Source of the DNA: Agarivorans sp. Alg241-V36
GTDB lineage: Bacteria > Pseudomonadota > Gammaproteobacteria > Enterobacterales > Celerinatantimonadaceae
Direction: 5' to 3'
Assembly: GCF_900537085.1 (NCBI RefSeq)
Contig: NZ_UNRE01000005.1
Coordinates: 292,542-356,541 of the forward strand
Length of the DNA stretch: 64,000 nucleotides
Shown here piece after piece: positions 1 through 64,000 of this stretch; position 1 is the stretch's first letter; every line of letters starts with the position of its first letter. Under the pieces are notes generated by a model, which made no database searches, was not told the origin of the DNA, and saw only the letters and a list, made by a program, of their open reading frames with translations. The position numbers were made by a program, and so were the translations under genes.

Positions 1-389
1 GCTCAGACGATGTGTTTGACTTGGGCACCACCGAGATAGCAGAGCGCATTTTAAAACGAGTAGGAGACGGCCCTTGTTACTTTAGCTTTGATTTGGATGC
101 ACTAGATGCAACCGACAATGCGTCTAACTCAGCCATTGAACCTTTTGGTCTTAAATCGCGCCAAGTATGGGACATCATTCGTTACTTGCGTAAACACGGC
201 AACATTAACTTAGTAGGTGCCGATGTGGTGGAGTACACCCCACAACACGATATGTCTAAGCGCGATGGCTATATTGCGGCGGGCATTAGCTGGAAACTGC
301 TTTGCTGGTTAGCAGATTGCACCGCAAAACGTAATGGCGAAAAACGCAAAACACAGTGGCCACAAGCCTTTGGTAAAGCCAGCCTGTAA
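1..389 (+). CDS. Agmatinase/arginase-family ureohydrolase, C-terminal part (5' end outside window)
   Basis: The reading frame is open from the first bases of the window to a TAA, so this is the 3' part of a longer gene. A GTG at 12 is internal, because the frame continues upstream of it without a stop. The segment FSFDLDALDAT carries the D-x-D-x-x-D pattern whose aspartates bind the two manganese ions in arginases and agmatinases. The later GADVVEYTP stretch is also typical of the family. Members hydrolyse guanidino compounds (arginine, agmatine, formiminoglutamate) and release urea or formamide; the substrate cannot be set from this part. A second family member lies at 22757. A hairpin terminator follows the stop, so the MFS gene downstream is probably separately transcribed. 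Confidence 0.85.
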   Translation, partial: SDDVFDLGTTEIAERILKRVGDGPCYFSFDLDALDATDNASNSAIEPFGLKSRQVWDIIRYLRKHGNINLVGADVVEYTPQHDMSKRDGYIAAGISWKLLCWLADCTAKRNGEKRKTQWPQAFGKASL

Positions 390-396
390 TAAATGG

Positions 397-418
397 GGCG
401 ACAGCAATGTCGCCTTTT
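397..418 (+). terminator. Rho-independent terminator after the ureohydrolase gene
   Basis: GGCGACA (397-403) pairs with TGTCGCC (408-414) across a GCAA tetraloop, followed by TTTT. It starts 8 bases after the stop codon of the upstream gene. Confidence 0.8.
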
Positions 419-442
419 GCTTTTGTGTTTTAGGAGTACGTT

Positions 443-1693
443 ATGAATAAACCACCTAAGTGGGGTTTAGAGGCTTGGTATACCGCACACTTATGCTACG
501 GCATTATTCAAATGGTATTTATCCCTATTCTAATTCCTACTTTTATTCTTGATAAAACCGGCAGTGCTACCCAGGTGGGCATTGCGATGGGGATTTTAGG
601 TTTGTCGGGTTTGCTGGCGCCCGTGCTGGGTGGGCTTGCCGACAAATATCGCGCGCATCGCGCAGCCCAGTTAATTGGTTTAGCGGCCATTGCTATTGCT
701 GCTCTGATTTTTGCGCTATCGGGCGCTAGTTTTATGCTGCATTTGTTGGCCGCTGTGTTTTTAGGTTTGGGTTCCGCTTCCCTTCTGATGATTAACCCGG
801 CGTTTATCGTCTCCGGGGGTTATGAAGCAGAAGAGGAAGCCTCCAAGCTTACTTTGCTTAATCAGGTGGCTATTGTTGGATCGTTGGCAGCGGGCTTAGG
901 CTTAGCGGCACTCACCGAAGCGGGTGTCTCTTATGTTGTGCAGTTTATTGTTATGTTTTCGGTGGCAGCATTTGCTTTGCTAGTAACCGCTGCAAGTAAC
1001 AAGCAAGCTGCTGCCAGAATAAAGGTTGCAAGCGAAGACGACAGTGATGCTCAAGGGGGAATAACAGAGGTATTGTGTTCTCGCTTTGGTCTGATTTTGT
1101 TAGCGATATTCTTTGTATCTATTGGCCAGGGCGTTATTACCGGGCAGTTTCCTAACTATATGGCCGAAGTCTTTAAGATTGACGCGGCTTCGTCATCGGT
1201 GGCTTTGTCGGTATCGGCAGTAGTGAGTTTAGTGCTGTTATCCTTAGTGGGCAAAGCCATGGCAAAAGTAGGTGGCGAGAAAGTATGGCTGCTGGCTGTA
1301 GTGGCCAAAGTTGTGGTGATGATTGGCCTAGCGGGGCTTGCCATTTACGCGGATCAACTTGCGGCATATCTGCCTTTGGCCTTGTATTTGGTTTATTTAC
1401 AAGGAGTAACAACAGTAGATATGGTGCAGCCAGCCATTGCTGCTAAAGCTTCTCGTGCAGGGGCGGGCATGACCCAAGGTTTGCTAATGTTTGCTATCGC
1501 CGGTGCTTATGCCGGTGGCAATGTGCTTAGTGGCATTAGTGCTGATAGTTTTGGTTGGAGCTCCTTAGCCAGTTTAGTGGCAGTGGTTAGTATTATTGCC
1601 CTGCTGGTTGGCTTAACTTGCTTAGTGAGGAAACCCAAAGTGGCTATTCAGCGCGCTACTTTTAATGACACTGAGTCGACCAGCGAACTTTAA
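443..1693 (+). CDS. MFS transporter, 12-TM type
   Basis: A 416-residue integral membrane protein with about twelve hydrophobic segments in two halves, split by a polar loop near residues 185-210 (the acidic EDDSDAQGG stretch). This is the layout and length of the major facilitator superfamily, secondary carriers driven by ion gradients. The loop after the second helix, GGLADKYRAHRA, is a recognisable version of the MFS motif A (G-x-x-x-D-R/K-x-G-R-K/R). The substrate cannot be told from sequence. It follows a ureohydrolase gene on the same strand, but a terminator lies between them, so a shared role (for example export of an amine product) is only a guess. The ATG is preceded by a TTTAGGAG ribosome binding site. 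Confidence 0.85.
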   Translation: MNKPPKWGLEAWYTAHLCYGIIQMVFIPILIPTFILDKTGSATQVGIAMGILGLSGLLAPVLGGLADKYRAHRAAQLIGLAAIAIAALIFALSGASFMLHLLAAVFLGLGSASLLMINPAFIVSGGYEAEEEASKLTLLNQVAIVGSLAAGLGLAALTEAGVSYVVQFIVMFSVAAFALLVTAASNKQAAARIKVASEDDSDAQGGITEVLCSRFGLILLAIFFVSIGQGVITGQFPNYMAEVFKIDAASSSVALSVSAVVSLVLLSLVGKAMAKVGGEKVWLLAVVAKVVVMIGLAGLAIYADQLAAYLPLALYLVYLQGVTTVDMVQPAIAAKASRAGAGMTQGLLMFAIAGAYAGGNVLSGISADSFGWSSLASLVAVVSIIALLVGLTCLVRKPKVAIQRATFNDTESTSEL

Positions 1694-1719
1694 GCTTTAA
1701 AGGCCCACATTATTTAAGC

Positions 1720-1748
1720 AAAGGCACTTATTATTTTAAGTGCCTTTT
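1720..1748 (+). terminator. Rho-independent terminator after the MFS gene
   Basis: AAAGGCACTTA (1720-1730) pairs with TAAGTGCCTTT (1737-1747) and ends in a T-run. It lies 27 bases beyond the MFS stop codon. Confidence 0.8.
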
Positions 1749-1890
1749 ATATTGGTGGTTTTTACCAAGCTAATTGGATTTGGTGGAAATATTTTGCTAA
1801 TTGCTGCTAGTTGATTCACTAACTCGCAAGTCGTTTCTGCTCTACCTTACGTATCATTTAACAACACCTTAACAATTAGTGGCGGTTTTT

Positions 1891-2178
1891 ATGTTGGTTT
1901 ATTTAAAGCGTTTATTTAGCGAGCATCCTAATAGTGTTAATGAAAGCTACCTTGAGCATTTGTTTGCTGCAGCGGGTTTTGCCATAAAATTGGCCTATGC
2001 TGCGCTAGTGTGTTTAATACACGCCATTCTGCCATTTCTATTTGTTACCACGGCCAGTGAACAGCTAAATGCATTACACGCTAAAATGATTGAAAATCGC
2101 AATCGACGTGAGGGCAAAGAAAAAGCCCAAGCTAAAGATAGTATTGAAAGCCTTGCTGCTTTTAACTTTGAGATATAG
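1891..2178 (+). CDS. DUF6356 family small membrane-associated protein
   Basis: A 95-residue protein. I start at the ATG at 1891 rather than the in-frame GTG at 1879, because the protein then begins MLVYLKRLFSEHP, as in relatives. The first half has the pattern LFSEHPNSVNESYLEH followed by a hydrophobic segment ending HAILPFLFV. I recognise this as the DUF6356 (capsule biosynthesis-like) family, which has no known function. The C-terminal third is highly charged and probably cytoplasmic. No operon partner is evident: the next gene, rsuA, is convergent and ends 29 bases away. Confidence 0.65.
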   Translation: MLVYLKRLFSEHPNSVNESYLEHLFAAAGFAIKLAYAALVCLIHAILPFLFVTTASEQLNALHAKMIENRNRREGKEKAQAKDSIESLAAFNFEI

Positions 2179-2207
2179 CTGTTAGAGCTACGTTTGTTTA
2201 GATAAGT

Positions 2208-2894
2208 CTAAGAAAAGCAGTTTATTTCTTGTTGGCTTAGTGCTCGCCATTCACCCGGTGCAATGTCTAATACAATGTCGGCAATTTGCTGTCGGTGCAA
2301 AGCCTTAACGCGATTACCGGTAGCGGCGAACATTCGTTTCACTTGATGAAATTTGCCTTCGTAAATACTTAGTTCAACGTCGGTGGGGCTTAAAGTTTTA
2401 ACTAAAGCGGGTAGAGTGGCTTTAGATTCTCCTTGCAGAAGCATGCCTCGCTCGAGTTGTTCAATGGCTTTTTCGCTAATGGGTTTAGCAAGCTTTACTT
2501 GATAAACTTTTGGGCAATGTTGCTCGGGACGAGTGATTGAAAATGACCATCTGCCATCGTCGGTGGCTAGGACCAAACCGGTGGTATCGGCGTCTAAGCG
2601 TCCGGCAACATGCAGTTGTTCACTTTGCTGTAGTCCTACTGCATTAAATACCGATGGGTAGGCTTCGTCTTTGTTTGAGCAAATGCAGCCTGCAGGTTTG
2701 TGAATCATAAAATACTGAGAGGGGCGGGCAAATAAGCGTTTCCCAAGCAATTCAATGTGATTGTTTTCGTGCACCTGAACTGCTGCATCAGTAGCGATTT
2801 GTTGGTTAACCTGTATTTGCCCCTGACTAATTACTAACCTTGCCTCAACAAGATCTAGCGAAGTGCTTTTGCAAATAAATTTGTCTAGTCGCAT
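2208..2894 (-). CDS. rsuA: Ribosomal small subunit pseudouridine synthase A
   Basis: A 228-residue RsuA/RluB-family pseudouridine synthase, which in E. coli converts U516 of 16S rRNA to pseudouridine. The N-terminal S4-like RNA-binding domain covers about residues 1-55 (MRLDKFICKSTSL, then VEARLVISQGQIQVN). The catalytic domain contains GRLDADTTGL, with the nucleophilic aspartate at D101. The C-terminal signature KFHQVKRMF is also present. The length matches E. coli RsuA (231). It is monocistronic, convergent with the DUF6356 gene, and its upstream region holds a MITE-like palindrome. Confidence 0.92.
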   Translation of the reverse strand: MRLDKFICKSTSLDLVEARLVISQGQIQVNQQIATDAAVQVHENNHIELLGKRLFARPSQYFMIHKPAGCICSNKDEAYPSVFNAVGLQQSEQLHVAGRLDADTTGLVLATDDGRWSFSITRPEQHCPKVYQVKLAKPISEKAIEQLERGMLLQGESKATLPALVKTLSPTDVELSIYEGKFHQVKRMFAATGNRVKALHRQQIADIVLDIAPGEWRALSQQEINCFS

Positions 2895-2902
2895 AAATGT
2901 TT

Positions 2903-3000
2903 ATACCAATCGTACTAAATAAGGGGTCATTTTATCTGCTTAAAATACTCGAGTAGTTTTCCAGGGTTATTTCTAAACATTCACTTAGTGTGATTGGTAT
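2903..3000. repeat. MITE-like palindromic intergenic repeat
   Basis: A 98-bp element bounded by inverted ends. The left end reads ATACCAATCGTACTAA; the reverse complement of the right end reads ATACCAATCACACTAA, two mismatches in 16. The centre has a second near-palindrome around CTCGAG. Elements ending in ATACCAATC/GATTGGTAT are, as I recall, common small repeats in marine gammaproteobacteria. It lies between rsuA and the TPR-protein gene. Confidence 0.6.
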
Positions 3001-3053
3001 TCAAGTGTTGGAAAGCTGAGCGGAGTATCAGGAATACACCGCTCAAGCGGGGG

Positions 3054-4667
3054 TTAAAGTTTGTCTAATGCGGTAGTCACTTGCTGTTTTAAGTTTGGAC
3101 AAACCAAGTAAGCACTTAGGTAATACTCGCGTCGCTGATTAAAGTCTGGACATAGCTCAAGCACTTTTAAGTAAGCGGATTTGGCCTGAGCAAATTCACC
3201 TTTTTCAATGTGTAATACGCAGCGAAGCAATGGCTGCCAATAAAGTTTACTTAGCGAGAATTGGTCTAAAGCTTTAAAGGCCTGATCAAAATCGTGTTCG
3301 GTGTAAAAGTAAAGTATATCAGCCAAGGCAAACCAAGGAGGACGAAAAGGATTAAGTGCTTTCGAGTTCGCCAGTAATTCTCTGCCTTGTTCAAACTCTC
3401 CGGCTAAACATAATGCCCAACCAGCTAAACCCACCTGGTAAGCGGCATTAGGGTTAAGTGTTACTACCTTATTTACCGCATCAACAAGGCCTGCTTGATC
3501 ACCGCGGCTTAGGTAGCCCATGGCCAAAGCCATTTGGCATTCTTGGTTATTACTGTCTAGTTCTACCGCTTTACGGGCGCATTCAAAGCCTAGTTCGCTT
3601 GCGTTAGCAATATCGGCCATCGCTAACTTGTCGGCATCAAAATAAAGCACTGCTAACATAGCCCAAGCCAAAGCAAACTCTGGCTCTTGTTCAGTGGCTT
3701 GTTGCAGAGCCTCTAAGGCAGGATGGTAGTGCTCTTTGCTAAGGGTCATTAAGTAATGGCGATAGCGCAAAGTGGCTTCGTAGGTAGAAAGCTGAGTAAC
3801 TTTTTTGTGGTTACAGCTTTGGTAGATTTCGCGATGAATAATGCCAAAGCTTGAGGCAAGCTCTGCCACAATTTCAGCAATTATCTGATCTTGAGCCTCA
3901 AACAAATCGTGGGTAGACATGTCGCAGGTGTATTTTTCGGCCCACACTTGTTGTCCGGTATCACTGCGATATAAACGGGCATGAATGCGCATTTGGTTGT
4001 TTAAGGCGCGCATTGTGCCACTGGTGATAAAAGACACATTAAGCTGCTTGCCTATTTGGCTAATGTCGGCGGCCGTGTTGATATCAAAGCTGGTATCTCC
4101 CATGGCATACATCGACACCACATTTAGCGTATCAAAACGTGATAGTTCGGTGGCGAGCTCTTCGCTAAAACCATCGGCAAAAAACTGCTGTTGGTTGTCT
4201 TCTGCTAGGGATAGAAAGGGCAGCACAGTTATGCTGGGGCTTAGGCTTTCAATTTCTGCTGGCTCTGCAACCGCAGCGTTTGCTTTTGGGGCAAGGTCTT
4301 GTTCACTACGCAGCTTAAAGCTAGGCAGATAACGCCCTTTAGGCACAGAGATGTAAAGTGCGTCGTTGGCACCTTCGGTGAAGTAATAAGTGTCGAGAGA
4401 GCGGCGAACTCGACCCGCCTGGATGCGGACAATAGGGTCAGATTGATGATCAAAATCGACGCCGCGGTCAAAAATTTCAATGGCGATGGTAAATTGCTTT
4501 AAGCGCTCACCATTGCCTTGCAAGGTTTGGTCTACCAAATAGCTCAACAATTCTTTCATCTTGGGGCTTTGTTCGAAAACGCTACTCTCAACTATGCGCT
4601 CCAATTGTTCGCGGATCAGTATTTGGTGTTGTTGGTTGTTTAAGTCCAAATTTTTTCCGTTAGCCAC
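3054..4667 (-). CDS. TolB-like/TPR repeat protein with N-terminal regulator-like domain
   Basis: 537 residues from a GTG start that has a good AAGGTGG ribosome binding site. Residues 1-118 match a domain often found at the front of COG5616-type 'adenylate cyclase/TolB-like' proteins: IVRIQAGRVRRSLDTYY followed by VPKGRYLPSF. Residues about 145-270 are a TolB/FlgO-like domain (ITVLPF, FFADGFSEELATELSRF). Residues 290-537 look like tetratricopeptide repeats, with many A-L-A and AQAKSAYLKVLELCP helices. No membrane segment is evident, so it is probably cytoplasmic. Such proteins act as regulators or scaffolds but the exact role is unknown. It is divergent from the Ldh_2-family gene at 4984, which it might regulate. 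Confidence 0.6.
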   Translation of the reverse strand: MANGKNLDLNNQQHQILIREQLERIVESSVFEQSPKMKELLSYLVDQTLQGNGERLKQFTIAIEIFDRGVDFDHQSDPIVRIQAGRVRRSLDTYYFTEGANDALYISVPKGRYLPSFKLRSEQDLAPKANAAVAEPAEIESLSPSITVLPFLSLAEDNQQQFFADGFSEELATELSRFDTLNVVSMYAMGDTSFDINTAADISQIGKQLNVSFITSGTMRALNNQMRIHARLYRSDTGQQVWAEKYTCDMSTHDLFEAQDQIIAEIVAELASSFGIIHREIYQSCNHKKVTQLSTYEATLRYRHYLMTLSKEHYHPALEALQQATEQEPEFALAWAMLAVLYFDADKLAMADIANASELGFECARKAVELDSNNQECQMALAMGYLSRGDQAGLVDAVNKVVTLNPNAAYQVGLAGWALCLAGEFEQGRELLANSKALNPFRPPWFALADILYFYTEHDFDQAFKALDQFSLSKLYWQPLLRCVLHIEKGEFAQAKSAYLKVLELCPDFNQRREYYLSAYLVCPNLKQQVTTALDKL

Positions 4668-4983
4668 TGCTTACCACCTTCATCTTATTATTCGCTTATA
4701 GTTTGCCATTTTGTTGCTCGTTTATATAGCGCCTTGCCCTACAAAGTTATTAGCTAACAGTCGTTTAGCAAAGTAGCAATCGGCGCCTACTAAGGCTCGC
4801 TGCTGTTACTTACTGTTACCTGTAATTACTTTGAGCTTCGCTTTTCTAAGCTTCTGTATTTATTGCGTTTATTCTTTTCTTGCTCTGTGATCCAGTGTGT
4901 AACTTCGAGATTATTGGGCTTTAAGTAAACTGGCTCTCGTCAACAAGATACACATTGTTAATTGCCAATAAGAGAGACAGATT
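4668..4983. other. Divergent intergenic region between TPR-protein gene and Ldh_2 gene
   Basis: 316 bp without a gene. It must hold the promoters of both divergent genes. Apart from the two ribosome binding sites (AAGGTGG for the minus-strand gene, AGAGAGAC for the plus-strand gene) I see no convincing operator or structured RNA. Confidence 0.5.
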
Positions 4984-6141
4984 ATGAGCACACAAGTTCA
5001 AACCAAAAAAGTAGATGCGGGCTTCATGGAGTTTTCTTTGAAGCGAGTATGGCAGGCCACTGGCGCCAGCGAAGAACACGCAAATGCAGTAGCAAGCGCC
5101 CTTATGACCGGCATTCGCCAAGGCAAACTAAACCAAGGTTTAGGTGTTTATGAAGCGATTGACCTTACCTTTCAAGCCGGTGAGCTAAATATTAAAGCTG
5201 AGCCTGAAGTGGTTAATGAAGGTGACACTTGGGCAGTGATTGACGGTAAGCGCTCTAGCGGCTACTGGACCGTAACCAAAATGGCTGAGCTTGCCATTGC
5301 TAAAGCTAAAAAACACGGCATTGCGATTGTGTTTGGCGGTAACCACAACGACGCAGGTAGCTATGGTTCTTATGCGTGGATGGCCCACGAGCAAAACATG
5401 TTTGCTCAAACCTCTAATAACTCAGTACCTATGAATTCACCTTATGGTGGCATGGGTAACGTACTGTCGGTTCCTCCTTTTGATGCAATTGCCCCTTCTG
5501 GTGAAGAAGCGCCAGTGTGGACCAGCGTTAAGTTATGTGAATGGTACGATGGCCATACTGCACAGGCTGCTTTGCAAGGCACCAAAGTACCTACAGATTC
5601 GGTGATTGATCCAAACACCGGTGAGCTAGGCAACGATTTAGCCCCATATGCGCGACCAGTTGAAGGTTATGGCCGAGTGTTTGACCAATCTTGCTACCAA
5701 AACATGACTGATCCTCGTGTTTACTCACTAAACCTTTGGAACGAGGCGCTCACCGCCATTATTAATCCGCTGGGTGTTATTGCGCCAGAGATGCCAACGC
5801 TAACTGACTACTTGAGTGGTGATGCCGACAAACCTTCGGTAGGTGGCTCTTACTACATTGCCATTGACCCAAGCCACTTTGGTCCAATTGGCGAAGTACT
5901 GGCTAAGGCCGATCGCTTTACTAAAGCAGTGCAATCAACTCAAGCTTTACCCGGCAAAGGCGCACCACGTATGCCTGGTCAAAAAGGCTATTACAGCTTA
6001 AAAGCGCAAACCGAAGAAGTAGAAGTGCTAGCGAGTCACTGGACACCATTTTTCGAAAATACCGCCGCCAAATATGGCTTAAATGAAGCCAAATTACGTG
6101 AAGAGTACGTCCAGTTAACCGAGCAAGCAGTGACTGCGTAA
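4984..6141 (+). CDS. Ldh_2-family (malate/L-lactate/ureidoglycolate dehydrogenase-like) oxidoreductase
   Basis: A 385-residue protein that resembles the Ldh_2/YiaK superfamily of NAD(P)-dependent 2-hydroxyacid and 2-keto sugar-acid dehydrogenases. Family-like stretches are the N-terminal MEFSLKRVWQATGASEEHANAVASAL helix region, the GGNHNDAGSYGSYAWMA segment in place of the usual S-x-H-x-G catalytic region, and the terminal LPG-x-G-x-PR-x-PG motif near residues 325-337. It is longer than YiaK (about 332) because of extra sequence in the middle, so the substrate is uncertain. An SDR gene follows 133 bp downstream on the same strand, suggesting two dehydrogenation steps of one carbohydrate-acid pathway. 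There is no signal peptide. Confidence 0.7.
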   Translation: MSTQVQTKKVDAGFMEFSLKRVWQATGASEEHANAVASALMTGIRQGKLNQGLGVYEAIDLTFQAGELNIKAEPEVVNEGDTWAVIDGKRSSGYWTVTKMAELAIAKAKKHGIAIVFGGNHNDAGSYGSYAWMAHEQNMFAQTSNNSVPMNSPYGGMGNVLSVPPFDAIAPSGEEAPVWTSVKLCEWYDGHTAQAALQGTKVPTDSVIDPNTGELGNDLAPYARPVEGYGRVFDQSCYQNMTDPRVYSLNLWNEALTAIINPLGVIAPEMPTLTDYLSGDADKPSVGGSYYIAIDPSHFGPIGEVLAKADRFTKAVQSTQALPGKGAPRMPGQKGYYSLKAQTEEVEVLASHWTPFFENTAAKYGLNEAKLREEYVQLTEQAVTA

Positions 6142-6274
6142 GCAAACCACAAGATCTCGTACGAGTACTTAAGCACAGTCGAAGGAAAGATTGAGGAGCG
6201 CAGGGAGCGCTTCGTTTTAAGTTCTTAATACTAATTGATTATCTATAAAACAGTATTGATATCAGAGGATTATT

Positions 6275-7072
6275 ATGACACTTAAAGGTAAAGTCGCCAT
6301 TATTACAGGCGCCACGAAAATGAAAGGTTTAGGCCGCGCTATTGCACTTAAATTAGCCAAGCAAGGCGCTAAAATCGCCTTAACGGGGCGCACAAGTTCA
6401 GCTGAAGGTTTACAGCAGGTTGTAGACGACCTTAAAGCACAAGGTGCAGAGGCTATAGGGGTAATAGTAGACGTAGCCAACCAAGCCGAAGTAAATACTG
6501 CCGTGCAGCGCGTTATCGACCATTACGGTAGCGTAGACATATTAGTAAACAATGCTGGCATAGGCGCTGGCTCGCCAGTATTTCTAGAAAATAGTAATCG
6601 TGATTGGGATGCTAACTACGCGGTGAACGTAAAAGGCACTATGGCTATGTGTGCAGCGGTTTTACCGCAAATGGAACGTCAAGGATCTGGAGCCATTGTA
6701 AACATTGCTTCTTTGGCCGGATTAGGTGCTTTGCAAGGCATGCCTTACCCTTATACCGCCACCAAGTTTGCCTTAGTGGGTGTAACTAAAGAGCTGGCTT
6801 TAGAATATGCCAACAAAGGCGTGCGCGTTAATGTGGTGTGCCCCGGCGCTATTGCAACCGACATGCTACAGCAAGCCTATCAAGGCATTGCAGAAGCAGA
6901 GGGCATTAGCATAGAAGAAGCCGCTAAGTTAGAAAATTCAACCATTGCTATGGGACGCCCAGCAGAACCGAGTGAAATTGCCGATACGGTGTGCTATTTA
7001 GCTAGCCCCGCAGCCAGCTATGTTACTGGCGTTGCTATGCCAGTAGGTGGCGGAATGTTACCTGGCTTATAA
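6275..7072 (+). CDS. SDR family oxidoreductase (classical type)
   Basis: A 265-residue classical short-chain dehydrogenase. The cofactor loop is TGATKMKGLG (residues 11-20), with three extra residues compared with the usual TGxxxGxG. NNAG is at 92-95, catalytic Ser146 follows in IASLAG, and Tyr160/Lys164 form YTATK. The C-terminal PAEPSEIADTVCYLASPAASYVTG is typical of FabG-like members. It probably interconverts an alcohol and a ketone with NAD(P)H. It sits behind the Ldh_2 gene and may share its transcript. The ATG follows AGAGGATTATT. The substrate is unknown; a sugar-acid role is inferred from the neighbour only. Confidence 0.85.
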   Translation: MTLKGKVAIITGATKMKGLGRAIALKLAKQGAKIALTGRTSSAEGLQQVVDDLKAQGAEAIGVIVDVANQAEVNTAVQRVIDHYGSVDILVNNAGIGAGSPVFLENSNRDWDANYAVNVKGTMAMCAAVLPQMERQGSGAIVNIASLAGLGALQGMPYPYTATKFALVGVTKELALEYANKGVRVNVVCPGAIATDMLQQAYQGIAEAEGISIEEAAKLENSTIAMGRPAEPSEIADTVCYLASPAASYVTGVAMPVGGGMLPGL

Positions 7073-7363
7073 TCGTTCAAGTACAAGTTGGAATCGAATA
7101 CTCGATATTTGCTTCCAACTTTCTAAAATCTCCTACAAATTGTTTCTTATCGATAGCCAGTTAATTATCAGATATAGGAACAGCTTTATCTACACATCAT
7201 CAATGTTGTGATTATGTTAATTATCACGGTGTTTTATCGCGTTTTGTTGATATTTGTCACAAAGGTGAAAATATTAAATTTGGTAAGGCTGTGTCAGGTT
7301 GGGTGTTTTTTAGGCATTCTTTCTGTATATCTAATTGTGAAATTCTTAAATAAAACCAAGGGG

Positions 7364-7377
7364 TGTTAGCGCTATCC
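7364..7377. promoter_or_regulatory. Possible second LacI-family operator
   Basis: TGTTAGCGCTATCC has a perfect TAGCGCTA core and is symmetric at 10 of 14 positions. Its core resembles LacI-family operators of the TGTTAGCGCTAACA type. It lies 300 bp upstream of the strong palindrome, a spacing that could allow looping. This is a pattern match only. Confidence 0.3.
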
Positions 7378-7676
7378 ATTTTTCATATGTGTAGATTAAA
7401 ATCTAATCTTGTCGTTGCTTTGCAACATATTGATCTGTTTGGGTTGGTTTATTACACTGATTTCGATGTTTGATAATTATCTCATTAAATGTTGATTAGA
7501 TAATTATGTATGCCAAATGCGTTCTTTGAGAAGGGTTTTGCTTAGTTGATGAAAACTAAAAAGCGTAATTGTTTGTTTCGGTTGGGCGGCCTAGCAATAA
7601 AAAGTTATGAATATGTAAATTATTGGGTGTTGTGTGAGCGTTGTAAACGCTGAGTGGCAACACTGTTTTTTTAAGT

Positions 7677-7700
7677 GAAAATGAAACCGGTTTCATTTTC
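7677..7700. promoter_or_regulatory. 24-bp perfect palindrome, LacI/GalR-family operator type
   Basis: The core ATGAAACCGGTTTCAT (7681-7696) extends with GAAA on the left and TTTC on the right into a perfect 24-bp palindrome with a CCGG centre. LacI-family operators typically have a central CG dyad with A/T-rich arms like this. It ends 30 bp before the start codon at 7731, where a bound repressor would block transcription. No LacI-type gene is in the window. Confidence 0.7.
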
Positions 7701-7730
7701 GAAAGGAAACTTAAAAATAGGGAAATTGTA

Positions 7731-10700
7731 ATGACAATTACTAAACCTACCGTTACAAAAGGCGGTAAAAAAACGAACCAGAGAATGGCCCATAGGGCGC
7801 ACTTTTCAAAGCATTTGTGGCTAGTTGCGAGCCTTTCTTTTGCCAGTGGAATGGCCACTGCCGAGCAAGGAATTGAGCTAAATGATAGTGGCGCGGTGGT
7901 TTACTTTGATGATCAAGGTTGGTCTGGCAACTGGAGCTATCTTTGCGTCAATGATTATTGTACTAGTGGTGACTTGGTTGGCGATCGGTGGCAAAGAAAG
8001 GTAGCCGAGATTACTCCCGTTTCTGGGCAAAATTATACCATTCAAATTAAAGTTCAAGATAATGCCACAGGGCAATTTATCTCACCTGCTTACACCGTGA
8101 CAGCCGCTGGTGGAGATGCAACTCCACCGCCAGAGAACTTAGCTCCAGAGATAAGCTTTGATGCTTTAGCTAGTGACCTAAGCACTGAAGACAGCTTATC
8201 TGTATCTGTATCTGCCAGTGATAGTGACGGTGAAGTGAGTTCTGTTTCGCTTTACCTTACCGAACCAGGTAGCGTGGAACTACTGTATTCTACTCTCAAT
8301 ACCGAACCATATCAGTGGACCATTGACCCGCTAGTTGTGGGAACTTACCAGTTGCGCGCGGTAGCAAGTGATAACGAGCAAGCGACAACACAAGCAGCCG
8401 AATCAGTCTACGTTAGTGCAGCAAGCGGGGGAGAAAACCAAGCTCCTCAAGTAAGCATTGCTGCTATAGGCAACAAGCTTGAGGTTGGCGAGTCGGTAAA
8501 CGTAACAGCAAGCGCTATTGATACTGATGGAAGCATTGCTAGCGTTGAGTTGTTTTACCGTGAACCAAACGCCAATGAAGTATCTGCTGGTGTGTTAAGC
8601 AGTGCTCCATACCAGTGGCAAATCGGTAATTTGCTAGAGGGAAGCTATAGCCTGCGCGCTGTGGCTGAAGATAACGAAGGCTTAAGCACTGATGCTGAGC
8701 AAAGCTTTGTAGTCACCAGTAATGATATTCCACCTGGGACTTGTGAAGCTCCTGGTGGTTCAGACAATCCTGCTGCTGATGCTGGAGATGGTTATCAGTT
8801 TGGTATGACATCAGATGGCTTGGTTTACCACCGAGCAATAGCAGGTCACACTCCAGGCTTTGCCATCGTTGGGTTGCAAAATAACGCGCCTAACTTACCG
8901 GCCACTGGACCATTTAATTTCACAGAAAATAATGGTGCTAGCTATCAACGTTATGAAACACAAATCCAAGGAGTAGATGCCAATACTACCTACGACTTAG
9001 AGATCCGTTTACAAGGTGGTCAGTTTAACACTGGGCAGTGTATCTATAGCATTCAAGTTAAACCGGGTCAGGGCGTTACCAGTTCTCCGTGTTACATCGC
9101 TAACAATGACAGTGGTGGCGGTGAAACACCTGTTGAGCCAGTAAAAGCAACTATTGCTAGTGTCGCTTTTGATGCAGACCTTGGGGCGTATTTGAAAGCT
9201 GGAGCTAATACTAGTCAGCCAGGTTTTAGCCTATATACCTTTGATAATGACAGCGCAAACCAAAGTAGTTGTGAGGGCGAATGCTTAGTGAATTGGCCTG
9301 CCTTATTGGTGAGTTCTCCAGATAGCTTTGCACCAGCTGGTGGCGTGAGTGGCAACTTTTCAACAATAGAGCGCACACGTAGTGATGTTGACGACTGTGG
9401 TAACCCGGTTGAAGTTGTCGAGTATCAAGTGACTTACAATGGCGAGCCTTTGTATTTTTACATAGGTGATCAAAGCGCTGAAGGTACTACCGGACATGGT
9501 GTATTTGATGTTTGGTGGGTAGCTGATGTTGAGTTATTGCCTCAATTACCTTTAGTTCAGCATCCTGCGCCGGCCTTAAAAACTGCGATTAATGGCATTA
9601 CTCCGCGCCGTTACGGTTTTGCAGTGGATATTGATGGCCGCACGGTGACGTGGCGCCCAGGCTACAGCCCTTCTCAAAATGGTCATGCTGCGGGCCTCAT
9701 TGCGCAGTTCTCGCAAGTAGGGGGAGATGGCTCTATTGGAGCAAAAGATCCTAACTTAGAGTTTTACTGTTCAAATAACCAAATTCAGTTCCACAAAGCA
9801 GATATGCCAGGAACCTTGGCTGGGCCATACAGTGCTCAAGTTCCGGGTAGCTGTTACGGAGAATACTACTACTTCTTCCGTTACCGGATGCGCGGTACCT
9901 TTAACTTAGATCCTGAATCTAACTGGGTATATTCAGCATTGTTTGTTTATGACGAAACTAATCCTGAAGATCGTATCGACCCAAGTAAACGCGAAACTGT
10001 CACCTATCGCAGCGCTAACTGGATGCGTCATGGTCACCCTCATTCGCGGGACCGTACTCAAGAATTCATCACTTTTGACGCGATGCCTTATAACACCTCA
10101 TTAATGAGTGGCTTAGAGCGTTACAACACCACCTTTATTGATGGCCCAGGTAATACCCAAATTCAGACCGAAGCCTCAGTTGCACCTATTCGTTTAGAAA
10201 TATTTGAATATGGCCAAGGTAATTGTCAGGGACCGCAGTACGTAATTGGAGCTGAAAACGCGCCTTATCCAATCCGCTCAGAATATAACTATGGGCAAAT
10301 TTTGAGCTGGGAAGCGTCATTCCCTACAGCTAATAACAGTAAGTTTGGTGGTACCAGCATTAGCTCGCAGGTCTACAACACCATGCAGCACATCACTATT
10401 GGTGCTGGATTTGAAACTGCGACAGGTGATCCTCGTTTAAACCCAGCGGGTCGTGGCTCGGTGCGTATTGTTCACTCTGATGGTTGTAACCCAGTTGAAC
10501 AAGATGAGCGCAATGCCCGCTTTGCTCAGCAGCTCACCTCAGTTGAAAGTGATGTGCAAGTGAACGACTTTTTGTTGGGGCACGACCAATTCCATGGCAT
10601 GGCTCAAGTGAGTCAGGCTAAGCCAGGCAGTACCGGGTTTGCTGGTAGTAAAGCTATTGTGGATGTAAATGGCGTGCAGAGAAAAGCCGAGAATGAGGGT

Positions 10701-11369
10701 TCATGTGGTGATTGTCACTTCCGTGATGGTCGCTCAGACTTTGTTGTTAATACCGCCAAAGGGCCACTACTTGCGCCGCCTACCTACGGTGCTGGTTTGT
10801 TGTCTTATATTGAAGGCGCTGAAGTAGGTCTTACCTGGGATGGCTCTCAGCCTACTGTTGAATTGCAGGCCGAAGCCGCCTTGTTAGCTGACTTAGGGTT
10901 AACGCCAGCCGATATTGGTGAAACAAACTTTGAGCGTATTGTTACCTATACCGAAACACTACATGTACCAGTACGTAAATACGATGCATACGTAGACCCT
11001 GCTATAGCTGATGGCGAAGTGGCTTTCCACGAAGTGGGTTGTGCTAGTTGTCACCAAGCTACCCAAAAAACTCGCAGTGATGCGCCGGTAGGTCTGCGCG
11101 ATATGTACATTCGCCCCTATACCGACATGAAACTGTGGAATGTAAACGGCGGTGAGTTTAGAACCGCACCGTTATGGGCTATTGGCCAGAACATCGAGAT
11201 GTTGGAGCGAAATGGCAAAAACACCCTGTTTATGCACGATGGCTCTGCCACCAGCTTAGAACAAGCAATTCAATTACACGATGGTGATGCTAGTGCTACC
11301 ACCGCTGCCTTTAATGCTTTATCGGCAGAGCAGCAAGCCAGCATTATCAAATTCCTGAAAACCCTATAG
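7731..11369 (+). CDS. Secreted CBM31-Ig-Ig-YxYxxD-unknown-dihaem (DHOR) protein 1
   Basis: 1,212 residues. A signal peptide with a long basic N-region ends near ATA-44. Residues 46-125 are a CBM31-like module (FDDQGWSGNWSYLCVNDYC, cysteines 72 and 77) matching those of the xylanase at 15238. Residues 138-230 and 238-330 are Ig-like repeats. Residues 353-456 are an unrecognised beta-rich module. Residues 476-598 form a YxYxxD domain (COG4315-like), with YTFDND at 502-507 and YFYIGD. Residues 605-940 match nothing I know. Residues 945-1212 are a DHOR/COG3488 di-haem domain with haem motifs CGDCH (992-996) and CASCH (1104-1108), plus RTAPLWAIG and FMHDGSATSLEQAI. It probably acts outside the cell on, or bound to, beta-1,3-xylan as a redox protein; the reaction is unknown. 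The ATG follows AATAGGGAAA. Confidence 0.8.
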   Translation: MTITKPTVTKGGKKTNQRMAHRAHFSKHLWLVASLSFASGMATAEQGIELNDSGAVVYFDDQGWSGNWSYLCVNDYCTSGDLVGDRWQRKVAEITPVSGQNYTIQIKVQDNATGQFISPAYTVTAAGGDATPPPENLAPEISFDALASDLSTEDSLSVSVSASDSDGEVSSVSLYLTEPGSVELLYSTLNTEPYQWTIDPLVVGTYQLRAVASDNEQATTQAAESVYVSAASGGENQAPQVSIAAIGNKLEVGESVNVTASAIDTDGSIASVELFYREPNANEVSAGVLSSAPYQWQIGNLLEGSYSLRAVAEDNEGLSTDAEQSFVVTSNDIPPGTCEAPGGSDNPAADAGDGYQFGMTSDGLVYHRAIAGHTPGFAIVGLQNNAPNLPATGPFNFTENNGASYQRYETQIQGVDANTTYDLEIRLQGGQFNTGQCIYSIQVKPGQGVTSSPCYIANNDSGGGETPVEPVKATIASVAFDADLGAYLKAGANTSQPGFSLYTFDNDSANQSSCEGECLVNWPALLVSSPDSFAPAGGVSGNFSTIERTRSDVDDCGNPVEVVEYQVTYNGEPLYFYIGDQSAEGTTGHGVFDVWWVADVELLPQLPLVQHPAPALKTAINGITPRRYGFAVDIDGRTVTWRPGYSPSQNGHAAGLIAQFSQVGGDGSIGAKDPNLEFYCSNNQIQFHKADMPGTLAGPYSAQVPGSCYGEYYYFFRYRMRGTFNLDPESNWVYSALFVYDETNPEDRIDPSKRETVTYRSANWMRHGHPHSRDRTQEFITFDAMPYNTSLMSGLERYNTTFIDGPGNTQIQTEASVAPIRLEIFEYGQGNCQGPQYVIGAENAPYPIRSEYNYGQILSWEASFPTANNSKFGGTSISSQVYNTMQHITIGAGFETATGDPRLNPAGRGSVRIVHSDGCNPVEQDERNARFAQQLTSVESDVQVNDFLLGHDQFHGMAQVSQAKPGSTGFAGSKAIVDVNGVQRKAENEGSCGDCHFRDGRSDFVVNTAKGPLLAPPTYGAGLLSYIEGAEVGLTWDGSQPTVELQAEAALLADLGLTPADIGETNFERIVTYTETLHVPVRKYDAYVDPAIADGEVAFHEVGCASCHQATQKTRSDAPVGLRDMYIRPYTDMKLWNVNGGEFRTAPLWAIGQNIEMLERNGKNTLFMHDGSATSLEQAIQLHDGDASATTAAFNALSAEQQASIIKFLKTL

Positions 11370-11378
11370 CTCCACTTT

Positions 11379-11425
11379 GGTCAACATAAGCTCAGTTTAC
11401 TGGGCCTATGTTTGGCCGCTTTTTT
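11379..11425 (+). terminator. Terminator or attenuator hairpin between the two dihaem genes
   Basis: The arms starting GGTCAACATAAGCTCAG and CTGGGCCTATGTTTGGCC fold around a TTTA loop with a few G-U pairs and one bulge, and TTTTTT follows at 11420-11425. It would reduce or stop read-through from protein 1 into protein 2. It also argues against the in-frame ATG at 11408, which lies inside the hairpin. Confidence 0.6.
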
Positions 11426-11470
11426 AGGAGCTTAACTTTTTACTCACAGACCAAACATGGAAGTGAAGTT

Positions 11471-14400
11471 ATGAAAAAATCAAACCCGTTAGTTGTTCAA
11501 AATAGGCGGCTAATTAGCGGAATAGTATTAGCCTTGGCGCCCGCGCTTGCTGTTTCGGCAGGTCAGGGTATCGAAGTTAGCCAAGGCTCGTCTTTGCTGT
11601 ATTTTGACGACGAGAGTTGGACCGGTTCTTGGAACTATTTGTGTCTTAATAACAATTGTATGCCAGGCGAACTTATAAATGGGCGATGGCAACGCGATGT
11701 TAGTGAAATGGTGACCGAAGGTAGCAGTTATAACATTCAGCTGAAGATACAAGATAATGCCCTAGGCCAATTTATTTCGCCTGAGTACGCGGTTCAAGCG
11801 AGCGCTGGTAGCGGTGGAGTTCAGCCGCCGGAAAATGTAGAACCATCACTATTGTTAGGTGTATCGGATAGTAGTCTTGAAGCGGGTGACAGTTTTACGG
11901 TTACCGCTAATGCCAGTGACGAAGACGGTGAAATCACTCGCGTTGCTTTTTACTTAAGCGCGCCTGGTCAAGCTGAAGTACTAACTGCCACAGTTACATC
12001 AGCGCCGTATCGTTATCTACAAAACGATACAGTAGCGGGTTCATATCAAGTGCGTGCAGTGGCCACTGACAACGCAGACGCCACCGTTGAAGATAGTGTG
12101 ACTGTTAATGTGAGTGCCATATCGGGTGAGAACACGCCACCGCAAGTGTCTATTAGCGCCAGCACTGATGGCTTAGCTGCAGGTGACTCTGTCAAGATTA
12201 ATGTTTCGGCAAGTGATGCTGACGGGCAAGTAAGTGCTGTTACTTTGTACCTTACCGAGCCAGGTGCCGCAGAAACAGCCTTGGCGAGTTTAAACGCTGC
12301 GCCTTATCAGTGGCAGCTAGACAACTTAATCGCTGGGACTTATAGCCTTAGAGTAGTGGCTGAGGATGATCAGGCTGCTGGCAGCGAATCTCAACAACAA
12401 TTTGATGTCGCTGAAGAAGACCTTGTAGAACCGCCAGCTGGTGACTATGGCGTTGAAGTGATTGATAACTCAACCGCTTTATATTGGACATTAAATCAAG
12501 ATGGCTGGGGAGGAGGTGATTACTACAGTTGCAAAAACGGTGAACAAGATTGTTACCCTGCCAGTTTAGTTAATGGTCGCTGGGAACGTCAGCATAACAA
12601 TATGGTGGTGGGGCAATCCTATAGTGCCCAGCTTAAGGTTCCTGGCTTAGGCGCAGATCAAAACCCAAGTTGGGTATTTACTTGGGATGGCGATGGCACA
12701 ACTCCGGGAGATGGAAATAATGGTGGTGATAACGGCGAAGATGGCGGCACTGTAGGCAACAAAGATCCACAAGTAGTTGCTCCAAGCGTGCCAGAAATAT
12801 TACCCGCGTTAGATTATGGCTACACAGAGGCTAGTGGTAATTTCTTGGTAGGTGGTTTAGGAAACGGCGATGATAAATTTGGATTTACTTTATACACTTT
12901 TGCTCCTGACGTTGCCGGTAGTGGTAATAGTAACTGTGTTGATTGTGCGGCATGGCCAGCACTAACCGTAAGTGATGAAGCAGCGATTGTTCGCCCATCA
13001 CGTTTATTGGGAGAACTTGGCACCATTAGCCTGCCAAACGGTGACCTACAGGTTACTTACCAAGGTAAACCATTGTACTTTAGAGCTGCAGAGCAATTGC
13101 CGGGCGAAACCGCTGGAGCGAGTGATGCGTGGCTGTTAGCTATCGTTGAAACTAGCCCTGTGCCAGAAGAGTTATATCAGCGTGCCTTAAAAACACCTAC
13201 TAATATGACAGCCCCTAGCAATGGCTTTGGCTTTAACATTAGTGGTAACCAGGTGAGTTGGGAATTTGGCTCGGTACTTGGTGGCGTTTCAGCGCCTGAG
13301 GTGAGCTTTCACTGTACGGTAGACCAAATGGTATTCCATGAAGTTGATTTGGTGGGAGGACAAGCGACTATTCCTGCCGCTTGTGCCCAAGCCAATATCT
13401 ACTGGTACTTCTTTGAGTATGCGATGAACAATCCTGGTGCTGGTAGTTATGTGATGAACAATAACTATGATTTTGATCCAGACTCTGCACGTCGCTATAC
13501 CGCTCTTTATATTAACGACGGCACTCGGATTGATTTATCTTCGCGCGAGGTGTTTAAAGATGTAGGCGCGAACTGGATGCGTTTTCGTCATCCGCGTGCT
13601 TATGACGGTGTGACCGAAGCGATTCGTGATGCCAGTCATAACTCATCCCGTTTAGCTGACTTGGCGCGTTACTCGATTGAAGCTATTGAAACTACCTCGG
13701 CTGATGGCTCAGTGAATCTGGTATTGGATCTTAATATGCCAATATCCTACACCGGTTCAGAACAAGGATTAGTGCGTTTAGAAGGTCTACAAAATGGAGC
13801 AGGGGATGCAAAACTGCCTACCTGGCTTTACAACTTTGAACCGTCTAATAACCAAACTACTTATACCCAAGGTGGTTGGAGTTATGGTCAAAACATCAGT
13901 TTTGAGATGACTGGCGTTGTTGGCTTAATTGGCGCGCAAACTTATAACACCTTCCAATACTACACGATAGGAATGGGCTTCCATTCACCTATCGGTGATC
14001 CCCGTTTGTCCTTAGTCGGCAAAGGCGGAACTCACATGGTATTTAACATTAAGAACTATGGGGGAGAGTTTAAAAACGGCCATATTGGTGCGGGTATTCA
14101 TGACATGATCATGGAAAAAGGCGCTATCTTTACCCAACATTTGACTACCTTAAACTCACCGTCTGAAGTAGATGATTTCCTATGGGGTCACCACTTATTC
14201 CATGGTGTAAAACTGCAACAATCTACTAATCAGGACCCAAGCCAAGACAACCTAGGTTCAAATCCTGGTGATACAGGTATCGGCAACGAATTACCAGAGA
14301 TTAAAGCAGGTGGCCCGGTTGCTTGTGGTGATTGTCACTACCGTGATGGTCGTGGTTCTAATGTTCTAGAAACTCCCAACGGCTTGCGGATTGCACCTCC

Positions 14401-15100
14401 TACTTTTGGCGTAGGGCTATTGCAATACATCGATGGCAGAGAAGCAGGTTTTACTTGGAACGGCAATGTGCCAACGGTACGCCAGCAAATTAAGAATGCC
14501 TTAGTGGCTGACCACGGTATTGACCCTAGCGACCCCGAACAAATTACTCCGGAAGATTTAGAGCTAATTTCTAAGTACACCGAGTACTTAACGATTCCGG
14601 CTCGAAGCCCAGGAGTTTACGACAAGCCAGGTGTTACCGAGGGAGATAAGCTGTTTCATGAAGTGGGTTGTGCAAGTTGTCATACCCCAATTCAAAAAAC
14701 CAGTGACCAAGCACCCGAAGCGTTCCGCAATTTAGTTATCCGCCCTTATACCGATATGAAACGTCATAAAGTAGCAGGCGGAACATATCGTACAGCTCCA
14801 CTATGGGGGTTGGGCCGTAACATCGACTTATTAGAAAACAATAATAAGTTAGTGAACGGTGAAATAGATATTGGTATCGCCCTGTATGACGGCTCTGACG
14901 AAGAGCAAAAAGAAGCTCACCATATGCGAGAACGCGCACTATTGTTCTTGCATGACGGCCGAGCGACGACATTGCATGACGCCATTATTATGCACCAAGC
15001 CGAGGGCAGTGAAGCCGCCGCTAACTCTGCGGTAGCAGCTTACTCCGCTTTGTCAGAGGCAGAGCAACAGCAAGTTATTCAGTTCTTGCGATCTCTTTAA
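11471..15100 (+). CDS. Secreted CBM31-Ig-Ig-CBM31-YxYxxD-unknown-dihaem (DHOR) protein 2
   Basis: 1,209 residues from the ATG at 11471. I prefer it to the ATG at 11408 because it opens a clean signal peptide (MKKSNPLVV to VSA-30) and has GGAAGTG upstream. Domains follow protein 1: CBM31-like at 32-110 (cysteines 58 and 63), Ig-like at 122-215 and 222-314, then a second CBM31-like module at 326-406 (cysteines 354 and 361) where protein 1 has a different module. A G/D/N-rich linker leads to a YxYxxD domain at about 445-560 (YTFAPD). The unknown domain covers 565-890. The DHOR domain, 900-1209, has CGDCH at 952-956 and CASCH at 1067-1071, then YRTAPLWGLG and FLHDGRATTLHDAI. It is a tandem paralogue of protein 1, diverged well beyond recent duplication. 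Its function is inferred as substrate-bound extracellular electron transfer or peroxidase-like chemistry. Confidence 0.8.
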   Translation: MKKSNPLVVQNRRLISGIVLALAPALAVSAGQGIEVSQGSSLLYFDDESWTGSWNYLCLNNNCMPGELINGRWQRDVSEMVTEGSSYNIQLKIQDNALGQFISPEYAVQASAGSGGVQPPENVEPSLLLGVSDSSLEAGDSFTVTANASDEDGEITRVAFYLSAPGQAEVLTATVTSAPYRYLQNDTVAGSYQVRAVATDNADATVEDSVTVNVSAISGENTPPQVSISASTDGLAAGDSVKINVSASDADGQVSAVTLYLTEPGAAETALASLNAAPYQWQLDNLIAGTYSLRVVAEDDQAAGSESQQQFDVAEEDLVEPPAGDYGVEVIDNSTALYWTLNQDGWGGGDYYSCKNGEQDCYPASLVNGRWERQHNNMVVGQSYSAQLKVPGLGADQNPSWVFTWDGDGTTPGDGNNGGDNGEDGGTVGNKDPQVVAPSVPEILPALDYGYTEASGNFLVGGLGNGDDKFGFTLYTFAPDVAGSGNSNCVDCAAWPALTVSDEAAIVRPSRLLGELGTISLPNGDLQVTYQGKPLYFRAAEQLPGETAGASDAWLLAIVETSPVPEELYQRALKTPTNMTAPSNGFGFNISGNQVSWEFGSVLGGVSAPEVSFHCTVDQMVFHEVDLVGGQATIPAACAQANIYWYFFEYAMNNPGAGSYVMNNNYDFDPDSARRYTALYINDGTRIDLSSREVFKDVGANWMRFRHPRAYDGVTEAIRDASHNSSRLADLARYSIEAIETTSADGSVNLVLDLNMPISYTGSEQGLVRLEGLQNGAGDAKLPTWLYNFEPSNNQTTYTQGGWSYGQNISFEMTGVVGLIGAQTYNTFQYYTIGMGFHSPIGDPRLSLVGKGGTHMVFNIKNYGGEFKNGHIGAGIHDMIMEKGAIFTQHLTTLNSPSEVDDFLWGHHLFHGVKLQQSTNQDPSQDNLGSNPGDTGIGNELPEIKAGGPVACGDCHYRDGRGSNVLETPNGLRIAPPTFGVGLLQYIDGREAGFTWNGNVPTVRQQIKNALVADHGIDPSDPEQITPEDLELISKYTEYLTIPARSPGVYDKPGVTEGDKLFHEVGCASCHTPIQKTSDQAPEAFRNLVIRPYTDMKRHKVAGGTYRTAPLWGLGRNIDLLENNNKLVNGEIDIGIALYDGSDEEQKEAHHMRERALLFLHDGRATTLHDAIIMHQAEGSEAAANSAVAAYSALSEAEQQQVIQFLRSL

Positions 15101-15109
15101 TTTAACTTA

Positions 15110-15131
15110 GGTGAGCACCTTGGTGCTCACC
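15110..15131 (+). terminator. Perfect 10-bp hairpin after dihaem gene 2
   Basis: GGTGAGCACC (15110-15119) and GGTGCTCACC (15122-15131) form a perfect stem with a 2-base gap. There is no T-run after it, so it may stabilise the mRNA 3' end or weaken read-through rather than act as a full terminator. Confidence 0.45.
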
Positions 15132-15237
15132 CCTTCATCGCTTTCAAAAAGGCATTAGACATTGATTGTTCGATGGGCTTTTTAGCATCTGCGATATACA
15201 TCCACCGTGATTAAACGGTAAACATAGGGAAATAGAA

Positions 15238-16968
15238 ATGACAAAACCACACTTAAAAGCACTCGCTTTAGCAATTGGCATAAGCATGCCTATGCTTGGG
15301 TATTCGGCGGTGTTCGAGCCTAGCGATGGGCGTTTATTCACCGTTGGTCAAGACGTTGACAGCATCAATCAAATGCATAACGACACCAGTATAAATGCTG
15401 GAGGTGTGACCGGTTATGTAGGCATTGCTTCCTTAGACGGTTTGCATGGAAATGCCGACGCAGGGGCAGGCCGAAACAACTTAGATGAGTTAGCAAGCTT
15501 GTATCCTGATCGCGCTATGGTGGTTGGTATCTCGATGAATGGCCAAGTAAGTGCGGTGGCAAACGGTACTTACAACGACAACATTACTAATTTATTAGAA
15601 ACCTTGGCATCTTACGACCGGCCCGTTTATTTACGTTGGGCTTATGAGGTTGATGGCCCATGGAATGGCCACAACCAAGCAGACTTAATCCGCTCTTGGC
15701 AGTATGTACATGGGCGCATTCAGGAAATGGGTATTGCTAATAAAATTGCGATGGTTTGGCAGGTGGCGTCTTACTGCCCAAATCCTCGAGGTCAGTTAGA
15801 GAGCTGGTATCCGGGTAATCAATATGTTGATTGGATAGGCTTATCGTATTTTGCTCCCCAAGATTGTAACTGGGATGCGGTAAACGAAGCGGCTAATTTT
15901 GCTAAGGCAAAAGGTAAGCCACTATTTATTAATGAAGCTAGCCCTCAGCGTTACCAGATTGCAGATTTAAACTACTCGAGTGATCCCGCCCAAGGAACTA
16001 ATCGTCAAAGCAAAACCGCCCAGCAAATTTGGCAGGAGTGGTTCACGCCTTTCTTTAACTTTATCGAACAATATGACGTTAAAGCGATTACCTATATAAA
16101 TGCGGATTGGGACAACCAAACTCGTTGGGGGGACTTTGGTGATGGCTACGGAGAAGGTTACTGGGGAGATAGCCGAGTACAAGCCAATAATGAGATAGAG
16201 CAAAACTTCACCCAACAGATAAATGATGGTTCATGGTTATTACAATCTAACGAACTATTCGAAAAGCTTGCATATGGTGAAACACCTACAGAGCCAGAAG
16301 AACCTGTTGACCCAGAAGAGCCAATTGATCCAGAACAACCGATAGACCCTGAAGAACCCATTGACCCACGTGGTGACCAAGGCATCAGTTACGTTGACGA
16401 TGACAGCTTAGTGGTTTACCACAAAGATATGGGCTGGTCGGCATCGTGGAACTATTTGTGTTTAGATGCTTACTGTATTCCTGGCACCTTAGTTGATGGT
16501 TTTTACCAAGTACAGTTTGATAACGTGAATCTAGGACAAAGCTATAACATCCAGTTTAAAGTTCAAGACAACGCCAATGGGCAATTTATTAGTCAAGAAA
16601 CCACTGTAATGTTTAACAAGGGGAGCCAAACACCAGACCTTCCAGAAGAGCCCGCCGAACCGGAAGAACCGACTGAACCAGAAGTACCTGTTGAGCCAGA
16701 GGAGCCTAATGAACCTGGCACATTACCAAACTTCGGTATTGTTGGTTTAACGGACAATAGTTTTAAAGTAGTAAGGTTGAATGAAGGTTGGACAGCGGGT
16801 TTTGTTTATATGTGTGTAAACAGTGATTGCCGAGTACCAAGCTTAGTAGATGGTTACTACCAGTATCAATGGAATGGCAGCATAGGATCTCAGTACAACA
16901 TTAGCTTTAAAGTTCAGGACAATAGTGTTGGGCAAGTGATTGAAGAAGCGACAGCAACGTTTAATTAA
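15238..16968 (+). CDS. GH26 endo-beta-1,3-xylanase with two C-terminal CBM31 modules
   Basis: 576 residues with a signal peptide ending YSA-24. Residues 25-350 are a GH26 catalytic domain of the beta-1,3-xylanase type: TVGQDVDSIN, NADAGAGRNN, YLRWAYEVDGPWNGHN and FINEASPQRYQ are shared with Vibrio beta-1,3-xylanases as I remember them. By the family rule Glu137 is the acid/base and Glu233 the nucleophile. A Pro-Glu-Asp linker (350-378) leads to CBM31 no. 1 (381-460, cysteines 408/413); a second such linker leads to CBM31 no. 2 (about 498-576, cysteines 526/531). The secreted enzyme cuts beta-1,3-xylan, the wall polymer of some green and red algae. The start shares the ATAGGGAAAT leader seen before the gene at 7731. 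Confidence 0.92.
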   Translation: MTKPHLKALALAIGISMPMLGYSAVFEPSDGRLFTVGQDVDSINQMHNDTSINAGGVTGYVGIASLDGLHGNADAGAGRNNLDELASLYPDRAMVVGISMNGQVSAVANGTYNDNITNLLETLASYDRPVYLRWAYEVDGPWNGHNQADLIRSWQYVHGRIQEMGIANKIAMVWQVASYCPNPRGQLESWYPGNQYVDWIGLSYFAPQDCNWDAVNEAANFAKAKGKPLFINEASPQRYQIADLNYSSDPAQGTNRQSKTAQQIWQEWFTPFFNFIEQYDVKAITYINADWDNQTRWGDFGDGYGEGYWGDSRVQANNEIEQNFTQQINDGSWLLQSNELFEKLAYGETPTEPEEPVDPEEPIDPEQPIDPEEPIDPRGDQGISYVDDDSLVVYHKDMGWSASWNYLCLDAYCIPGTLVDGFYQVQFDNVNLGQSYNIQFKVQDNANGQFISQETTVMFNKGSQTPDLPEEPAEPEEPTEPEVPVEPEEPNEPGTLPNFGIVGLTDNSFKVVRLNEGWTAGFVYMCVNSDCRVPSLVDGYYQYQWNGSIGSQYNISFKVQDNSVGQVIEEATATFN

Positions 16969-16997
16969 TTGCTAACTGCAAGCTAAACATTCAGGAA

Positions 16998-17030
16998 AAG
17001 CAACACGGCTCATCGTTGTGTTGCTTATTC
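16998..17030 (+). terminator. Terminator-like hairpin after the xylanase
   Basis: AAGCAACAC (16998-17006) pairs with GTGTTGCTT (17018-17026), followed by ATTCTT. It lies between the convergent xylanase and mepA genes. Confidence 0.5.
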
Positions 17031-17056
17031 TTGCCAATAGTGACTAAGGCTAAACA

Positions 17057-17896
17057 CTATTGCTTAACCTGTAGGTTCTCGACCAGTGGCATACAAGGTA
17101 GCGGTTTTACTTTTAAGGGTTTAGCCTTTTTAGGTTTAGTGAAACTAGGCGTTTTCCTCAATTGCTCCCTCCACCAGCTTAACTCTTCACAGCCGTGGCC
17201 TTTTGCAATGGGTTTTTGGTTGCTACAGAGATTGTCGCCAGCTGGACATACCAAACGTACGTGCATGTGCGAAGAGTGGCCCCACCAAGGGCGAATTTTT
17301 TGCAACCAGTCGTCATCTTGCTCACGTTCGTCGCATAGCTGTTGTTTGATTATCGGATTAATAAATATACGCGCGACACGCTGGTCTTGTGCGGCCACCT
17401 TTAGCATGGTTTTATGCTCATCTTTCCAAGTGTTTTTATTGATAACTAGGTTCTTTTTGTCTACCACACTAACCGCATAGGGGCTGGCAAGTTGCTTGGT
17501 TACTAGTAAGTCATCTTCTAGTCTTAGCCAAATATCAACATCTAAGCCAATTTGGTGGCTACTATGGCCATAGTTAAATTGGCCACCTCTTGGCATCGAC
17601 ATGTCTGCAATCAAAATATTGTTAATGCCTTGGCTGCGTAGTTGTTTAGCGTAATCACTCACGAAGGAAATAAGGCTTGGATGACCATAAAAGCGATGGC
17701 GTTGAGCGCGAATCACTTGATAGCCTTCGCCAGTTAAGGGAAGTGCTTTTGCTCCGGCAAGACAGCCGTTTGCGTAGCTGCCAATGGCCGCGGGTTGAGC
17801 TTGATAAGTGCTGGTGGCTTGCTCCCAAGGATTGTATTGGGCTTGTGTGGTGTAGCTAGTTGCAAGCAGCATTAATGCGGCAGGTAAACACTTCAT
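17057..17896 (-). CDS. mepA: Penicillin-insensitive murein endopeptidase MepA
   Basis: 279 residues from the ATG at 17896, which opens a signal peptide (MKCLPAALMLLATSYTTQAQ) and has GGGAGAG upstream; the frame stays open to 17986 but that extension has no such features. MepA is a periplasmic zinc endopeptidase that cuts D-Ala-meso-DAP cross-links in peptidoglycan. Diagnostic stretches are FYGHPSLISFV, MSMPRGGQFNYGHSSHQIG followed by LDVDIW (zinc ligands His and Asp), and the late WWGHSSHMHVRLVCP with another zinc-binding His. Length agrees with E. coli MepA (274). It is convergent with the xylanase gene, with no functional link evident. Confidence 0.92.
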   Translation of the reverse strand: MKCLPAALMLLATSYTTQAQYNPWEQATSTYQAQPAAIGSYANGCLAGAKALPLTGEGYQVIRAQRHRFYGHPSLISFVSDYAKQLRSQGINNILIADMSMPRGGQFNYGHSSHQIGLDVDIWLRLEDDLLVTKQLASPYAVSVVDKKNLVINKNTWKDEHKTMLKVAAQDQRVARIFINPIIKQQLCDEREQDDDWLQKIRPWWGHSSHMHVRLVCPAGDNLCSNQKPIAKGHGCEELSWWREQLRKTPSFTKPKKAKPLKVKPLPCMPLVENLQVKQ

Positions 17897-18034
17897 TCCG
17901 TTTGGCTCTCCCTTCATCATCCACCTGCTAGTGTAGTCGCCTTTGCCAGTGGTTTCAGTTACATTTATTTGCTGCGTTGATGACAATGTTTTGTAAGTCG
18001 TTGCTTGGTATTAATCAGTGATAAGAGAATGAGA

Positions 18035-18565
18035 ATGAGAATGGCGATTGTGCATGATGGGCAGAGCTTTACAACTGAGCGACTACAAGTAAACACCGTT
18101 TGCTATGAGCAGGTTATTAGTCAACAACCTAGCCTATTACCACGTATTGTTGAACTGTTACGGCCAGCAGTTGTAGAGGCCTTACCGCCGTATTTTCAAG
18201 AGATAAATAGTAACGAAGATGCTTTGCGGTGGTTAAGTACGGTGTGTGCAGAAAGCCAGTTGTTTACGGTTGTACTTAAGGGCCAAACGCTTCCTATGGG
18301 GTTTCTATTTGTTCACGAGCAAAGCGAAGACATTGTTCACATTGGCTATTTATTGGGAGAAGCTTACTGGCGACAAGGCTATGCCAGTGAGTTATTAAGT
18401 GGCTTTATTGCTTGGGCAAAACAACATACACCTTATCGCTGTTTAGTTGCTGGCTTGGATGAGAACAATCAAGCCTCTAAGGGCTTACTGCTGAAACTAG
18501 GTTTTAGCTTGCAAGCAAGTAGCGAAGAGAATACGCAAATATATCATTATAATATTCGACCTTGA
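18035..18565 (+). CDS. GNAT family N-acetyltransferase (RimJ/RimL-like)
   Basis: About 176 residues. Three in-frame ATGs (18029, 18035, 18041) follow an AAGAGA ribosome binding site; I take 18035 for its spacing, though 18041 is also plausible. The body fits a GNAT acetyltransferase: TTERLQV near the N-terminus, the central beta strand VHIGYLLGEAYWRQGYASEL containing the acetyl-CoA pyrophosphate-binding Q/R-x-x-G-x-A/G loop (RQGYAS), and the late NNQASKGLLLKLGF helix. It transfers an acetyl group from acetyl-CoA to an amine, with unknown substrate. It is divergent from mepA. Confidence 0.8.
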   Translation: MRMAIVHDGQSFTTERLQVNTVCYEQVISQQPSLLPRIVELLRPAVVEALPPYFQEINSNEDALRWLSTVCAESQLFTVVLKGQTLPMGFLFVHEQSEDIVHIGYLLGEAYWRQGYASELLSGFIAWAKQHTPYRCLVAGLDENNQASKGLLLKLGFSLQASSEENTQIYHYNIRP

Positions 18566-18721
18566 ACTAGCCTATGATCTGGCGATTTACCCTTATACCT
18601 ACCGAAATCAGCAAAAAGCTTCAAAGTTTAATCTAAGCAGTATTCTAGCGACAACGGTAATCTGCTTTAGTGTAAGCTAACACGCTGTATTTTATCTCTT
18701 TAACCCTTATCGAACGCTCTC

Positions 18722-19744
18722 ATGTTTAACTATTCTATTGCTGCTCTAGTCGCACTCACGGTGTTTGTTTCTCCCATACTCCACGCTAAAACCTTGCTTA
18801 AGCCAGAAGCTGACAGCTACTTCTCGATTACTGGAGGAAGTGGCATTACCCATTTAGATGATGGTGCAAGTGACGAACAGAAGAAGCAGCAGTTTCGCTC
18901 TTTTGATATTCGTTTCGCTCAGCACTTTCATAAAAATTGGCGGGTAGACTTAATTCACGCTAACGAGGGGCATCCCTACAATCACCATCGCGATGGTTTT
19001 TCTGCGCATGCCACTTATGTGTACGTTCCAGCTGATTGGTTTCGTTTAGAGATTGGCGCTGGGCCTTATATGTCTTTCGATACCACTATTGACGAAACTG
19101 GCCTAGAGCTTAATGAAAAGCGAGTAGGGGCAATGAGTACTTTAGCATTTATTTACCCGCTCAAACGTTTTAGCGAGAGTGCACATTTACGTTTGCAATT
19201 AAATAGTTACCTTATGGCTGCGCGTCCCAATGGCAACTCCTTATTAATTGGTGTGGGATGGGACATAGATAACACCGAATATCAGCGTAAGCAGACTAAG
19301 TACGAATGGTTTGATGATGCTTGGGTCTCCATTATCAATACTAAAATTAATCACGGCGGCCCAGAAACAAAGGTCGGTTACAGCTTTGATTTAGCAAAGC
19401 GCTTTCATAATAACTTGGCCTTATCGCTAGGTTACATTGACGAAGGTGGCTACAACGGCGCAACAGATCGTAGTGGTTTTACTACCCAGCTTTGGAAAGT
19501 GATTCCTTTAGGTAAGCGTTTTGAAGGGCGAATGGGCGGTGGTGGTTACTTTGTCGTGGATAAGGTAGAGCATACCAGCGCCTATGACTTAAAAGGCATT
19601 ATTAGTTTTGGGGCAAATTATTATCCTAGTTGGTCATTCTTTGAAGACGGCTACTTGGGCGTAAGCATTAGCCGAGTGATTGACCGCAAGGGTCACCAAG
19701 ATGATGCCGACTTGTTCCGTTTTAGTGTTGGTAAACGTTTCTAA
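18722..19744 (+). CDS. Outer-membrane beta-barrel protein with internal duplication
   Basis: 340 residues with a signal peptide ending LHA-22. The rest is alternating beta-strand sequence ending SVGKRF; a C-terminal phenylalanine is the usual outer-membrane insertion signal. The two halves look homologous: in the first, FHKNWRVDLIHANEGHPYN is followed by a RDGF strand; in the second, FHNNLALSLGYIDEGGYNG is followed by a RSGF strand. Each half then ends in a glycine-rich strand pair. It may be two eight-stranded barrels in tandem or one larger barrel from duplication. No family name comes to mind with confidence. It lies beside the PL7 lyase gene (convergent), so a role in oligosaccharide passage is possible but unproven. 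Confidence 0.6.
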   Translation: MFNYSIAALVALTVFVSPILHAKTLLKPEADSYFSITGGSGITHLDDGASDEQKKQQFRSFDIRFAQHFHKNWRVDLIHANEGHPYNHHRDGFSAHATYVYVPADWFRLEIGAGPYMSFDTTIDETGLELNEKRVGAMSTLAFIYPLKRFSESAHLRLQLNSYLMAARPNGNSLLIGVGWDIDNTEYQRKQTKYEWFDDAWVSIINTKINHGGPETKVGYSFDLAKRFHNNLALSLGYIDEGGYNGATDRSGFTTQLWKVIPLGKRFEGRMGGGGYFVVDKVEHTSAYDLKGIISFGANYYPSWSFFEDGYLGVSISRVIDRKGHQDDADLFRFSVGKRF

Positions 19745-19794
19745 AACTAATAGTGAGTTGATTTAATACTGGTAAACAACCACTGATGAATACG

Positions 19795-19833
19795 AAAAAG
19801 CGCGTTGAAGGCTTAGCTCCAACGCGCTTTTTT
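19795..19833. terminator. Bidirectional terminator between the barrel gene and the PL7 gene
   Basis: AAAAAGCGCGTTG (19795-19807) pairs perfectly with CAACGCGCTTTTT (19820-19832), with A-runs and T-runs on the two sides. It serves both convergent genes. Confidence 0.9.
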
Positions 19834-19856
19834 ATTTAAGCTACAACAAGGTGTGT

Positions 19857-20786
19857 TTATTTAGCGGCGTCGTGGCTTACATCTAAGCTATAAAAGGTTG
19901 CTTGAACGTAATCTTCTGGATCACCTGTGCGGTTTTGGTTGTAAACACCCGCTTTGAAATACATCCACTGATCTTCTAAGCCATAACCAGAGTTTTGCAT
20001 ATCTACTTTTTGCACAACATCTGCTTTGCCTTCGCGGCTTATGGTTACTGTCATATCAGTGCCATTGATGTCAATTTCATAAGAAAACTTCTCGCCCAAA
20101 GCGATACCGTCATCGTATGACTTAGGGATGTCTTTTTCTTTTTGCTTCCAGTAATTAGGTTTAGTTGGGCCAATCATTGGGAAGATTATGTCGTCTCCAC
20201 CGTTAGGCTCGTGGCTTATCCATACTGAACCGGTTTCGTGGTTAGGCAGTTTACGGTAGTAAATCTTAACTGGCTCGTCATCTGGTGCGTGAATTTGGCC
20301 AATAATAACGCGGCCTTGTTGCCAAATTTCACCGGTAGAGGTGACGTGGTCAACCGAAAGGGTGGCTTTTAGATTACCATCGACACCAGCGGCATCTTTT
20401 AGAGAATCTGCTGAAACGTTGTGACCAAATACCCAGTTGTTACCATTTACGCCTTTTGTTTTGTGGCTGGTATTGCCACAACGCATCATTTCACGAAGCT
20501 CTGAGCGAACATATTTAGTATTTTTAGAGGTTCTTATCCCCTGAACAGGAGAGCGGAAAACAACACCGTCTTTTGCTTCATTCACGTAAAAGTAATCAGC
20601 GTGCATTGCACCTTTAGCGATTTCTTTTTCACTGAATTCAGTAGGGCGATCTCCATTGTCTAAAGACACTGGTAATGTCACTTTCCAACAGGATAGGTCT
20701 AGCACCTCTGCTGGTGTGGTATTAGCGGCGGATACGCTTGTGCTTAAAGCACCTAGCATCATAACAACAAGAGTTTTTACTTTCAT
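19857..20786 (-). CDS. Secreted alginate lyase, PL7 family
   Basis: 309 residues with a signal peptide ending VSA-20, then a single catalytic domain. The three PL7 signatures are present: YVRSELREM (about 92-100), IIGQIHA (161-167) and YFKAGVYNQ (276-284). These supply the catalytic Arg, Gln, His and Tyr for beta-elimination of alginate, leaving unsaturated uronates. The QIH form is usually associated with polyG or mixed specificity. The mature enzyme acts outside the cell or in the periplasm. It is closely related to the catalytic part of the modular lyase at 38354 but lacks its binding modules. A TTGTATTACAA site lies 31 bp upstream, like those beside the gntR gene at 37098. Confidence 0.95.
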   Translation of the reverse strand: MKVKTLVVMMLGALSTSVSAANTTPAEVLDLSCWKVTLPVSLDNGDRPTEFSEKEIAKGAMHADYFYVNEAKDGVVFRSPVQGIRTSKNTKYVRSELREMMRCGNTSHKTKGVNGNNWVFGHNVSADSLKDAAGVDGNLKATLSVDHVTSTGEIWQQGRVIIGQIHAPDDEPVKIYYRKLPNHETGSVWISHEPNGGDDIIFPMIGPTKPNYWKQKEKDIPKSYDDGIALGEKFSYEIDINGTDMTVTISREGKADVVQKVDMQNSGYGLEDQWMYFKAGVYNQNRTGDPEDYVQATFYSLDVSHDAAK

Positions 20787-21134
20787 AAGCTTGCCTTCAA
20801 CGATTCAGGTTAATATTTGTATTACAATAATGCCAAGATACCTCTAGTCAAAAACTAAGGTCAATTAGAGGTTTTGCTAAATGAGACATCAAACTGTTTT
20901 GCTTCAAATAATGTGCGCTTAGCCGAAGATATACCTCATAGTAAAACCAAACGCTTAGGCTGAAGTAACCCTGATTAAGTTATTTCTGAAATGATTTTAG
21001 CGGCAATTATCGCTGCCAATAGTTGTTTCTAGCTGAATTTTTAAGCCTGGGCTTAGGGCGTCTATAGCAACTACAGCCGCAGTAATAATAGCTACACTTA
21101 GACAAGTTATTAGAGGGAATTATCGAGGGAAAGC
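20787..21134. other. Divergent intergenic region, PL7 gene / GFA gene
   Basis: 348 bp without a gene. It holds the PL7 promoter with the operator-like site at 20817-20827. The rest shows no hairpin, repeat or ORF that I can support. Confidence 0.5.
20817..20827. promoter_or_regulatory. Candidate alginate-regulon operator (TTGTA-T-TACAA)
   Basis: TTGTATTACAA is an inverted repeat with a one-base centre, 31 bp upstream of the PL7 start codon (minus strand). Similar sites occur at 36680-36690 and 36860-36870 beside the SSS symporter and gntR genes, so the local GntR-family regulator is the likely ligand. Confidence 0.5.
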
Positions 21135-21563
21135 ATGCAAGAATCCCATACAGAGGGGAGCTGCTTATGTGGCGAAGTGCGTTACCAAATAAGTGGGAAC
21201 TTAAACATTTTTCAGTATTGTCACTGCTCTCGCTGTCGCAAGTTCACTGGTAGCGCTCATGCCGCCAATTTGTTTGTATTACCCAGCCAGTTCCGCTGGT
21301 TGGCTGGGGAAGCAGGAGTTAGGCAGTATCATCCGCAACATACTAAATACTTTGCTACTGCATTTTGTCTCACTTGTGGCTCGTCTTTGCCTTGGTTAGC
21401 TAAAACCGGTAAAACCATGGTGATACCGGCAGGTACTTTGGACCAACACCCCAACATACAACCCACTCAAAATATTTTCTGTGCTTACAAAGCACCTTGG
21501 TTTGTAGACAGCCAGCAACTCCCGCAGTTTGATGCATTGCCACCACGTAAACCTAGAGCATGA
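21135..21563 (+). CDS. GFA (glutathione-dependent formaldehyde-activating/CENP-V) family protein
   Basis: 142 residues, beginning GSCLCGEVRYQISG as in the GFA family. Zinc-binding cysteines are visible as C10-x-C12, the YCHCSRCRKFTGS cluster (C29, C31, C34) and C78-x-x-C81 in CLTCGSSLPW. The family includes proteins proposed to help form S-hydroxymethylglutathione, but most members have no proven activity. It is cytoplasmic, with no signal peptide. It stands 92 bp ahead of a dienelactone hydrolase-like gene on the same strand; co-transcription is possible. Confidence 0.85.
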   Translation: MQESHTEGSCLCGEVRYQISGNLNIFQYCHCSRCRKFTGSAHAANLFVLPSQFRWLAGEAGVRQYHPQHTKYFATAFCLTCGSSLPWLAKTGKTMVIPAGTLDQHPNIQPTQNIFCAYKAPWFVDSQQLPQFDALPPRKPRA

Positions 21564-21655
21564 CTTAAGTGATCTAAGCTACAGTTTGTAAAGTACTAGT
21601 AAGTGTAATTATTTGAGCTAAAGTAATACATTAACCAAAAGGATAGGAGCTAGTG

Positions 21656-22570
21656 ATGGAAACACCAATGACCGGACAGCAACAAAGCAAACCTCAGTAT
21701 GCGATTCCTCAAGAGGCTTTTGATTGGTACGACGAATACGCCCATGGCCTGATTGACCGCCGCACCTTTTTAGCCCGTTTATCTAAATTGGCCGCAGTGG
21801 GTTTTTCCATGGCAGTGTTGTCGTCTGCTTTGTTACCCAACTACGCACTAGCGGAACAAGTGTCGTTTAACGACCCGGATATTAAAGCGCAGTTTGCTAC
21901 CTTTGATTCCCCCAAGGGTTATGGGGAAGGGCGAGGCTATTTAGTAATGCCAACTAACTTGGAAGCAAGTGCACCTGTGGTTTTGGTGATTCACGAAAAC
22001 CGAGGGCTTAATCCTTATGTTAAAGATGTAGCACGACGTTTAGCTAAACAAGGCTTTATCGCTTTTGCGCCAGACGCACTGCATAGCTTGGGCGGCTATC
22101 CTGGTAATGATGACGAAGGGCGGAGCATGCAGAAGTCATTAGATCGCGCCAAAATTGAACAAGACTTTCTGGCAGCTGCGAGTTTCTTAAAAAGCCACTC
22201 TGCTAGTAACGGCAAGTTAGGAGCAGTTGGTTTTTGTTTTGGTGGTTATGTTGTAAACATGTTGGCTGCGCGCATGGGTACTGAGCTTAACGCAGGCGTT
22301 CCGTTTTACGGAACCCCAGCAGCAAAAGAGTTAAGAGCCAATATTAAAGCTCCTTTGCAAATTCAGTTAGCGGAGTTAGATAAACGAGTGAACGCCACTT
22401 GGCCGGAGTACGAGCAAGATTTACTGGCTAATAATGTCGACTTTGATATGCATATGTACTCGCAAGCTAATCATGGCTTTCATAACGACTCCACTGGGCG
22501 TTATGACAAAGACAACGCTGAGCTTGCGTGGAATAGAACCATAGCCTTCTTTAAACAGCATTTAGCTTAA
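21656..22570 (+). CDS. Dienelactone hydrolase family protein with Tat-like leader
   Basis: 304 residues from the ATG at 21656, preceded by AGGAGC; the GTG one codon upstream is less likely. The N-terminal 67 residues contain a twin-arginine motif (IDRRTFLARL, Arg35-Arg36), then a hydrophobic stretch ending NYALA, so the protein is probably exported folded. The alpha/beta-hydrolase domain follows, with nucleophile Cys194 in GFCFGG, an acidic LAELDKRVN loop and QANHGFH supplying the histidine. This Cys-Asp-His triad is that of dienelactone hydrolases. The natural substrate in such exported relatives is not known. A terminator follows at 22582. Confidence 0.85.
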   Translation: METPMTGQQQSKPQYAIPQEAFDWYDEYAHGLIDRRTFLARLSKLAAVGFSMAVLSSALLPNYALAEQVSFNDPDIKAQFATFDSPKGYGEGRGYLVMPTNLEASAPVVLVIHENRGLNPYVKDVARRLAKQGFIAFAPDALHSLGGYPGNDDEGRSMQKSLDRAKIEQDFLAAASFLKSHSASNGKLGAVGFCFGGYVVNMLAARMGTELNAGVPFYGTPAAKELRANIKAPLQIQLAELDKRVNATWPEYEQDLLANNVDFDMHMYSQANHGFHNDSTGRYDKDNAELAWNRTIAFFKQHLA

Positions 22571-22581
22571 AAATCCTAAAT

Positions 22582-22617
22582 AGGGCTTTGCTTTATAGTT
22601 TTAGCCAAGCCCTTTTT
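22582..22617 (+). terminator. Terminator after the dienelactone hydrolase gene
   Basis: AGGGCTT with GC nearby on the left pairs with GC and AAGCCCT on the right, and a T-run follows. It sits directly after the stop codon. Confidence 0.65.
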
Positions 22618-22756
22618 GTTCAAATATTGCTTTCTGCGGTATCTGCAAACTTCGTTTTCCATTTTAATTAGTCAGTTACTGATGAATAAGTTATTTGTTA
22701 GTGTTTTAATTAAGCCCAATTTTGAGCTTTAGTAACCATTAGCGAATTTACCCAAC

Positions 22757-23680
22757 ATGACCAAATGCTTTGACATCATAGGCGCTCCCTTTAATCACTT
22801 AGGCTGCGTTACTACCAGACAAAACACTGTGGATGGCTTTAGGCAAGCTAGCCGAGATTCGTGGCTAGGATTATCTAATTGGATGGATGTTAGAAATACC
22901 CGCTGGAATGCGGATATTAAAGATTGTGGTGATGTAACTCCTTCAAGTGAAGTATTGAGCTTGCTTGACTCAGATAGAAAAATAAACGCTTTGATGGACT
23001 ATGGAAACGCGCTTAAAAGCACTGTGCTCAATAGTTTTTATGAAGGACGTATTCCAGTAACCATTGGTGGTGATCACTCTATTGCTGTTGGCACACTTCA
23101 AGCGGTGATGGCGTTTTATCAAAAGCAACAGGCTAAAAAGGTGGCGGTAATATGGGTGGACGCTCACGCCGATTGTAATAATAAGCTTGATGGTAATTTG
23201 CATGGCAAGCCTTTAGCAATGCTAATGGATAAATACCCGGAAAAAGATTGGTCAATCGACCCTGAATTAGTGGTTGATCCTCAGGATGTTTTTTACATTG
23301 GGGTGCGTGATGTGATGCCCAACGAACAACGGTTGATTAGCGAATTGGGTATTCGTCATTATGACATGCCAAGCATAGATAACTTAGGAATAAACGGCGT
23401 TATTACTGCTTTGATGGCTGAGCTAAATGACAACTACGATCATATCTATTTGTCCTTTGATTACGATGCGCTAGACGGCAGTATTTATAGAGCGTGCGCT
23501 ACGCCTAACGTAGGTGGATTAAGTGCCAGAGAGGCAATTCATTTAGTCTATTCTGTTGCATCTAGCCCTAAATTTGTCGGCGCTGATTTTGTAGAATACA
23601 TGCCTGAACTGGATGACAATGGAGTATCCAAAGAGTTGATGATTAAGCTGATAGATGCAGTGTGGGGGTTTAGAACCTAA
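22757..23680 (+). CDS. Arginase/agmatinase/formimidoylglutamase family hydrolase
   Basis: 307 residues of full ureohydrolase length. The manganese-binding motifs are complete: GGDHS (first His), DAHAD, and FDYDALD (D-x-D-x-x-D). GADFVEYMPELD near the end matches the partial family member at the left edge of the window. It hydrolyses a guanidino- or formimino-compound; which one is not clear from the sequence. Its stop codon overlaps the start of the following GNAT gene by one base (TAATG), so the two are translationally coupled. The operon suggests turnover and acetylation of an amine or amino acid, which is an inference. Confidence 0.85.
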   Translation: MTKCFDIIGAPFNHLGCVTTRQNTVDGFRQASRDSWLGLSNWMDVRNTRWNADIKDCGDVTPSSEVLSLLDSDRKINALMDYGNALKSTVLNSFYEGRIPVTIGGDHSIAVGTLQAVMAFYQKQQAKKVAVIWVDAHADCNNKLDGNLHGKPLAMLMDKYPEKDWSIDPELVVDPQDVFYIGVRDVMPNEQRLISELGIRHYDMPSIDNLGINGVITALMAELNDNYDHIYLSFDYDALDGSIYRACATPNVGGLSAREAIHLVYSVASSPKFVGADFVEYMPELDDNGVSKELMIKLIDAVWGFRT

Positions 23681-24144
23681 TGATTCAGTTACGAGCGATG
23701 ACCACTAAGGAGTTTCCGGCCTACTGCGATTATTTTGTTGCTGATTACAGCCGCGATATTGTAAAGAATCAAGGTCTCTCTAATGCAAAGGCGCTTGAGG
23801 TAGCTAAACAAACACTAGAACAAAGCTTTCCGCAAGGGGTAGAAAGCCAAGGCCAGCAACTGTTGTGTATCGAGCATGGTACAGCACTAGTTGGTTACTT
23901 ATGGCATTCAATTAATTTGAGTGACAATTCTAGCTATATTTATGACTTTTATATTTTCCCTCGTGAGCGTAACAAAGGCTTCGGAAAGCTAGCTATTGAG
24001 GCGCTAGAACTAATGTTAGCCGCTAGTGGAGTACAACAGATTAAGTTAAGAGTAGCCTTTCATAATCAGCGTGCGTTAAAGCTTTATGAAGAAGTGGGTT
24101 TTACAGTTACGGGTTACAACATGTCAAAATCTCTTAGTCAGTAG
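23680..24144 (+). CDS. GNAT family N-acetyltransferase
   Basis: 154 residues with the full GNAT core: the IYDFYIFPRERNKGFGKLAIEAL segment holds the acetyl-CoA binding R-x-x-G-x-G loop, and AFHNQRALKLYEEVGFTVTGYNM is the standard C-terminal motif B. Translation is coupled to the ureohydrolase gene by a one-base overlap. The acceptor is unknown, but an amine generated by, or feeding, the upstream enzyme is a sensible guess. No promoter of its own is visible. Confidence 0.85.
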   Translation: MIQLRAMTTKEFPAYCDYFVADYSRDIVKNQGLSNAKALEVAKQTLEQSFPQGVESQGQQLLCIEHGTALVGYLWHSINLSDNSSYIYDFYIFPRERNKGFGKLAIEALELMLAASGVQQIKLRVAFHNQRALKLYEEVGFTVTGYNMSKSLSQ

Positions 24145-24174
24145 CGCAGTAGAATTTATGCAGTACTAAGTTTT

Positions 24175-24309
24175 ATGGAAGCGCTTAGCTTTGAGCAAAA
24201 TTTTCAGGCAATGAGTTGCAAAGGTGCTCAATATAAAGGCGTTTTTACCAATGCAGTAAAAAACACGGGCATTTCGAACCATGGTTACTCGCTGCGGTTA
24301 TTCACGTAA
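24175..24309 (+). pseudogene. Decayed 5' fragment of an ada-like gene
   Basis: The first about 105 bases are roughly 85% identical, without gaps, to the start of the intact ada-like gene at 25836. In translation MEALSFEQNFQAMSCKGAQY matches MEPLSFEQKYQAMSRKDAQY. Homology then fades, the zinc cysteines (Cys35, Cys39) are lost and a stop ends the 44-codon frame. Weak similarity may go on to about 24390 (GGCCTAAAAT against AGCCTAAAAT). It is a direct repeat of the true gene, with the BamA-like gene between the copies. Confidence 0.8.
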
Positions 24310-24413
24310 GTGGCTACGTTAGCATTAGGCCTAAAATGGGATCTATATTAGCCAGCTACCGCAACAGCAACTAGTATATTGGGGCTTTAAAACAGCTATA
24401 GGAAACAGCCAAT

Positions 24414-25586
24414 CTAGAATCCTGTGCCCATGCTAAAGTAAACAGCCGTGTCCTGTCGACTAAAAGCCAAATCCATTCCTAGATGAATGCCGTAGCGGCG
24501 GGCGATCTGGTAGCGAAAACCCGCTCCGAAGGCGTCTAATGTTTCACTAGTGCTTTTAATGCTTTCTTCTTTTGTTTTACCAATGCCGTAAAATCCAGAC
24601 ACAATCCAACGATTAGTGATGTTGTAACTGAGTTGAGTTTGTAAAGTTGCCACTTGATCGCCTTGATAGCGATAAGCCGCTATACCCCTTAAACCAATGT
24701 AAGGTTTGCTGGTGGGCGACAAATTATTCTGATCACTGTTTAAGGATTGGTAATTACCCGCCAGACCTAAGGTCCACTTCTTGGCGAGTGGGAAATAGCT
24801 CTCGCCATCAAGCTCTAAGGTATCGTAGTTATGATCGCCACCTAAACTTTCGCGATAAACCATGTACTCAGCGGCTACCGAGTATCCTTTAGTGGGGTAA
24901 AACAAGTTGTTGCGGGTGTCGTATTCGGCCAGTAAACCTAGTCCTGAGTTATTGGTTTTATTACCCATGGTGTAATTTAAAATGGCATCAATTATTTGAT
25001 TGTCAGAAGAAATTTGGGTACTAGACCAAGTTTGTTTTAAGCCTAGCATTAAAGGTGTTTTAGCTACTCTAAATTGTAACTGCTGGATACCAGCAACGCC
25101 CTTCGTATTAGTGTTAAAGCGAATCGCTTTATCACTGGGCAATAAGCCACCCAAATCGTTATAAATGTCTACCTTAAACTGACCCACACCGATGCCTCCG
25201 GTGTAACGAATGCTGTCGTTCAACCAAGAGTGCCGGTGTCCTGCAAAGGCGAGCCAGCTGCCATTTTCTGTACCAGCTGCGCCCACTACTGTTACTGCTG
25301 GAGGCACTAATTGAGCACCACCATTTAAAGATGTAAGCGCTTGCTGTTTGCGATAGTTCTTTTCTTTTTCCGACTCATGCAAAAATACTCCTGCTACACC
25401 ACCGCCATAACCCAGTGCTGGTTCGGTTATTAGAATTGGAACTGGCAAAAAACCATAGGCGTTTTCCGCCAAATGATGTCCTAGATCGAACTGCCCATCA
25501 ATGGGGTCGATAAAGGATGCAAAGGCTTGAGCCGAGAAAGTGCAAAATGTAGTGAAAAGCAATTGTCGAAAATAGTGTTTAGACAT
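24414..25586 (-). CDS. BamA/TamA-like (D15 surface antigen) outer-membrane protein
   Basis: 390 residues from the ATG at 25586, chosen because it opens a signal peptide (MSKHYFRQLLFTTFCTFSAQAFA); upstream in-frame codons to 25661 add unlikely sequence. The mature part is rich in beta strands and ends YFSMGTGF with a terminal phenylalanine. Features seen in small D15/BamA-like proteins are NSGLGLLAEYDTRNNLFYPTKGY followed by paired strands, and GFGAGFRYQIARRYGIHLGMDLAF near the end. There are no POTRA domains, so it is a short barrel-only member of unknown role. It lies between the decayed ada fragment and the intact ada gene. Confidence 0.75.
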   Translation of the reverse strand: MSKHYFRQLLFTTFCTFSAQAFASFIDPIDGQFDLGHHLAENAYGFLPVPILITEPALGYGGGVAGVFLHESEKEKNYRKQQALTSLNGGAQLVPPAVTVVGAAGTENGSWLAFAGHRHSWLNDSIRYTGGIGVGQFKVDIYNDLGGLLPSDKAIRFNTNTKGVAGIQQLQFRVAKTPLMLGLKQTWSSTQISSDNQIIDAILNYTMGNKTNNSGLGLLAEYDTRNNLFYPTKGYSVAAEYMVYRESLGGDHNYDTLELDGESYFPLAKKWTLGLAGNYQSLNSDQNNLSPTSKPYIGLRGIAAYRYQGDQVATLQTQLSYNITNRWIVSGFYGIGKTKEESIKSTSETLDAFGAGFRYQIARRYGIHLGMDLAFSRQDTAVYFSMGTGF

Positions 25587-25835
25587 ATCGGCGCGAGCTA
25601 CTCTGATCATTACTCGATAAGAAATAAAGGCAGTAAATCGCGGGTTGCTGAAGGCTGCCAACTAATAAGCGGGCAGTGTAAACAGAGATGGCTCTATGCT
25701 TAACTCACATTTGTAGGACCTAATCCTCAGTTGGCTATCTTATTAACCTGCAAAAATACTTGTTAAGTTTTCGGTAGTCATATTCGGCAAACTTGCTAAT
25801 GTTGTTTTAGATTTAGTTAGTACAGTGAGAGAGTC

Positions 25836-26876
25836 ATGGAACCGCTTAGCTTTGAGCAAAAGTATCAGGCAATGAGTCGCAAAGATGCTCAATATGAAGG
25901 CGTTTTTTACACTGCGGTAAAAACCACGGGCATTTTTTGTCGGTCCAGTTGTAGGGCGCGCAAGCCTAAAATTGAAAATGTGACCTTCTACGACAGCGTC
26001 CAACAAGCTTTGCAGCATGGCTATCGTGCTTGCAAGGTGTGTAAACCGATGCAGCCTTTAGATGAAGCACCTGTCGGAATTAAGCAGTTGCTGGATGATT
26101 TACAGCAAGATAATTTCACTCGCATAAAGGATGGAGACTTACGCCAACGTGGATTAGATCCTGCCCAAGTTCGTCGCTGGTTTAAAAAACATCATGGTAT
26201 TACTTTTCATGCCTACCAGCGGATGTTGCGAATAAACGCTGCCTTTAGCCAAATTCAGCAAGGCGAAAGTGTTAGCAATAGTGCTTTTGACAGCGGCTAT
26301 GAGTCATTAAGTGGTTTTAACGACAGCTATAAGAAGCTGTTTGGAGGCTCGCCCAGTGAACAAAATCAGGCGGTTATAAATATAGTCAGGTTCACTACAC
26401 CTATAGGCCCTATGTATGCCTGTGCTACCAAAAAAGGCCTGTGTTTATTGGAGTTCACCGATAGGCGCATGCTAGAAACTGAGTTTGTAGATCTTCGTAA
26501 GCGGCTTAAAGCCGTAATCTTGCCCGGAGAAAATTCCCATTTAAAACAAGTACAGCAAGAGATTGCAGAGTACTTTGCCGGAGTTCGTAAACAGTTTGAA
26601 GTGGCATTAGATACGCCAAGCACTGAGTTTAGGCAAAAAGTTTGGCAAGGTTTAACAGATATTCCTTACGCTGAAACTCGCAGCTACGGGGAGCAAGCAG
26701 ACTTCCTTAAAATACCTAATGCAGTGCGCGCTGTGGCATCGGCCAATGGCCAAAATAGGATAAGCATTATCATCCCTTGCCATCGAGTGATTGGCGCTAA
26801 TGGCCAACTTACCGGTTATGGTGGAGGTATTCACCGTAAAGATTGGCTACTCAAGCATGAGCAAGCTAATTGTTAA
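25836..26876 (+). CDS. ada: Ada-like bifunctional methylphosphotriester/O6-methylguanine-DNA methyltransferase and regulator
   Basis: 346 residues with the three Ada parts. Residues 10-75 are the zinc domain that takes methyl from phosphotriesters, with Cys35, Cys39, Cys66 and Cys69. Residues about 80-175 are an AraC-type helix-turn-helix (RWFKKHHGITFHAYQRMLRI). Residues 182-346 are the O6-methylguanine methyltransferase with IIIPCHRVIG, catalytic Cys315. On methylation such proteins activate the adaptive response to alkylating agents. It is monocistronic or leads into the small gene at 26910. A truncated second copy of its 5' end lies 1.66 kb upstream. Confidence 0.93.
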   Translation: MEPLSFEQKYQAMSRKDAQYEGVFYTAVKTTGIFCRSSCRARKPKIENVTFYDSVQQALQHGYRACKVCKPMQPLDEAPVGIKQLLDDLQQDNFTRIKDGDLRQRGLDPAQVRRWFKKHHGITFHAYQRMLRINAAFSQIQQGESVSNSAFDSGYESLSGFNDSYKKLFGGSPSEQNQAVINIVRFTTPIGPMYACATKKGLCLLEFTDRRMLETEFVDLRKRLKAVILPGENSHLKQVQQEIAEYFAGVRKQFEVALDTPSTEFRQKVWQGLTDIPYAETRSYGEQADFLKIPNAVRAVASANGQNRISIIIPCHRVIGANGQLTGYGGGIHRKDWLLKHEQANC

Positions 26877-26909
26877 ACTTAACTTACTTTTACAAAGGCT
26901 TGGATAGGT

Positions 26910-27242
26910 ATGCTGGTAGAGCAATCAAAATTAAAGCAGGCGCTATATAATTGGTTAGTTAGCCAAACTGGGGTAAACAGTGTGTTTTATCCTAATGACA
27001 AAGGCGGCTTTTATGGCTTTAGTTATAAGGACCGCGAGTTTGCCCACTTCCATCAAGCTGATGAGCTTGACTTAAAATTGGGTAAGAAAACCATTGCTCG
27101 CCTAGGTTTGCAGCACCCTAATAACTCGCTGGTTCATCCAAAGCGCAGTGCTGGTTCCGCTTGGATAGAACTTCCATTTCATCACGCGGCAGATCTAGAA
27201 ACGATAAAGGGCTTAGTGAAGCTGGCAATATCTCAGCTATAG
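26910..27242 (+). CDS. DUF5519-like ('luciferase domain') small protein
   Basis: 110 residues. The pattern FAHFHQADELDLKLG, then GLQHPNNSLVHPKRSAGSAWIELPF, resembles the DUF5519 or 'luciferase family protein' group, which has no established function in bacteria. It is cytoplasmic by appearance. It starts 33 bp after ada on the same strand, so co-transcription with the alkylation-repair gene is likely. I do not know a role for it in repair. Confidence 0.6.
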   Translation: MLVEQSKLKQALYNWLVSQTGVNSVFYPNDKGGFYGFSYKDREFAHFHQADELDLKLGKKTIARLGLQHPNNSLVHPKRSAGSAWIELPFHHAADLETIKGLVKLAISQL

Positions 27243-27383
27243 TTGCATAGCAAGACTAGCTTAGGTAAGGCACTACAAGCTCATAACTACAAGCTCATAA
27301 TATGCCGACATATTCGGCTTAGCTCATAGTATTTCTGCTAAATGGCAATATAATACTACTATTGCTGATTATAGGTTATTACC

Positions 27384-29249
27384 ATGCCGCAAACCCTGTT
27401 GCCAAATATTATAGAGTTCCTCTCGCAAATCTATCCATTTAATTTGTTACCGCCTAAATTGCAGCGGCAAATTGGTGAGTCGGTGCAAATTACTTATTTA
27501 GCGCGTGGTGAAAAAATCAATTTTGGCGGCGAGAAACAAGAGTGCTTTTTATACATTATTCGCACCGGGGTTATGGAGCAGCGTAAACCCGATGGCGTAT
27601 TACGCTCTAAGTTGGGTGAGGAAGACTTGTTTGGTTTTACTTTTTTAGAGCCGCTTAAAGATGCCTTAGATGGGTATAGCGCTACGGCGATAGAAAACAC
27701 CTTGTTATACATGGTGCCGCATAATCAACTCACTCAGTTACTAGAAGAACATCCGGAATACGCCGATAGCTTTGCCTCTAAAGCGCGAGTCCGCTTACAG
27801 TCTGCGCTTAATGTAGTGTGGTCTGACAATGAAAAAGGCCTGTTCTTTAAAAAGGTCTCGGAAGTGGCTAGCGGCATAGTAGCAGTGGTTAACGCCGATA
27901 TGTCTATTCAAGCAGTGGCAAAAGAAATGCGAGAGCAATGCCGTTCTTCAACTGCGGTGATAAAGAAAAACGGCGTGATCAGCGGTTTAATTACCGACCG
28001 AGATATGACCAAACGGGTGATAGCCGAGGGGTACGATATCACTCGTCCTATCAGTGAGGTGATGACTTCGCCAGCCATTACCACTAAACCCAATGACCTT
28101 ATCCTTACTGCTGCATCGCTAATGATGGAGCACAATATTCGCAGTTTACCGGTGGTAGAAAATAACCAAGTGCTTGGTTTACTTACTACCTCACACTTGG
28201 TGCAAAAGCATCGGGTGCAAGCTATTTTCCTTATCGAAAAGATTAAATACACCGAAAGCATAGAAGGCTTAGCCAAACTCACTCCCGAGAGGCAGGCGAT
28301 TTTTGAAGCCCTGGTGGAAGGTAAGGTAAGAGTTGAGGTGATTGGCCGAGTAATGGCAATGATTATGGATGCCTATAATCGTCGACTTATTCAAATGGCT
28401 GAGCAAAAACTGGGTAAACCACCTTGTACTTACACTTGGGTGGTGGCTGGCTCTCACGCCCGTAACGAAGTACACATGCTCTCTGATCAAGACAGCGCGA
28501 TAATATTGCCTGAAAATATCAGTAAAGCTGATCGCATGTATTTCACCCATTTAGCCATGTATGTATGCAATGCCATGGACAGTTGTGGCTACCCTTTGTG
28601 TAGCGGTAAATTTATGGCCGCTACACCTAAGTGGTGTCAGCCAATAAATGTATGGAAAGAATATTATCGTAAGTGGGTATCTAACCCAGAATACAGCATG
28701 CTACTTAATGCTACCGTGTTTATGGAAGTGCGTTGTATACACGGAGATGGCAGTTTATCAGAGCAATTGCAGCAGTACTTATACAGTCTGCTAAACGATA
28801 ATAAGACCTTCTTAAACTCACTAGTGACTGATTCTGTATCGGTTAATCCTCCGCTGGGTATTTTTAATAATTTAGTATTAGAAAAGGGTGGGGAACACAG
28901 TGAAATGCTAGATATTAAAAAGTACGCCTTATTGCTTATTGTTGATTTGGGCCGTATTTATGGCTTGGCAGTAAACAGCGATGATACCGGCACCGAGCAA
29001 CGCTTTAACCAAGCGGCCAAACAGAGCATCCTAAGTGAAGATGCGCTAAAAGATGTGCTAGGTGCTTATCGCTTTATTACCCAGCTACGTTTTCGCCATC
29101 AATTAAAAGCCTTAAAAGAAGGTCTACAGCCCGACAATTACATTGCACCTAAAAGCTTTGGTAATTTTGAGCGTGAACATCTAAAAGATGCCTTTAGAAT
29201 TATTGGTAACTTGCAAGATGCAGCAAAACTGCGTTTTAGCGAGAAGTAG
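27384..29249 (+). CDS. cNMP-binding/CBS-pair/DUF294 nucleotidyltransferase-like signalling protein
   Basis: 621 residues, of the same arrangement and length as other DUF294 proteins. Residues 15-140 are a cyclic-nucleotide-binding (Crp-like) fold. Residues 165-285 hold two CBS motifs (GLITDRDMTKRVI, then NIRSLPVVENNQVLGLLT). Residues 300-440 are the DUF294 nucleotidyltransferase-like domain with AGSHARNEVHMLSDQDSA (355-372), the G-S-x-x-R-x-E and D-x-D pattern of GlnD-type enzymes. The rest is the DUF294 C-terminal domain. It is a cytoplasmic sensor of nucleotides with a possible nucleotidyl-transfer activity. A DnaQ-like exonuclease follows after 7 bases and is surely co-transcribed. Confidence 0.88.
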   Translation: MPQTLLPNIIEFLSQIYPFNLLPPKLQRQIGESVQITYLARGEKINFGGEKQECFLYIIRTGVMEQRKPDGVLRSKLGEEDLFGFTFLEPLKDALDGYSATAIENTLLYMVPHNQLTQLLEEHPEYADSFASKARVRLQSALNVVWSDNEKGLFFKKVSEVASGIVAVVNADMSIQAVAKEMREQCRSSTAVIKKNGVISGLITDRDMTKRVIAEGYDITRPISEVMTSPAITTKPNDLILTAASLMMEHNIRSLPVVENNQVLGLLTTSHLVQKHRVQAIFLIEKIKYTESIEGLAKLTPERQAIFEALVEGKVRVEVIGRVMAMIMDAYNRRLIQMAEQKLGKPPCTYTWVVAGSHARNEVHMLSDQDSAIILPENISKADRMYFTHLAMYVCNAMDSCGYPLCSGKFMAATPKWCQPINVWKEYYRKWVSNPEYSMLLNATVFMEVRCIHGDGSLSEQLQQYLYSLLNDNKTFLNSLVTDSVSVNPPLGIFNNLVLEKGGEHSEMLDIKKYALLLIVDLGRIYGLAVNSDDTGTEQRFNQAAKQSILSEDALKDVLGAYRFITQLRFRHQLKALKEGLQPDNYIAPKSFGNFEREHLKDAFRIIGNLQDAAKLRFSEK

Positions 29250-29256
29250 ATAAAGC

Positions 29257-29958
29257 ATGTTAAAGCGTTTTAAGCCCTTAGCAAAACTGGCTAACCAGCG
29301 TAGCAAGGCATTAGCAAAAACAACCTTACCTAAAGACTTAGCTCTATTGCTAAGTGCTGAGCTACCAAAAGAAAATACCCTGATTAACGATCTAGAGTTT
29401 TTGGCCTTTGATATAGAAACCACCGGCCTAGACCCAAGCACCGATCAAATCTTAAGTATCGGCTTTGTCACGATGAAAAACCTGCGAATTAACATGCAGG
29501 GTGCCGAGCACTATTTTGTGAATAGTGGCACTAAGGTAAAAGCCGAAACCGCTGTAATTAATCAAATAGTGCCAGAAATGTTAGAGCAGGGGATTAGCCT
29601 AGATGCCGCAATGGATAAGCTATTTAACGCGATGCACAACAAAGCTTTATTAGTTCATGGGCGCTGCGTAGAGCAGCAATTTATAGAAGCCTACATAGCG
29701 CAGCGCTATCAAGACAGCAACTTTCCCATGTTATGGATTGATACCTTAAGCATTGAAAAGTCTCTGTTGGCGAATGTAAATAGACAAAAAACGGGAGACT
29801 ATCGATTAGCTTCTGTACGCAAACGCTATGGTCTACCCGATTACCCAGGGCACAATGCGCTAGTGGACGCTGTCGCAACCGCAGAGTTGTTACTTGCCCA
29901 AAGCAAACGTGTATATGCACAAACCCCCCAAGTGATTAGTGCTTTAGTTAAGAACTAA
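29257..29958 (+). CDS. 3'-5' exonuclease, DnaQ/PolC-like (DEDDh)
   Basis: 233 residues. The exonuclease motifs are FDIETTGLDP (Asp52, Glu54), LVHGRCVEQQFI and HNALVDAVATAELL (His199, Asp204). In Exo II the usual Asp is replaced by Glu139 or lies elsewhere. The first 40 residues are basic and helical. It resembles the exonucleases repeatedly found beside DUF294 proteins, where the substrate is unknown; it need not be a polymerase proofreading subunit. It begins 7 bases after the DUF294 gene. Confidence 0.85.
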   Translation: MLKRFKPLAKLANQRSKALAKTTLPKDLALLLSAELPKENTLINDLEFLAFDIETTGLDPSTDQILSIGFVTMKNLRINMQGAEHYFVNSGTKVKAETAVINQIVPEMLEQGISLDAAMDKLFNAMHNKALLVHGRCVEQQFIEAYIAQRYQDSNFPMLWIDTLSIEKSLLANVNRQKTGDYRLASVRKRYGLPDYPGHNALVDAVATAELLLAQSKRVYAQTPQVISALVKN

Positions 29959-30185
29959 AGAATTGCCTCTAGTTTGACGGTAAATGCCTGTCACTTCCCT
30001 AAAACGTAAGGAAACGACAATACACTTTGAACATTGTTCGACGCGTTTTTGGACATAAATGTTTCAGTGATTTTGCTAATTTAGCATTTAATGGATTATT
30101 TAGAGTATTGCAAAGCCTCTAACCTTGAGGCTAATTTAACCTTCCACTACAACTTAAAAACACCGTAAGAGAATAAGTTGAATAT

Positions 30186-31100
30186 CTAGAATTCAGCGGC
30201 AACGTTGCATTTTACGTCGATTAGTTCTGCTACCTGCGATAACAAATTTTGGCCTGTACTTTCATTGAAAGTCGCAATGTCTGGTTGCACTATTCCTGCT
30301 TCGCCCTTCATTTCCTTAAAACCCGTCGGGCCATAAAATTCACCTGATTTTCCAACTGTTGAAGCCATATACATGGGTTTTGCAGCTTGTGAAGGACTTG
30401 CTGCAAGTGTTTTTCCGAATATCCAAATAGCTGCTCGCTGCATTAAAGTAGGGTTACCTTTATGCTGAATACCTGTAATAGAAACACCAGGATGCGCAGC
30501 CAATATGCTAACTCCTAAGCCTTCATTTTCAAATTGACGTTTCATTGCATGACTGAGAGCAAGTGCTGCCCATTTACTGCGAGCGTATGCAACTACATTA
30601 CCTTTGTTTTCAAAACCTTCTTCCATTTGTAGATCATTGAGGCTTACTTGCGCTCCGTGATGCTCTGTAGAAGACATAGTGATAACCCGTGAGCCGATAG
30701 TTTCTTTCAGCAAGGGAAGTAAATGCATCGTTAACGCATAAGGTCCAACGAAATGAACCGCTAGGTTTAACTCTATGCCGTCAGCAGATTCACGACGCTC
30801 ATTATCAAAGAAATAAACTCCTGCATTATGAGCAAGTACATCGATACGAGAGTAAGTCCCCTTGATCACGTCTGAGAATGCTTCAATGGATGATAAGTCG
30901 CCCATATCAACTTTCAAAATGTCGATATTTGCTTGAGGGTGAGACTGAACCAATTCATCCTTAACTCGTTGTGCTGCTTTTTCATTCCGCACCGCCATAA
31001 CGACTCGAAATCCATCTTCAATCATCATACGAGTATAATTTTTACCTATCCCGCCATTAGCGCCTGTTACTATCGCAATTTTTTGTTCTGTCGTTTTCAT
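30186..31100 (-). CDS. SDR family oxidoreductase (retinol dehydrogenase-like)
   Basis: 304 residues from the ATG at 31100, which begins MKTTEQKIAIVTGANGGIG and has GGAGAG upstream; the frame upstream to 31172 adds an implausible extension. Motifs are TGANGGIG (12-19), LAHNAGVY, TMSSTEHHG with the catalytic Ser, and YARSK with Tyr and Lys. Length and motifs fit the retinol-dehydrogenase/WW-oxidoreductase-like group with NAD(P) as cofactor. The substrate is unknown. It is divergent from a LysR gene that begins 98 bp away, the classic pair of regulator and target. Confidence 0.85.
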   Translation of the reverse strand: MKTTEQKIAIVTGANGGIGKNYTRMMIEDGFRVVMAVRNEKAAQRVKDELVQSHPQANIDILKVDMGDLSSIEAFSDVIKGTYSRIDVLAHNAGVYFFDNERRESADGIELNLAVHFVGPYALTMHLLPLLKETIGSRVITMSSTEHHGAQVSLNDLQMEEGFENKGNVVAYARSKWAALALSHAMKRQFENEGLGVSILAAHPGVSITGIQHKGNPTLMQRAAIWIFGKTLAASPSQAAKPMYMASTVGKSGEFYGPTGFKEMKGEAGIVQPDIATFNESTGQNLLSQVAELIDVKCNVAAEF

Positions 31101-31198
31101 TAGTAAGCTCTCCAAATAAGTTAGCACCATTACAGCATTCCATTGTCGTGCTATAAATAGGTTAATTAGCATGGCATGTATTCCTAAAGGGAATTGGT

Positions 31199-32086
31199 AT
31201 GAACAAAATTGAATGCATAAAGCTCTACGTTCGTGTCGCGTATGTGGGCAGCTTTACAGCTGTCGCAGATGAGTTGAATGTTACACAAAGCTCTATTAGC
31301 AAAAAGATAGCTTGGTTGGAGCGAGATATAGGATTTGCGCTTTTTTACAGAAATAGCCGAAGGATTGAAGTGACTGCGCAAGGTAAAAGCTACCTTCAGT
31401 ACTGTGAGCGAATGCTAGAAGAAATGGAATTGACAGAAACCACATTAAAAGGTGAACTTAATGAAGTCGTTGGTGAGTTAAGTTTATCTGTTCCAAGTGC
31501 GATGGCTACGCATCTACTGGCAAAACCTATCAGCCTATTTATGAATCAAAACCCTAAAGTCGTTGTTAATGTATCGGTTAATGATCGAGTGATAAATCTA
31601 ATCGAAAGCGGTGTGGATATCGCGATTCGAGTATCTGAATTAGCTGACTCTGATTATAAAGCCCGTTTTTTGTTCTCAAATCAAGCGGTTGTTTTTGCAT
31701 CACCTGAATATCTGAATGAACACCCGTTGCCAACTACAGCAAAAGATCTAGAGCATCATCAATGCCTTACTTATTCTTTTGCTACACCTTCAAACCAATG
31801 GCTTATGGAACGAAAGGACTCAATGAAGGAAAAAGTTAAAGTAAAGGAAATATTCAAAAGTGACAGTCCTGAAATGTTGCTTTCAATGGCGCTGCTGGGG
31901 CACGGTGTAGGCATGCTTCCTAACTGGATGGTGAAACCTTATCTTGACAATAATCGGTTGGTAATGCTATTGGATGGTTACACCGCCACAAGCTTACCTA
32001 TGTATGCAGTGTATAAATCAGGAGAATATCAACCTTACCGAATACGCGCATTTATAGATTTTTTAGTCGATTATTTTAAGCCATAA
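31199..32086 (+). CDS. LysR family transcriptional regulator
   Basis: 295 residues. An N-terminal winged helix-turn-helix (residues 3-62, GSFTAVADELNVTQSSISKKIAWLE and RRIEVTAQG) is followed by a periplasmic-binding-protein-like effector domain (90-295). The group looks closest to the DsdC/CrgA-type LysR proteins with two-residue variations. It is divergent from the SDR at 30186, and the 98-bp gap probably contains its operator. It likely represses or activates that SDR in response to an unknown small molecule. Confidence 0.88.
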   Translation: MNKIECIKLYVRVAYVGSFTAVADELNVTQSSISKKIAWLERDIGFALFYRNSRRIEVTAQGKSYLQYCERMLEEMELTETTLKGELNEVVGELSLSVPSAMATHLLAKPISLFMNQNPKVVVNVSVNDRVINLIESGVDIAIRVSELADSDYKARFLFSNQAVVFASPEYLNEHPLPTTAKDLEHHQCLTYSFATPSNQWLMERKDSMKEKVKVKEIFKSDSPEMLLSMALLGHGVGMLPNWMVKPYLDNNRLVMLLDGYTATSLPMYAVYKSGEYQPYRIRAFIDFLVDYFKP

Positions 32087-32564
32087 TCCTTTAGTTGATT
32101 ACAATGTTCTAACCGATTAAAATTGTAGTGATAAACTAACATTGACCAGAAAGTAAGAGCCTTAAGCATAAAAAAGGAAGTTAAATCGCAGAGATTGAAT
32201 TCACATCCAATCCCACCCTAACTCACAACGGGGCAAAAAACGTTTCACACACTCGATAGCCAAGACTGTGCTTTTCAATCCCATCATCTTCGCCGAGTAG
32301 CGCAAATGAACAAGGGAGCAGAGTTGAAGTCTGTTTGAGCGTAGCGAGTTACTTCAACTCCCTTGTGAATGCGCAACGTAGGATCTAAGAAGATGCAGGG
32401 CGAGCTTTCTTTTTGCTTCGTTTTTCTTTGCTCGTCAAAGAAAAATGACGTCGCCGCAGGCGAAAGCCTTTACTCTATAGCTTACACATAAAGGGGCATA
32501 AACGTGTCGGCATGCCTGCCCATTTTTGGACACAAACGTTTTACGCGATCGATATCTTAGCAAC
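32087..32564. other. Intergenic region carrying repeat copy 1
   Basis: 478 bp without a gene. Most of it (32232-32498) is the left copy of a long direct repeat described separately. The rest shows nothing I can support. Confidence 0.6.
32232..32498. repeat. Long direct repeat, left copy (about 267 bp)
   Basis: It runs from GGCAAAAAACG to AAAGGGGCA and matches 34274-34539 in the same orientation at well over 90% by eye, differing by scattered substitutions and one base in an A-run. It contains an interrupted hairpin (AGTTGAAG with CTTCAACT, CAAGGG with CCCTTG). The two copies bracket the LysR-SDR module. Confidence 0.9.
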
Positions 32565-33458
32565 CTATGTGAGGTATTTGTCCTCTAACAGAGAAACAAC
32601 CCACTTTTGTAGCTGATCATCGCTATATCTTGGATGCCATGCGGCGATAACATCAAACGGCTCGGGTGACTCACTCATATCAATTTTCGTCACGCTTAAT
32701 CCTTCAATCGCTCTCGAAGGCAAAAAAGCAATAGAATCGGTTGTTTCAAGGTAAAGAGGTACCACGGAGAAACAAGGTGCTGACACAACAACATTACGCT
32801 CTAAACCAAACTGCTTGAACCACTCATCTATTGAACCTTTAAAGTTGGGCCTTGAAGGCGAGGCTATAATCGCTGGATAGGCTGCGATTTCTTCGAGTGA
32901 GGGACTTACTTTGGAAATCGTTGAATGATGGGATGTGATACACACATGATGTTCTTCAAACAATGTAATGATTGGATAAGACTCGGGTATATAGTCAGGG
33001 AATGCTATCGCTAAGTTCACTTTTCCACTTTCCATTAAGTCATTTAACTTGTCTAACTCAAAGTCTCTAACAATGATTTTTAAGTTTGGTGATTGAACTC
33101 TCAACATTGCAATTAGCGGTGGCAGAACGACTTGTTGTGCATAATCTGTAGCGGCTATTACATAGGTACCTTTTACCGTTGTTGGGTCAAACGTTTTCGG
33201 AGAGAGGAGAGCTTGAAAATCCCGAAGCAGTTTATCAATTTCTAGAGAGAGTTCTTCAGCCAAAGGTGTAGGTATAAAGCCATTGGTTTTTCTAAGGAAC
33301 AGTCGGTCTCCAAATACATCACGCAGCTTTTTGAGTTGCTCGCTTACTGCTTGCTGAGTTAAGCCGAGTTGGCTTGCTGCCTTTGATGCACTCTGCTCTC
33401 GAATTAATGCCTGAAAGACTCTGAGCTGTTTAATATCTAACCTATCGAGCTTGTTCAC
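32565..33458 (-). CDS. LysR family transcriptional regulator
   Basis: 297 residues from a GTG start that has an AAAGGG site upstream. The helix-turn-helix covers residues 8-65 (SASKAASQLGLTQQAVSEQLKKL), followed by an effector domain typical of the family. It is divergent from a small SDR gene at 33592 across a 133-bp gap, and is the likely regulator of it. The module lies inside the pair of long direct repeats, which suggests it was inserted or can be lost as a unit. Confidence 0.88.
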   Translation of the reverse strand: MNKLDRLDIKQLRVFQALIREQSASKAASQLGLTQQAVSEQLKKLRDVFGDRLFLRKTNGFIPTPLAEELSLEIDKLLRDFQALLSPKTFDPTTVKGTYVIAATDYAQQVVLPPLIAMLRVQSPNLKIIVRDFELDKLNDLMESGKVNLAIAFPDYIPESYPIITLFEEHHVCITSHHSTISKVSPSLEEIAAYPAIIASPSRPNFKGSIDEWFKQFGLERNVVVSAPCFSVVPLYLETTDSIAFLPSRAIEGLSVTKIDMSESPEPFDVIAAWHPRYSDDQLQKWVVSLLEDKYLT

Positions 33459-33591
33459 TTGAGTACCCTTTTGCTTAATGGTGTGTTACCAATTTTTATT
33501 GTATCACTTACAAATCATCGTTGTTTCTAATTGTTTTTGTCGGTCGCTAACATAGCGCCTGTCAAAACAAATCATAGAGACGGAGAAAGTC

Positions 33592-34197
33592 ATGAAAACA
33601 GTAATTCTAATTGGTGCTTTGGGCAAAATGGGACAAGCTGCTTTAACGGGTTTAGGTAGTCATAAGGTCATTACCGCTGGCCGCTCTGGCAGTGTTGACC
33701 ATATTGTTGATATTACCAATGAAAGCTCGATTCGAGCATTATTTGAAAAAGTCGGTCACTTTGATGCTGTGGTTAATACGGTTGGTTTTTGTGAGTATGC
33801 TACGTTTGCAGAAATGAGTGAATCACAATGGATGACGACGGTAATGAGCAAAATGATGGGACAAATCAACCTTGTTCGTATTGGCCAAGAGTACATCGCA
33901 GATAACGGTTCATTCACTTTAATTAGTGGCATCTTAAATGTAAAACCTATCCCTTATGCAATTGCGGATGCCACTACAAGTGGTGCAATCGACACCTTTG
34001 TTAAGTGTGTAGCGCACGAAATGCCAAGAGGAACGCGCATCAACGTTGTGAACCCAACTGTACTTGAAGAAGCATGGGAAGTTTATGGTGAAATGATGCC
34101 AGGCTTTGAGCCAGTACCAGGAAAATTAGTTGGCAAGGCGTTTGAGCGTTCCGTTGACGGCTTTATCAATGGACAAGTACTGTTCGTTGACGCTTAA
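33592..34197 (+). CDS. Short SDR-like protein without the usual Tyr-x-x-x-Lys
   Basis: 201 residues, clearly shorter than classical SDRs (about 250). It has a Rossmann start (VILIGALGKMGQAAL), a DAVVNTVGF segment in place of NNAG, and ISGILNVKPIPYAIADATT where the catalytic site should be. Here Tyr is followed four residues later by Asp, not Lys. This is typical of a known subgroup with similar ISGIL sequences, so it is probably intact and not decayed. A function in reduction is uncertain. It is likely controlled by the divergent LysR gene. Confidence 0.8.
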   Translation: MKTVILIGALGKMGQAALTGLGSHKVITAGRSGSVDHIVDITNESSIRALFEKVGHFDAVVNTVGFCEYATFAEMSESQWMTTVMSKMMGQINLVRIGQEYIADNGSFTLISGILNVKPIPYAIADATTSGAIDTFVKCVAHEMPRGTRINVVNPTVLEEAWEVYGEMMPGFEPVPGKLVGKAFERSVDGFINGQVLFVDA

Positions 34198-34209
34198 GGA
34201 TCTCTAATT

Positions 34210-34239
34210 AAAAAGCGCGCCTTTCACGGCGTGCTTTTT
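34210..34239 (+). terminator. Terminator after the short SDR gene
   Basis: AAAAAGC-CGCC on the left pairs with GGCG-GCTTTTT on the right, with one G-T opposed pair inside the stem. It lies 13 bases after the stop codon. Confidence 0.8.
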
Positions 34240-34273
34240 ACGTAAAGAAAGTACTTACGTTAACAAACTTTGA

Positions 34274-34539
34274 GGCAAAAACGTTTCACACACTCGATAG
34301 CCAAGACTGTGCTTTTCAATCCTATTATCTTCGCCGAGTAGCGCAAATGAACAAGGGAGCAGAGTTGAAGTCTGTTTGAACGTATGGAGTTACTTCAACT
34401 CCATTGTGAATGTGCAACGGAGGATCTAAGAAGATGCAGGGCGAGTTTTCTTTTTGCTTCGTTTTTCTTTGCTCGTCAAAGCTTAATGACGTCGCCGCAG
34501 GCGAAAGCCTTTACTCTATAGCGAACACATAAAGGGGCA
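34274..34539. repeat. Long direct repeat, right copy (about 266 bp)
   Basis: Same orientation as the copy at 32232-32498, with scattered substitutions (for example GAACGTATGGAG for GAGCGTAGCGAG). The hairpin inside is slightly eroded compared with the left copy, so the left copy may be the better preserved one. Confidence 0.9.
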
Positions 34540-34678
34540 ACAATGAGTTAAGTGACTAAGCATTTAAACTAAAAAAATGCTCAGACTATATTGTAATGTT
34601 TAACTTTTATTGTCCGTCGGAAACAGCGTTAGCAGGCAGCCGACTATTTAGTGATGCATAAAGATATTGCTTGCAGAT

Positions 34679-34710
34679 AAAAAGCTAAGCACTTAGTGCT
34701 TAGCTTTTTT
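34679..34710. terminator. Free-standing terminator hairpin
   Basis: AAAGCTAAGCAC and GTGCTTAGCTTT pair around a TTA loop, with A-runs and T-runs outside. There is no gene directly before it on the plus strand, so it may mark the end of a lost gene or of a small transcript. Confidence 0.7.
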
Positions 34711-34775
34711 GTTTATCTACCTGAAAGGGAAGGGCTTAAAGCCTGTTGATTTTGTTGGGGGCTAAAAGCAAAAAG

Positions 34776-34806
34776 GCAGTGTTTAGGCCAACACCCTAAA
34801 CACTGC
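34776..34806 (-). terminator. Terminator of the SSS symporter gene
   Basis: GCAGTGTTTAGG (34776-34787) and CCTAAACACTGC (34795-34806) form a perfect 12-bp stem. On the minus strand it is followed by CTTTTTGCTTTT. It lies 40 bases after the symporter stop. Confidence 0.85.
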
Positions 34807-34846
34807 AAAAGAAGGAATGGTCAGTTCCTTGTTGCTACAGGTCTAA

Positions 34847-36622
34847 CTATGACTCGGTTTCTGCTGCTTGGTTTAGCGGTGGCTTTTTATTGCTGGTGTT
34901 TGCTTTTATTAGCAATACACCAACGGCGAGGATAATCGCACCACAAAGAATAAACACTAAACGGTCACCCAGGCTGTTTGGTAATACTACTAACAACATT
35001 ACAAAGGCACCTGCTGCGGCAATAAGTTTACCTAGCATGCTGCGTTGTTTGTTATCTAACACTTCTTGCTCAGCTGATTCGTTAACAAGTGGCGTGTGTA
35101 AGTTGTTGAAGAACTTATCCACGTCTTTTGAACGCTCTTCACTTAAGCCTTTGTAGAACAGTTGAGACATTACAAAGAAGCCGCCAGTTAAAGTAATGTG
35201 ACCAATTAGGGCGATTGCTACTTTAAGATCTTTCCACTCACGGTTAGTAAGTTCTTGTTCTAAGCCGAAGAAGTCTTGAATATGTTGTGGGCCAATAACA
35301 AAACCAACAACGTAAGAAACACAAGCTCCTACTAATAGGGTTCCCCAGCCAGCCCAGTCAGGCGTTTTCTTAATAAAGAAGCCTAAGAAAGCAGGAATAG
35401 TCATTGGGAAGCCAAGCATGGCACCAGCAAACATCATGGCGTCAAATAAACTCAATCCTTTCAGGGAGTTAATGAACAGAGCAAAGAGAATAATCAGAAC
35501 ACCAAATACCGTAGAGGTGATTTTAGATACTGCTACTAGTTCTTTTTCTGACGCTTCAGGGCGTAATACCGGTTCATAGAAGTTTTTAACAAAGATACCA
35601 GAGTTACGGTTTAGGCCTGAATCCATAGAGCTCATGGTAGCGGCAAACATAGCGGCAATTAGTAGACCTACCATACCAGCAGGCATGTATAGCTCAACGA
35701 AGGCTAAGTAAGCTGCGTCGGCAGCTTTACTGCCCATTTCTGGGTGCATAGCGGCTAAGTCAACGCCTTGGCCTGCTAAGAACCATGGTGGGATAAACCA
35801 AATTACTGGACCTAAGGTCATTAAACAACACGCTAACAATGCGGCTTTTTTGGCATTTTTTGAATCTTTAGCGGCAAGGTAGCGGTATGAGTTAAGCATG
35901 TTATTGGTAATGCTGAACTGCTTAACAAAGATGAAGAATGCCCAAATTGTTAAGATGCTTACGTAGTTAAGATTGTCACCAATGACGAAGTCACGAGGGA
36001 ATTCATCTAAAATATTGCCAACACCACCTGAGTGGATGATAGCAACAATACAACAGGTTACGGTTACGGCCATAATCACAACCATCTGCATAAAGTCAGA
36101 TGCGATTACCGCCCAAGAGCCACCTGTTACAGACATAATGAGTACCACTAAACCCGTAAGAACAATGGTCCAGGTCATGTCGAAACCAAAAATACCGGAA
36201 GCGATAATGGCCAAACCATTTAGCCAAATACCCGCTGATACCACACTGTTAGGCATACCCGACCAAGTAAACACTTGCTCGTTGTATTTACCAAAACGCA
36301 TGCGAATAGCCTGAATAACCGTAACTACACGTAGTTGGCGGAATTTAGGTGCGAAGTAGGCGTAGTTCATAAAGTAACCAAAGGCATTGGCTACAAAGAT
36401 AATCGCAACGGCTAGGCCGTCGGTATAGGCTTTACCAGCAGCACCGGTGAAGGTCCAAGCACTAAACTGGGTCATAAAGGCGGTTGCACCTACCATCCAC
36501 CAGAGCATTTTACCGCCCCCACGAAAGTAGTCGCTGGTATTATTGGTAAATGTTCTAAACATCCAGCCAATGGCGATCAAAAAGCAAAAGTAAATGAGTA
36601 CAATCAGGACGTTTAAATCCAT
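34847..36622 (-). CDS. Sodium:solute symporter (SSS family), probable oligo-alginate/uronate transporter
   Basis: 591 residues with about 14-15 transmembrane segments. Family-like stretches are DYFRGGGKMLWWMVGATAFMT near the N-terminus and AAMFAATMSSMDSGLNRNSG in the middle, the region that holds the sodium-site serines in SSS carriers. It resembles the sodium-driven carriers of alginate loci (Toa proteins of Vibrio). The substrate is inferred from its neighbours: a GntR regulator (divergent), a PL7 alginate lyase and a DEH-reductase-like SDR. A TTGTA-n-TACA site lies 58 bp upstream of the start codon. GAAGAGGAATAA precedes the ATG. Confidence 0.8.
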   Translation of the reverse strand: MDLNVLIVLIYFCFLIAIGWMFRTFTNNTSDYFRGGGKMLWWMVGATAFMTQFSAWTFTGAAGKAYTDGLAVAIIFVANAFGYFMNYAYFAPKFRQLRVVTVIQAIRMRFGKYNEQVFTWSGMPNSVVSAGIWLNGLAIIASGIFGFDMTWTIVLTGLVVLIMSVTGGSWAVIASDFMQMVVIMAVTVTCCIVAIIHSGGVGNILDEFPRDFVIGDNLNYVSILTIWAFFIFVKQFSITNNMLNSYRYLAAKDSKNAKKAALLACCLMTLGPVIWFIPPWFLAGQGVDLAAMHPEMGSKAADAAYLAFVELYMPAGMVGLLIAAMFAATMSSMDSGLNRNSGIFVKNFYEPVLRPEASEKELVAVSKITSTVFGVLIILFALFINSLKGLSLFDAMMFAGAMLGFPMTIPAFLGFFIKKTPDWAGWGTLLVGACVSYVVGFVIGPQHIQDFFGLEQELTNREWKDLKVAIALIGHITLTGGFFVMSQLFYKGLSEERSKDVDKFFNNLHTPLVNESAEQEVLDNKQRSMLGKLIAAAGAFVMLLVVLPNSLGDRLVFILCGAIILAVGVLLIKANTSNKKPPLNQAAETES

Positions 36623-36679
36623 TTCTGTTATTCCTCTTCCATAGTAGATGCATTTACCTTAACAAGCACTATGGCATTA

Positions 36680-36690
36680 TTGTATTACAT
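36680..36690. promoter_or_regulatory. Candidate GntR operator 1
   Basis: TTGTATTACAT, an inverted repeat with one odd centre base and one outer mismatch. It lies 58 bp upstream of the symporter start codon (minus strand), where it could control that promoter. Confidence 0.5.
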
Positions 36691-36859
36691 ATAGGGTTAA
36701 CTGCGATTCTGATCTCACTTTTTTATTTAATCAAGTTGAAAACGTTATCTAGATCCCATCAAAAAGGTCTCATTGATAGATGTAATTTTTAGTGTAGCGG
36801 CATTTGAGAAATATAATGTAACAAAATGACATTTTTTAGGCTGCCAATTGGCTCACAAT

Positions 36860-36870
36860 TTGTAATACAT
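36860..36870. promoter_or_regulatory. Candidate GntR operator 2
   Basis: TTGTAATACAT, same form as the site at 36680, but with A at the centre. It lies between the symporter and gntR genes, about 230 bp from the gntR start. Confidence 0.5.
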
Positions 36871-37097
36871 TTTCTGTGTGAAAATCAATCAACTGTCGGT
36901 GATTGGCGACAGTTTTTAGCTGTTTTTAAGTGAAGGTGTATTGAAAAAAGTACAGCAATATCAAAACACTATGGCGATTCGCCTAGAGTAATTTTTTAAA
37001 TCTGTTAACGTAGGCAAACATTAGTCGCGCAGCATCGAAAATGCTGCACTAAATTAATATGAATGGATGATTTCATAGGATAGTAAAAAGGACACCT

Positions 37098-37817
37098 ATG
37101 GCTAACGAATTTGCAATGATTGAAGGCGCTTCGCGTAGTTTACATTTACAAGTAGCAAGGGAGATTGCCAAAAGTATTTTGTCTGGCGCACTTCCTCAAG
37201 ACAGTATTATTCCTTCTGAGATGGAATTGTGTGAACAATTTGGCGTAAGTAGAACCGCTTTACGTGAAGCGATTAAGCACCTTAGCTCTAAAGGCTTACT
37301 AGAATCTCGGCCTAAAATTGGCACAAGGGTTAAAAGTCGCGAACACTGGAATATGTTAGATTCTCAACTACTAAGTTGGATGTCTGGTGTAGGTGAGACC
37401 AGTGATACCCTGACCGAGTTTTTAGCCTTGCGTCGCGCCATAGAGCCAGAAGCCGCAGCGTTAGCCGCTATTAACGCCAGCGCGGAACAGCGCATGAGAT
37501 TATCAGAGTATTATCAACGTATGGTTGAGATCGCTAAGAGTGAAGACCAAAGCGATTGGGTAGAAACTGATTTACAGTTTCACCGTACAGTATACTTAGC
37601 GACTGGAAACAGTTTTTACATTCCTTTTGCTAATGTATTGCAGGTAATGTTCATTGGGTTCTTCCAGCATTCCTCTAAAGAGGGTGGAACTTGCATGTCG
37701 GAGCATACTGCCATCTACCAAGCAATTATGGCTGGTGACCCCGACAAGGCCCGAGAAGCTAACTTGGCATTGCTTAATAACAGCAACCACCGTTTGCCAG
37801 AAGAAAATGTAGCTTAG
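37098..37817 (+). CDS. GntR family (FadR-type) regulator of the alginate cluster
   Basis: 239 residues. A winged helix-turn-helix at residues 14-82 (PSEMELCEQFGVSRTALREAI, then LESRPKIGTRV) is followed by an all-helical FCD effector domain (100-230) with the metal-site pattern D-x-x-x-H (DLQFHRTVY) and a later His in SEHTAIYQAI. FadR-type proteins with FCD domains commonly sense sugar acids. The position beside alginate genes makes a DEH- or KDG-type inducer likely, which is an inference. ATG follows AAAAGGACACCT. A terminator follows. Confidence 0.88.
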   Translation: MANEFAMIEGASRSLHLQVAREIAKSILSGALPQDSIIPSEMELCEQFGVSRTALREAIKHLSSKGLLESRPKIGTRVKSREHWNMLDSQLLSWMSGVGETSDTLTEFLALRRAIEPEAAALAAINASAEQRMRLSEYYQRMVEIAKSEDQSDWVETDLQFHRTVYLATGNSFYIPFANVLQVMFIGFFQHSSKEGGTCMSEHTAIYQAIMAGDPDKAREANLALLNNSNHRLPEENVA

Positions 37818-37833
37818 AAAATATAATTGCGTA

Positions 37834-37861
37834 AAAAAAACCTCACAGCGTGAGGTTTTTT
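37834..37861 (+). terminator. Terminator after gntR
   Basis: AAAAAACCTCAC and GTGAGGTTTTTT pair around AGC. It separates gntR from the PL7 gene downstream. Confidence 0.9.
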
Positions 37862-38353
37862 TGTGCCTGCTTACAAATTTAATGTATGACAAAATAACTC
37901 TGGTTTGATTAGAAAGTAGAGTTAAAAACCTAATTAAAATTACGCGAATCTCCTTCGACACTAGCCAGCACTGTGACAACATATTTGGGTAGTGACTCTT
38001 CAATCTAGACTTCATCTTTGGCTATTTTTGTTATCTCGCGACTTTTTAGCAGTAAATCTTTGAATTTATGAAATTTTTGGTGTCTTGGTCATATTTTAAA
38101 CAGTGAGTCACTTCAAAATTTTATTAACAAAGAAAGGCTTAAATTGAAACTGTGATCCACTTAAAGGTGGTATTGTATGATTTATTGTTAATGTTTTATT
38201 TAGCATTTTTGATGCCGCGGTTAATAGGAATATTCGCAGTTGCTTGTTAGCGTTTGGCCTATTTGAGCAAAGGATGTGTAGCTCGCCAACCCAGAATACT
38301 GGTTGTTGGCCTGAACGGACTACCCATTAGGGTAAACTAAATAGGATGTAACA
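37862..38353. promoter_or_regulatory. Promoter and structured leader of the modular PL7 gene
   Basis: About 490 bp without a gene. An imperfect operator-like ATGTATGACAA is at 37882-37892. Two hairpins lie just upstream of the start codon: GCCAAC-CCAG/CTGG-TT-GTTGGC (38285-38310) and TACCC-ATTA-GGGTA (38321-38334). They could affect translation. Confidence 0.45.
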
Positions 38354-40174
38354 ATGAGATTAACGCGTAATCGCATTTCTGTGGCAATAGGCGCCATTGC
38401 TTTGCTCCACTCACCAACACTTTTAGCCGAAAGTGTCTCTATCACTAATCCAAGCTTTGAAAGTTCTAGCCAGTTTGAAGGTTGGGTCGATGTTGATCCG
38501 TCTTCTTTGTCGGGCGTTGCTTATGATGGCACGAAAGCGGTAAAAATTAGTGGCAGTGGCGGCTCAGTAGAGCAAACGGTGAATTTGCAAGCCGATACCA
38601 CCTATACCTTAAGTGCGTTTATTAAAGGGGCTGGCACTATTGGCTTGCGCATTGGCGGGCAAGTATATAGCCAGAAGGTGAGTGGAAACAGTGATTGGGC
38701 TGAGTTAACAGTAAGTGCGAATAGTGGCTCCCAAACCCAAGCAACAGTGTTTGCAGAGTACAATGGTGCGGAGGGGCGCTTTGATAGTTTTACCATGAAT
38801 AGCAGTGCAAGCACTCCCAGTGCGCCTCCTGCAGAAACTGGAAGTTGTGATTCGCCTACTCAGTTAACCATTGCTTCTGCTAAGGATGATGGTACTCATG
38901 ATGGACATGGGCCCGAAAATGCTATCGATAATAATCTAACAACAGAGTCGCGATGGTCTTCTCAAGGTATTGGTAAGCAAATAGTGTTTGATCTGCAAGC
39001 CAATGCAACTGTCACTAGCTTAGATGTGATTTGGTTAAAAGGTGACCAGCGTTCTAGCTATTTTGATGTAGCAACGTCTAGTGATAATACTTCTTGGACA
39101 CCAGTGCTTAGCGGTGCGGGTTCTAGTGGCGCGCAAAGTGCTTACGAAAGTTATGAGTTAACAGAAAGCCAAGCTAGGTATATTCGCATTACTGGACAGG
39201 GGAACTCGGCAAACAATTGGAACAGTATTATTGAAGCAAAAGCCTTTGGTTGCAGTGATGGTAGTGCCCCTGTTGATCCGGTAGACCCGGTTGATCCAGT
39301 TGTTCCAGTGGAGCCAAGTGATCCTAATTTGAACCCTTCTCTTGCTCCTTCGGGTAATTTTGATTTACTGGACTGGACGCTAAGCGTGCCAGTGGATGAA
39401 GATAGTGATGGCAAAGCTGACACAGTAAAAGAGCAGGCTTTGTCTAGCGGTTATACCAGTAACGAGTTTTTCTATACAGCAAGTGATGGCGGTATGGTGT
39501 TTAAAGCGCCAATTTCCGGTGCTAAGACCTCTTCAAGTACCAGTTACACTCGTTCTGAGTTGCGAGAAATGTTACGTCGTGGCAACACCAGTTATAGCAC
39601 CAAAGGTGTGGGCAAAAACAACTGGGTATTCTCTAGTGCACCATCCTCAGCACAAGATCAAGCGGGTGGGGTAAATGGAGTATTAGATGCAAACTTAGCG
39701 GTGAACCATGTCACCACCAGCGGTGATAGTGGGCAAGTTGGTCGTGTGATTGTGGGTCAGATCCATGCTAATGATGATGAGCCGGTTCGTCTTTATTACC
39801 GTAAGCTGCCGAATAATCAATTAGGTTCTATTTATATTGCACATGAGCCTCGCTCCGGCAGTGAGAAATATTATGAAATGATTGGTAGCCGCTCAAATAG
39901 TGCCTCAAACCCTTCTGATGGTATTGCCTTAGATGAGCGGTTCTCTTACCAAATTAAGGTAGTGGCTAATACTCTAACGGTAACTATCTCTCGTCCTGAT
40001 AAAGCCGATGTTGTACAAACAGTGGATATGAGCAATAGCGGTTACGACGACTCTAGCCAATACATGTACTTTAAAGCAGGGGTGTATAACCAGAATAAGA
40101 GTGGTGACGGAGACGATTACGTTCAAGCAACATTCTATTCCTTAAGCAATACTCATGATGGCTACAACTACTAA
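38354..40174 (+). CDS. Modular secreted alginate lyase: CBM-CBM32-PL7
   Basis: 606 residues with a signal peptide ending LLA-25. Residues 26-150 are a jelly-roll module of the CBM16/CBM4-9 kind (ITNPSFESSS). Residues 164-300 are an F5/8C (CBM32) module, flanked by Cys165 and Cys300 (ESRWSSQGIG, YIRITGQGN). A V-D-P repeat linker (305-325) leads to the PL7 catalytic domain (about 335-600) with YTRSELREM (398-406), IVGQIHA and YFKAGVYNQ (572-580). It cleaves alginate by beta-elimination outside the cell; the binding modules keep it on the polymer. The catalytic domain is close to that of the single-domain lyase at 19857. AGGATG precedes the ATG. Confidence 0.94.
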   Translation: MRLTRNRISVAIGAIALLHSPTLLAESVSITNPSFESSSQFEGWVDVDPSSLSGVAYDGTKAVKISGSGGSVEQTVNLQADTTYTLSAFIKGAGTIGLRIGGQVYSQKVSGNSDWAELTVSANSGSQTQATVFAEYNGAEGRFDSFTMNSSASTPSAPPAETGSCDSPTQLTIASAKDDGTHDGHGPENAIDNNLTTESRWSSQGIGKQIVFDLQANATVTSLDVIWLKGDQRSSYFDVATSSDNTSWTPVLSGAGSSGAQSAYESYELTESQARYIRITGQGNSANNWNSIIEAKAFGCSDGSAPVDPVDPVDPVVPVEPSDPNLNPSLAPSGNFDLLDWTLSVPVDEDSDGKADTVKEQALSSGYTSNEFFYTASDGGMVFKAPISGAKTSSSTSYTRSELREMLRRGNTSYSTKGVGKNNWVFSSAPSSAQDQAGGVNGVLDANLAVNHVTTSGDSGQVGRVIVGQIHANDDEPVRLYYRKLPNNQLGSIYIAHEPRSGSEKYYEMIGSRSNSASNPSDGIALDERFSYQIKVVANTLTVTISRPDKADVVQTVDMSNSGYDDSSQYMYFKAGVYNQNKSGDGDDYVQATFYSLSNTHDGYNY

Positions 40175-40192
40175 TAGTAAATAGTTGTAGAT

Positions 40193-40219
40193 AACGGCAG
40201 CTTAGGCTGCCGTTTTTTT
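40193..40219 (+). terminator. Terminator after the modular PL7 gene
   Basis: AACGGCAGC (40193-40201) and GCTGCCGTT (40206-40214) pair around TTAG, followed by a T-run. It lies 18 bases after the stop codon. Confidence 0.9.
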
Positions 40220-40441
40220 AATTCCCTAGTGTTGTTTTGAGATCCCTTTCCCTCAGCCCCTTTGTTTTTGCTCGGCTTGCTAAGTGCCCAGCTAGTCGAA
40301 ACACCTTATCTTTAATGCTCTGCATTTACTTAGGTAATTTACCTAGCGTTCCAGTGTGTAACTCTATTACTTCGGCCAACTTAGGTAACTTGTCGTTATT
40401 CAAGGCGGCATAGAGCTGCACAAACGATGAGAGGTGAAGAG

Positions 40442-41212
40442 ATGAATCAACTATTTAATTTAGACGGTAAAGTGGCGGTAATTACCGGCGGCACTTCTGG
40501 TATTGGTGCAGCAGCAGCTGAACGTATGGCAAAAGCCGGCGCAACAGTGGTAATTGCGGGACGAAAAAATGCGATTGAGTTTGCCGAGCGCATTGGCGGT
40601 ATTTTTGTAAAAACCGATGTATCAGACGAAAATTCGGTTCGCAACCTTATGGCCGTAGCCAACGACCTATGCGGAAAAATCGACATTGTAGTCAACTGCG
40701 CTGGCGTTAATCGCGGTTACAACACTTTGCTTGAATCTGAAAAAGAAGATTTTGATTTCAATTTCAATGTGAACACCATGGGTGTGGTTTATGGCATTAA
40801 ACATGCCACGCAGTATATGACCCAAGGCGGTAGCATAGTGAATGTTGCCTCTGCCGCGGGTGTACAGGGCGTGCCTTACTTAGCGCCTTATGTAAGCTCT
40901 AAATGGGCGGTATTGGGGATTACTAAAACCGCAGCGTTAGAGTTAGGTGAGCAAAATATTCGAGTGAATGCCATTTGTCCCACCTCGGTGGATACACCAA
41001 TGGCACGCGCTGAAGGTGGTGAGCCTCAATTGCGTATGGAGCATAAAGCTGTGCCACTTGGTCGCATTGCCGAGCCCGAAGAAGTGGCTGCGATAATTCA
41101 CTTTTTAGCCGCACCAGATTGTGCTTTTGTAAACGGGCAAACCATTGGTGTTGATGGCGGCTTTACTGCGGGTATGAGTATTAATGCTTACAACAGCTTA
41201 GCTGCAGAGTAG
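40442..41212 (+). CDS. SDR family oxidoreductase, probable DEH reductase
   Basis: 256 residues from the ATG at 40442, chosen for the ribosome binding site AGAGGTGAAGAG; an ATG five codons earlier overlaps that site. Classical SDR motifs are TGGTSGIG (15-22), NCAG (85-88), catalytic Ser137, and Tyr150/Lys154 (YVSSK). In alginate clusters an SDR reduces the unsaturated-uronate product DEH to 2-keto-3-deoxy-gluconate. The position after symporter, GntR regulator and lyase fits this role, but the motifs alone do not prove it. A strong bidirectional terminator follows. Confidence 0.8.
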   Translation: MNQLFNLDGKVAVITGGTSGIGAAAAERMAKAGATVVIAGRKNAIEFAERIGGIFVKTDVSDENSVRNLMAVANDLCGKIDIVVNCAGVNRGYNTLLESEKEDFDFNFNVNTMGVVYGIKHATQYMTQGGSIVNVASAAGVQGVPYLAPYVSSKWAVLGITKTAALELGEQNIRVNAICPTSVDTPMARAEGGEPQLRMEHKAVPLGRIAEPEEVAAIIHFLAAPDCAFVNGQTIGVDGGFTAGMSINAYNSLAAE

Positions 41213-41346
41213 TTATTTGGCCGAGCTGCGCTGAGCTAAGGCTTTGCGCAGTGATTCGAGCTACTAAGTTACATAAACCACTAAGTGTTTGGTGAGCAAT
41301 AATTTCTGCCTTTTATTGTTTTGATTGCTTAGTTTGGCTTCTTGCC

Positions 41347-41378
41347 ACCGGTAATACAGTGTATTACCGGTTTTTTTA
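41347..41378. terminator. Bidirectional terminator, SDR / CDP-alcohol transferase
   Basis: ACCGGTAATAC (41347-41357) and GTATTACCGGT (41361-41371) form a perfect 11-bp stem with loop AGT, followed by TTTTTT. Confidence 0.9.
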
Positions 41379-41380
41379 GT

Positions 41381-42016
41381 TTATGCGGAGGTATTGGTGG
41401 GCGCTTTGTCATCTGCAAATGTGGCCTTGGCGGCCAGTATTCGAGTGACGGTTGTTACACTGCATAAGGCGGCAAAGATAAGTGCCAACATAGCGAAGTG
41501 CTGCGGAAACAAACAGAACAGTACAAAGGTGGCGATGGTTTCGGTGCCTTCGGTCAAACCACCTAAGTAATACAAAGACTTATGTGGGTAAACCGTATTA
41601 TCAATGTTGCGTTTAGCGGCCATTATCGCAAAGGTGAGAAAACTTGAACCGGTGCCCATAAAGGTCCAAATAAGTACGTTTGCCGCTACCGCGTTTTGTT
41701 CAGGCGAGGCAAGGGCAAAACCTAGAACAATGCCAGAGTAAAAAATAAAATCGCAGACTATATCGAGGTAGCCACCAAAATCACTACATCCCTGTCTTCG
41801 AGCTAGTGCGCCATCTAAGCCATCAAAAGTCCGATTGAGCAAAATAAGCGCCAGGGCAACTTGGTATTGCTGAAAAGCGAGAAAAGGAATGGCACTTAAG
41901 CCAATGAAAAATCCGATGAGAGTAACTTGGTTGGCACTTAAGCCCGCATTGTCGAGCTGTTTAGCACTGTAATCTAATGGCGCTTTTATTACTTTTATGG
42001 CGTAACGGTCTAGCAT
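41381..42016 (-). CDS. CDP-alcohol phosphatidyltransferase family protein
   Basis: 211 residues with about six membrane segments. The family active site D-G-x2-A-R-(x)n-G-x3-D-x3-D is present as DGALARR, then FGGYLDIVCDF. These aspartates hold the metals in enzymes that transfer a phosphatidyl or similar group from CDP-activated donors to an alcohol. Length and the LSANQVTLIGFFIGL start suggest a small family member of uncertain alcohol substrate. It sits upstream of no clear partner; the imu cassette begins 38 bp behind it on the same strand. Confidence 0.88.
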   Translation of the reverse strand: MLDRYAIKVIKAPLDYSAKQLDNAGLSANQVTLIGFFIGLSAIPFLAFQQYQVALALILLNRTFDGLDGALARRQGCSDFGGYLDIVCDFIFYSGIVLGFALASPEQNAVAANVLIWTFMGTGSSFLTFAIMAAKRNIDNTVYPHKSLYYLGGLTEGTETIATFVLFCLFPQHFAMLALIFAALCSVTTVTRILAAKATFADDKAPTNTSA

Positions 42017-42053
42017 TGTTGTCCTATTTACTTACTGTTATCTATCGCATTGC

Positions 42054-45000
42054 TTAACGAAAATCTCGCGAACGTACCGATAAATCGGCGAGTAACCACG
42101 AACAGTCTTCTAGCTTCCCTGCAATAATATGTATTACTTCATCGCAGCGCTCTAATCGTCCGTGAACCTTAAGAAGGTGAGACGAAATAAGGGCTTGGCG
42201 CTGCGCTTTAGCCGTTGCCGACCAGACTATCACATTGCTGTTGCCGGTTTCATCTTCTAAGGTAACGAAGGTGACATCGGCCGAAGAACCAGGTCGTTGC
42301 CGACCAACCACTAAACCTGCCACCTTTACTAACTGACCGTGTTTGCATTGATGCAATTGCGCCTGCGAGTAACAATTTTTTAGTGCTTGGTGTTCGCGCA
42401 GTAAATGCAAAGGGTGACGGCGTAAACTGACTCGCGTAGCAAGGTAGTCTTGGCGAATATCTTCAACCTCGCTAGGCGCACTTAAGTTAACCGCTGCTTC
42501 TTCTGGCATATCAAACAGAGGTAAGGGGGCTTCGGTGCCACTCATCTGCCAGCGAGTTTGGTGGCGATGCCCAGCTAAGCAAGCAAAAGCATCGGCAGTG
42601 GCCAGTGATTCTAAGCTGGTTTTATCGAGCTGTTGGGTGAGCTCGCTTAGTTGGCTAAAACCCTGCTTGGGGCGATTAGCTAGCAAGCGAGTAAATTTTT
42701 GTTTGCTTAATCCTTTTACTTGCTTTAAACCCAGCCTAATCGCGCCTTTAGGATCTTGGCTGTAGTCAAGGCTATGTTCCCAATTGCTTTGGTTAATGTC
42801 GATAGGAAGAATATTCACCCCATGGCGCTGTATGTCTTGAATAAGCTGGCTGGGGCTGTAAAAGCCCATTGGCTGGCTATTGAGCAGGGCGCAGCAAAAT
42901 GCCGCTGGCTCATGACATTTAAGCCAAGAGGAAATGTACACTAACAAGGCAAAACTGGCCGAGTGAGACTCGGGAAAGCCGTACTCGCCAAAACCTTGAA
43001 TTTGCGAGAATAAGCGCTCGGCGAATTCGCTGGGATAACCTCGTTGTAGCATGCCGTTAATCAGTTTATCGCGAAAATACGCCAGTTTACCGTTGCGCTT
43101 CCAGGTGGCCATCGCGCGGCGCAGTTGATCGGCTTCTCCGCCGCTAAAACCCGCTGCTACCATGGCAAGCTTAATCACTTGTTCTTGAAAAATCGGAACA
43201 CCTAGAGTGCGCGCGAGCACTGCTTCTACTTCTGGACTAGGGTAATCGACGGGCTCTTCGCCATTACGCCGGCGTAAGTATGGGTGCACCATATCGCCTT
43301 GAATTGGCCCTGGGCGCACAATCGCCACCTCTATCACCAAGTCATAGTAGTTGCGCGGTTTTAGTCGCGGTAACATGCTCATTTGTGCGCGTGACTCAAC
43401 CTGAAAAATACCTACGCTGTCACCTTGGCATAACATGTCATAAGTAGCGCTATCATCCTGTGGAATATCGCTAAGGCTTATAGTGCGTTGTTCTCGTTGG
43501 CTTAAGCTGCTTAAGCAGCGGCGAATGGCACTTAACATGCCCAAGGCTAGTACATCCACTTTCATTAAATGCAGTGCTTCTAAATCATCTTTATCCCACT
43601 GAATGATGGTGCGATCGGCCATGGCGGCATTTTCTATTGGCACTAAGTCACAGAGCTTGTCTTGAGCAATCACAAAGCCACCGACATGTTGCGATAAGTG
43701 ACGGGGAAAGCCACGTAGCTGCTCAACTAATTGGGCAAAGCTATAAGCTTTGGCTTCTGGCAGTAAACCGGCTTGAACAATTTTTTGGCTGGTTGAGCTG
43801 CTGCCATCACGCCAATCAACATTGTGGTTAAGACCATGCAGAATATGCGCGGGAATGGCTAAGGCTTTACCTATTTCGTTAATGGCACTTCGGGTGCGAT
43901 AGGTAACAATACTAGCGGCTAAGGCTGCCCGATCACGTCCGTATTTTTGATAGATATATTGAATTACTTCTTCGCGGCGCTGGTGTTCAAAATCAACATC
44001 AATATCTGGCGGCTCATTGCGTTCTTTAGAGATGAAACGCTCAAACAACAAGCCCACTTGAGTGGGGTTTACCTCGGTAATATTTAAGCAATAACACACC
44101 ACAGAGTTAGCCGCCGAGCCGCGGCCTTGGCAAAGAATATTTTGCTGGCGGGCGTAAGCCACAATATCGTAAATAGTAAGAAAATAGTGCTCGTAGTTAA
44201 GTTCGCTAATTAGCCTTAACTCGTGTTCTATTTGCTGGCGCAAGGTGGGCGTGAAGTGTTCACCAAAGCGCTGTTGTATGCCTGTGTCAACTAATTCCCG
44301 TAGGTATTGCTGAGCAGTGTAACCAGTCGGCACATTGTCTTTGGGATATTGATAGCGGATCTCGTTAAGGCTAAAACTGCATTGGGCTGCAAGCTCACAG
44401 CTAAGGGCGAGTTCCTGACTCAAATAACGTTGTTGTAAATGTGGCCACTGCAATAGCCGGCGCTCGGCATTGCTACTTAATAAAAAACCCGCTTGTTGCA
44501 CCGTACTATGTTGGCGAATAGCATCAAGAATGTCGGCCAGTCTTTTTCTATTGGCTAAATGCATACGTGGATTAATTGCTGCTACGCAGGCTATATCCTG
44601 TTGTTTAGCCAATTGCCGATAGGTATTTAATACCTTAGCGGGTTGGGATAAATCGTTGTGCAGTAGTAGATAGAAAGGCTGAGAAAGTTGCTTCTGTAAC
44701 TGCTGTAGCTGTTCGGTGGTTAAACTAGGGTTTGCTTTAAGCAAGACTAAACATTGATCAAGCTGCTGATCGAACTGCTCTAGTTTTACTTTATAGCTGC
44801 CTTTTTTAGTGTGTTTTCTAGCTTTTGTAATAAAGCGGCACAGCTGCTGATAGCCTCTGAGGTTTTTAGCTAACAGCACTATTTGGCATTGTTCTTCGGT
44901 GGTGAATTGGCTGCCCACAATCAGTTTAATGGCTAATGACTCGGCCGTTTGATGGGCACGTACTACACCGCTTAATGAGCATTCGTCGGTAATCGCAATG

Positions 45001-45113
45001 GCCTGATAGCCATAACGCTGCGCTTGCTCTACCAATTCTTCTGGATGAGAAGCGCCGTATAGAAAGCTAAAGTTGCTTTGAGCATTAAGTTCAGCAAAGG
45101 GAGTGTTGTTCAT
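42054..45113 (-). CDS. dnaE2: Error-prone DNA polymerase DnaE2 (ImuC)
   Basis: 1,019 residues from the ATG at 45113, which overlaps the imuB stop by one base (TAATG); a longer frame upstream is only the overlap with imuB. It is a C-family polymerase: PHP domain at the start ([23 protein letters not shown]), catalytic palm with [26 protein letters not shown], fingers with [23 protein letters not shown], and a C-terminal OB-fold near [16 protein letters not shown]. DnaE2 works with ImuA and ImuB in SOS mutagenesis across lesions. It is the last gene of a LexA-controlled operon. Confidence 0.95.
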   Translation of the reverse strand: [1019 protein letters not shown]

Positions 45114-46495
45114 TAGGCAAACCAGCCGTGTAAGTACCACTGACGATTCTCTTGGCATACCCACGCCAAACCCTGATCAGGGCTTTGTGCCATGTAGTAA
45201 TCGCGATTAACGCTTTGTTCATCCCACCAACCGCTGGCAATGCGCTCTGGCTCAGAGAGTAGGGTGTAATGCTGAATATTAATTGGCTTTAATTGCGGCA
45301 GCAGCCAACAGGGGCGAGCAAATTGCTTAGGGTAGCTAAGCGCTTCGTGTTGCGATAAAGGCCGGTATTGGCTGGCATATTCGGGTCGAAAATCTGCTTG
45401 GCAGCTTAAGCGGCTAATAGCATGTTCGCCTAAACGTACGCTTAGTTGATCAAATAATAAATTGTCGCAAGCCGATTGCTGTGGCTCGAAGAGACCGGAG
45501 ACTTCATGGCCAAGCGGATACAGGGCCTGGCAATCTAAACTAAATTCAATCACCGCTGCACTCAAACGAATCGATTCTAGCTTTAAACGAAATAAGGCCA
45601 GCCAATCGTGACTGGTTTGTAATAAGCGGGCACTTTTTACGGTGATGATCTCACAGGGTTTATTGCGAAAATTTAGGGTAAGCACCAAGATATTGCTGCA
45701 AAACTGACGTTGCCTAAGCCATTGCTGTAGGTGCTGACAAGCCTGTTTTAGTGAAAACATTAAACCTTGAATGGTGTGAGTTTCAGCCAACAGTGGAAAA
45801 GCTTGTTGATAGCGTGCTTGGGGTTTAATAAAAGTAAGTGGGGTACTTTGTTGCCCATTAGCCTGGTCAAGTAAATGTAAGCTGTCTTCTCCCAAGCGCT
45901 TGCGCAGCTCTGGCCGGGGTAGCTTACTAAGCTGTTTAAGAGTGTATAAGCCCATAGCTTGCAGGCTAGTGACCAAAGAGGAAGGGAGATCGCTGGCACT
46001 AAGCGGTAAATCGGCGAGAAACTTAATGCCAGAATTTACTTGTTTAATATCTTGAGAGCGGGCTAACCAGCGCGCGGCCATAGCACTGGGGGCGTGAGCA
46101 ATGCGAAAGCTTAGCTGCTGGTGTTGGTAGTGTGTTACTAGCTTGGTGATATGTTGTTCTGGCTTGGGGTAAATATTACGCATACCGGCACCGCTAATAT
46201 ACAAGCCTTTATCTGGATGCACTGCAACTTGTGCCGAGTAGTACAAAGCTTGCTGGGCTAAAGCGTCAAAGTAAGCATCACAAGATAAATCACTTTGTTG
46301 ATACAAACAGAGTTGTGGTGCCAATTGGTAAGCGGTATTAAGCGAGCAACCTAAGTAAACCCCTAAGTGATGCGCCACTTGGTTAAGTTGGATGATTTGC
46401 TTGTTGTGATGAATCGCTAAAGCTTGTTGGCTTGGGTGCTCGCGTTGCAATAAATCCAACGCGAGCTGAGGGAAATCAAGGTAAATCCAATACAT
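45113..46495 (-). CDS. imuB: ImuB, Y-family polymerase-like mutasome protein
   Basis: 460 residues. It begins MYWIYLDFPQLALDLLQRE, the inactive Y-family polymerase fold of ImuB. By family knowledge ImuB lacks the catalytic acidic set and acts as a hub that binds the beta clamp, ImuA and DnaE2. The region around LSKLPRPELRKRLGEDSLHLLDQANG is the helix-hairpin-helix part. Its end overlaps dnaE2 and it starts 27 bp after imuA. Confidence 0.93.
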   Translation of the reverse strand: MYWIYLDFPQLALDLLQREHPSQQALAIHHNKQIIQLNQVAHHLGVYLGCSLNTAYQLAPQLCLYQQSDLSCDAYFDALAQQALYYSAQVAVHPDKGLYISGAGMRNIYPKPEQHITKLVTHYQHQQLSFRIAHAPSAMAARWLARSQDIKQVNSGIKFLADLPLSASDLPSSLVTSLQAMGLYTLKQLSKLPRPELRKRLGEDSLHLLDQANGQQSTPLTFIKPQARYQQAFPLLAETHTIQGLMFSLKQACQHLQQWLRQRQFCSNILVLTLNFRNKPCEIITVKSARLLQTSHDWLALFRLKLESIRLSAAVIEFSLDCQALYPLGHEVSGLFEPQQSACDNLLFDQLSVRLGEHAISRLSCQADFRPEYASQYRPLSQHEALSYPKQFARPCWLLPQLKPINIQHYTLLSEPERIASGWWDEQSVNRDYYMAQSPDQGLAWVCQENRQWYLHGWFA

Positions 46496-46522
46496 GTTGT
46501 ACTTGTGTAAAAAGCATCGGCG

Positions 46523-47149
46523 TTAATTAAGCCGTGGAATGTGTTGCTCATACAGTGGAGCTCCACCACGGCGCTTTAGCAGATGGTAGTTAATTTGGTC
46601 TGGTGACTTACTCGGGTGTAAGGCCATTCGTACACTGGCGCTAGAGCTTTGCTGTTGCTGTTGTAGCGGTCTAAACAGGTAACTTAAGCAATCGCCTTGT
46701 TCGGAGGCTAATTGCAAACGGCGACTTGCTTTTAAATCTAAGCCATTTAACCAGCCTAATACTGCGCTACAAGAACCACTTTTAAGCGCTTGCTCAATGG
46801 TCCACAGTGCATCACTACATTGCTCAGGCCTAATCACGATCACCTTACTAATGTTTACGCCATGTTGCTGTAATGCCGGAGCATTGGGCATAAAAGGCGG
46901 AGCTACCCAAATAATCCAACGCGATTGTTGGCTAAGTTTAGCCAGAGCGGGCAACAACAATTGCAGCTCACCAATACCATGCTGTTCGTAAAGCACTTCG
47001 GTGATCCCACCTTGAGGCCAACCATGGTTAGGTAGTTGTTGGTCGAGTTGTTCAAAGCCACTTGCATGAACGTCAAGATGACTATGTTGCCATTGGCTGC
47101 CTTGCCATACCTTGTTGCTTTGTAGCAGTTGTTCAATTTGTTGTGCCAT
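46523..47149 (-). CDS. imuA: ImuA, RecA-like SOS mutasome protein
   Basis: 208 residues from the ATG at 47149 (MAQQIEQLLQSNKVWQ); an in-frame ATG four codons earlier is less well placed. The sequence contains GWPQGGITEVLYEQHGIGELQLLLPAL, the degenerate RecA/SulA-like core without a standard Walker A lysine. It is the first gene of the imuA-imuB-dnaE2 operon, which is induced by DNA damage. LexA boxes lie 38-55 bp upstream. Confidence 0.9.
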   Translation of the reverse strand: MAQQIEQLLQSNKVWQGSQWQHSHLDVHASGFEQLDQQLPNHGWPQGGITEVLYEQHGIGELQLLLPALAKLSQQSRWIIWVAPPFMPNAPALQQHGVNISKVIVIRPEQCSDALWTIEQALKSGSCSAVLGWLNGLDLKASRRLQLASEQGDCLSYLFRPLQQQQQSSSASVRMALHPSKSPDQINYHLLKRRGGAPLYEQHIPRLN

Positions 47150-47186
47150 TGTTCGCTCCATGCTCTAAGTCAATGTCGATGTTTAA

Positions 47187-47202
47187 CTGTGTATTTATAC
47201 AG
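47187..47202 (-). promoter_or_regulatory. LexA (SOS) box upstream of imuA
   Basis: CTGTGTATTTATACAG fits the gammaproteobacterial LexA consensus CTGT-N8-ACAG exactly. It lies 38 bp upstream of the imuA start codon. Confidence 0.9.
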
Positions 47203-47217
47203 TGTATGTATATACAG
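47202..47217 (-). promoter_or_regulatory. Second, weaker LexA box
   Basis: GTGTATGTATATACAG differs from CTGT-N8-ACAG in one key base and shares its first base with the preceding box. Two adjacent LexA sites could tighten repression of the mutagenic operon. Confidence 0.55.
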
Positions 47218-47369
47218 TATTACCTGTTCAATAATTTTGCAAATGTTTTTTTACTTTATATGTATGACAATTAGTCTGAAGCGCTAGTAATTTTTCGTAA
47301 ATACTTGCAAAATAACATTGAGAACTGAAAAGGTTTTCATAGGAAGCGTGCTAATAAATAGGGATTAAA

Positions 47370-48386
47370 ATGATAACTCTTGGTGAATACATAATAGAAA
47401 AACAACACCAGTTTCCCGACGCCACAGGGGAGCTTACTCAGCTATTAGGGGCTATTCGTTTAGCCGCTAAAGTGGTTAACCGTGAGATCAACAAAGCAGG
47501 GCTAGTTGATATTATTGGTGCTACTGGCGTAGAAAACGTACAAGGTGAGGTACAACAAAAGCTAGATTTGTATGCGAACGAAAAATTTAAAGCCGCGCTT
47601 GAAGCACGCGGTGAGGTGTGTGGCGTAGCCTCGGAAGAAGAAGATGAGTTTGTGAGTTTTGACAGTTCTCGCTCTATCGACAGTAAATATGTGGTGTTAA
47701 TGGACCCTTTAGATGGTTCATCAAACATTGATGTGAATGTGTCGGTGGGAACCATTTTCTCCATTTATAAACGTATTAGTCCTTGTGGTACCCCTGTGGT
47801 ATTAGAAGACTTTTTGCAGCCTGGTTATCGCCAAGTGGCAGCAGGATACGTGGTATATGGATCGTCAACCATGTTGGTGTATACCACGGGTCATGGCGTA
47901 CATGGTTTTACCTGTGATCCATCGTTAGGGGTGTTTTATCTCTCGCATGAGAATATGACGATTCCTGATGACGGGGTAATTTATTCGATTAACGAAGGTA
48001 ATTACCTTAAGTTTCCAACTGGGGTGAAGAAGTACTTAAAGTACTGCCAAGAAATTGAGCCGGAAACTAATCGACCTTATACCTCTCGTTATATTGGCTC
48101 GTTGGTATCAGATTTCCACCGGAACCTGCTTAAAGGCGGTATCTATATTTACCCTTCAACCGCCTCTGCACCTGAAGGTAAGTTGCGTTTGCTGTATGAA
48201 TGTAACCCTATGGCCTTTTTGATTGAACAGGCTGGCGGTAAAGCGAGTGATGGCTTTACTCGTATTATGGATATTGAACCAGAAGAGCTGCATCAGCGGA
48301 TCCCCTTCTTCTGTGGCAGTACCCATATGGTAGAAACCGTGGAAGGCATGATGCGCGAGTACTCCTCAAACGAGCGCAATGACTAA
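47370..48386 (+). CDS. fbp: Class 1 fructose-1,6-bisphosphatase
   Basis: 338 residues, normal for class 1 FBPase. The metal and phosphate site is visible as SSEEEDEFV, then [43 protein letters not shown] is the second signature. It removes the 1-phosphate of fructose-1,6-bisphosphate in gluconeogenesis, which fits growth on organic acids and alginate products. It is divergent from imuA. The stop overlaps the convergent DUF1853 gene by four bases. Confidence 0.96.
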
Positions 48387-49195
48387 GGCTTAGTCACTTT
48401 GTTTGCCCTGACGAGCCAGTCGTCAGGGCAAACAAATATCCGCTGTTCGGGCTGCTTAACTTGCTGCGGTAAATACAACTGTAGGGGGCCTCTTGCTAAA
48501 TCTAGTAACTTATCCGCCTTTTCCAGGGTGTGTCCTTTAGGATTTATCCACTGTTGTTTGGTGAGCGCAAACCAGCCGTGAGTTTGCATATTTTGCCATT
48601 GTTGTAGCGTATACCAATGACAATGTTGGGGAGTAGAGTGGCTGATACTACCTAGTTGAAACAAATACCCCGGCAGCAAAATCCGTTGTTTAAATGAATA
48701 GCCTGGGTAGTCTTTGGCCAAGGTTTGTATTTGCGGGTGGCAGCCTAAAGGGATTTGCTTAAGCAACAGTTTGCTGAGTTTGTTGCTGAGCCGATCTTGC
48801 TGGTTGGGGCCAAGGTAGTCATAGCTGCTGGGTTTGGCATTGCGGGCCAAGTAAAACTTTATTGCCAGTTCCCAATGCTCTAACTGTTGCTGTTGATGGT
48901 TTACTAACAAAAAGTCGATAGCACCTTGGGTTCGGCCATCTTGTTGTACGGCAACGTTGTCTGCCAGCAATTGCCAGTTTGGATGGGCCTTAATTAAGGC
49001 GCGCCATAATTGTTCAAAATACAAACCTAGCCGTGAATGCGCTGGTGAATCTGGAATTTGACTAAGTTGAGAATGAAGCGCTGTATACCAAGATTGTTGC
49101 CAGGCTTGGTTAACCGCAAAGGGCAGGGCATGGGGCAATAAGGCTGGAGCATTTAGGCACCAGTTTAAATCATTCTCCCAAGCTTGCTTACTCAC
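48383..49195 (-). CDS. DUF1853 family protein
   Basis: 270 residues. [23 protein letters not shown] and [18 protein letters not shown] are recognisable DUF1853 stretches. The pattern resembles a PD-(D/E)XK nuclease-like core, but no activity is known. It is cytoplasmic and monocistronic. Its 3' end overlaps fbp by four bases and contains a 17-bp perfect inverted repeat. Confidence 0.85.
48398..48436. terminator. 17-bp perfect hairpin after fbp, inside DUF1853 coding sequence
   Basis: TTTGTTTGCCCTGACGA (48398-48414) and its exact complement (48420-48436) pair around GCCAG. It starts 12 bases after the fbp stop and lies wholly within the DUF1853 3' coding region. Confidence 0.6.
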
Positions 49196-49331
49196 AAATG
49201 TTATCCTTTTGTTATTAATTTACACTTATTTAAAGGTTTTGCTTTTTATTTCGACTATTTTACCGGTTTTTGTAGTTTTATTACTAAATGTTGGCTAATA
49301 TTTAGTGGTCTAACCAGTTGAGGTGTTCGAA

Positions 49332-49535
49332 ATGAGTAAGCAATTTTCTACCAGCATTATCATCGTTCGTCGTATCGCACTATTTTTAGTAGGTTTGGTT
49401 TCTTTCCCATTTGTTGCCCTTGCCGGTTTAAGAGCGCCTTTTTATAGCGCATTACACCGTCAGTGGATTAAGCGTAATGACCGTCCAAGTTGGATGCAGC
49501 AAGCTGACAAAATCAATCAGTTTGTTTTGTACTAA
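49332..49535 (+). CDS. Small conserved-looking membrane protein of unknown function
   Basis: 67 residues from the ATG at 49332, preceded by TGAGGTG at a good distance; an upstream in-frame GTG adds only three residues. One hydrophobic helix (about residues 12-33, VRRIALFLVGLVSFPFVAL) is followed by a basic tail with WIKRNDRPSWMQQADKINQF. I do not recognise a family. It could be an inner-membrane accessory protein. It lies alone between DUF1853 (divergent) and the Nif3-like gene. Confidence 0.55.
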   Translation: MSKQFSTSIIIVRRIALFLVGLVSFPFVALAGLRAPFYSALHRQWIKRNDRPSWMQQADKINQFVLY

Positions 49536-49602
49536 TCTATAAGGCTTGTTTAAAGTTGGGTCTGCTACTTACAATGTGACAAACCATTGTGAGTTAATGT
49601 AA

Positions 49603-50355
49603 ATGAAAAATACCCGATTAGAAAATATATTAAACCAGCACTTAGAAAGCTTTAAATTTAAAGACTACTGTCCCAATGGCCTGCAAGTAGAAGGTCGCTC
49701 TGAAGTTAAGCGAATTGTTACTGGCGTTACTGCTTGCCAAGCATTAATTGACCAAGCCATTGAGCACAAAGCCGACGCTATTGTGGTACATCACGGTTTC
49801 TTTTGGAAAAACGAAGCCGCAGTGGTTACCGGTATGAAGCGTCGTCGCCTGCAAGCCTTGTTAAACCACGATATTAACCTTTATGGTTACCACTTACCCT
49901 TAGATGTCCATCCAGAGCTTGGGAATAATGCACAGCTGGCTAAGCGCTTGGGCATTACTTTAAAGCGTGGGCTAGAAGCGTGGGATCCGCGCAGCGTAGC
50001 AATGGTAGGTAAGTTAGCAGAGCCTATTTCAGGTGAAGAGTTTGCGCAACGTATAGAACAAGTATTACAGCGCAAACCTTTGCACATCGCCAATGGGCAC
50101 AATATTCAAAAAGTGGGCATTTGCACCGGCGGTGGACAATCCTACCTTGGGTTAGCCGCTGAGCAAGGCTTAGATGCATTTATTAGTGGCGAAATCTCTG
50201 AAAACACCGTACACACCGCGCGTGAGATGGGCATTGATTATTTTGCTGCTGGTCATCATGCGACCGAACGTTACGGCGCACAGGCGCTAGGCGAGTGGTT
50301 AGCAGAAACCCACGACCTAGACGTTACCTTTATCGATGTAGATAATCCGGTATAA
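49603..50355 (+). CDS. Nif3-like dinuclear metal-centre protein (YbgI type)
   Basis: 250 residues. YCPNGLQVEGRSEVKRIVTGVTA is the family start; VVHHGFFWKNE and the late AAGHHATERYGAQALGEWL hold the histidines and glutamate of the two-metal site. The hexameric ring protein has been tied to GTP cyclohydrolase-like or metal-dependent hydrolase functions, none settled. It begins 67 bp after the small gene before it. The bfd gene follows with its own promoter. Confidence 0.93.
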   Translation: MKNTRLENILNQHLESFKFKDYCPNGLQVEGRSEVKRIVTGVTACQALIDQAIEHKADAIVVHHGFFWKNEAAVVTGMKRRRLQALLNHDINLYGYHLPLDVHPELGNNAQLAKRLGITLKRGLEAWDPRSVAMVGKLAEPISGEEFAQRIEQVLQRKPLHIANGHNIQKVGICTGGGQSYLGLAAEQGLDAFISGEISENTVHTAREMGIDYFAAGHHATERYGAQALGEWLAETHDLDVTFIDVDNPV

Positions 50356-50370
50356 GCTGAAAAAGATATT

Positions 50371-50389
50371 GCGAATGATAATGGTTCGC
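50371..50389 (+). promoter_or_regulatory. Fur box upstream of bfd
   Basis: GCGAATGATAATGGTTCGC agrees with 13 of 19 positions of the Fur consensus, including the central AATGATAAT. It lies 37 bp upstream of the bfd start codon, which fits iron-starvation control. Confidence 0.75.
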
Positions 50390-50426
50390 AATATAATTGC
50401 TTTATTGTGATTGATGAGGTGAAGCA

Positions 50427-50618
50427 ATGTTTGTATGTTTATGCCACGGCATTACTGATAAGCAAATTAAAGAAGCAGTGCAGCAAGGCTGTGAAAACCT
50501 AGCCGATGTACGTAAAAAGAATGGTGTTGCTTCTGAGTGTGGGAAATGTGCCAGAATGGCTAAAACCATCATTAATAAAGAATTGTCTATCACACCTAAG
50601 TACTACGAAGTAGCCTAG
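50427..50618 (+). CDS. bfd: Bacterioferritin-associated ferredoxin
   Basis: 63 residues with the four [2Fe-2S] cysteines in the Bfd arrangement: C4-L-C6 near the start and C-x-x-C in ASECGKCARM. Bfd gives electrons to bacterioferritin so that stored iron can be released. The Fur box upstream and induction under iron lack agree with this. The gene is monocistronic. A 10-bp hairpin overlaps its stop codon. Confidence 0.95.
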   Translation: MFVCLCHGITDKQIKEAVQQGCENLADVRKKNGVASECGKCARMAKTIINKELSITPKYYEVA

Positions 50619-50631
50619 CCTTAGGCTACTT
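50608..50631. terminator. Hairpin at the convergent ends of bfd and the next gene
   Basis: AAGTAGCCTA (50608-50617) and TAGGCTACTT (50622-50631) form a perfect stem with loop GCCT, covering the bfd stop codon. There is no long T-run, so terminator strength is uncertain. Confidence 0.55.
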
Positions 50632-51979
50632 AATCCGCTTCATCGCGGTGAATCAGTAAATCAAAACCTTTATCCCGCCAATACTGAATCAGCTCAGGTT
50701 GCACGCCTAATATTGCTAACGACACCTGCTTCTCAATACAACGTTGTTTTATGGTTTGCCAATTTCCTCGGTTATCGTTATTCACATTGAGCAAGATCCA
50801 CATATCTAAAGAAATCACTAGCACATCAATTAAGTCTAGCACTGTGGGATTATTGATCAGTTGCGCCACTAAGTTGGGTTGCCAAGCCAACTGCACATGT
50901 TGTTGCTTAATTCGAACTAAGCTAGTGAGATTTTCCATTGGCAATTCAGGGCTAAATACCAACATCGTTTCTGAGTAATGCTCGGCTATTTGCGTTAGCG
51001 CTATGCTGCGTTGACTTAGCTCTTGTTTAAAGTGGTGCCAATACACTGCATTAACTGGGGCATTAAAATGCTCATCTTGTTCAATGTGTGTTGGCCAATC
51101 CCAGTAGCCAACCAAGCTATTGTCTGTAGTTGCATGAATTAGATATTGGCTGTGTTTGGTGGCATCACCGAGTTGATTAAGCTTGTGGCGGTATAAGCGG
51201 AAAAACTGACGGCTTAAGTAGCCTATCTGGGTTTTGAATTGCCCAACGGTGATAGAGGTATATAGGTTTAGACCGTAATGTTTCGCCAGCAGAATGATGC
51301 TGTTTCTCAGTGTAGATTGCTCTTGAAAAACCAAAATTAAGCCGGGGCGGTGCAAGATAGCAGCAAGACGTTCAATGGTATCAATAATATGAGGGTCATC
51401 ATCGTAGACGGCCAGCATCACTAAGTTAGCTTGTTGCAGCTGCTGATTAATATCTTGTTGTTGCGGGTACCAATGTTCACAAAAGCTAAAGCCATACTCC
51501 TGCATGTGTTGCTGGAATGGCTCAGCAGGTCGAGGGTTATATAGGTAAACAAACTTACTGTTGGCCCACTGCTGATATTGTTGGTTAATGCTGTCGCCCC
51601 AATGGGCAAACTGTTCATCTAACTCTTGCTGACTATAACAATAGATAAAGTCGGGGAGGTCAAAAGACATGGCGGGCATTTCACCCACCAAAAATACCGA
51701 AATTTGTGATTGTTCTTCTAGTAAATCAGCTAACAGCGCTAGCTGCTGGCAATTGAGCTTGGCACAGTTTAAAACAATCGCGTCAAACTCATTGGATTGC
51801 TGCAGTTGCAATTGTAACTCGTCAACTTGTTGGGCGGTAACATGCTCAATAGGAGAAGGGCTATGGCTTGGTGTTTGCTGAAACCACAATACCCGCAGCA
51901 ATTTAGAAGTAGTAGGGGCCGCACTGGGCGCTAATAATAGCGCCAGTTCTTCGTCATTTAGCGAAAACGACCCAGGCAT
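50630..51979 (-). CDS. Unrecognised protein, possible degenerate receiver/EAL-like regulator
   Basis: 449 residues, soluble, rich in Gln. I recognise no clear family. Residues 20-125 and 140-270 have the alternating strand/helix pattern of receiver-like domains (FDAIVLNCAKL, then ISVFLVGEMP; NLVMLAVYDDDP, then GLILVFQEQST) but without a clear phosphorylation site. Residues 300-449 recall the end of an EAL domain, with VDVLVISLDMW about where an active Asp would be and a terminal LAILGVQPELIQYWRDKGFDLLI similar in form to the EGVET-x-x-Q-x-x-x-L-x-x-x-GCD motif, but without catalytic residues. It begins 2 bases after the purT stop and is co-transcribed with purT. Confidence 0.4.
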   Translation of the reverse strand: MPGSFSLNDEELALLLAPSAAPTTSKLLRVLWFQQTPSHSPSPIEHVTAQQVDELQLQLQQSNEFDAIVLNCAKLNCQQLALLADLLEEQSQISVFLVGEMPAMSFDLPDFIYCYSQQELDEQFAHWGDSINQQYQQWANSKFVYLYNPRPAEPFQQHMQEYGFSFCEHWYPQQQDINQQLQQANLVMLAVYDDDPHIIDTIERLAAILHRPGLILVFQEQSTLRNSIILLAKHYGLNLYTSITVGQFKTQIGYLSRQFFRLYRHKLNQLGDATKHSQYLIHATTDNSLVGYWDWPTHIEQDEHFNAPVNAVYWHHFKQELSQRSIALTQIAEHYSETMLVFSPELPMENLTSLVRIKQQHVQLAWQPNLVAQLINNPTVLDLIDVLVISLDMWILLNVNNDNRGNWQTIKQRCIEKQVSLAILGVQPELIQYWRDKGFDLLIHRDEAD

Positions 51980-51981
51980 TG

Positions 51982-53157
51982 CTAGTAAGTTACCTTAACC
52001 TTTGAAGCCACTTGTTTAGCATTGCTAACGGCTTGCTCAATGGACTCGCTGCGATTTAAGGCTACCCCTAAACGACGTTGTCCATTAATGTCTGGTTTTG
52101 AGAATAAACGCAGTTGGCTATCGGTAGCGTCTAGCGCTTCGGCTAAGCCGCTAAAGCGAATGTCGGTTGATTGTCCATCACCCATGATCACGGCAGAGGC
52201 ACTTGCGCCAAATTGATGGATTTGTTTGATGGGCAAACCAAGAATAGCTTTAGCGTGTAAAGCAAACTCTGATTGATCTTGTGAAATCAAGGTGACCATA
52301 CCAGTATCGTGAGGGCGTGGAGACACTTCACTAAAGTAAACTTCGTCGCCTTTAATAAATAGCTCTACACCAAATAAACCGTAGCCACCTAGCTCGCTAA
52401 CGATTTTCTTAGCGATGTCTTGTGACTTAGCTAAAGCCAGCTCTGACATGGCCTGTGGTTGCCAAGACTCACGATAATCACCATCTTCTTGTCTGTGACC
52501 AATCGGTGCGCAAAAATGAATGCCATCGATGGCGCTAACGGTAAGCAAGGTGATCTCGTAATCAAAATCAACAAAACCTTCAACAATAATGCGCCCAGCA
52601 CCAGTGCGTCCGCCTTCTTGTGAGTAGTCCCACGCAGCGGTGACCTGATCGCTATTGCGCAGTGTTGATTGCCCTTTGCCCGATGAACTCATCACCGGCT
52701 TAAGTACACAAGGCAAACCGACATTTGCTACGGCTTGTTGGCACTCTTCTAAACTATCAGCAAACTGATAAGCAGAGGTTGGCAGACCAAGTGTTTCAGC
52801 AGCTAAGCGGCGAATACCTTCGCGGTTCATGGTGAGTTGGGTCGCGCGAGCGGTAGGTGTAACTGCAAAGCCTTGTTGCTCTAGCTCAACTAAGGTATCG
52901 GTGGCAATGGCTTCAATTTCAGGAACAATATGCTGGGGTTTTTCTTTAAGAATTAAGGCTTTTAAGGCCTCTCCATCAAGCATATCTATAACATAACTGC
53001 GATGCGCTACATGCATCGCTGGAGCGTTCGGGTAGCGGTCTACCGCAATAATTTCAACCCCATAACGTTGTAATTCAATGGCAACTTCTTTGCCAAGTTC
53101 GCCTGCTCCTAGCAATAACACTTTAGTTCCAGAAACGCTTAGCGCAGTTCCTAACAT
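51982..53157 (-). CDS. purT: Formate-dependent phosphoribosylglycinamide formyltransferase (GAR transformylase 2)
   Basis: 391 residues, equal to E. coli PurT. An ATP-grasp protein: [21 protein letters not shown] at the start, [12 protein letters not shown] as the ATP-binding loop, then [29 protein letters not shown]. It makes formyl-GAR from formate, ATP and GAR in purine synthesis. Cdd lies 10 bp upstream on the same strand, so the two form a nucleotide-metabolism operon with the unknown gene at 50630. Confidence 0.96.
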
Positions 53158-53167
53158 TTAAATACTC

Positions 53168-54013
53168 CTAAGTTGAAGGATAGTAATGATGGACCATTGG
53201 TTTTTGAGAATGTTCCGCGAAATTTTGTAATTCTTGCTTAAAGCTGAATCGATTGTCTTTATGTTCCCATAATTCGAAGCGATCAACATTGTTTAAGCTC
53301 AGGTGATTTAGCGTTAATTGAGATAATAAAGTGAGAAGTGGCGAGAGAGAAGGGTTAAAAGCAACGTTTTCTAGATAACAGCTCCAGGCGATGACTTTGT
53401 CACCTTGATAGGCAAACATTGCGCTTTGCACTTGGGTATAAGGTGCGTAACTGGCTTTGGCAAAGTCAGGCGCTTGGCTAGCAGCATTGAGTTCGAGTTT
53501 AGCTAAAGGTGTTTTTACACCGAGATCGTTGGGTCCAAAAGATTGCGGCAACAATTGAGGAAAGTCGTAGCTTTGCTGGTTAAAGCGTACTTTTAGCTGA
53601 TTTGCGTTGGCTAGCTCATTAATAAATTGGCGGCAGTAACCACAAGGCGCCGCATTGATCACCAAATCTGTTAGCTCGTCTGCCTGATGACTAAGCGCGT
53701 TGAATATGGCACTTTGCTCGGCATGTAAACTACCGGAAAGCGGGCCGTACTCTAATTCATAGTTGGCGCCTAAAAACAGCTGTTGCTGTTTATCAATGGC
53801 GATAGCACCCACCTTAAAGTCTGACTTAGGCGCGAAAGAAAAACTGGCAGCTAATGGCAGCATACGCTCTGCGAGTTCAATGGTAGTGCAATTTAAGTTG
53901 TTACATAGTGCTTTGGTTTGTTGGCTGTTAAGCATATTGGGGATTTGCTTGCTGGCTAACACAGTTTGTAGGGCAGTAATTAGCGGTAGGTCTGCTTGGG
54001 TATTTTCTGACAT
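53168..54013 (-). CDS. cdd: Cytidine deaminase, large dimeric type
   Basis: 281 residues, of the E. coli type with two cytidine-deaminase domains (E. coli 294). The catalytic domain has HAEQSAIF (His97, Glu99) and PCGYC (Cys124, Cys127), the zinc site. The C-terminal domain is the degenerate copy needed for folding. It turns cytidine and deoxycytidine into uridine forms for pyrimidine salvage. The start fits MSENTQADLP with AAGGGAAGGA upstream on the minus strand. Confidence 0.94.
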   Translation of the reverse strand: MSENTQADLPLITALQTVLASKQIPNMLNSQQTKALCNNLNCTTIELAERMLPLAASFSFAPKSDFKVGAIAIDKQQQLFLGANYELEYGPLSGSLHAEQSAIFNALSHQADELTDLVINAAPCGYCRQFINELANANQLKVRFNQQSYDFPQLLPQSFGPNDLGVKTPLAKLELNAASQAPDFAKASYAPYTQVQSAMFAYQGDKVIAWSCYLENVAFNPSLSPLLTLLSQLTLNHLSLNNVDRFELWEHKDNRFSFKQELQNFAEHSQKPMVHHYYPST

Positions 54014-54172
54014 TTCATCCTTCCCTTAATTTTGTCGAACCTAGCAACAAATGTTGATTACTTTGCTAAGACTTCGATTATAATCCGCCTAATTGTTGTT
54101 TAGTTAAAATATATCTTTGTTTTAGCGGTTTCTGCATAGCCTGTAATTTATTGTAACTAAAGGTGTTGATAA

Positions 54173-55903
54173 GTGTTTTCTAAACTTGATTCTGTTCTTC
54201 AATTGGTTCGACAGTGGCAACTAAGCTCGCCACAAAACCAAGGTTTGTATACGCCACAATGGAGTGGGGCGGAATGTGTAGTTAGGGTAGATAATTTGTC
54301 TGCTCATAGTATCAGCTTAGGACAGATTGATTTGTTCGACGGCCAGCTTCCTAAAGACGCTAAATTTCACGGTGAAGGCTTTCAGATGTTAGCGCAGAAT
54401 TACGGCTCTGCAGATAATATTACTGCTATTGGCCGCTGCCCGGATGCCGGAGAATATCGGCTCAGCGAAGATGCCGATCACTTCACTGCGTATAATCAAC
54501 TACTTATAGAAAGTGAAGGGCATTACACCTTACTCGGCTTTAGTTCTTGCCACCGTTTTAGTGGCTATTTTAAGGTCTATCCAAGTGGTCGCTTAGTGAT
54601 TGGTATAGACAGCGATACCTTGGCTATTCCTGCTCGCCATTATCTGAATAGCGAAAGTCTATTTGTAGCGTGTGGCGAAAGCCGAGAAGCAGTACTAGAA
54701 CAATTTTCCGAGGCGATTGAGCAACATCATGCTAGGCTTAGTTGGCCCAGTAAACCAAATGGTTGGTGCTCGTGGTATCACTATTATGCCGATGTAACTG
54801 CCGATGATATTGAAGAGAATCTTCAGCAGCTTATTAGCCCCCATGACCATCTAGATTATTTACTGATTGACGATGGCTACCAAGAGTTTATGGGCGATTG
54901 GCTATATCCGTCTGAGCGCTTTAGCGGTGGCGTAGAAGGTTTATGTAAACGCATTAGAGAGCAGGGCAAAGAACCCGCCATTTGGGTTGCTCCATTTATC
55001 GCTCAAGCAGAGTCTCGCTTGTTTCAACAACATCCTGATTGGTTTGTGAAAGGTCAAAATGGACAGCCTTTAGCGGCTGAAGAAGTCACTTATGGAGGGT
55101 GGCGTTGCACGCCTTGGTATGTACTGGATACTACCCAAGAGCAAGTAAACCAGTATCTACATCATGTGTTTAGCCACATGTATCACCACTGGGGAGTGAA
55201 GTACTTTAAGCTCGACGCCATTTACTGGGGAACCCTAGCTAAAGGCTATCGAGCCGATCCAAATAAAACCCGTATCGAAGCCTATCGAATGGGCATGGAA
55301 ACCATCAATAAGGCCTGTAATGGGGATGCTTATATACTCGGATGTAATGCCCCAATGTGGCCATCATTAGGTTTAGTTCATGGGATGCGTATTGCTGACG
55401 ATGTTGAACGAAATATTGGCCGATTCAAACAAATTGCCAAAGAAACCTTTTTCCGTAACTGGCAAGACATGCGTTTGTGGCATAACGATCCAGACTGCGT
55501 CACCTTGAACAACATTGAAAATCAACACACTAGCGAGGCTGCCTATAATTGGCACCGCGTGAGCTTATTAGCCAGTAGTGGTTTGGTGTTTTCTGGTGAT
55601 CGCTTAATTGAGCTTGATGCTACCCAAGCTGAAGTACTTAATGCGCTACAGAAAAACCGAGCCGATGCCGCTCGTTTTGCTGATTTTAGTTTACAGCATG
55701 CCAAGCAATATCAGGATGATCACTTAGTCCGCCAATACTGGTTTAATTGGGACGAGCACAATAGTCTGGAGATAAGGCTAAACCTAGACGCGCAGTGGCA
55801 AGTATTATGGGCCGATAGTCAGTTTACTAGTGAATCTACAAAGAATGGCTTAACTATCTGTTTAGCGCCAAATAGCGCAGTGGTATTTGAAAAGAAAGCT
55901 TAG
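54173..55903 (+). CDS. GH36-type alpha-galactosidase
   Basis: 576 residues from a GTG start with AAAGGTG upstream; no signal peptide, so it acts in the cytoplasm. The family core is present: PNGWCSWYHYYADVT, YLLIDDGYQEFMGDWL, GVKYFKLDAIYWGT with nucleophile Asp348, and GMRIADDVERNIGRF with acid/base Asp409 or Asp410. GH36 enzymes cut terminal alpha-galactose, for example from melibiose-like or floridoside-like compounds. Floridoside is abundant in red algae, so a marine role is plausible but inferred. No transporter or regulator adjoins it. An inverted repeat follows at 55910-55943. Confidence 0.85.
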   Translation: MFSKLDSVLQLVRQWQLSSPQNQGLYTPQWSGAECVVRVDNLSAHSISLGQIDLFDGQLPKDAKFHGEGFQMLAQNYGSADNITAIGRCPDAGEYRLSEDADHFTAYNQLLIESEGHYTLLGFSSCHRFSGYFKVYPSGRLVIGIDSDTLAIPARHYLNSESLFVACGESREAVLEQFSEAIEQHHARLSWPSKPNGWCSWYHYYADVTADDIEENLQQLISPHDHLDYLLIDDGYQEFMGDWLYPSERFSGGVEGLCKRIREQGKEPAIWVAPFIAQAESRLFQQHPDWFVKGQNGQPLAAEEVTYGGWRCTPWYVLDTTQEQVNQYLHHVFSHMYHHWGVKYFKLDAIYWGTLAKGYRADPNKTRIEAYRMGMETINKACNGDAYILGCNAPMWPSLGLVHGMRIADDVERNIGRFKQIAKETFFRNWQDMRLWHNDPDCVTLNNIENQHTSEAAYNWHRVSLLASSGLVFSGDRLIELDATQAEVLNALQKNRADAARFADFSLQHAKQYQDDHLVRQYWFNWDEHNSLEIRLNLDAQWQVLWADSQFTSESTKNGLTICLAPNSAVVFEKKA

Positions 55904-55917
55904 TGATAGCAGTGGGT

Positions 55918-56460
55918 TTAGTATTTAAATTCTAAGCCCACTGAAAAGTTACTGTCGCCATAACCTGGGATGTCATGGCTGGAAATAATGGTACGCATCG
56001 ACATGCTCTCATTGAGCGGCGCTACAAATCCTAAGCCCACCGCAATATCGGATTTATCAACCAAGTAAGACATTTGGCGCTGGCCAAGGCTATGGTAAAT
56101 AGAGTCTTTATGTAGCTGGTTATACACCGAGTATTTTGGATCGTAGATGTGGCTAAACAACTCTACTCTAAAGCTGTTAAAGGGAGTTTGTACTACCGGT
56201 ACGGCGACCATGTCGTAAAGTGCTGAATCGGAAAAGTAGCTGTTAGTTAAGGTAGGTGAGAAGTCAGTTTCTTGATAGGTTTTTTCGAAAATTTCGCCCA
56301 GCACGGCGAATTGTTCGGCACTGAGCCTTAACAGTGAAGAGGGACGGAGGTTTTGCAACTCGTAGGTGGCGTTACATTTGGGCGCAAAACACAATGTCAT
56401 CGCCACAGCAAAGCTTGCTGCAGTCGCAATCGACAATTTGATGTGTTGGCACATTTCCAT
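55918..56460 (-). CDS. Exported protein of unknown function, small beta-barrel-like
   Basis: 180 residues from the ATG at 56460; the start is uncertain, with another ATG at 56454 and the open frame reaching 56487. An N-terminal signal-like segment (HIKLSIATAASFAVAMTLCF, then APKCNA) is followed by polar, strand-rich sequence ending GYGDSNFSVGLEFKY. I recognise no family. The aromatic C-terminus could mean outer-membrane insertion. It is convergent with the alpha-galactosidase gene; no operon partner is visible. Confidence 0.5.
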   Translation of the reverse strand: MEMCQHIKLSIATAASFAVAMTLCFAPKCNATYELQNLRPSSLLRLSAEQFAVLGEIFEKTYQETDFSPTLTNSYFSDSALYDMVAVPVVQTPFNSFRVELFSHIYDPKYSVYNQLHKDSIYHSLGQRQMSYLVDKSDIAVGLGFVAPLNESMSMRTIISSHDIPGYGDSNFSVGLEFKY

Positions 56461-56536
56461 TTGTATTACTTTACCTTCCCTAAACACCGTTGATTATAAC
56501 TTAGGCAGCCAAATAAAATAGTCTTTTGTTCACGTT

Positions 56537-57949
56537 TTAAAGGTTTTCTATGTAGTTATAGAGACTTTTTAGTATATTTGTTTTATTAGTATCATTTTGA
56601 TACTCACTCATCAGCATTTCTAACTCTGGAATTACCTGAGAAACTTGCTCGGTAATTGAGGCTTGGCGATGTGCTTGCCATTGCTGCAATTCACTTTCAT
56701 TTAAACATTCTGGATAGTTTCTCGCCTTGTAACGCAAAATTAATTGGTTAAGCCTTGGGTCAGCAAACTGAAACTGTTGTTTGCTAATCAAGTTAGGATC
56801 GCTAGAGCGCAAAACTTGCATCAGGTTTTTATCCGCATTTCCAATAAAACCATTGTACAAAGCCGTATCGGGGTTGCCGTCGTGGTCAAACTCACGCTCA
56901 ATGGCAAATACTTGCGATAACTTTTGTTCAACTTCAGCTTTGTTTTTTGCTAGTAAGTCTAAACTTTTACGGCATTGAACTCGGTCTAAGCAGAGTTCTT
57001 CGGCTCGTTCTGGCGTAAGGGTGCTGGCCGGCGCAAGCACCGGGCACTTATTGCTGTGAATAAGCTTCACAGGAATAGGAAATTCGTCGGCGGCTAATTC
57101 ACTACGCGCAGTATAGAGGCGCTGATGGATTTGCTCAGCACTAAGTGACAATAAAACACTGGCGTCTTTATTAAGATCTACCACTATCATGGCGTTTTTG
57201 TTGATTGGATGCCAAGCAATAGGCAATACCCAAGAGGCACAGCCTTGCGCTGCGCCAAACATTCCCGAGATATGTACCAAAGGTTTGTTGTTGAGTAGGT
57301 CAAATTGTTGAGCAACCGATTTTTTGTTTCGAAGATTAAGTAAATAATTAAAAAGCTTAGGTTGCTTATCTTTAATTAACTTAGCCATAGCGATGGTGGC
57401 ATATACATCTGATACCGCGTCATGCGCATTGGCGTGCCTTAAGCCGTTGGCTGCGGTAAGCAATTCAAGCCTAAAGCTGACTAAGCCATCGTCATTGGTG
57501 GGCCATTCAATACCCTCTGGCCTTAGCGCGTAACAAGCGCGAACCATGTCGATTAAATCCCAACGAGAGTTACCATTCTTCCATTCACGCTCATAAGGGT
57601 CGAGAAAGTTACGGTATAAGGTATAGCGAGTAACTTCATCATCAAAACGGATGCTGTTATAGCCAACACCACAGGTACCGGCTTGGCTAAATTCATTATT
57701 GATTCGTTCAATGAAGTCACTTTCAATAAGGCCCTTTTTCATGGCCAGTTGCGGGGTAATTCCTGTTACCAAACAAGCTTGCGGGTGAGGCACATAATCA
57801 TTAGGCGGCTGACAAAACAGCTCAATGGGTTTTCCTATTGGGTTTAAGTCCCAATCGGTACGTATTGCAGCAAACTGACAAGGGCGGTCTCGCCCAGGGT
57901 GTACGCCAAATGTTTCGTAATCATGAAATAAAAAAGTGTTGTCGCTCAT
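56537..57949 (-). CDS. sbcB: Exodeoxyribonuclease I
   Basis: 470 residues from the ATG at 57949 (MSDNTFLFHDYETFG), the natural start for ExoI; the frame upstream to 58003 is unlikely to be used. The DEDD exonuclease motif FHDYETFGVHPGRDRPCQFA is clear, HDAVSDVYATIAMAKL is the third motif, and the C-terminal SH3-like and helical parts follow. It digests single-stranded DNA 3' to 5' and takes part in mismatch repair and recombination. Length is near that of E. coli ExoI (475). Confidence 0.95.
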   Translation of the reverse strand: MSDNTFLFHDYETFGVHPGRDRPCQFAAIRTDWDLNPIGKPIELFCQPPNDYVPHPQACLVTGITPQLAMKKGLIESDFIERINNEFSQAGTCGVGYNSIRFDDEVTRYTLYRNFLDPYEREWKNGNSRWDLIDMVRACYALRPEGIEWPTNDDGLVSFRLELLTAANGLRHANAHDAVSDVYATIAMAKLIKDKQPKLFNYLLNLRNKKSVAQQFDLLNNKPLVHISGMFGAAQGCASWVLPIAWHPINKNAMIVVDLNKDASVLLSLSAEQIHQRLYTARSELAADEFPIPVKLIHSNKCPVLAPASTLTPERAEELCLDRVQCRKSLDLLAKNKAEVEQKLSQVFAIEREFDHDGNPDTALYNGFIGNADKNLMQVLRSSDPNLISKQQFQFADPRLNQLILRYKARNYPECLNESELQQWQAHRQASITEQVSQVIPELEMLMSEYQNDTNKTNILKSLYNYIENL

Positions 57950-58207
57950 CGCAATAATTAGTCTTATTTTTCGCTTGTTCGTTATCCTGCCTAACAATAC
58001 CACATAATGGCTGAATTTCTTGGTAGCTGAAGGCTTAAACGTTTAGTTTACAGCCAGTTGTTATTGCTAGCCGATGCTATTACCTTAGTTGTGTAGTGGC
58101 GAATAAACCAATAGTGCTTCTCTACAGATACTTATTTTTAGTGCTCGAAAACTTTTCTACTACACTGAGCGTAATGCTTGAGGTAACCACGACTATAAGG
58201 ACATACA

Positions 58208-58975
58208 ATGAAAACTTTTACTCTACTGGCTGGCTTAGCGCTTTCTTTTAATATTCATGCGGCAATGGTAAGCCAAACGGTGACCCATACCATCGGTGAC
58301 AAAAGCTTTGAGTCAACCTTGGTATTCGATGATAGCAAGCAGGGCTTACCCGCAGTATTAATGGTGCCAAATTGGATGGGACCAACAGAAGGTTCATTGA
58401 CCAAAGCGAAGAAAATTGCCGAAATGGGCTATGCGGTAATGATGGCAGATGTCTATGGAAGCGATGTTAGACCAACTAATGGTGACGAGGCAAAGGTAGC
58501 TGCAACAGCGTTACGTAGCGATCGTCAACTATTGCGTGAAAGAACCAAAGCCGCTTTAGAGGCAATGAAAAGTAGCCTACCTAAATCAGCAGATGCTTCG
58601 AAAGTGGCAGCTATTGGGTTCTGTTTTGGCGGTGGTGCAGTACTAGAGTTAGCGCGAGCCGGTGAGGAGCTTGGCGGTGTGGTGTCATTTCATGGCAACT
58701 TAGATACGCCTAATACAGAAGATGCTAAAAATATCCAAGCGCCCATCTTAGTATTACACGGAGCCATTGACCCTTTTGTACCAGCAGAGCAAGTGAGTAA
58801 CTTTGAGAAAGAAATGAACGCTGCGAGTGTAGATTGGCAGTTGATTGCTTACGGCGGAGCGGTGCATTCCTTTACCAACCCAGCGGCTAAAAGAGCCGGA
58901 AAAGCAGAGTACCATCCTAAAGTAGCAGCCCGTTCTTTTGCCGCCATGAATAGCTTTTTTAGTGAGTCTTTTTAA
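58208..58975 (+). CDS. Exported dienelactone hydrolase family protein
   Basis: 255 residues with a signal peptide ending IHA-18/19. The alpha/beta-hydrolase fold has nucleophile Cys139 in GFCFGGG, an acidic residue in GAIDPFVP and a His in YGGAVHSFTNP, the dienelactone hydrolase triad. It is not close to the Tat-type relative at 21656, being shorter and Sec-type. Substrate unknown. AAGGACATACA precedes the ATG. A terminator follows at 59024. Confidence 0.88.
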   Translation: MKTFTLLAGLALSFNIHAAMVSQTVTHTIGDKSFESTLVFDDSKQGLPAVLMVPNWMGPTEGSLTKAKKIAEMGYAVMMADVYGSDVRPTNGDEAKVAATALRSDRQLLRERTKAALEAMKSSLPKSADASKVAAIGFCFGGGAVLELARAGEELGGVVSFHGNLDTPNTEDAKNIQAPILVLHGAIDPFVPAEQVSNFEKEMNAASVDWQLIAYGGAVHSFTNPAAKRAGKAEYHPKVAARSFAAMNSFFSESF

Positions 58976-59023
58976 CTAAGAAGGTCTTTAGCGCAACTTA
59001 GGCATAACGATAAACTTATCGCG

Positions 59024-59054
59024 AAAAGCGTCTCCTCTTAGTGGAGGCGTTTTT
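59024..59054 (+). terminator. Terminator after the exported hydrolase
   Basis: AAAAGCGTCTCC (59024-59035) pairs with GGAGGCGTTTTT (59043-59054), using G-U pairs, and ends in a T-run. Confidence 0.75.
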
Positions 59055-59198
59055 GTTTTATGAGGCGCAGTTATAGGTTTGAAACTAATAGAATTTTGGC
59101 TTTTAGGGCGAAGAACTGTATTTAGTGAGCATTGGGCATTATAGTTAAATCATTCAATTATAAAGCCTCGTGCTAAATGGGTTTCTCAAGGATGGTTT

Positions 59199-62100
59199 AT
59201 GTCGGTTGAGCAGTTGTTATGGGTACTTTTGGCCTTGTTGGGCTTAATCATGCTGTTATTAAACCGACTCCGTAAAACCAACCTCGAAAACATGAGCTTA
59301 CTGCTCAGTTCTAAAAAAAGTATTTTGGTGATTGTAGCAATTTGTAGCGCTGCAGTTGCTGCTATCGCAGCGATAACCGGGGTAGGCTTAAAACAACTTA
59401 AACATCACCAATTTAATCAGCTGGAAGAAGTCATTGGTTCAGTACTTGATACCGCTGATGCTGGACTCGATGAATGGAAACAGGGCTGGCAATCAAAAGT
59501 TGATGCCATCGCTTTAGATCCCGCCTTCCAACATTATTCCTATGTACTTATCGAGTCGGAACACAGTAAAGTAGGGCTGCTGGCTAACCCCGCTTTAGCG
59601 AGTTTGCGTCAATCTGTAGACAATTACAGAACAGTGTTTGATGACTTAGGCTTTTTCATCATTTCGCGCGACCGCATAAACATTGCATCTATGCGTGATG
59701 AAAACCTCGGTGAAATAAACGTTATTACTCGCCATTATCCTCATTTGCTTAATCGTGTATTCAAGGGCGAAACAGTGGTTATTCCGCCAATTCGTCCTGA
59801 AATTACCTTTGATGGTATGTTACAAAACAAAGTTAAAAATGCACATTCAACCATGTTTATTGCTGCTCCCATTAAAAATGGTGATGGATTAGTGGTGGCT
59901 ATTCTTACCTTAAGAATGGATCCCGAACGAGAATTTGCCCAATTACTTAAAGGTGCTCAAATTGGTAAAACCGGCGAAACTTATCTTGTAAGTCGTTCCG
60001 GTTACATGATTTCTCCTAGTAAGTTTGAAGACGAATTAGTAGCGCTGGGATTATTGGAGCCCCAACAGTCATCAGTACTGAACATTCGATTACAAGTGCC
60101 AAGCTTTACTCGGGAACAACCAGAGTGGACGGATAGTGGCTATGCGATTATTGCTAAATCTAACGGCTCCAATTTTCAAGGCTATTTAGACTACCGAGGT
60201 GTACCTGTAGTAGGGGCGTGGCGCTGGGATAAAGAATTAGAAATTGGCTTAGTCTCTGAAATTGATCATGATGAAGTGATGCAAGGTTACTTGCAGTTTC
60301 GAGATGTAGTGCTGTTGGTGCTGGGCTCGGCCTTAGCATTCTGCATTATTTTATTTGTGTTGGTGTTTGCCTTAGTACGTAAAATTAACCTGCGATTAAG
60401 TGAATCTAAACAAGAGCTAGAGCGCGAAGTCGAACAGCGTACTAGTGAGCTTCAAGAGCGCGAAAAGACCCTTTGGGATCTGTATGAATTTGCCCCAATC
60501 GCCTATGCCTCTGTTGATAGAGAAGGGCGTTTTTTACAACATAATCTCAGCTTTTCCGAGTTAATTGAAGTAGAGCGCGAGTGCTTCGAAGAGCTGTTTT
60601 TCCATGATTTTGCGGAAAACCAAGAGCAACGTCAAAAGTCTAAAGAACTTCTAGCAGCAGCTTTTGTAGGCCAAAACTTTAACGATGAAGTACTCAGCAT
60701 TTTTACTGCCAAAGGGCAGAAAAAAAACCTCAGCATCAACATTGTGCCCAGCATTGATGAAAATGGGCATATTCATCTGGTTAAAGTGTCTCTCATTGAT
60801 ATGACAGAGCGTTATCAGGCGCGCCTTGCTTTAGCTGATAACGAAGAGCGGATCCGTACCATCGTAGATACCATTGCCGATGGCATTATTTTAATTGAAC
60901 AATCGGGTATTGTGCGTAGCTTTAGCCCCGCAGCTGAGCAAATTTTTGGTTACAGCGAAGCGGAAGTGATTGGTAAAAATGTAAAAATGCTAATGCCAAG
61001 AGACATTGGTGATCAACACGATCGCATACTCGCTGGCTATAAACCGAAAAAAGAATCTACGGTTATTGGTAACGAGCGAGAGGTATTTGGTCTTCGGAAA
61101 AATGGTGAACAATTCCCAATGGAATTGGCGGTGAAAGAGGTGTTCTTAAAAGGAAATCGCCATTTTACTGGGATAGTACGAGACATTACGGCTCGTAGAA
61201 AAGCCCAGCAAAAACTTGCTGATAGTGAACGCCAATTTAGAACCCTCACCAATAATCTGCAGTGCGTTGTTTACCGAATTCGCCTCAAAGATGGTGAGTT
61301 TCCTGAGTGGCTATATCTTAGTGAACAAATTGTGGAGCAAACCGGTTACCCGGTGAGTGATTTCCTTGGCGTAAATCCTGTTCGTCGTTACAAAGAACTG
61401 GTTCACCCAGATGATGCAGAGGAGAGTTTAGCGCGCTCTAGAGGGCTTAATCAAAAGGGCGGAGCCATTTCACAAGAATTTCGTATTATCGATGCTTCTG
61501 GCAAAACCAAACATATGTTGCAAAAAGCCTTTGTATCAATGGATGAAGAAGGGCGTCCTGCTTTCTCCGATGGTGCAATTTTTGATATTAGCGAAATCAA
61601 GCAGGTCGAAGCGCAACTGCGGGAAAGTGAAGAGCGTTTAGATTCTGCGGCTTCTGGTGCAGGTTTAGGCATGTGGGATTATTACCCGCAAGAAGATCGC
61701 ATTGAAGTGAACGCCATTTATGAGAGCATGCTGGGTTATGCCAAAGGAGAGTTACGTGATGGCGATGGTCTTTGGGCTCGCTTAAAAGGTGATACCGCCA
61801 CCTGGATGAAGCTAATCCACCCAACCGACGTTATTACAAACAATGAAAAGCTTGAGCAGCACTTAGCTGGAGACAACGACGTACTACGTAATGAAATTCG
61901 CTTAAGGTGCAAAAACGGCCAGTATCGCTGGATCCTCACCATTGGTCGAGTATCCGAACTAGACCAACACGGTAAGCCTCTGCGGATTAACGGTATTCAT
62001 GTTGATATTGAAGAAACCAAAAAGCTAGAAGCAGCCCTTAACGAAGCTAGGTCCTTGGCCGATAGTGCAAACCAAGCTAAGAGTGATTTCTTAGCCAATA

Positions 62101-64000
62101 TGTCGCATGAGATCCGCACTCCAATGAATGCCATTATTGGCATGTCTTACTTGGCTCTAGAAACTGAATTAGACAATAAACAACGTAATTACATTGATAA
62201 GGTCCATCGCTCCGCCGAGGCTTTATTAGGCATCATCAACGATATTCTCGACTTCTCTAAGATTGAAGCAGGTAAGCTGGATATTGAGACCATCGATTTC
62301 CGCTTAGAAGATATTCTCGACAATCTAGCCAATTTAGTGGGGTTGCGTGCTGAACAAAAAAGCTTAGAGCTATTATTTGATATTGACCCAAGCATACCAA
62401 CAGCCTTAATTGGTGACCCTTTACGCCTAACCCAGATATTGGTGAATCTGTGTAATAACGCCGTGAAGTTTACCGAACAAGGCGTAGTTGTAGTGAAGAT
62501 AGAAGCCAAGCAGCAAGACGACGAGCAAGTGCAGCTGTATTTCTCAGTAAGAGATACCGGTATTGGTATGACTCCAGAGCAACAAGCCAAGCTATTTAAG
62601 CCGTTCTCGCAAGCCGATAGTTCCACTACACGCAAGCATGGTGGTACCGGTTTAGGTTTAGCCATCTGTTTAAAACTCACCGAGTTAATGGGCGGAAAAA
62701 TAGCTTTAAACAGTGAGTTAGGAGAGGGCAGTTGCTTTTATTTTGAATTGCCAATGCGTATTCAGAAAAATGCTCAAACGCTGCGTGATACTAATTCTGC
62801 TCAACTTAGCAGCCTTAAGGCGCTGGTGGTGGACGATAACGCCAACGCCAGAGAAATTAATCAGCAAGTGATAGCGGGCTTTGGACTGCAGGTTGAGGTG
62901 GCATCTAGCGGCAGAGAAGCGATAGCTATGATTCAAGAATATGCCCAAAACGCCGCTTTTGATATGGTGTTTATGGATTGGAAAATGCCAGAGATGGATG
63001 GCATACAAACTGTTCAGCAGATTCAGGACCAAGGCTTCGAGCTTGATGTCATCATGGTCACTGCTTTTGGTCGCGACGAGCTCACCAAAGAAGCTGAGTC
63101 TATTAATATTGATGCGGTATTAACTAAGCCTGTCACACCGTCTCATTTGTTCGATACCATTGTGCAAGTTCGCAAGATAGAAGTATTTGAACAGACTCGC
63201 CGTGAGGCTCAGCAACAGGGCTCTAACTCAGATATTGCGCAGTTGCAGGGCGCTAACATATTGGTTGCAGAGGATAACGATGTAAACCAAGAGTTGATTA
63301 CCGAGCTATTAAAATCCAACGGAATCAATTGCACAGTGTGTGATGATGGCGCCCAGGCTGTTGAATACCTAAAACAAAATAACGTAGATGGGGTGCTTAT
63401 GGACTGTCAAATGCCAGTTATGGATGGTTATACGGCAACCAAAGTGATCCGCCATCAACTTGGTCTTAAAGAAATGCCCGTTATAGCCCTTACCGCAAAT
63501 GCTTTGGCTGGAGATAGAGAAAAAGCCATTGAAGCAGGAATGAATGACCACATTCCTAAGCCCATTAATGTGAACAGCTTGTTTAGCACAATGGCTAAAT
63601 GGATTACGCCAGCTTCACCAACTGCGATAAATCAAAATGGCGAGCTTGGCCACTCGCTTAATCAGCGAGAATTAGCTTTACCGGAGCTTGATGGTTTAGA
63701 TACAGAAATAGGCTTAGCCAATGCAGCCGACAACAAAGCTTTATATCTCAAATTAATTGGCAAATTTTCCAGTGAAGAAAACACTCCAATGGATGATTTA
63801 AACACGGCTTATAGTGAAAAACGTGTTGATGACTTGCAGCGCATTGCTCATACCATAAAAGGTGTTACCGCTACGCTGGGCGCGCAAGATGTGTCAGATT
63901 TGGCTGCAGTTGTAGAGCAACAAGCCGAGGATAAAGCCCTTCAGCCAAGCAGTATTGAAGCCCTAGGCGAGCAACTAATACCGCTTCAACAAGGCTTGCA
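59199..64000 (+). CDS. Unorthodox hybrid sensor histidine kinase, dCache-like sensor, PAS x4, HK, REC x2, HPt (3' end outside window)
   Basis: Open from ATG 59199 (AAGGATGG upstream) to the window end, at least 1,600 residues. Hydrophobic segments are at about 5-22, 41-62 and 369-392. The region between the last two (about 63-368) looks like an extracytoplasmic dCache-type ligand sensor. PAS domains start near 427, 547 (VDTIADGIILIEQSGIV, FixL-like), 672 and 807. The HisKA motif MSHEIRTPMNA has His970; the ATPase domain covers about 1070-1185. Receiver domains have Asp1260 (FMDWKMPEMDG) and Asp1402 (LMDCQMPVMDG). An HPt domain follows with His1551 (IAHTIKGV). Such proteins relay phosphate through several sites to a separate regulator, not seen here. 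Confidence 0.92.
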   Translation, partial: MSVEQLLWVLLALLGLIMLLLNRLRKTNLENMSLLLSSKKSILVIVAICSAAVAAIAAITGVGLKQLKHHQFNQLEEVIGSVLDTADAGLDEWKQGWQSKVDAIALDPAFQHYSYVLIESEHSKVGLLANPALASLRQSVDNYRTVFDDLGFFIISRDRINIASMRDENLGEINVITRHYPHLLNRVFKGETVVIPPIRPEITFDGMLQNKVKNAHSTMFIAAPIKNGDGLVVAILTLRMDPEREFAQLLKGAQIGKTGETYLVSRSGYMISPSKFEDELVALGLLEPQQSSVLNIRLQVPSFTREQPEWTDSGYAIIAKSNGSNFQGYLDYRGVPVVGAWRWDKELEIGLVSEIDHDEVMQGYLQFRDVVLLVLGSALAFCIILFVLVFALVRKINLRLSESKQELEREVEQRTSELQEREKTLWDLYEFAPIAYASVDREGRFLQHNLSFSELIEVERECFEELFFHDFAENQEQRQKSKELLAAAFVGQNFNDEVLSIFTAKGQKKNLSINIVPSIDENGHIHLVKVSLIDMTERYQARLALADNEERIRTIVDTIADGIILIEQSGIVRSFSPAAEQIFGYSEAEVIGKNVKMLMPRDIGDQHDRILAGYKPKKESTVIGNEREVFGLRKNGEQFPMELAVKEVFLKGNRHFTGIVRDITARRKAQQKLADSERQFRTLTNNLQCVVYRIRLKDGEFPEWLYLSEQIVEQTGYPVSDFLGVNPVRRYKELVHPDDAEESLARSRGLNQKGGAISQEFRIIDASGKTKHMLQKAFVSMDEEGRPAFSDGAIFDISEIKQVEAQLRESEERLDSAASGAGLGMWDYYPQEDRIEVNAIYESMLGYAKGELRDGDGLWARLKGDTATWMKLIHPTDVITNNEKLEQHLAGDNDVLRNEIRLRCKNGQYRWILTIGRVSELDQHGKPLRINGIHVDIEETKKLEAALNEARSLADSANQAKSDFLANMSHEIRTPMNAIIGMSYLALETELDNKQRNYIDKVHRSAEALLGIINDILDFSKIEAGKLDIETIDFRLEDILDNLANLVGLRAEQKSLELLFDIDPSIPTALIGDPLRLTQILVNLCNNAVKFTEQGVVVVKIEAKQQDDEQVQLYFSVRDTGIGMTPEQQAKLFKPFSQADSSTTRKHGGTGLGLAICLKLTELMGGKIALNSELGEGSCFYFELPMRIQKNAQTLRDTNSAQLSSLKALVVDDNANAREINQQVIAGFGLQVEVASSGREAIAMIQEYAQNAAFDMVFMDWKMPEMDGIQTVQQIQDQGFELDVIMVTAFGRDELTKEAESINIDAVLTKPVTPSHLFDTIVQVRKIEVFEQTRREAQQQGSNSDIAQLQGANILVAEDNDVNQELITELLKSNGINCTVCDDGAQAVEYLKQNNVDGVLMDCQMPVMDGYTATKVIRHQLGLKEMPVIALTANALAGDREKAIEAGMNDHIPKPINVNSLFSTMAKWITPASPTAINQNGELGHSLNQRELALPELDGLDTEIGLANAADNKALYLKLIGKFSSEENTPMDDLNTAYSEKRVDDLQRIAHTIKGVTATLGAQDVSDLAAVVEQQAEDKALQPSSIEALGEQLIPLQQGL

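Follow-up and report, generated by a model that had tools for sequence, protein, structure and literature searches.

CBM31-bearing dihaem proteins encoded with a β-1,3-xylanase: a predicted redox set for β-1,3-xylan

β-1,3-xylan is a tough sugar polymer of seaweed cell walls and, along with β-1,3-glucan, one of the sizeable carbon pools of algae. How insoluble polysaccharides may be attacked by redox chemistry without, or besides, copper lytic polysaccharide monooxygenases (LPMOs) is the question addressed here. The closest described protein is Xyn65 of Gilvimarinus xylanilyticus HB14. In the excerpt on which we draw (PMC9638140), which is also one source for the size of these pools, HB14 grows on 1,3-xylan and Xyn65, published in 2022, is a secreted GH26-CBM31-CBM6-Big-DHOR 1,3-xylanase that acts on 1,3-xylan only; the original prediction for the locus below, that no system of this kind had been described, thus falls. 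Recombinant Xyn65 from E. coli is an active xylanase and releases ordinary hydrolytic 1,3-xylo-oligosaccharides; its DHOR part was left unassayed by its authors, and the same excerpt holds no statement on haem loading that we could find (PMC9638140).

Other redox proteins invite comparison. As far as the excerpts used here tell, Cbp2D and Cbp2E of Cellvibrio japonicus are CBM-bearing, redox-type proteins required for growth on insoluble cellulose, for which a direct cut by the pair was hypothesised, and in vitro work called for, in 2025 (PMC12542752); TERTU_2913 and TERTU_3803 of Teredinibacter turnerae are large and have cytochrome domains as well as signal peptides, with CBM10 and CBM2 in addition in the latter (PMC10916295); and the rubber oxygenase RoxA is a secreted dihaem enzyme that attacks insoluble polyisoprene, with O2 at its N-terminal haem (PMC6797691).

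The window, a 64,000-nucleotide stretch of Agarivorans sp. Alg241-V36 DNA, holds two genes for large haem proteins, P1 and P2, in a single cluster with a GH26 β-1,3-xylanase gene. It is very probable that P1, P2 and a fused relative encoded elsewhere in the genome have a dedicated redox role on β-1,3-xylan; that they act directly on the polymer and feed the xylanase is a proposal to which we give an even chance.

The locus and its xylan link

The three open reading frames lie exactly where they had been placed (Table 1). P1 has the order CBM31, two Big_7 domains, an unassigned stretch, Lipoprotein_15, an unclassified beta domain and the dihaem domain. The N-terminal modules were confirmed as CBM31 by HMM search: AlcCBM31 (PF11606, cut-off 25 bits) scores 45.8 bits in P1, 60.7 in P2, 143.9 in the xylanase and 181.3 in the fused protein, with two stretches each in P2 and the xylanase. 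A CxxCH scan found the predicted pair of haem motifs in both P1 and P2 and none in the xylanase. Signal-peptide-like stretches, judged by eye, are seen at both starts, as expected of the secreted proteins first proposed. Binding of P1, P2 and the fused relative to β-1,3-xylan via CBM31 is predicted from these matches. The first description had passed over the two Big_7 Ig domains, the Lipoprotein_15 region and a conserved domain of ~335 residues with no Pfam match.

Table 1. Features of the P1-P2-xylanase cluster (positions in the window)
Feature	Position	Strand	Remarks
Predicted LacI-type operator ATGAAACCGGTTTCAT	7681..7696	.	perfect 16-bp palindrome, 34 nt 5' of P1 start codon
P1, 1212 aa	7731..11369	+	signal-peptide-like start; order of domains in text
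P1 CBM31, residues 51-117	7881..8081	+	Pfam match, aligned
P1 Lipoprotein_15 region	9135..9545	+	62.6 bits, 2 stretches
P1 conserved domain without Pfam match	9546..10550	+	first ~125 residues modelled as CBM56-like beta sandwich
P1 dihaem domain	10647..11366	+	bacterial CCP/MauG fold (model)
P1 first haem motif CGDCH	10704..10718	+	CxxCH scan, residue 992
P1 second haem motif CASCH	11040..11054	+	CxxCH scan, residue 1104
P2, 1230 aa	11408..15100	+	P1 paralogue, like architecture plus second CBM31 stretch
P2 N-terminal CBM31, residues 63-123	11594..11776	+	Pfam match
P2 conserved domain	13160..14158	+	aligned to P1 counterpart
P2 first haem motif CGDCH	14324..14338	+	CxxCH scan, residue 973
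P2 second haem motif CASCH	14669..14683	+	CxxCH scan, residue 1088
GH26 β-1,3-xylanase, 576 aa	15238..16968	+	two C-terminal CBM31
GH26 catalytic domain	15307..16284	+	2ddx match; used as search query
Xylanase CBM31-1	16354..16614	+	Pfam match, aligned
Xylanase CBM31-2	16717..16965	+	Pfam match, aligned

The neighbour of the haem genes is the β-1,3-xylanase that it was taken for, matching the solved XYL4 (2ddx) over residues 24-349 (E 7.6e-140). Its two GH26 Glu positions, which we take to be the catalytic residues, align in the fused protein, a 1776-aa product of another contig of the same genome (L007:8584-13914, - strand), where both are kept. This protein joins the GH26-like domain to two CBM31, Ig domains, Lipoprotein_15, the conserved domain and a dihaem domain with both CxxCH motifs, and in the module tree such fusions to GH26 fall into three distinct clades. 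Neither this GH26-fused third haem protein nor the palindromic site upstream of P1 featured in the original prediction; the genome also encodes a DHOR protein labelled C1.

The palindrome recurs. Predicted LacI-type operator sites lie at P1 and at both other GH26 loci of the genome, one of which (C12) encodes a LacI regulator (L097:13088-14095). Four genome sites have at most one mismatch: one precedes P1, another falls within the fused gene, in its 5' part, and the remaining two are intergenic, ahead of the C12 GH26 gene. With up to two mismatches there are eight sites genome-wide vs six for the reversed pattern (forward sites), a number near chance, so that the evidence is their placement: six of these eight, and all four at one mismatch or fewer (one of them in a coding region), fall in the three loci, although the motif was chosen from the same three regions, hence no p-value is given. 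The window itself has one site with at most three mismatches vs 0.15 per 64 kb in 20 shuffles. The P1, fused and C12 GH26 loci may share LacI control. Sigma-70 sites before P1 (seven found vs a shuffle mean of 3.5) were considered and none accepted.

Distribution of the module and the LPMO question

The domain search in other genomes that the proposal called for found CBM31 and the full module in the identical six of 295 genomes of the order, and GH26 relatives in seven, namely these six and one more. In the class-wide sample, CBM31 and the full module each occur in one of 369 genomes, in both cases the window genome, numbers too small for a test; in 21 further genomes the matches start only at position 509 or later of the module profile. 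At most three candidates per genome were scored in both module searches. Queried without CBM31, the module was found in 32 loci of four phyla: 23 of them carry CBM31 in the module's own open reading frame, and 16 have a GH26 relative, either as part of that protein or on the flank that was fetched. CBM31 is present somewhere in 24 of 29 module-bearing genomes. (Thirty of the 32 loci, falling in 29 genomes, entered the 29-genome counts; L027 and L045 were omitted, their genomes being already present as L024 and L042.) The co-occurrence count is partly built in because the module proteins themselves carry CBM31, and related genomes are non-independent. Five planctomycete loci have the module with no recognisable CBM31, and no GH26 within the fetched DNA. 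A Cys-rich N-terminal domain in Phycisphaerae (L031), a look-alike by eye, was rejected as a divergent CBM31 (hhalign probability 3%, E 0.015; no Pfam match). Fusion, co-occurrence, the reach of the module and the operator-like sites together make the link to xylan stronger than first seen.

Does the module need an LPMO? Its proteins could be electron carriers that only shuttle electrons on the substrate surface to an LPMO or other oxidase, much as proposed for Cbp2D, which their combination of CBM and CxxCH resembles and whose CjX183 domain, in the part of the source at hand, reduces LPMOs in vitro (PMC8981238). An AA10 match is indeed present in 15 of the 29 module-bearing genomes, which are of unstated completeness; the other 14 (nine of them isolates by record title) lack one, the sole AA10 match of the window genome carries CBM2, not CBM31, LPMO_10 (PF03067) matches neither P1 nor P2 nor the fused protein, and the module is fused to a hydrolase, which requires no electrons. 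We therefore consider pure electron transfer unlikely. A partner LPMO encoded elsewhere, part of the first proposal, is ruled out as the general explanation on these AA10 counts, though possible in some species; the substrate-anchored β-1,3-xylan redox set itself stands, on domains, fusion, co-occurrence and predicted co-regulation, with secretion probable.

The dihaem domain and its conserved neighbour

The C-terminal part of both haem proteins is a DHOR domain, as claimed (PF06537: P1 65.6, P2 57.0 bits; cut-off 22), but the match is partial: it covers positions 341-499 in P1 and 324-443 plus 454-499 in P2 of the 499-position profile, and the N-terminal two thirds are unmatched in both. A model of the domain (model residues about 474-744) aligns with bacterial CCP/MauG structures over 202-229 residues (Z 9.9-14.2, rmsd 2.5-3.8), and the sequence matches the di-heme peroxidase 1iqc (E 2.8e-7); as modelled, the domain has the bacterial cytochrome c peroxidase/MauG fold. 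Could it, then, be a protective peroxidase that keeps the CBM31 enzymes alive by clearing H2O2 from the algal surface and leaves the polymer untouched? Fold and 1iqc match favour this, but the pocket argues otherwise. In alignment A2 all 40 sequences have Ala at the distal Pro position and 31 have Gly at the distal Glu position, with an invariant Asp two residues before the latter; Trp (40/40) and Gln (39/40) are kept. Presumably all four of these residues have roles in the N-terminal haem pocket of bacterial CCP. Since the Pro and Glu positions are changed, peroxide chemistry may be lost or altered; moreover, peroxide removal calls for neither a large, strongly conserved additional domain nor fusions to substrate-specific CBM and GH domains. 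A protective role is thus improbable.

Least probable of all is a degenerate scaffold, in which the dihaem domain has no redox function and only binds or stabilises, one of two options of the Xyn65 authors in the excerpt cited (PMC9638140): the activity of recombinant Xyn65 and a module-like open reading frame near a contig end without CxxCH (L047) favour it, but none of the 40 aligned sequences, which span four phyla, lacks either CxxCH motif, unexpected for a relic (L047 and some fragments stand outside A2). A2 leaves out rows with a profile score below 380 or broken (L022, where the P1 gene is split, the fragment L045:2-742, two pieces of L046, L047, and from L037 and L043 the distant CBM56-DHOR proteins), as well as the fused protein of the window genome.

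Some Trp, Arg, His, Tyr and Asp residues of the conserved domain do not vary across the 40 aligned sequences, as expected of a working site, not a linker. For its model, Foldseek gave no match at E 0.001 or better. The CBM56 likeness of the first half comes from its best VIA match, 5t7a (Z 8.1, rmsd 3.2, 85 residues aligned), which stands barely above unrelated Ig-like rows and near background; the second (model residues about 143-335, P1 about 748-940) has block pLDDT of 41-81 and is barely covered by the listed structures, and no new fold is proposed for it.

Proposed mechanism and comparison with known systems

We favour P1, P2 and their fused relative as secreted, substrate-anchored dihaem oxidoreductases for β-1,3-xylan. 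CBM31, perhaps with the CBM56-like sandwich, would anchor the module on the insoluble polymer; by analogy to CCP/MauG, the C-terminal haem of the predicted haem-loaded protein would relay electrons and the N-terminal haem would be the active site. The dihaem core and the preceding domain may then oxidise the polysaccharide itself, with O2 or H2O2 as putative co-substrate, opening chains for the GH26 endo-xylanase, whether encoded next door or in the same polypeptide. We suggest only tentatively that the two domains form a new haem enzyme class, spread over at least four phyla, that oxidatively breaks β-1,3-linked, triple-helical polysaccharides. If so, an LPMO-like role would be played by a CCP/MauG-type dihaem centre with no copper, on β-1,3-xylan and, in a sister branch, β-1,3-glucan. 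The set is repeatedly fused, has shared operator-like sites and occurs in cultured bacteria including G. xylanilyticus HB14; Xyn65 has already been purified, to judge from the excerpt (PMC9638140), and its haem loading would allow a direct test.

How does this set compare with what is described? In the open-access literature, among the matches listed, no account was found either of CBM31-dihaem proteins that occur on their own or of the system as a whole. AA10 LPMOs share the possible role, oxidative opening of insoluble polysaccharide, but P1 and P2 carry haem motifs, not a copper enzyme domain. Cbp2D and Cbp2E are likewise CBM-bearing and redox-type; both have CBM2 and a YceI-like X158, Cbp2D the single-CxxCH X183 and X132, and their substrate is cellulose (PMC12542752, in part), unlike P1 and P2 with CBM31, a CCP/MauG-type dihaem domain and β-1,3-xylan. 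Neither X183 nor X122 appears as an entry name among the matches listed when solved structures were searched by profile, though the structure set may not include them. The Teredinibacter proteins have X122/X132/X173/X183 domains, and the part of PMC10916295 covered names neither CBM31 nor DHOR. RoxA, our mechanistic analogue only, is also a secreted dihaem enzyme attacking an insoluble polymer; no CBM or GH partner is named in the excerpt of PMC6797691, and RoxA is absent among the sequence and fold matches listed, which is no exclusion. DHOR proteins share the C-terminal part, above the curated cut-off, but P1 and P2 have a different upstream domain. A GH16-CBM6/35-CBM56-F5/8C-DHOR protein was also found and suggests a parallel for β-1,3-glucan. 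Closest is Xyn65: the profile for P1, P2 and the fused protein also picks up its module (L019:2665-7686). A P1 orthologue lies directly downstream of xyn65 (L019:8192-11830); the excerpt of PMC9638140 mentions neither it, nor the unclassified domain, nor the spread over phyla. P1 and P2, unlike Xyn65, lack GH26 and stand alone as haem proteins.

A dihaem locus and its fused relatives

The original prediction placed two CBM31 proteins with paired CxxCH motifs and a DHOR ending beside a CBM31 xylanase, and the open reading frames (ORFs), Pfam domains, motifs and match to 2ddx bear this out (see table). The genes for the two proteins, P1 and P2, and for the xylanase lie head to tail on the same strand, with gaps of 38 and then 137 nt. 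From N to C terminus, P1 and P2 carry a signal-peptide-like stretch (called by eye), CBM31, two Big_7 Ig domains, Lipoprotein_15, a ~335-residue domain without a Pfam match and a dihaem domain with two CxxCH motifs and a partial match to DHOR; the C-terminal redox part, which includes the last two domains, is the module discussed below. In P1, the 134 residues between the Ig domains and Lipoprotein_15 match nothing in Pfam, even with the threshold relaxed to E 1. An alginate lyase gene (PF08787) ~3 kb past the xylanase is in keeping with an algal-polysaccharide diet.

Coordinates of features in the window and in fetched loci (L numbers)
Feature	Position	Strand	Remarks
P1	7731-11369	+	ORF, 1212 aa
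P2	11408-15100	+	ORF, 1230 aa
GH26 beta-1,3-xylanase with two CBM31	15238-16968	+	ORF, 576 aa; match to 2ddx, E 7.6e-140
Predicted operator-like perfect palindrome ATGAAACCGGTTTCAT	7681-7696		34 nt 5' of P1
P1 residues 335-468	8733-9134
Alginate lyase gene	19857-20786	-
LacI-type palindrome near ATGTTATCGATAACAT	L102:647, L103:6294, L104:7334, L105:11720		before fused genes, Neiella and relative
Contig C12 locus	L097:7995-17400
P1 orthologue, G. xylanilyticus HB14	L019:8192-11830
P1 orthologue, A. taiwanensis	L022:8162-11821		two ORFs
Acanthopleuribacter protein	L047:8624-10960
GH16-CBM6/35-CBM56-F5/8C-DHOR protein	L116:2148-7028	-	1627 aa; genome G285
CBM56-DHOR proteins, planctomycetes	L043:2248-5043; L037:5798-8578	-; -

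DHOR turns up twice more in this genome: contig C1 carries a gene that matches the full profile, and a further partial match lies on contig C6. The C6 gene encodes a fused protein of 1776 aa, made up of a GH26-like domain, a pair of CBM31, Ig domains, Lipoprotein_15, the conserved domain and the dihaem domain. This protein retains both GH26 Glu positions, which we take to be the catalytic pair; Xyl4 uses two Glu, according to PMC9638140. Is such a fusion new? It is not, because the same paper (Zhang et al. 2022) describes Xyn65 of Gilvimarinus xylanilyticus HB14, a secreted GH26-CBM31-CBM6-Big-DHOR 1,3-xylanase that attacked only 1,3-xylan among four substrates tried; the earlier statement that no system of this kind had been described must be withdrawn. 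The GH26-CBM31-DHOR fusion is therefore already known, with a haem function only putative: its authors propose that DHOR acts either as an oxidoreductase or in binding or stabilisation. Among the matches listed from the open-access literature, no further description was found. In HB14, a P1 orthologue lies directly 3' of xyn65, its redox part 70% identical to that of P1.

Distribution and ancestry of the module

The co-occurrence of CBM31 and the haem module expected in other genomes was found in a sample of 295 genomes from the window genome's order, drawn independently of the finding: CBM31 is present in six and the full module (E 1e-50 or better) in the identical six. Relatives of the GH26 xylanase occur in seven: the same six and a further genome whose lone GH26 sits in a 408-aa frame. 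All six have at least one GH26 outside the module proteins (frames of 401-618 aa), so the link between CBM31, module and GH26 does not depend only on fusions. The chances of such overlap if genomes were independent, 1.1e-12 and 8.0e-12, exaggerate the link, because the six belong to four genera and the module proteins have CBM31 of their own. Seven genomes of the window genome's genus were listed: two have CBM31, module and GH26, five have none. Among 369 genomes sampled from the class, the window genome alone has CBM31 or the full module.

Searching genome contigs with only the redox part, a query that lacks CBM31, recovered 32 module loci from four phyla: Pseudomonadota, Bacteroidota, Acidobacteriota and Planctomycetota. 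CBM31 shares the ORF with the module at 23 loci and occupies the immediately preceding ORF at two (L022, L050); a GH26 relative lies near the module at L045 and L046, and five planctomycete loci have neither CBM31 nor a GH26 relative within the fetched DNA. GH26 relatives are found in the module protein or fetched flank at 16/32 loci. By Pfam, 24 of 29 module-bearing genomes encode CBM31 somewhere; the other five are planctomycetes. The order P1-P2-xylanase recurs in Aliagarivorans marinus; in Aliagarivorans taiwanensis (L022) P2 and xylanase are intact and the P1 orthologue is split, with one stop within the match. An Acanthopleuribacter protein has CBM31 and the conserved domain and no CxxCH; it terminates near a contig end and may be truncated.

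A module tree of 41 rows, built by a quick method that gave one warning of a long branch, contains well-supported clades P1, P2 and P3. Xyn65 falls in another clade; Bacteroidota and Planctomycetota share one, and a smaller one consists of Bacteroidota. Sulfidibacter (Acidobacteriota) is nested among the Gammaproteobacteria that make up the rest of the Xyn65 clade, and P1 groups with Gilvimarinus, not with its own family; these positions suggest horizontal transfer. Fusions of GH26 to the module are present in the P3, P1 and Xyn65 clades, with additional fused genes in genomes G518, G458 and G476.

Two class-level matches have long frames: a CBM56-F5/8C-DHOR protein (1080 aa), and a longer one that adds CBM6/35 and a laminarinase-like GH16 matching solved endo-1,3-beta-glucanases (best 1.1e-22). 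At two planctomycete loci a CBM56-DHOR protein adjoins the module gene (at L037 the mechanical module ORF overlaps it and is probably overlong). Both beta-1,3-xylan and beta-1,3-glucan form triple helices. Judged by domain composition, the GH16-CBM56-DHOR protein seems to be a beta-1,3-glucan counterpart of the xylan system, and because of these CBM56 proteins dihaem proteins seem linked to beta-1,3-glycans more widely. At L043 and L037 the module proteins come after dockerin-like repeats (by eye) and a Cys-rich domain without assignment.

Predicted co-regulation

Allowing up to two mismatches, ATGAAACCGGTTTCAT has eight sites genome-wide. One is the P1 site, and the fused gene has two, of which one precedes its start by ~275 nt and the other falls within its 5' coding part. 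Three more lie on contig C12, between a GH26-CBM6 gene and a 443-aa gene in divergent orientation; the remaining two are at other places in the genome. Those with no more than one mismatch number four, and all are at the P1, fused-gene or C12 loci. The motif was itself picked from these loci. As a control, the reversed pattern yields six sites across the genome, so the evidence is their placement, not their number. Also encoded at the C12 locus, which likely serves 1,3-xylo-oligosaccharide uptake, are a PhyH-like dioxygenase, a regulator of the LacI family and a sugar ABC transporter, whose binding protein is assigned by Pfam and whose permeases are assigned by eye. From this placement, P1, the fused gene and the C12 GH26 locus are predicted to be co-regulated. 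In Aliagarivorans, similar sites are found at GH26 and close to the probable start of P1. The fused xylanase-dihaem genes of Neiella and of a second genome from its family are preceded by a different palindrome, ATGTTATCGATAACAT; the regulon was perhaps kept there and the operator changed.

Fold, haem pocket and possible chemistry

An AlphaFold2 model of P1 469-1212 (40-sequence alignment; pLDDT 86.5, pTM 0.88) assigns the last ~270 residues the fold of the bacterial cytochrome c peroxidase (CCP)/MauG superfamily: at E 0.001 or better Foldseek returned only MacA and YhjA, both members, and fold matches include hydrazine synthase gamma (Z 14.2), MauG (13.8) and 1iqc (13.2), the last supported by sequence (E 2.8e-7). 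The first part of the conserved domain resembles CBM56 near background (Z 8.1 alone, 7.5 in the larger model).

What does the module do? On the simplest reading, it is a dihaem oxidoreductase anchored to the polymer that would act on beta-1,3-xylan itself, its attack creating chain ends for GH26; by analogy, we give direct attack an even chance, and a dedicated redox role is highly probable. Electron transfer is possible. A partner LPMO encoded elsewhere does not stand as a general rule: an AA10 match is found in 15/29 module-bearing genomes (in the window genome a single one, CBM2-bearing) and in the assembled sequence of none of the other 14, nine of them isolates by title; since these keep the module, it must do another job there. 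Peroxide removal is also possible; at the aligned CCP distal-pocket positions, Pro is replaced by Ala in 40/40 sequences and Glu by Gly in 31/40, with an invariant Asp two residues ahead of the latter. A dead scaffold is possible too; the alignment retains both CxxCH motifs, the Trp of the WDG motif (40/40) and a Gln ten residues further (39/40), and W296, R298, H301, P302, R329, Y414, D432, P433 and R434 (model numbering) are invariant in the preceding domain. For direct attack there are two analogues: RoxA, which is secreted, contains two haems and cleaves a polymer, rubber (PMC6797691), and Cbp2D/E, for which a direct cut has been hypothesised (PMC12542752).
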